This document shows, piece by piece, positions 1-22,782 of a stretch of DNA of 22,782 nucleotides; within the stretch, counting starts at the first letter, position 1; the number at the start of each line of letters is the position of its first letter. Origin of the DNA: Cudoniella acicularis (Eukaryota; Ascomycota; Leotiomycetes; Helotiales; Helotiaceae). The stretch spans positions 1 to 22,782 of the forward strand of contig JAAMPI010000934.1 of NCBI GenBank assembly GCA_013054445.1, read 5' to 3'. A program made the translations under genes and the position numbers. The notes under the pieces are model-generated. The model was not told the DNA's origin. It was given only the letters and a program-made list of their open reading frames with translations, and searched no databases.

Positions 1-397
1 TTGAGGATCATGAGCACCCAAGCTGTCTCAACAACAGCGAGATATCGTCTCGGGGTGGGTACTGGAATTTTGAACATTAAATTTGGTCAGGATGGGTTCG
101 GTCTTTACATACGACATACAGTAGATATGGTATGAGATTCTTTTGCTCTCGAGGCGATAGGCGCTGGGCACATCGTGACACGTGACACACGCAAGTGACT
201 CAGCAGTTCAGCGCTTCCAAGTTTTTAGGCAGCTTCCGGACATCTACAAACCTCCTTCCTCATCGTCTGCATAATATCAACTGCCGGTCAATCACTTACG
301 ACCTTACATCAAGCTACACCAAGTTCCGACACCACAAATTAACTCTCACGCAAACCCTCTTGCCACATCTCGCCTGTCACCAAACCTAGTATCCAAG
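1..397. other. Upstream region, no gene recognised
   Basis: No coding frame with recognisable protein content is visible on either strand. The stretch from about 230 to 397 is C- and A-rich with few G residues on the plus strand, which fits the 5' leader of the plus-strand gene that starts at 398. The context of that start (AAG ATG, A at -3) is favourable for translation. Confidence 0.4.
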
Positions 398-1365
398 ATG
401 AACAAGAAAGAACGATCCAGCTTGGCCAAAGACACGGTCAACAATGTCACCCCACAGATCTTGAACTCGAATGATCGCGCTTTAGCCGGAGTCAAGAACA
501 CGGAATTGATTCTTTACAACCCCGAATTGGACAAAAAGTCAAAAGGAAAACCACACATCGACGCCAAAACTCCGTCGTCCATCGATACAGACCCAAAAGA
601 TGGCCCCTCAACTTCGACACCACCAACCACCGAAGCCAGCACCAGCACTACCCCACCTACAAAAACCCTCACCCCTACAATTCCCTCACAATCCTCACCA
701 AAAATCACCGTCATCCAAGCCGACACCTTCACCGCCGCGCACAATCTTCTTTCCATCCTCCCCCCCATCCTCAAAAGCCAAAGTGGCAATCCTAAACATG
801 TGCTCTCCCCTCCGCCCGGGGGGCGGCTTCCTCAACGGCGCCCTCGCACAAGAAGAATCCCTCTGCACCCGCAGCACCCTCTACGCCTCTCTCACCCTCG
901 CCCCAAACTCCTCCACATTCTACCGACTCCCCTCCCTCGCCACCATCTACTCACCCGATATTCTCATTTTCCGCTCTCCTTCTCTTGAGGTCCTCCCTAA
1001 GAAAGATTGGTATTTTGTGGATGTCATTACTGCTGCTGCGGTGCGGAAGCCGGATTTGAAAGAGTCGCCTAACGGGAAGTTGGTTTATGAGGAGGTGGAT
1101 AGGGAGGAGATGGTGAAGAAGGTGAGGATGCTGTTTTGGGTTGCGGAGAAGAAGGGGGTTACGCATTTGGTGCTTGGGGCTTGGGGGGTGTGGCGCTTAT
1201 GGGAATCCGGTGGAGGAGGTGGCTGCTATTTTTAAGAGGGTTTTGGAGGGGGATAGGAAGAGAGAGGGGGTGACCGGTGGGATTCAGGAGGTCGTTTTTG
1301 CGATTTTTGATGCGGGGGATAATTTGAGAGTTTTTGGGGAGACTTTTGGGGGTGTTAGTGAGTGA
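398..1365 (+). pseudogene. Microbial-type PARG-like ADP-ribose hydrolase (TIGR02452/DUF2263 type), frame-disrupted
   Basis: Three plus-strand frames join into one protein of about 320 residues. The N-terminus (MNKKERSSLAKDT) resembles the start of the TIGR02452 family. The centre has VAILNMCSPLRPGGGFLNGA followed by LAQEE, which is the GGG-x(6-8)-QEE catalytic loop of poly(ADP-ribose) glycohydrolases. The end reads HLVLGAWG then GCGAYGNPVEEVA and VVFAIFD, the usual family C-terminus. The family removes ADP-ribose from modified targets. Two shifts break the frame. One is at the C7 run 750-756 and the other at the G6 run near 1180-1186; dropping one base from each run restores the reading. No GT-AG intron explains either. 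Both lie in homopolymers, so sequencing error and a real pseudogene are equally possible. The linker at residues about 60-105 is Pro/Thr/Ser-rich. Confidence 0.8.
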
Positions 1366-1652
1366 GTGAGAGTTGGCTGAAATATGCGATGGGAAGGATT
1401 AGGTGAGAAGAATGATAGAGAATGCCATCGAGTTAACTGTTTATAGCTTAGCACATAATGAATCCAGCACATAACGAATTCAAACCCAGATATACTCCTT
1501 TTAATACCCTTCTCGTTCGTATCATATACCTAAAGCTTACTAGGCACCCACTTTAATAAATTAGCACTACATGTTCCCTCTCAGAATACGCAGCTGGGAG
1601 GACGAAACATCCTCTCACTTTGAGGAATTAAGAAAAAGGGAAAAGAAATAAA

Positions 1653-2714
1653 TTAACTCACAACCGGCCTCCTCTTCCCCGCAAAAGCCTCTAACCCAAT
1701 CCCAATATTCTCCCCCGCAAACAGCTTCTCATTATACCTCTCCGCCGTAACCTGCACCGCATGCTCCACACTAGCCGTCTCCCACGCCTCTCTCAACGCC
1801 GCCCTTGTAACAACCACTGCATCAGGACTCAAAGCGGCGATCCTCTTCGCCATTTCAACAGCTTCTTCAACTACAGTTTCCGGAGTAGAGGAAATCTTGT
1901 TGATGAGTTGGCAATCGAGGGCTTCGGCAGCGGTGAGCCGGCGGCCGGTTAAAGCGATTTCGGACGCGAGGGGCATGCCTACGTTCCGGACTAGACGGGG
2001 AAGCCCGCCCGCAGAGGCGTATAATCCTACTATTGCTTCTGGTAATCCGAATGTAACTATTGGAGATGCCACTACGAGGTCACTATCCTCCCAAATTCAT
2101 CAGCACTTCAACAACCAACCTTCAACGAATCGCTTGAGGATGCGTATCACGTGACGTACCAATTCAAACAAATCTCAAAGCCCCCTCCGAGAGCGAAGCC
2201 ATTCACAGCCGCAATAACAGGTTTCTTGCCGACCCGCCGGCTGATGCCGCAGAATCCGGACGGGGGATGCCGGCGTTGAGAGGGATGGGGAGGGGTAGCG
2301 CGGAAGGTGGCTTGTTCGATGAGGTCTTGGCCGGCGCAGAAGGATTTGGGGCCTGTGCCGGTGATGATTGCGATGTGGAGGTGGGGGGAGGTGTCGAACC
2401 ACTTTTTAGTTGTTTGTTTGTTAGTTTGCTTGTTGGCTTTTGAGGGCTCGAGATAAGAGAGGAGGTAAAGAGGAGAAAGGAGAGGAGAAGGGGATGAGAA
2501 GTATGAAACGCGTTGAAAATAGAAAACAATCCAAATATGAACAAAAACAGGCATCTCTCACACTCATAATAGCATCCGCCTCCCAATGCGCCGCGCTGGG
2601 CAGTGAATTCATCTGCGCGGGCCGATTGATCGTGATGAGAAGGATCTCTGGGTCGGGGTAACTCAGGATGAACGAGTCGCTTTTGGGAGGTGGTTTTGAT
2701 GCCATCTTACTCAA
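1653..2714 (-). CDS. Enoyl-CoA hydratase/isomerase (crotonase fold), three exons
   Basis: Exons are 2714-2562, 2401-2160 and 2082-1653 on the minus strand, giving 274 residues, a normal family length. Intron 1 (2561-2402, 160 nt) starts GTGAGA and ends AAAAG with CTAAC upstream. Intron 2 (2159-2083, 77 nt) starts GTACGT and ends ATAG with GCTGATG. Phases agree. The product shows the oxyanion-hole motif FCAGQDL (about 72-78), NGFALGGGFEI (about 118-128) and FGLPEA (about 143-148). Glu127 and Glu147 sit 20 residues apart, as do the two catalytic glutamates of crotonase. It probably hydrates or isomerises an enoyl-CoA in fatty-acid or amino-acid breakdown. The C-terminus (RRPVVS) is not a peroxisomal SKL-type signal, and no clear targeting peptide is seen. 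A second in-frame Met lies three codons in. The substrate cannot be told from sequence. Confidence 0.88.
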
Positions 2715-3413
2715 ATTGTTCTGGAATTTCTAAAGTTGTGGTGTTGATGGATGATTAATTGAATGAGGATAAGAAGGTTGAAGGTTTGTAGTGAGGTTGA
2801 TGATAAATTTCAGGGGTCAGCTGAACCGAACCCCGCGTGGAAGGTTAGCCTGCCTCGGCTTCTTTTTTGGGCTTTGTTGTGTAAGTAGAATAAACAAACT
2901 AGTGATATCTAGTTATTCTAACTATAAAATAATAAAACTAATATATTAGTACCAGATAAATATTATCTATAACCAGGCTTTAATGCGACTTATTTTTAAA
3001 TAAATATATTAAATATATAGAAATATAAAAATACTAGCTAATTTTTTTTTAGTTAATAATAAAGTAAATTTTAAATTTTAAAAGAAGTTTTAATATAATT
3101 AAAAAGAAAATAGACTTTGATCTAAGCTTAATATTATTATAATAAGTAATATAAGAAATATATATTCTACCTTCTTACGTATAGTAATTTAATAAAGTCT
3201 TATTAGTTAATAGATTTCTACATTAATCAATAAGACCCTAAATCATAAGCAGAAAGAGTCAATGCCTCACGATACACTTTGAGTTGAGTATAACATAGAA
3301 ATATCATGACCATTGAATTATTTCTTCTAACTAGCTTTGGTTATGTGTGACAGTTTGAAGCTTAGTAGGCCCTCCTCCTCATCCCTTATTCCAATATCTC
3401 CCACGTTGAAAAT
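2715..3413. other. Intergenic, AT-rich block (about 2885-3240)
   Basis: After about 165 bp of ordinary promoter-like sequence upstream of the enoyl-CoA hydratase gene, composition changes sharply. From about 2885 to 3240 it is dominated by TA, TAA and TTA words with hardly any C or G and stop codons in all frames. This resembles RIP-mutated repeat DNA, but no element ends or protein remnant can be read. The last 170 bp return to mixed composition. Confidence 0.5.
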
Positions 3414-4562
3414 CTAACCAAGATGTGTAGACTTTGCCTGAGCCGCCGGCCATGGATTGGTCGACGAAGTCGCAAGCCTCTGGAACGTCATCCCCTGGAG
3501 CTCAACTTTCCCAGCTTCAAAGTTCAATGTCTGATAAAAGAGAACAATCCTGTCCCTGCTAGGAATTACAGCCGCAATTGCACTTCTTGGCGTGGGCGTT
3601 GCAACCGTCTGGGGCTCCGATGCCTTTCCATCTTTAATGGCAATCATCTTGATATGGTTGTTTTGCGACGATGTGTAGAAGCAGTATAGAGTTGCCCCGT
3701 CGTCAACAGTAGTAAGGCTAGTATGGGGCGCGAACCGCAGATCTAAAGTTCGAATAGTTTCGACCTCTATTCTAGCTGTCAGCCATCACTGTCTCCTCGA
3801 GGATCCATGGCATGGATATACTTACGAGAATCCTGCGAATGAGCAAAGTGCAAGCGTATCCCATTGAAGATACACCACTGGAAGCGAGCTCTGTGGGATG
3901 ACATGAAGGCCATTGCGAACAGGAACAGCCGTAATAGAGGTACCGTAAAGCGGAGGGTCGACAACGCGTGGAGGAGGTGCGGGAGGCGGCGGATTGGGAG
4001 TCATGTCAGGTGCCCCGGCGACCCATCTACCATTCTTCGTGGAGTAGCTGAGCAGTTCAATGGCTGCGTCTCTATTTGGCGTCTGATAATAGAGACATAT
4101 GGCTTGGAAGTTGTTCTTGGATATAGTGATTGCAGTGAGCTGAGAGTAATGGGCGCAAGGGATGTGCAATTGCAAGAGACCAGTGTCTTCTGGCCAAGGG
4201 GTGCTCCTGGATTGGACACCATGGATGAAGTTCTTGTCGTCAACGTAGAATAAGTACTATCATCGAGTCAACCATAATCCCCTAATGAGTCAAACTTCAA
4301 AATCAGCTACCCTGGTAGATCCAATACATGCCGCGGCCAAAGGGGTAAACAATTTCGGAGCACTATCAGGTACTTCATCGTCTTCATAACGAGCGAGAAC
4401 ATGGTTTTGAAATTGGTACGAATAAATGTCCTGATTGCCCCTAACAGTCTTCAGCTGTCCTCGGCATTCAACTAGGACACCTTCGTCGGTTTGGGCATAT
4501 GTGTAAACATCCTTCCCGACAGCGAGTGCAGTGAGAGCAGTATCTGGCAGATATGGAGACAT
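3414..4562 (-). CDS. Fungal fucose-specific lectin-like beta-propeller protein, three exons
   Basis: Exons are 4562-4311, 4256-3826 and 3771-3414 on the minus strand. Both introns are 54 nt (GTAGCT...ATAG and GTAAGT...CTAG) and phases agree, giving 346 residues. The start at 4562 has a strong context (CCACC before ATG); an in-frame ATG at 4628 would add 22 residues. The protein has repeated blade-like units: an aromatic strand pair (VYTYAQTDEG, YLFYVDDKNFIHGV, ICLYYQTPN, LYCFYTSSQNN) followed by small residues and a TPLAAA- or TSITAV-like turn. This is the pattern of the Aleuria aurantia-type fucose lectin family. A proline-rich insert (NPPPPAPPPRV) lies mid-protein. No signal peptide is seen, as is usual for that family. 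It probably binds a sugar, but fucose specificity is not shown. It is divergent from the ADP-ribosyltransferase gene at 5236. Confidence 0.65.
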
Positions 4563-4787
4563 GGTGGGCTTTGGGAATGATTGCCAGGAAATATTGACCG
4601 CAAGTCTATTTTGTGATGGGAGGGGCAAAACGGACTCTTATGTCACAGCGGTGGTACAAAGTCACCAATATCTGCATGCAGTTTGAAGGGGACTATTGCC
4701 GGTGCAGCCGGAGGTCAATCGGATTATTGATCATGTAGTTATATTTGCGCGGTTTCAAGAGCCAATGTGAAGTTGTGAGCGCTTTCT

Positions 4788-4809
4788 GTTGTGTAACCGT
4801 TGTGTAACC
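4788..4809. repeat. 11-bp tandem duplication (GTTGTGTAACC x2)
   Basis: Two perfect adjacent copies of GTTGTGTAACC, continued by GTT. It lies inside the divergent promoter region and could be a paired regulator site or a replication-slippage product. Confidence 0.7.
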
Positions 4810-5164
4810 GTTCAGCTTTGCGTACTTTTTCACTTTCTCATGCCTAATCTTCAGCCAACCACGCTTTCCTGCAGTCAGCTCCTTAGCTGAGACACAAAAC
4901 CAGCGATGAGCCATTGGCAGCTACATTCTTTGGCTTTGCCGGGCTGCATATCCGACCCTTGCCACTCTGCAAGTTTTCTCCCCACCTACTTCGAATCTGT
5001 TTATTGAGTATTGTAATTCAACAGCCTCATATTTGACATTCTACTTGCCTGTTTATTTTGCAGTGGTCCTTCCCCCTCGGCATATCTTCATTGCTTTGGC
5101 AGCCTGCTGCAAGTGAGGGAGTTCACGCAATATATTTTCTGTGGGTTAACCTGATCGCAACGAG

Positions 5165-5171
5165 TATATAA
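5165..5171 (+). promoter_or_regulatory. TATA-like box of the ADP-ribosyltransferase gene
   Basis: TATATAA stands 65 bp before the start codon at 5236, at a plausible distance for a short 5' leader. The start context is AACAATAAAATG, with A at -3. Confidence 0.45.
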
Positions 5172-5235
5172 CGGTATATTTACCACTTTAGGCGGCTAGA
5201 TTTCGAGGTCTGAGGGATTTTGGACCAACAATAAA

Positions 5236-6972
5236 ATGATTGAATTCTATCCAGACCTGTTCGTTGCGGCCACCAACCGATTCCGCGACGCGGTGGGCGA
5301 TCTTCGAACCATTTTCAACCGCATTAACGAGGCCCTACGTAGCCGCCGAAACCGTGAACGGGAAATTGTTTGGAGACCTGCGAGAGTGCCGAATATTCGA
5401 GTCGAGTCCAACGACCCTGACGACCAGAGAGAAGTCCCAGCTGCTGCACAACGTCTCATCCGCTGGGCCCGCCAACACCCCAATCAGATCTTCAGAGCTG
5501 GCTTTGAGCCTCGCAACGATGGTGGAGAGTTCAACCTTGCTGCATATGTTGGGGGAGCAGTAGATTCACTGTTCGTATCTACGACTCGATGTTTCATGGA
5601 AGATGGATGCCTCATGAGATGGAGACCAGATACGACACATAGGGCAAGAGACGCACAGTATAGAAGTGAGAGGCGCTACGAGTACGAGATTTATGCACAC
5701 GGAGGCATCGACGTCAACCGCAGTCTCGGAGAAAACCATCAATTTCATGAGCAAAATGAAATTGCATTTCCTGGAGGGATCAGAAGGGAGTTAATTCGAT
5801 CGGTATTGGAATATGACGAGAATGGCGCTCCCATTCGCTATTGGATTAACGAGCATTTCGACTTGAATGTTCTTCCTCCAGAGAATCGAGTGCCTATAAG
5901 CGATCTACCAAACCATTTGTTTCCGGACTACGTTGAAGTTGTGTTCTGGAATGAGGCTAATCAGCAACCGCCTGGTGACCATGATCGCGAGCTTCGCAGC
6001 GCTGATGTTGACGAGCTTATGCGTTGGCCCGGCTCTGTGGAGCAGGTCACAGCTACGATGCTGACCTCGAAATCACTCACCCAGGATGATGTGCCCGTAG
6101 AGAGACACCAATATGCTATCAACATTTTCGGCACAGAAATGGTCCTCACTTGCGTCAATAGGACGGAACTCACTCTCGATATCTGGCAAGACAAACCGAC
6201 GCAGCATTTCCGATGTACTAACTATAAGGGCTATATTGGATTCCTCTGTGTTGGAGCGGCTGATGGCAATTCCCGGTATTTGGGGTTCGACAACTGGGAG
6301 AAGCTCGCCTGCAAAGCGCACCTGCAAAGAGACTATGAGCATATTCATCCCCGAGCTGACCCTGCTGGCGGCTTCTACCTCTTCATGCACAAAGACGACA
6401 AACTCGCACCTGTCTTACGGACTTCACGTACTGAACTGAAAATGATGGCGACCAGCACCACTAAATTCGGTTTTACTGCTCTCGATACGCCACGCAACTC
6501 CCGTGTTCATTGGGGTTTACCCGCTCCTTCTTCCGAGAGCCAGCGCCCAATTAATGGCGGCATCTATGTTATCCAGGTCCAAGGCACCACCAACAGGGTA
6601 TTCTCCGGTACCGGTAGCAACAAGAACATTCTGATGCTGGAAAACTATAATGGATCAGCCGCGCAGCACTTTCGTTGCACGCTCTATGATAATTGGATAG
6701 GATTTATCTGCGTGGGAGCTTATGGCGGCGAAGGCCGCTACATCAATCGTGATGGCTGGGATGTTATTTGCGAATCAAGGTATCAAAGGGAGAACGAACA
6801 CATTGATGTTAGACCTGAGCCAACGGGTGGTTTCACACTGTGGATGAAGCAAAATGACAGAGGTAATAGATATCTTGCCGCCATTGCCCGTGATGGATGG
6901 GGGCGGTTGGAGCTAACAGGCCAGCTAACCCGTGTTATTTTCAAGCCTGTCAGTGATATTCAGAATATGTAG
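5236..6972 (+). CDS. Pierisin/scabin-type ADP-ribosyltransferase with two C-terminal lectin-like repeats
   Basis: A single uninterrupted 578-residue frame. Residues about 80-260 form an ADP-ribosyltransferase domain of the R-S-E class: Arg87 in IFRAGF, the S-T-T strand at 115-117 and QNE at 173-175, with YEIYAHGGIDV (150-160) between. Q-x-E instead of E-x-E is what DNA-guanine-modifying pierisin and scabin, and the C3-type enzymes, carry, so arginine is not the expected target. Residues about 292-416 and 443-571 are two copies of a roughly 125-residue module sharing QHFRCT, IGF-CVGA, GRY, EHI and GGF; they look beta-trefoil/lectin-like, as in pierisin, which also follows its catalytic part with lectin repeats. 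No signal peptide and no introns are seen, while neighbouring genes have several. A role as a cytotoxic or defence protein is inferred, and the target is unknown. The gene looks intact. Confidence 0.8.
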   Translation: MIEFYPDLFVAATNRFRDAVGDLRTIFNRINEALRSRRNREREIVWRPARVPNIRVESNDPDDQREVPAAAQRLIRWARQHPNQIFRAGFEPRNDGGEFNLAAYVGGAVDSLFVSTTRCFMEDGCLMRWRPDTTHRARDAQYRSERRYEYEIYAHGGIDVNRSLGENHQFHEQNEIAFPGGIRRELIRSVLEYDENGAPIRYWINEHFDLNVLPPENRVPISDLPNHLFPDYVEVVFWNEANQQPPGDHDRELRSADVDELMRWPGSVEQVTATMLTSKSLTQDDVPVERHQYAINIFGTEMVLTCVNRTELTLDIWQDKPTQHFRCTNYKGYIGFLCVGAADGNSRYLGFDNWEKLACKAHLQRDYEHIHPRADPAGGFYLFMHKDDKLAPVLRTSRTELKMMATSTTKFGFTALDTPRNSRVHWGLPAPSSESQRPINGGIYVIQVQGTTNRVFSGTGSNKNILMLENYNGSAAQHFRCTLYDNWIGFICVGAYGGEGRYINRDGWDVICESRYQRENEHIDVRPEPTGGFTLWMKQNDRGNRYLAAIARDGWGRLELTGQLTRVIFKPVSDIQNM

Positions 6973-7004
6973 ATGGTATGGTTGACTCTTGAGGCAATAG
7001 AAGA

Positions 7005-7010
7005 AATAAA
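7005..7010 (+). terminator. Poly(A) signal AATAAA
   Basis: AATAAA begins 33 bp after the ADP-ribosyltransferase stop codon, in A-rich sequence, where a fungal 3'-end signal is expected. Confidence 0.5.
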
Positions 7011-7364
7011 AATTTGGCTTCAATTACGAAATTACTCTTGTAACGCTTAGAAACATCGTTTGTCTCTTGCCTCTTTAACTCCAAAATAGCATTGCCCTGT
7101 ATCCTTTTTCTTCCTTATTTTATATAATTCTAGTTTTATCTAAAGAAAAGAAATATCTAAATAATATTAAATGTAATAATAATATAAAATAGGGTTTAAA
7201 GGGTTTTAAAAAGAAACTAAGATAAAAAATAAAGATAATCAGCTAGTTTTAAAGTCTTTCATAAAAAAGCTTCTTAGTTATTATATATTAGGCTTTACTT
7301 TAATTAAGGTTGTATACTTATTAATTTATTTTATATTAGAGGGTTTAAAAACTAATTAAACAAA

Positions 7365-7500
7365 AGGCTTATCTAAATCTACTAGCCTATTACTATATCC
7401 TTTATAACCTAAGCATGCTCAAGAATCACTCTCCTCTAGGTTCCTTTCACTCTTTACAGCTTCCTTAAGGTCTTTATATTAACCCCTTTTATAGCGAACT
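7365..7500 (-). pseudogene. Eroded 3' end of a second MFS transporter, paralogous to the one at 9833
   Basis: Read on the minus strand, 7421-7465 gives EAVKSERNLEESDS and a stop. This matches the C-terminus EAVKSERKPEDGHS plus stop of the intact transporter. Upstream in the same frame a KRG block followed by a stop codon matches KRGS of the intact protein. At DNA level about 60 bp align at roughly 78 percent by eye, mostly with transition differences, and similarity continues weakly into the 3' flank (7365-7418 against 9781-9832). It is therefore a degraded copy, not a gene. The rest of the copy is lost or too mutated to recognise. Confidence 0.65.
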
Positions 7501-7825
7501 CTCCCTTTTCCACTTCTTGTTGTTATTACCCTACCTATTTAAAATATAACTGTAGTGTAATAAGCATCTCTAGCACATAATCAGAAAATATATATTTATC
7601 GAACGTAAAGAATCAGATAAGTAAAATCATACTAAAATGTGAATTGGCTCTAGCGAATCTGTTATCATGTGTACACACCGGAGATCTAGAAATCAGGAGA
7701 GCTGCCATGAGTTGCAAAGCCGCAACATGAAGTGTTAATTATGAGAAACGTGTAATCTTGTATAAGGGCCCGGCCATTCTAAATCTTGTCTATCACCACT
7801 CCATGGCGAGGTATGAACTCTCATC

Positions 7826-9336
7826 CTACGTCTTCAATACCACTTCAATCACCCCCTCCTCATCATCACTGAAAGGATTTTTCCAAATTTTCACAAGTTC
7901 CAATCCAACCAACGACACAAGATCAACCCATTGCTTTTCTGTCCGTTTTATGCCGGCTAAACACGACATCATATTGAGATCTCCCGCAGCAAAGAAAGCA
8001 GGGCAGTCTCTTTCTGGTAGTACAGACTCATTCAGAAGGATTTTCGAGTATCCTGGCTTCATGGCGGGCATTAAGTTGCGGAGGATTTCCCGGCATTTTT
8101 TGTCAGAGAAATCATGCAAGAGGAAGTGTGTGTAGTAAACACGAGCGCCTGTTATTTTTGTCAAATCTCGTAGAACAAATTATGCTTCTAATCATTTGAA
8201 ATGGGTATTTCTTACTCTTCACAGGCTGCTCTGTATAAATATCGTGAGACATAGCATGAATACCCTCACTCAGACCCACAACATTTTCTATTGTCTTCGG
8301 CAGGTCTTGAAGTACAAGATGCCCCTTCGCCTCCGGGAACTTACCCAAGAACTTCTCTAGATCGTGTCCATAAGCACCACCCATATCAACCAGTAAGACC
8401 TCATCCTGTGCACCGCCAAAACTGGACAATATCTCGTCTACGACAGGGAACCAGTCAATCCAATGCTTTCTCGTAACGCGAATTCCAGACATATATACAC
8501 TGAAATCATGAAGCTTCTCTAGATCGGCTTGCGTCATTTCGAAATAGGACATCTCGGTGTTCAAAGCCCATTGGAAAGGACCGTGGGACCCATCTGTGGG
8601 GACTTTGTAGCCGAATTTGCGGAAGTATTCGGGCATGTGCATTTGGACAATTGTTGTTCTGTCGTGACTGAAAACGCGTTTTCTATTAGTAGAGGAATAA
8701 ATACCGAGGTTATAGTAAGCTCACCAAACCTTTAAGGCTGCCTCTAGTGGGTGTTTTGCCATGGCTCGAGTCAAATCCGTGGCAAGGTATAATTGCTCAT
8801 CGGCTTCCTTTGCGAATCCTATGGAGCAGAGCACTCGCATCAAACGAACTTCGAAAAACATATCAGCTCTGATTGCGTCTCGTGCTTTGTACCAGAAATA
8901 TACCAATAAGAAGCACCTCGGCATTTGAACTTTCTGCAAGTTCCTGAGCAGAGAGAGGTTCGGCATCACTTTCAGCTAGCATGCGGAACAATCGCAAGTC
9001 AATTCCCACTCGAAGAGCCATTCGCTGGGGTCCAAACTATATGTATCATTAGCTGGAAGTTGCCAACTTGGTTGCGTTGATGCGGATTCTCACCTCCCAG
9101 GCGTATCTCATCACAGTCTCTTCTGGCTTCTCCAGGGATTTAACTATATTTTTTGCCATTCCAAGCGCCGATTTTCTTGTTTCATCGTCAAAATTTCCCA
9201 CCTCTGCTTCAATTACTCGTGAAACATGTTGAAGGTGTTGCGCTGGCGACAACTCAACACTAGACGCGTTGGGTGCAGAATTATCAGAAGACATTAGGAC
9301 TAGCGAGTTTGCGGTCGAGAATTCCAAAGACTGCAA
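7826..9336 (-). CDS. SAM-dependent O-methyltransferase (fungal COMT type), five exons
   Basis: Exons on the minus strand are 9336-9094, 9036-8904, 8848-8725, 8667-8216 and 8148-7826. The four introns are 57, 55, 57 and 67 nt, all GT-AG with compatible phases, giving 424 residues. Branch-like sites GCTAATG, GCTGATA and ACTAAT are visible. Motif I is VDMGGAYGHD (about 260-269), followed by VLQDLP. The catalytic stretch is FLLHDFSDKKCREIL, with His329 the likely base, and MKPGYSKILLNE follows. N-terminal helices hold the winged-helix dimerisation part (QRMALRVGIDLRLFRML and later LATDLTRAM). For the last intron, acceptor AACAG was preferred to CGAG because it gives QPVKSARVYY, the family pattern. 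The enzyme would methylate a hydroxyl on a small aromatic or polyketide-like molecule. It lies in line with the exporter and the regulator. A start at 9294 (Met15) is also possible. Confidence 0.87.
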
Positions 9337-9832
9337 CTGTAGGAAGAATTCTTGGAGATGTAGAACTCAAAAGGCCCAGTGTTGGGGTTTCTCCGACAGT
9401 TGGCTTCAGTGACAAATCAGTCTTTGAATACCGAGTATGACTGCTGACTGCATAGAATCAAAGTCAAAAACTGCCGGTCCTAGGGATGATATCCACATCT
9501 AACACAGAAAGTGACGTGATGTTGCCAATTTTACGTAAACATCGAGGTGACGCACAGCGGAACCTCTTGTCCTAAGTTTTTTGCTACAGACATCTATATA
9601 ATCCCTGTTCTAGCCACACAGCGCTTGAGAACATCCCTTAGAGTACAAGTAAAAGTCCGAACTACGGATCCTAATATACCTAGTCATCTAATGTTGTATG
9701 ATGGAAGGAGAGAATACAAAGTATTTTAAGATGACTTTTATAAATAATAAACCATATTCTTTTAATCAATTACACATATAGCTTATTCAAAATTTCCGCC
9801 TTATTAGTACATTCTTCGTAACTTGAGCACAC
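9337..9832. other. Intergenic between methyltransferase 5' end and transporter 3' end
   Basis: The promoter of the methyltransferase should lie in the first few hundred bases. The last 100 bp are AT-rich and form the 3' flank of the transporter; part of this flank is also found in the eroded copy near 7365. No coding content is seen. Confidence 0.4.
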
Positions 9833-11564
9833 TCAAGAATGACCATCTTCTGGTTTTCTTTCACTCTTAACGGCTTCCTCTGCGTCTTCAGGCGAGCCCC
9901 TCTTCATATCTTTGATGTTCTTCCACTCGATGCTGAGAGATCCGATAACAGAAAGACTTGCTACACATGTCGCAAGGACAAAAGTTCTCGTCAATGCATG
10001 GTTGTACACCACAAGAAGGGCATTCAAGTACTGTGGAGCCACGGAGGTCTGCAAATCCGTAGCACCCGTATTCAGAACCGCCTGTGCATCCAAACCAGGG
10101 ATGCGAATAAATCCAGATGCCAAGGAACTGATAAACACGTTTTGAGCAGCGGGGACAAAACCCACACCGCCGAGCCCCTGGGCAAAGAATATCGCAGCTG
10201 TACCGATCGCAACATCGGACCTTGGGAGAACAACTTGCACAGCTAAGCCCGCTACCTGTCGTGAGGAGCCTATTCCAAGACCGCAAAGCACTTGAAATCC
10301 TATCCAACTTGCATGGTTCGTTTCCAGATTAAAGGTTGTCATGAAGCCGGTAGCAACTGATGTGGCAACGGAAGCGAAGATCATGGATGGCACGTAGTAC
10401 CCAATCTTCGACGTGACGAAACCAGATAGTGTGCTCGCTACAGAGAGTGAAATGATAAATGGGATGAGTCTAATACCTGACTCTATCGCGGTTATCCCCT
10501 TGATAGCCTGGAACCAGATAGCCAGGTAAAAGAGTATGACTGTCATAGCTCCAACAGTCGTAAACGTGAAGATAGCTGCGGCCACAATACTTCGGTGCAT
10601 GGCGATCCGAAGTGGAACCAGTGCGTCCTCCTTCTCCCAGGCCTGGATTCCAAGGAAAACTATAAAACCAACGACGAAGATAATTAGAAGGGCCATGACT
10701 CGGGCACTTTTCCAAGGATGCGTGGTACCTCCCCATTGAAGTGCTAGTATGAGACAAACGATGCTCGGTAAGAAGAAAGCCGTCCCTAGTGGATCGAGTC
10801 GGAGGAGTTGCTGTTGAAGTGAAAGACCTCTCACTTTACTCTTCCCAGCATCCGGTATTTTGAGGATGAAAGAAATGATTACGATTGATGCAGCACCGAT
10901 TGGTAAGTTGATATAGAAGCACCATCTCCAGGATAACCTATCTGTAAGGACCCCACCAAGGAGAGGAGCGACGACTAAGGCTATTCCGAAGGTGGCTCCA
11001 AACAAACCCATGTAGATAGGACGTCGATTGAGCGGGACGCTGTGCAGCAGAGTCATCTGACTTCCTGAGAAGATGCCGGCGGTTCCCATGCCAGCTATGG
11101 ATCTTCCAATGATAAACGCGAGTGAGGTTGGTGCAGAACCGCATACTGCAGACTCAACTTCAAATATTCCAACGCAGCCGACGAAGACCCATTTCGTAGA
11201 GTAAAATTTATAAATTCTGCCATAGAGCAATTGGAGGGCACAATTCGTGAGCATGTAGGAACTTGCATACCAGCCGACGTCGTCCAGAACGCGAAATTCG
11301 TTGGCAATGTGGGGTATGACTGTGGCTATTATGGTTCGGTCCTAACATTTCTTAGCAAAGGATTCCCTCGAGGAGAGGGTCAACGGTTAAACTAACCAGT
11401 GCACACAAGAAAAGTGCCAGCCAGATGGAGAATATAATCAGTGCGAGAGGCATTCCTTCAGGGAATTGCGTCGGTTCTTGGTTATGTGCGGGTAGCTTTT
11501 CAGGGCTTTTCTCTCCATCATTATGCGCTGCTCCCCCGCTTGTCTGTAGCTTCTGTGGCTTCAT
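9833..11564 (-). CDS. MFS drug/toxin exporter, DHA2 (14-TMS) family, two exons
   Basis: Exons are 11564-11397 and 11341-9833 (minus), with a 55-nt intron (GTTAGT...GTTAG, branch-like GCTAAG). With this start the product is 558 residues, normal for the family. ALDRTIIATVIPHIANEF crosses the splice junction and is the family's first signature. LGGVLTDRLSWRWCFYINLP is the motif of the fifth membrane helix of 14-helix antiporters. Many hydrophobic segments follow, then a charged tail ending PEDGHS. Such proteins export secondary metabolites or xenobiotics across the plasma membrane by proton antiport. The true start may be further upstream: the frame stays open through 11634, and residues before Met at 11564 (SSGGADHDNEKKGSEE) repeat those after it (TSGGAAHNDGEKSPEK), so this part is probably coding. 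It then runs into undetermined bases. Confidence 0.88.
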
Positions 11565-11634
11565 GGTCTCTTCAGAACCCTTCTTTTCGTTGTCATGATC
11601 GGCTCCCCCACTCGACTGCGATGTCTGTGGGCCC

Positions 11635-11660
11635 NTTTNNNCNNTTTTTTTAAAAAAAAA
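11635..11660. other. Undetermined bases next to T/A homopolymers
   Basis: Ns occur at 11635, 11639-11641 and 11643-11644, followed by T and A runs. This looks like a low-quality or joined spot in the assembly. It falls where the N-terminal coding part of the transporter should continue, so the 5' end of that gene cannot be fixed. Confidence 0.85.
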
Positions 11661-12443
11661 GATCCTTTCTCTCGTGATAACAGGGGATTCAAGGTGAATC
11701 TTTTGAATTTTGAGGTGAAATTACGAAAACCTGTGAAAATCTGACTTGTATATGAAATGCACGCATTCATCATGTTAGAAGCTATTTACATAATGGGAAT
11801 GTATGTACTATATAACGTATGTTACAACGACCGCTCATTTAACTCCTAGAAATATCGGTGTAGTTGAAAGAATCGGCGGGTAAAGCTCAAGATTCTACTA
11901 CAATCGCCGGTTTAATCAGGCCTTCCAATGTTCGCAGCCGTTCGCTTCGCCCTCGACAAGATCTCCGGGCTTCACTTTCGCATATCGAGTTCTCTTAGTC
12001 ATGTCCCACTTCCGGTTTCTTGGCTATTAAGTCCATTGGGCGTTCCTTTTCCTTATTTACGGCCTTTGAAGAGAGCATTTTATTTATTTTTGAGAAGATT
12101 TTTGCGTGAAAATTCAGACATAGGTGAAAGTTGTTCTCTGTCGCTCAAATATTCATAGCTGTAATTTTTATAAACAAGGAAAAGAGTGGAATGGGATATG
12201 AAAAATGATAGCCATTTGAATATTTCGGGGAGATCTTCCATGATAGAAAATAACATCTCATTTTCATCCGTGCTCTTTTGGCATTTCTGTGGTGTATGTG
12301 ATTGCCATTTTGAGTTCCTCCGTCTTGCGCAGCCATGACCAAACGAATACTCTGCAGTAGGGACATCTGTGGGTTCCTCCAACGTCAGTATGTCTCCGAG
12401 ATACAGACTCCACTTTCCTAAATAAACAAAAATCTTGCGTAAT
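11661..12443. other. Intergenic between transporter and regulator
   Basis: No protein content is recognised. The 3' part is the downstream flank of the regulator gene, and the 5' part should hold the transporter promoter. Open frames at 11928-12158 (plus) and 12080-12544 (minus) are low-complexity or overlap the regulator end in another frame. Confidence 0.4.
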
Positions 12444-14748
12444 TCAACGACGCATGGCCATTTCTTGGTTCCGGTCCATGTCATTCTCGGTACCACTTCC
12501 CGGCAACAAAGTATTCCAATAATCCCACATGGCGAGTTCATCATTTACAGGGATAACCTGCTGATAAGAGCTTTCCATGATGTCCATTGGCGTAGGTAAT
12601 AGAGCTCCAGGTGGAGTCAAATTTGTCATTCCACCAGTGTATGTAGATGTGGAGCCCAAGTTGATAGCTTGATTGCTAGTACACGCTGGTGTGTTGCCGT
12701 TGATTAAGTTTGATGCTGCGCCTCCGTTAAAGAGCATATTATGCTGCCCCTTAATTCTCACCAACTTTTCTCTCATCATGGCAATTAGAGGTGGAGTGTT
12801 AAGCGAGAGGTCGTTTTTCAATGCTGCTTCCCGGGCCTCCCAAGCTTTTACCGACAAACTCTCAAATGATAATTTAATAACACTGTCGCCAGGCTCAAAG
12901 GGACTTGATCTTGGTCGGTCAAAGGCATTTGTTACGGTGGTCACAGCTTCCCAAGCTCGGTCTGCCAGTTTTCCGGTCGGTCTATACCTGAGATTGGAGA
13001 GGAGAATGACATATGCCAGAAACGGAGTGCTAGCAGTCAGAAACCATCTAAAGCGCACCAAAGAGGGTTCTGCAGCACATTCGGTGTAAGCCTCGATAGC
13101 TTCCAGACAGACATGCATAAGGTTTTCTTGGTTTTCCCCGCCCATTTGTGGTCCATACGCTGCTATCCTCATTTTCGAAATTGAGTATTTGACATAATAC
13201 CGAGCGAGGATATGAAGGGGGTTTTCAGGGCCGCAATAGCTGAGATACTTGGTTTGGAGGCGCTGCTCGAAATCATTAATGCTTCCTAGTTTATCTGCCA
13301 AAGGAACTGATGGATTGCTGAATTCACCCCATCTAATGTCTATTGCCCTCGTAGCCCGGATTTGACGCAAAAATTCCGCAATTTCACACCGAATGAGACA
13401 AAATGTCATGTCTGTTGCCCGTTTGTATCTTTGCGGTAATATGCCCATTTCGGAACTTAAGTCGCTCTCATTGACGTTGAGTGGAAGCTCTGTATTCCAA
13501 GCGAAGCTGAGGATAGTAGTTCCTACAGCAGACATCTCTGCAGCGCGACCATCGAGTAAAATAATTTGCCACCACAAACGCTTTTGGAGTTCTCTTTCGA
13601 ATGCCGAAAGCCCATAATCTTGAACGTTTCGATGTAGGCCATTTCTCTTTGCAATACGTTCCGCAATAGCAGTCAAACTTAAAAATGTCAGGGGATCAGT
13701 TGTCTTCATGATCGAAACCTTCCAGACGTTAAATTATGGCCATAAATAATTTATCCTCCTAGAGAATTGATCATTCAGATAGGGGGATAACACTTACCAA
13801 GTGAAGTACAAATGCTTGTAGCACCACCAAATCCGAAGTTCGAAGGAAACCAGCTTTCTGAAGAGCATATTGTGAAGCCTTCGTGTATCGACTCACGAGT
13901 GTCAGGCTGTCTGCATTCAGTGCCGCCAGACAGGCATTATCTCTCATAGACAGTAAAGCATTCGAATAAATGGAGAATAAAAGTGCGTGCACTGCTGGTG
14001 AAGCTCCTAATAAGTTAGAGGTGCTCCTCAATATTTGCTGTTGAACGGTCGGGGCGTGCAGTGTTCTCAAAATCGGCTGAACATTGTCAAGGAAAGCTTG
14101 CCACAACGTAAATATCTGGACTGGTTTTGGGTGAAGGCTAGCTAGGTCAACAGATCCAGCCAAATTGAATAGTATCGTACTGCTGTCTGTTTCACAGGCA
14201 TCGCCGTAGGTTGTAATAATTGGACTCTGTTCTGATTTTTCACCTGATTCTCCTTTAAGGATCTTTTCCATTTCTCCTAACTATGTGGATTCTCAATAAA
14301 TTTTTCAATGCTGGGAAGAGGATATATCCCTTACCTTATTCTTGACACCGGACTCATGGGTCTCATGCGTCAACTCCCGGGTTAGAAGGAGAAGGGTTTC
14401 TTCTTCTGTAGAAGTCGAATTAGCTCCTTTGCTGGGGATTGTTCCTAAACTCGAAGAGCTATGAATGTCGTTTATGCTCTCCAAATTGGCACCATAGCTT
14501 TTCAACGCATCCTCGTAACGTTTTAGCCGTGCGAGAAGCTCGGCTTCTGGAAATCTCTTTTTTCGTGGCCGGGTCGCCGCTGAAGCCGCAGGAACGCAGG
14601 GAACATGATGTTTCGCACAGTAAGTGCACGGATTTTTCTTGTCACATCGGACTTTTCGTCGGTGGCACAATGCACAAGAGTACTGCTCCAAGGATTTGGA
14701 CAGGGTTTCGGTGCTTAAAAATCCTGGTCCGGACGCGGCTTCTTTCAT
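12444..14748 (-). CDS. Zn2Cys6 fungal transcription factor, three exons
   Basis: Exons are 14748-14335, 14280-13798 and 13718-12444 (minus), with introns of 54 nt (GTAAGG...ATAG) and 79 nt (GTAAGT...GAAG). Phases are all zero, giving 723 residues. Residues 25-51 are a perfect C-x2-C-x6-C-x5-C-x2-C-x6-C cluster (CALCHRRKVRC and CTYCAKHHVPC), followed by a basic linker (RPRKKR) and a short helical, coiled-coil-like dimerisation stretch (AELLARLKRYEDAL). The middle domain has ELQKRLWWQIILLDGRAAEM, the hallmark of the fungal-specific transcription factor domain. The C-terminal 100 residues are Asn/Thr/Gly/Pro-rich, as in activation regions. The frame is open upstream to an ATG at 14958, but the residues there look non-conserved, so Met at 14748 is preferred. 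It is co-linear with the exporter and methyltransferase and is probably their pathway regulator (inference). Confidence 0.87.
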
Positions 14749-16057
14749 AGTGGGCAGATCAAAGACGGGATATACGGTCTGTCTTGGGAGAATAGAAAGC
14801 CTTTCCGGACTTTTGAAACCGGCCGATAGTGCAAGAAAATTCCTCGGGCTCACAACGTGGCCTGCCGCGTTGGTCTGATATATTTGCAACGAGCGATGAA
14901 GCAAAGGGACCTCGTAGACGAAGGAATTTAAACTGTGGTTGAATGTCTTCGTCAGCATCCAATAGCAATAGAACCCGAGCCGAGAAGTCGGCGTCGGACT
15001 ATTTCTATGCTCGGAGTTATCGGGTTAAAGTACTTTCCTCTCAAGTATACAGGGATGCGGGGATTTAAATGGACCACTATTATTTACTTGCCTCTTAATA
15101 AAAGTATAATAATTCTTTTAATTTACTGTCTTTGTATATTTATTTTCATATTTTTTTTATCTGTAAATGTATTAATTTTTTTTTTAAATCCATTTTTTAA
15201 CTAAATATATATGAGGCAGACAGTATATAGCGACCCCCCGCTCCCTTCTTTCAATCTATCTCTCTTCTGTCGTAGTTCTCAATTAGAGCACTAAATAAAC
15301 CTGCGAACGCAGTATATTTATAAAAAGTAACAAATGGCTTGTTCTACCTATTATAAAATATACATAGTGATTTTATAGTACAGCGTATAGAGTAAGGGAT
15401 AACAAAAGCCAATATTCGGGTACTGATGCGTAGCGTGTAATAATGTAGAGCGCTCCTTATACAGAGGATACACTCTATATTTTAGTGAGAGGTGCGCTAT
15501 AATTATAGCGTCCGAAGGAAAGGTTTAGTAATTAGAAGCCTATAATTTTACGATTTCTCCCTATCTAAACGCCTTTTAGTATAGTTTTATGATTTTTATT
15601 ATCTAATAACTTACTTTACTCTAAAAATAACTCTGTGTAACACTGTTCTTAGTTTTCTTTTTATAATATACTTTAATAATAAAATGTTTTAACAGACTGT
15701 GAAGTCGATGGTTAGGCGTTGATTGGGTGCAGCGCGCTAAGGGACGGGGCACCGAAAAGGGAAGAGTGAGATGGCCGGTCTACTACGCGCTATAAGCAAA
15801 TATATTATTAAGTATATTATTAAATTAAAAGCATATTAAAGTTTAATTTAAAGAACAATAGGTTTTTTAAATCTTTCTTAATAAATCTTTAAATAATATT
15901 TGTCTCGTGGTATCTACACCTTCTATCCTTTACCGTTCCTGGAGGAAGCATTAGAATAAGGGGGCATGCTAGAATCCAATAAATTACGGTCGCTGATGCT
16001 AGGGGGGAGGAGGTGGAGAAGGGAGTTTCCCGCCATTTCATTTGTAGCTTCGCCTCT
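14749..16057. other. Long AT-rich intergenic stretch
   Basis: The first 250-300 bp are the likely promoter of the regulator. From about 15090 to 15700 and from 15790 to 15900 the sequence is AT-rich with long T and A runs. A GC-richer island at about 15690-15795 breaks it up. A 16-bp palindrome lies at 15495-15510. No protein remnant could be read on either strand. It may be an old, eroded repeat, but no terminal repeats or target-site duplications were found by eye. Confidence 0.4.
15495..15510. repeat. Perfect 16-bp palindrome
   Basis: CGCTATAATTATAGCG is its own reverse complement. It lies in AT-rich DNA with no nearby gene. It may be chance, a protein-binding site or part of a worn inverted repeat. 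Confidence 0.75.
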
Positions 16058-16789
16058 TCACTTTAACACCACATCCCTCCAACTCCCTGTCTCACCACCA
16101 GATGCACCACCAGATACACCACCTGACGTACGACTGGGTGTCTGCAGCGTGCCGCTGCCCGTGCCCGCGCCATGGCTTGAATTCGTGGTATAGGCTATCA
16201 AGCGCGATGGCGTGAACACAGGTATACGAGCGAGATAAGGATCATTACCTTCACGGCCTGCCGTTCTGCGTGGCTTACTATGCTTCTAATAGGCCAATTT
16301 CATCCATAACCAGATGTCAGGATGGTTCTGCAACCACTCGCCATCTGAAATCCACCTTTTCCCCTGGTCCTCCCCATCGCGCATAAGCACGGGTCGCGAA
16401 TACCTGATCAACGATCTGCGCGGTGGTAGGATTTAGCCAATCTTTATCAGAAACATCATCGAAGATCGAGTCAAATATTTCCCGACGGCCTCTCTAGTAA
16501 AACCGTCAGTTAGTATATGATATTTTATAGAAAGGAGGTAGGTGAAGAGATCAGGCTTGCTAGGAAAAAATTCCAGTAGTTATTGCTATTCCATAGCGAT
16601 TGTCCAGTAAATCTCGCTAGTTCATCACGCACTCACTGAGCTGTACAAGTCGGCGTAAGAGTAAGATGAGAAGGCTCTGTCACTGTCTCTGCCATTGTAG
16701 GCATGGCGGTACACGGTATGGTGCGAATGTTCGTTGTCCTGATTTAGGTGAGCGGTAAGGCAATCAAGCGAGAGTGTGCGAGGCATCAT
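16058..16789 (-). pseudogene. Broken gene of unrecognised family (about 220-240 codons)
   Basis: Successive minus-strand frames join into one protein-like reading. It starts with two Met codons at 16789 (MMPRTLSLDCLTAHL...), runs to YADLYSSVSA, then meets a TGA at 16627. One extra base there restores DELARFTGQSLWNSNNYWNFF. A GC-AG intron at 16560-16494 (GCAAGC, ACTAACTGAC, CTAG) would lead in phase to REIFDSIFDDVSDKDWLNP. Another one-base shift near 16380 gives RWISDGEWLQNHPDIWLWM, which ends at TAG 16288-16286, but the frame then stays open for 75 codons to TGA 16060-16058, with a Gly/Ser/Thr-rich tail. At least three lesions make a working gene unlikely. The family is not recognised. The tail contains short SGG repeats. 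Confidence 0.55.
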
Positions 16790-17301
16790 AAGGCATTCTT
16801 GCTTTTTTAATAAGCGAGAGACTACTCTACCGTACCCTTAATTATATTATAGTAATATGTCCTTCAAAGTAATTGCTGTAAAATTATTATAACTGACTTC
16901 TTTTAATCTAAGGAGTACGATTCTTTTTGCGTTTTTGAAATTATAAATATACGTTGATTAGTTATGTTATAATTAGGACTTATACACGATTCTAAATATT
17001 TTCTAAGTAATTTTCCCAATACTGTAAAGCGGCGTTCGTGCATTTAGGTGTGTTTTGACTAATGCCTTGTTACCTGATGACCAAATAAGCGTACCCCAAA
17101 TAAGTATTATCGTATCTAGTCGCTGCCATAAACGCTGGCTCCATTCATAATATCAGTATTACGATCTTCACCCTCTGAATATATATGGTTTTGAATGACA
17201 AGTTCCTGACCCTGGCCGAACCCGAATCTGTTCAACGGCCGTTCTTACAGAAAGATCACAGCACTCAAACTAATCTCAGCGATCATACCAGCACTCCAAA
17301 T
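16790..17301. other. Intergenic, AT-rich at about 16800-17030
   Basis: The first part is AT-rich and lies upstream of the broken gene at 16058-16789. The last 150-200 bp are the 3' flank of the secreted-protein gene. No other content is seen. Confidence 0.4.
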
Positions 17302-18692
17302 CTATAGCCACGATTCTGCAGCGGAATTTGCACCACTCTTCTTCGTGCTCGTCGCAGCGGCGCCTCCGGTGGTCCCAGTCCCAGTTGCGCCTGTAGCAGC
17401 AGCAGCACCCGTAGTTACTCCCGTAGCTGTCACTGACCCCAGTCGGAATCGAGAATGGTACACCCGCTTGCCCACTCACTATACCCGCACCGGCCTTCCA
17501 AGGCGCCGTTGTAATCACATTGGTATAAACTGGGAAAAGCGACAATGTGAAACTCTTCGACCCTGAATTTGTAAATGCATTCCCTAGCGAATCAGTTAAT
17601 GGGTTCGTACCCGGGACTCCGGTTGGAAGATTTAGCAAATTGTAGGCGCAAGTACCATAAAAATCGAATCCGTAGGAATTGGCGCAGACGGCGGGATCGG
17701 TGTCGATAATTGTGCATCGGTTGGTGGTTAGGGAGCTGAGCATGAAATTAGCTTTGGATGTGAGGAAGTCCATTATGCCAAGCGAGGTTATGTTTGTGGT
17801 TGGGCAAGCGTTCAAGATGCTGGTGGAAAGATATTAGCACATTATTCGGATGAGGCAGTAGAAGATTAATTCAAGTAAATAAAGGTGAGGCAGATAGGAA
17901 AGAAATGCTACTGACTTCGAAGGTCCAGCGTCAAGTAGGCAGCAGTTACAACCAGCCGCAGCGGAGCCAGTAGACTGAGTGGCAAGTAGGACGTTAAGAC
18001 ACGCTTGGTTGCTAAGAATAGTTGTAAAATTGCTATATACATAGCCAAGGTTGCATGCTATGATCGATCAGTTGCTATAAACAAGGAGTTTTGTGGAACG
18101 CAATATCTTACAGCAAATACCTCCTGCATTACTGGCCGCGTTATCGGGCGGTGGAAATCAGGGAACAGAAGCATCCATGACAACGCCCGCGCCGTTGAAG
18201 TATTGAATTGTAGTTAATTGATATTCATAGGAACAAGCCTATCATCACGTCGTATCAGCATTCTATATCCAGTCTCTCTGGTCTTCCCCCACTTCATTGT
18301 CGTCTCCTCAACTGTGCTTTCTAACTCAAAGTGCATCATTGCACCAAGTTCTGAAGGTTTAGAAGCGGACTGAAAATGGAACATAGATCAATAAAAACAC
18401 GTACGAGGTTCCAGCATGATCGAAGCCAGCATCCAAAAGGAGCCGCATACCAAAACGCGAGAGCGCCTTGTATACAATTGAGATAGTCAGTTTGATCGAT
18501 CTGCCCACTAGTCCACTTAGAGTAGAAGTCCGTATTTTGCCCTTGATAATACGGTGCAAGCTCTGCCCAGCAACTTTGATATCCAGAGGGGTCGACGCAG
18601 CCCGTCCCTTGAGGATTATAGTTTATTGGGTCTGCCAGTGTGGACGATGCGAGGAGGATGGACAGAAGTGTAGATAAGATAAAAGATTTCAT
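17302..18692 (-). CDS. Cysteine-rich secreted protein, five exons, one in-frame stop
   Basis: Model on the minus strand: exons 18692-18405, 18238-18121, 18057-17916, 17819-17485 and 17426-17302. All introns are GT-AG (166, 63, 96 and 58 nt) and all phases fit, giving 336 codons. Residues 1-20 (MKSFILSTLLSILLASSTLA) are a clear signal peptide. Paired cysteines follow (GCVDPSGYQSCW, FGCWLRSCWN, GCNCCLLDAG, ILNACPTTNIT), then an Ala/Thr/Gly-rich tail (GAAAATGATGTGTTGG) typical of fungal wall or GPI-type surface proteins. No GPI-type hydrophobic C-terminus is visible. One problem remains: exon 2 contains an in-frame TGA at 18160-18158, between MDASVP and FPPPDNAASNAG. The last intron is the least certain; without it the 3' end reads in an implausible frame. 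The gene is therefore either recently inactivated or carries a base error. The family is not recognised by name. Confidence 0.6.
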
Positions 18693-20411
18693 CTTGAGTG
18701 CGACTAGTACAGATTCTTTTCTAGAGTCTGACAAAGGGTTTGAGATATAAGGAGGAATAACCTGATGTGGATCTTTGGGGGGGGGTATCTGGATAGATAT
18801 ATACCGCTGCCATTCTTTACTGAACACTGCTCCTCAACCTCAGTTGACCGTTTTTTCCACAACGGACACGCCGACATGTCATGCTGCTCTCGTGCGTCCA
18901 GTTGCACCTTTTTTGAACACTAGGACTGAGACTGGTGTTGATTGATCTTAAACACTGCCCAAAAGCAAAACGTAAACTTCACTTCTCAAGCGCAATCACG
19001 GCGCAAACAAAGTGAAGTAGCTCTCACTCGAGGTAAAAAGCTGCTCAAGCTTAGTGAACTTTAATGGAATATACTAACCTTCAATGAAATTCGCGATACA
19101 GAAAAAGGCAGAAGGCGTGGCAGATATGAAAAGGAAGGTTTGTTTTTCAGAGATGCTTTTGAAATAAGTTCATCCCCCAACATCTGATTCATTGATTGTA
19201 GAACGCTGGTCTCAGATCTAGGCGACGGCCTATCTCGATGGTGCAATAATTACATCCAGCTGAACGAAGAATGTCTTGAGGCTGAGCTGCGCGAAGCGGA
19301 GGCTGAAATTTGTGATCGTAGAACCTGAAGTTCGTTTCAAATTCCATGATGCTCATATTCACATGTTTATCGGGCGATGAGATGAGAGAACTAAAAGATG
19401 AGGAACACTGACAGGACCGTTAAGCATGCAAGGCATCGTGTCTCTCCCAAGAGAATGCGGAATAAAAATAAAAATTGTGGATCGTTTGAAGAAGGTTGAT
19501 ATTACGTAGCGTGCGGCCTCCGAGGAAAAGAAGAAGAGAAGAGACAAAGGGAGAAGCGAAAATATGTCGCAAAAGCGGTCTGTGCAGGCTCGCGTAGGTG
19601 CCAGCACTCTTCTCCTTTTCAGCATTCTGATATATTCACCATTGAAAGCATACTTGCGGCGAGATGTAAGTATATCTCAGAATGAGCCATTGGAAACTCC
19701 CATGCTCAAAGGTACGCCTTTACTGCGAAGCCTGTCAGGCCCTAATGCTCAAGTGTACTCCCGTTCTCAAAGGTTCAGCCTATAACCCAAAAAAAAGGAT
19801 GGGGGCAAAAGAATTACAAATATATACTGGAATGCAGGGTAGCTTAATGGATGGAAGGAGGAGTGCAAATTTTATTAGGTATACGAATATGGATTAACAA
19901 TTTACTTGATTGAGAGTATAGGCACACCCCATAATAACCCTCTCCCTTCCCCCCCCCCTTTTCCCCTTTCGGTGAAAAAAATGCCTTCATAATAGCAACT
20001 GATGGTTTCAGCTCCGGCCTAAAAATTTAATCAGAGGATGTAGGAATAGCTTATAGAAAGCATGATTAGTGAAACAGAACAAGAATAATGTCAGCAACTT
20101 GCTGCTAAGAAAAGTGTTGTATGAGAGGTTAAGTTTTCATTCGTCCTTTCTGTTCGATCATTAAAGAATTTCCTAAGTTGAATAAAAATAGGACACGGTT
20201 TATCTAATTTAAACCTCCGTAAAGCATCAAAATCCGCGTATTAAACCCTGCCCAGTCAGAGACTATTGTAGAGAGAAACGTCGTCTGAATACTTACCATA
20301 AACTTCGTACTTACAGCTTATCAAGACGCCCTCCACAAGTCATTGGTATGGACCGGATGGAATAAACTTAATAAAGCAAAACAAGCAAAGCTTATCAACA
20401 AATTAAGCAAA
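18693..20411. other. Long region without a recognised gene
   Basis: The first 250 bp are the promoter side of the secreted-protein gene. From about 19250 to 19310 a short plus-strand frame reads ECLEAELREAEAEICDRRT, but it has stops on both sides. Purine-rich sequence lies around 19500-19560, a long C run near 19945-19970 and A runs near 19790. Small imperfect copies of a CTCAAAGGT word lie at about 19705-19775. The last 50 bp before 20412 are A-rich and include CAACAAA, which resembles the leader of fungal tRNA genes. Confidence 0.4.
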
Positions 20412-20418
20412 GTCTTCG

Positions 20419-20470
20419 GTAAGTGCAACCTAACTCCTCAACTTTTCAACGTGGACTAACATTGCAACAG
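20419..20470 (+). other. tRNA intron 1 (52 nt), spliceosomal type
   Basis: Begins GTAAGTG, ends CAACAG, with GGACTAAC (branch A at 20459) 11 nt before the end. It separates tRNA position 7 from 8. All three signals match those of the protein-gene introns in this window. Confidence 0.8.
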
Positions 20471-20494
20471 TGGCTCAGTTAGTTAGAGCGTTGG

Positions 20495-20580
20495 GTAAGC
20501 CCACTACTTGTTCAATATTTAATTCTTCAACTAACAGCCATTTTGTCTCATATCCTGCATATGACATGACTGTAATACAG
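20495..20580 (+). other. tRNA intron 2 (86 nt), spliceosomal type
   Basis: Begins GTAAGC, ends ATACAG. CATGAC (A at 20569) lies 11 nt before the end; a second CTAACAG at about 20531-20537 could be an alternative branch or acceptor. It interrupts the anticodon stem between positions 30 and 31. The T brought in as position 31 leaves a T-T mismatch with 39. Confidence 0.75.
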
Positions 20581-20596
20581 TCTGGTAATCCAAAGG

Positions 20597-20648
20597 GTAA
20601 GTTCCGATTAAAAATTGTCTTTGTGAAAAATACTGATGATTGTGACAG
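20597..20648 (+). other. tRNA intron 3 (52 nt), spliceosomal type
   Basis: Begins GTAAGTT, ends TGACAG, with ACTGATG (A at 20636) 12 nt before the end. It lies in the variable loop between positions 46 and 47 and has the same length as intron 1. Confidence 0.8.
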
Positions 20649-20663
20649 TCGTGAGTTCGAGTC

Positions 20664-20716
20664 GTAAGTATAAAAAAGCAAGCGGAATTAGGAGTTTCGG
20701 CTAATGATAAATAAAG
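20664..20716 (+). other. tRNA intron 4 (53 nt), spliceosomal type
   Basis: Begins GTAAGTA, ends AAAG, with GGCTAATG (A at 20704) 12 nt before the end. It splits the 3' side of the T stem directly after box B; joining C at 20663 to TCAC at 20717 restores a perfect CTCAC strand. Confidence 0.8.
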
Positions 20717-20739
20717 TCACCGAGGACAATAAATCCCCC

Positions 20740-20746
20740 TTTTTTT
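20740..20746 (+). terminator. Pol III-type T7 terminator
   Basis: Seven T residues after a short C run, 12 bases beyond the discriminator base of the split tRNA. This is where RNA polymerase III stops on fungal tRNA genes and suggests Pol III transcription despite the intron structure. Confidence 0.65.
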
Positions 20747-21708
20747 GATACTCTATTTTTGTGCCTTCTAGAAGTCTATGATTGTTATTAGGCGTAAATG
20801 GCCACTTGTTAGAGCCACTTTTCCCCCAAAGTATTAATCGGGGCAGCATTAAAATTTTGCTCTGTATTAAGTCTTAGTAAATTCCCCGAGTCATTAAATT
20901 TGCCTTGAAGTATCTGTAGGTATCATTCAGTGGCTTGCCCAATGCGCATGCTCTCATGTATGTCCCTGCAACTGTTTTTACAAATATAACCATTTCAAGG
21001 ATGCTTAAATCCGAGTACGATGATCGCAATTTGTTACTTCTGCTGAGTTTGTAGTCGTGGCTCAACATGCAAGACACTTTACGATAGTTAAGTAACTTTA
21101 AAATCAAATTATCAGCTAAGTTTAGAAATTGGTAGGCGGAAGAATCCAATTTCAAAATATCCCTTCGAATCCCATTGCACAGTGAGGTATTGTTTTTTCT
21201 TTGAGGTGTTGTCGGTGAACGCGGAGTACAGACCTAAAGAATAAGCGAGAAGAAAAAGGGGGAGGCGAGCGAGCCATTTTCTAACTCACCTAAAATAGTA
21301 AAATCAGACGAGTATTCACTGAAAGACTCCCTCACTTCACAACATCCTGAATAGTGTCCCATGGAACAACTCCTGAGTAAGCGATTTACAAGATATTCAC
21401 CCAGGAGGAGTTTCGCATGATCCTGGTTACTGTTCCTCAGAACAACTCTTATGTAAACGAGTCATGAGCGCTTCACTGTTTACTTGTTTTTCTCTTAGCA
21501 AGTTCAATTATCTACTTAAAGCTCTCCCATTTTAGCTAGGCTTTCTCAATCTCCACCCTTTTCTCTTAATTTCCCATCACAACAATCGCCGTAACTTCCC
21601 GCACAAACAATCCAGCAAGAATACGCTTCTCTTGGAACCACCCCCTTGGGCCCCTTTGATCAGGGGTTTCAAGCGCTATTTGAATACCCTCTTCCTCAAA
21701 CGAAAATA
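20747..21708. other. Region without a recognised gene
   Basis: A minus-strand frame from 21233 to 20874 is open for 119 codons and follows an acceptor-like TTTAG, but it has no early Met and no recognisable family, and upstream exons could not be placed in phase. From about 21480 to 21708 the plus strand is C/T-rich, fitting the leader of the F-box-like gene that follows. Confidence 0.35.
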
Positions 21709-22317
21709 ATGGATCCCACCAAGTCAACATCCATGTCTCCATCCAGTCAACCTGGAGCCATTGCCGCTTTGCACGATCAAAGCAGCAACGACAACCAGAA
21801 CCATGAACTCCCTGCAAATGTCACAACACCAAACACCATTAAGAAGAAACCAGTCACAATCTCCGACCTCCCTTACGAAATTTGGACCATAATTCTCTCC
21901 TGCGATGAAGACCTTGAAGAATACTTCTACTCAAACCATCATAATCGCACTCCCTCATTGATCGTTGCCCTTCGACCGGTGCCCATTGCGTACCACCACG
22001 TTTTATCGCACTTCTACTGGGAAAGAACCTTCCAGCTTTCTTCCCGGAACAAATATAGTCTATATAAAATGTCCTCTGAAGCTATTGCAACGATCTGAAA
22101 ATTTTATTTGACGCTAAACGTCGGCACACGAGACATGCGCTACATTTCCCACCATCGACGCGACCTATTCCCTAGATGGTAAGATTACATCACCATAGAG
22201 GAAGAGGGCCTTGCGATGGCTGATAGCAATTTTGTCGTCAAAGAGCAGCGTGGTTGGGATTTTTTCACGGCTGAGGAATGCCTTGACATGGCTGATGGCA
22301 GCTTTGTCTTGAAATAA
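21709..22317 (+). pseudogene. Eroded F-box-like protein gene (three in-frame stops)
   Basis: The start ATG at 21709 opens 129 codons. The N-terminal 45 residues are low-complexity (SMSPSSQPGAIAAL...). VTISDLPYEIWTIIL then looks like an F-box-like LPxEIxxxIL motif. ALRPVPIAYHHVLSHFYW and a charged region follow. TGA at 22096-22098 ends this, but the same frame continues in protein-like sequence (FYLTLNVGTRDMRYISHHRR), stops again at TAA 22180-22182 and continues through EEEGLAMADSNFVVK and EECLDMADGSFVLK to TAA 22315-22317. Three stops in one continuing frame, with no splice sites to remove them, point to a decayed gene. A short 129-residue product could still be made. Family naming is tentative. 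Confidence 0.5.
22204..22310 (+). repeat. Imperfect 72-bp tandem repeat in the F-box-like remnant
   Basis: CTT-GCG-ATGGCTGATAGC at 22210 recurs as CTT-GAC-ATGGCTGATGGC at 22282, exactly 72 bp on and in the same frame. The repeated peptides are LAMADSNFVVK and LDMADGSFVLK. Confidence 0.6.
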
Positions 22318-22698
22318 TTCGGTTCTGGAGGAGGTGAATCTGAAGAGAGAATACTGGAATTTTCTCCTGCGGTGGAGAATTGGCATTTACTCATGTCTAC
22401 TAACTTAGCACTAAATACTCATAACCTTACTAGTAGAGAATGCCAACTGGCGGGTCTATTTTGCTATGATATTCATAAAAGACGTAACTCCTTTTATATT
22501 CTAAACTAGAATTACACATAATTTAAAGAAACTAGAATGTGCCCCTTTTTAAATGCGAATCATGTAATCAATTACTGCCTGCTGCTTACATATCATTATA
22601 CCCTCACTTTCTACCACTACCAAAGAGAATCTCTCAACCACGCGAAACTGGTATTTCCCAAAAGCCCGACTAATCCCGCCAAACCTTTCACCCAAGCC
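22318..22698. other. Intergenic between two converging gene ends
   Basis: It is moderately AT-rich with no coding content seen. The last part is the 3' flank of the minus-strand gene that enters from the window end. Confidence 0.35.
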
Positions 22699-22782
22699 CT
22701 ACTCTCCCCCTCCCCACCTACCAATCACCCTCTCCAACACTTCCTTATCTCCCGGACGGCCAATGACAAAGGCCCTAAACCC
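22699..22782 (-). CDS. C-terminal end of an unidentified protein, cut by the window edge
   Basis: From the window edge the minus strand reads 27 residues to TAG at 22701-22699, including FVIGRPGDKEVLERVIGRW and a Gly-rich end. The stretch has a protein-like mix of alternating hydrophobic and charged residues and codon use like that of the neighbours. The family cannot be named from this fragment. Confidence 0.4.
   Translation of the reverse strand, partial: GFRAFVIGRPGDKEVLERVIGRWGGGE

What the first reader, a model, noticed from the sequence alone, without database searches (positions are those of the whole stretch)
20412..20728. A complete tRNA split into five pieces by four spliceosomal-type introns
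Seen: removing four segments (52, 86, 52 and 53 nt), each beginning GTAAG, ending AG and with a branch-like A 11-12 nt before the end, leaves a 74-nt tRNA. Its acceptor (7/7), D (4/4) and T (5/5) stems all pair, and three of these pairings depend on joining blocks far apart in the DNA. A T7 terminator follows. Known: nuclear tRNA introns are single, lie at 37/38 and are cut by the TSEN endonuclease; multiple tRNA introns occur in archaea and some algae but use bulge-helix-bulge sites. I know of no nuclear tRNA gene with several GT-AG introns. Inference: this is either a Pol III transcript processed by the spliceosome, a Pol II-made spliced tRNA-like RNA, or a tRNA gene colonised by mobile introns (introners).
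Basis: partly seen in the sequence, partly recalled or inferred. Interest (0 to 1): 0.97.

Follow-up and report, generated by a model that had tools for sequence, protein, structure and literature searches.

The report
tRNA genes cut by mRNA-type introns
In a fungus of likely helotialean kinship, 25 of 51 scored nuclear tRNA genes, among them this gene for a tRNA that carries methionine, are interrupted by short introns with the signals of messenger-RNA introns, so the cell would need its spliceosome to make part of its tRNA set, a role that the passages I saw in print describe only for other RNAs.

Summary
So four 51-53-nt mRNA-type introns plus one canonical tRNA intron. Intron 2 ends in TG, not AG, and the D loop has lost G18: this copy may be decaying. 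In the same genome 25 of 51 scored nuclear tRNA genes carry 31 such introns (47-61 nt). In five isotypes interrupted and uninterrupted paralogs have identical mature sequence. For 15 introns paralogs fix the boundaries without assuming GT-AG; 14 come out GT..AG (0.12 expected). The introns lack the bulge-helix-bulge pairing enriched in 37/38 introns, and are not copies of one another. Upstream elements and T-runs look like Pol III genes. Best reading: Pol III transcription, then spliceosomal removal. RNA evidence, a second species and a complete gene census are lacking.

The parts
20370..20376 (+). AATAAAG upstream element, 42 nt before tRNA nt 1; like the AATAAG element before many tRNA genes of this genome
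   Evidence: AATAAG in 15 of 24 GT-intron genes and 15 of 26 others, shuffled mean 0.96; the window itself has AATAAAG
20412..20418 (+). exon 1, tRNA nt 1-7 (5' acceptor strand)
   Evidence: identical in paralogs C949 (L102) and C1314 (L090)
20419..20470 (+). GT-AG intron 1, 52 nt, site 7|8, CTAAC branch-like site
   Evidence: same site interrupted in C949, uninterrupted in C1314
20471..20494 (+). exon 2, tRNA nt 8-30 (D arm with A in place of G18)
20495..20545 (+). GT intron 2, 51 nt, site 30|31, CTAAC branch-like A 11 nt before the end; 3' end is TG, not AG
   Evidence: site uninterrupted in both paralogs
20546..20552 (+). exon 3, TCTCATA, nt 31-37 with anticodon CAT
   Evidence: contiguous with the exon-2 sequence in C949 and C1314
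20553..20587 (+). canonical tRNA intron, 35 nt, site 37|38, holding TATGA complementary to TCATA
   Evidence: 37/38 introns of 35 and 34 nt, also with TATGA, in C949 and C1314
20588..20596 (+). exon 4, ATCCAAAGG, nt 38-46
20597..20648 (+). GT-AG intron 3, 52 nt, site 46|47, CTGAT branch-like site
   Evidence: same site interrupted in C1314, uninterrupted in C949
20649..20663 (+). exon 5, nt 47-61 (T arm 5' strand and loop; most of the B box)
20664..20716 (+). GT-AG intron 4, 53 nt, site 61|62, CTAAT branch-like site
   Evidence: same site interrupted in C949, uninterrupted in C1314
20717..20728 (+). exon 6, nt 62-73 (T stem and acceptor 3' strands, discriminator A)
20740..20746 (+). T7 run, Pol III terminator-like
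   Evidence: a T5 or longer lies within 70 nt after 25 of 25 such genes

Best explanation
The window holds an elongator tRNA-Met(CAT) gene cut by four 51-53-nt introns with mRNA-type signals and by one ordinary 35-nt 37/38 intron; it is likely transcribed by RNA polymerase III, the four are predicted to be removed by the spliceosome and the fifth by the tRNA splicing endonuclease. Shown by sequence: the same kind of intron interrupts 25 of 51 scored nuclear tRNA genes at sites spread over the cloverleaf, and in five isotypes the joined exons are identical to an uninterrupted paralog. Inferred: Pol III makes the whole precursor; U1, U2 and the rest of the spliceosome take out the GT-AG pieces first, because introns in the acceptor, D and T stems would block folding and end processing by RNase P and tRNase Z; TSEN then cuts at 37/38. 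The window copy may be working poorly: its intron 2 ends in TG and its D loop has lost G18.
For: Curated table: 25 genes, 31 introns, 47-61 nt; 5' ends GTAAGT 15, GTAAGC 6, other GTN forms 10; 3' ends TAG 18, CAG 10, AAG 2, TTG 1; a CTRAY or TTAAC site in 30 of 31, its A 9-13 nt from the end in all 30. Uninterrupted paralogs with identical mature sequence: Arg-ACG L011 = L041 = L042 (0 of 72 differ), Ile-AAT L013 = L085 = L088 (0 of 74), Ala-TGC L012 = L052 (0 of 72), His-GTG L050 = L072 (0 of 71), Asp-GTC L059 = L067 = L077 (0 of 72). Boundaries fixed by paralogs alone: 14 of 15 introns allow GT..AG among 30 possible placements, 0.12 expected. ARAGORN names the right tRNA after removal of the GT introns in 22 of 25, against the right anticodon in 4 of 25 raw. 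Shuffle null: 0 of 1000 reach 49. mRNA introns of the same genome: 7 of 10 proposed in actin-family genes have a CTRAY whose A lies 10-13 nt from the end, lengths 50-95 nt. Pol III features: a T5 or longer within 70 nt after 25 of 25; AATAAG upstream as often as in genes without such introns. Not BHB: 4-bp helix in 2 of 31 GT introns (re-paired mean 3.6) against 18 of 40 canonical introns (mean 11.4; 3 of 500 re-pairings reach it). All three elongator-Met genes found are interrupted.
Against: No RNA data: splicing, lariats and Pol III occupancy are untested. The window copy has a TG 3' end and G18A and its mature form does not fold into a cloverleaf at minimum energy, so this copy itself may be a pseudogene. 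The finder's cut-off is not free of false hits on real sequence: L071, one of the tRNA-like genes with a ~100-nt insert, scored 49.2 with an 81-nt 'intron'. Lack of T5 in the 31 introns is not significant (1.0-1.8 expected). The two U6 snRNA hits over the cut-off (of 8 listed) run full length with no sign of an intron, so not every Pol III gene is invaded. Two of three actin intron 5' ends moved when the donor filter was loosened, and 3 of 10 proposed mRNA introns lack the expected branch spacing. The census is incomplete and biased to genes with an intact T arm or a covariance-model hit; the DNA search for elongator-Met found only C949 and missed the window and C1314 copies. No second species could be examined.
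Confidence: 0.86

Rival explanations
1. The extra introns are BHB-type introns cut by the tRNA splicing endonuclease, as in archaea and Cyanidioschyzon merolae.
For: Several nuclear tRNA introns at odd positions are known in C. merolae (PMC9602550 and PMC3978253, passages seen). With loose register 19 of 31 GT introns reach at least 3 of 4 pairs.
Against: A full 4-bp helix is no commoner than after random re-pairing in the 31 GT introns (2 seen, 3.6 expected) but is enriched in 40 canonical introns of this genome's tRNA genes (18 against 11.4). 0 of 40 canonical introns are GT..AG, and 8 of 40 have a CTRAY-type site.
Confidence: 0.03
2. One reading: intron 2 is 86 nt and the product is a tRNA with anticodon GGT on a Met-like body.
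For: It gives AG at the 3' end; my finder scores it 52.5 against 49.5; ARAGORN calls Thr(ggt); its minimum-energy fold keeps acceptor, D and T stems. If the TG end is not used, the CAG at 20580 could be used in the cell.
Against: Paralogs C949 and C1314 have TTGGTCTCATA unbroken and 35- and 34-nt 37/38 introns; the window keeps TCTCATA and TATGA in the matching places; the nearest branch-like site lies 46 nt from the CAG against 9-13 nt in 30 of 31 introns.
Confidence: 0.08
3. The interrupted copies are dead: insertions into tRNA genes that are never spliced.
For: Uninterrupted copies exist for five isotypes; the window copy has two suspicious changes.
Against: Exons are identical in the Lys (L030/L031), Arg, Ile and Ser pairs, and 1 of 74 differs in elongator-Met, while introns at the same sites have diverged to about shuffle level except in the Ser pair; all 3 elongator-Met and all 3 Lys-CTT genes found are interrupted; branch spacing is tight.
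Confidence: 0.05
4. The loci are Pol II units that make spliced tRNA-like RNAs.
For: The spliceosome usually works on Pol II transcripts.
Against: A T5 or longer within 70 nt after 25 of 25 genes and an upstream AATAAG element as in genes without such introns. Precedents for other polymerases: yeast removes lichen spliceosomal introns from Pol I transcripts (PMC8527467, passages) and fission-yeast U6, a Pol III RNA, has an mRNA-type intron (PMC10484740, passages and abstract).
Confidence: 0.04
5. Mobile introners have recently copied themselves into tRNA genes.
For: Many introns of one size class at scattered sites.
Against: All-against-all comparison of the 31 introns: only the paralogous Ser-GCT pair stands out (score 17); the next scores are 11 and below, against a shuffle maximum of 13. 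The rest of the genome's introns were not compared.
Confidence: 0.03

Closest known systems
Ectopic spliceosomal introns in lichen-fungus rDNA (PMC8527467, passages seen, which cites Bhattacharya et al. 2000)
   Same: mRNA-type introns in a structural RNA not made by Pol II; yeast removes them from Pol I transcripts
   Different: rRNA, not tRNA; there they coexist with group I introns, here with 37/38 tRNA introns; this fungus looks helotialean rather than a lichen former
mRNA-type intron of fission-yeast U6 snRNA (PMC10484740, passages seen, which cites Tani and Ohshima 1989)
   Same: spliceosomal intron in a Pol III transcript
   Different: [quoted passage not shown] here many tRNA genes and scattered sites, while the two best U6 hits show none
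Multiple-intron tRNA genes of Cyanidioschyzon merolae and archaea (PMC9602550, PMC3978253, PMC8450103, passages seen)
   Same: several introns per tRNA, in D, anticodon and T arms
   Different: BHB structure and endonuclease; here GT-AG, CTRAY branch-like sites and no BHB enrichment
Ordinary nuclear tRNA introns at 37/38 (TSEN substrates)
   Same: present in many of the same genes; in the three elongator-Met genes with an intron segment complementary to the anticodon region
   Different: one per gene, at 37/38, 0 of 40 examined here GT..AG

Membership tests
Spliceosomal (U2-type) introns | GT 5' end with U1-like consensus and AG 3' end | tested here: met
   31 of 31 GT, 30 of 31 AG (GT and AG were assumed for 16 of them); 14 of 15 by paralogs alone; window intron 2 ends in TG
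Spliceosomal (U2-type) introns | branch site close to the 3' end | tested here: met
   CTRAY or TTAAC in 30 of 31, A 9-13 nt from the end; the finder required a looser branch-like motif, so this is partly built in for the 20 genes it chose
Spliceosomal (U2-type) introns | likeness to mRNA introns of the same genome | tested here: met
   7 of 10 introns proposed in actin-family genes have the same branch motif and spacing; small sample, two 5' ends uncertain
Spliceosomal (U2-type) introns | lariat intermediate and spliceosome dependence | not testable with these tools
   no RNA data
Nuclear tRNA gene | cloverleaf with invariant residues after intron removal | tested here: met
   ARAGORN: 22 of 25 right isotype after GT-intron removal; window Met(cat) once the 37/38 intron is also out; the window copy lacks G18 and its minimum-energy fold is not a cloverleaf
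Nuclear tRNA gene | Pol III terminator and promoter elements | tested here: met
   T-run after 25 of 25; shared upstream element; occupancy untested
BHB / TSEN introns (for the GT-AG set) | bulge-helix-bulge pairing at the junctions | tested here: not met
   2 of 31 with a 4-bp helix against 3.6 expected; positive control 18 of 40 against 11.4
Introners | near-identical copies in many genes | tested here: not met
   no similarity beyond chance among the 31 except one paralogous pair; the rest of the genome was not compared
Group I or II introns | catalytic core of a few hundred nt | tested here: not met
   lengths 47-61 nt; Rfam lists nothing in the window at gathering scores

The most novel reading that the evidence does not exclude
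In this fungus spliceosomal introns have invaded the nuclear tRNA genes as a class: about half of the tRNA genes, including every elongator-Met and every Lys-CTT gene found, can yield tRNA only through the spliceosome, and several pass through two splicing machines in turn (spliceosome, then TSEN), so translation depends directly on the splicing apparatus.
Probability: 0.75. Interest if true: 0.95.

Novelty: new variant of a known kind. Interest (0 to 1): 0.92.

Why it matters
[quoted passage not shown] A fungus in which half of the scored nuclear tRNA genes carry GT-AG introns would break both statements, show the spliceosome acting at large scale on Pol III RNA with an internal exon of 15 nt, and give a clean system for intron gain: interrupted and uninterrupted paralogs with identical exons sit in one genome. 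It also warns that tRNA finders can miss or misname such genes.

Tried and rejected
BHB, group I/II, introner and Pol II readings: see rivals. Lichen origin: my first guess from the rDNA precedent; the Arp4 search pointed to Helotiales instead. rDNA introns: the 18S search did not complete and the 5.8S search found nothing, so untested. The nad6 search for the taxon gave no organism names. mRNA introns from window ORF pairs were too uncertain to use. The 12 whole-genome searches went to tRNA (9), U6 (1), 5.8S (1) and actin (1). The TG-splice-site paper search failed on its wording and was not repeated.

Dropped from the census of 91 loci: 21 tRNA-like genes with a ~100-nt insert, two of which scored 49 or more (L048 53.2; L071 49.2 with an 81-nt 'intron'), and 19 others (chance T arms, truncated or unresolved, among them L010 and L043), all scoring 42.5 or less or nothing in my finder. 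Of the 25 genes, 20 have introns as chosen by the finder and 5 (L052, L072, L090, L092, window) were set by hand against paralogs or by eye; for these five the automatic call differed or failed. In L028 the finder did not resolve the 37/38 intron (mature length 88 against 73), so it was left out of the Lys exon comparison. The pattern search had 398 matches but listed only its first places, on contigs C1 to C611; the narrower patterns were run to cover the rest and miss T arms of other make-up.

Full report
What is in the window. Neither ARAGORN nor Rfam at gathering scores sees a tRNA in the unspliced window. The window is contig C1765 of a 53.2-Mb assembly in 1836 contigs. The host looks like a helotialean ascomycete: the closest named relatives of its Arp4 protein are from Tricladium varicosporioides (87%) and Mollisia (85 and 84%), which are Helotiales. 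This is a lead on lineage, not an identification.

The gene is elongator tRNA-Met. A joined query found contig C949 with two exact stretches around a 35-nt gap, and a T-arm pattern found C1314. C949 reads GTCTTCG|51-nt GT-AG|TGGCTCAGTTGGTTAGAGCGTTGGTCTCATA|35-nt 37/38 intron|ATCCAAAGGTCGTGAGTTCGAGTC|47-nt GT-AG|TCACCGAGGACA. C1314 (L090) has a GT-AG intron in the D loop, a 34-nt 37/38 intron and a GT-AG intron at 46|47. The three mature sequences differ at one of 74 nt, G18 to A in the window. Window introns 1 and 4 share sites with C949, intron 3 shares its site with C1314, and intron 2 is found in the window copy only. Intron 2 has its branch-like A 11 nt from the end, as in the rest of the set, but ends in TG. 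This may be a rare 3' end, a mutation in a decaying copy, or an assembly error.

Genome-wide. The tRNA covariance model, T-arm patterns and the joined query gave, with the window, 91 loci that I examined with a splice-aware finder and by eye. I count 51 as nuclear tRNA genes scoring at least 49: 26 without and 25 with GT introns; two tRNA-like genes with a ~100-nt insert that also reached 49 (L048, L071) are left out. The 25 genes are Lys-CTT x3, elongator-Met x3, Arg-ACG x2, Ile-AAT x2, Ser-GCT x2, and one each of Trp-CCA, Thr-CGT, Gln-TTG, Gln-CTG, Leu-CAA, Leu-TAG, Leu-AAG (two introns), Ala-TGC, His-GTG, Glu-CTC, Asp-GTC, Pro-TGG and Asn-GTT. Sites run from 6|7 through the D arm, 26|27, 27|28, 30|31, 31|32, the variable loop, 61|62 and 64|65 to 67|68. 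The search is not complete, so 'all copies' always means all copies found.

Tests. Shuffles that keep the T arm never reach 49 (0 of 1000, maximum 47). In five isotypes the interrupted and the uninterrupted paralogs have identical mature sequence. For 15 introns the boundaries follow from a paralog that lacks the intron at that site; 14 of 15 allow GT..AG, with 0.12 expected over 30 possible placements. Branch-like sites are present in 30 of 31, with the A 9-13 nt from the end. Exons stay the same while introns at shared sites have drifted: identities are 0.53-0.68 against shuffle 95% points of 0.59-0.66, only Lys L030/L031 and Arg L041/L042 lying slightly above their own 95% point, and the Ser-GCT pair reaches 0.82. 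The full BHB helix is not enriched in the GT set and is enriched in canonical introns. ARAGORN after removal of the GT introns names 22 of 25 correctly. It fails on L073 (anticodon not resolved), L090 and the window, the last being cured by removing the 37/38 intron as well. On raw sequence it names the right anticodon in 4 of 25, something else in 9 and nothing in 12.

Transcription. A T5 or longer lies within 70 nt after 25 of 25 genes, and after 26 of 26 genes without GT introns. AATAAG lies upstream in 15 of 24 and 15 of 26, shuffled mean 0.96 in each (L090 was left out for lack of flank). No GT intron holds T5, but only 1.0-1.8 were expected, so this is not evidence. The two U6 hits over the cut-off run full length without an intron.

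Mechanism, shown and inferred. Shown: gene anatomy, paralog identity, splice signals and lack of BHB enrichment. Inferred: Pol III transcription, spliceosomal removal before TSEN, and function of the products. Precedents seen in print: spliceosomal introns in lichen rDNA, removed by yeast from Pol I transcripts (PMC8527467, passages), and the mRNA-type intron of fission-yeast U6 (PMC10484740, passages). Searches for spliceosomal introns in nuclear tRNA genes showed no report in their listings; I looked at listings and starts of abstracts, and at passages of seven papers, not at whole texts, and some listings were cut (20 of 25, 10 of 46). The library holds open-licence papers only, so this does not prove absence from print. 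[quoted passage not shown] merolae is an exception of the BHB kind (PMC9602550 and PMC3978253, passages).

Weak points. There is no RNA. There is one genome only. The window's own copy is the least healthy of the three elongator-Met genes. The mRNA-intron comparison rests on 10 introns proposed in actin-family genes, of which 7 fit.

Noticed in passing
L024, L027, L033, L040, L048, L051, L053-L057, L060, L062, L064, L065, L070, L071, L076, L078, L079, L100: About 21 tRNA-like genes with acceptor, D and T arms but a conserved, structured ~100-nt insert in place of the anticodon loop (shared TTGAGGGGTTCACCCTCT hairpin in most), many with T-runs and upstream motifs like the tRNA genes; no consistent anticodon. 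19 of the 21 aligned. Possibly an undescribed Pol III RNA family.
   Followed up: partly
window 5200-6972 (+): Intact open frame with a pierisin-like ADP-ribosyltransferase domain (PF22596), 47% identical to a Trichoderma protein.
   Followed up: partly
window 7826-15024 (-): Neighbouring frames look like an O-methyltransferase, an MFS transporter and a Zn2Cys6 regulator, perhaps a secondary-metabolite cluster (labels recalled from motifs, no domain search made).
   Followed up: no
L092 and L094 (contigs C83, C1060): Two Ser-GCT genes share a GT intron at the same D-loop site with 82% intron identity, a duplication young enough to date intron drift.
   Followed up: partly
L010 (contig C124): A 59-bit tRNA hit (TGC loop) without any intron that my finder does not accept and that looks unlike the other nuclear tRNAs; it may be organellar or foreign.
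   Followed up: no
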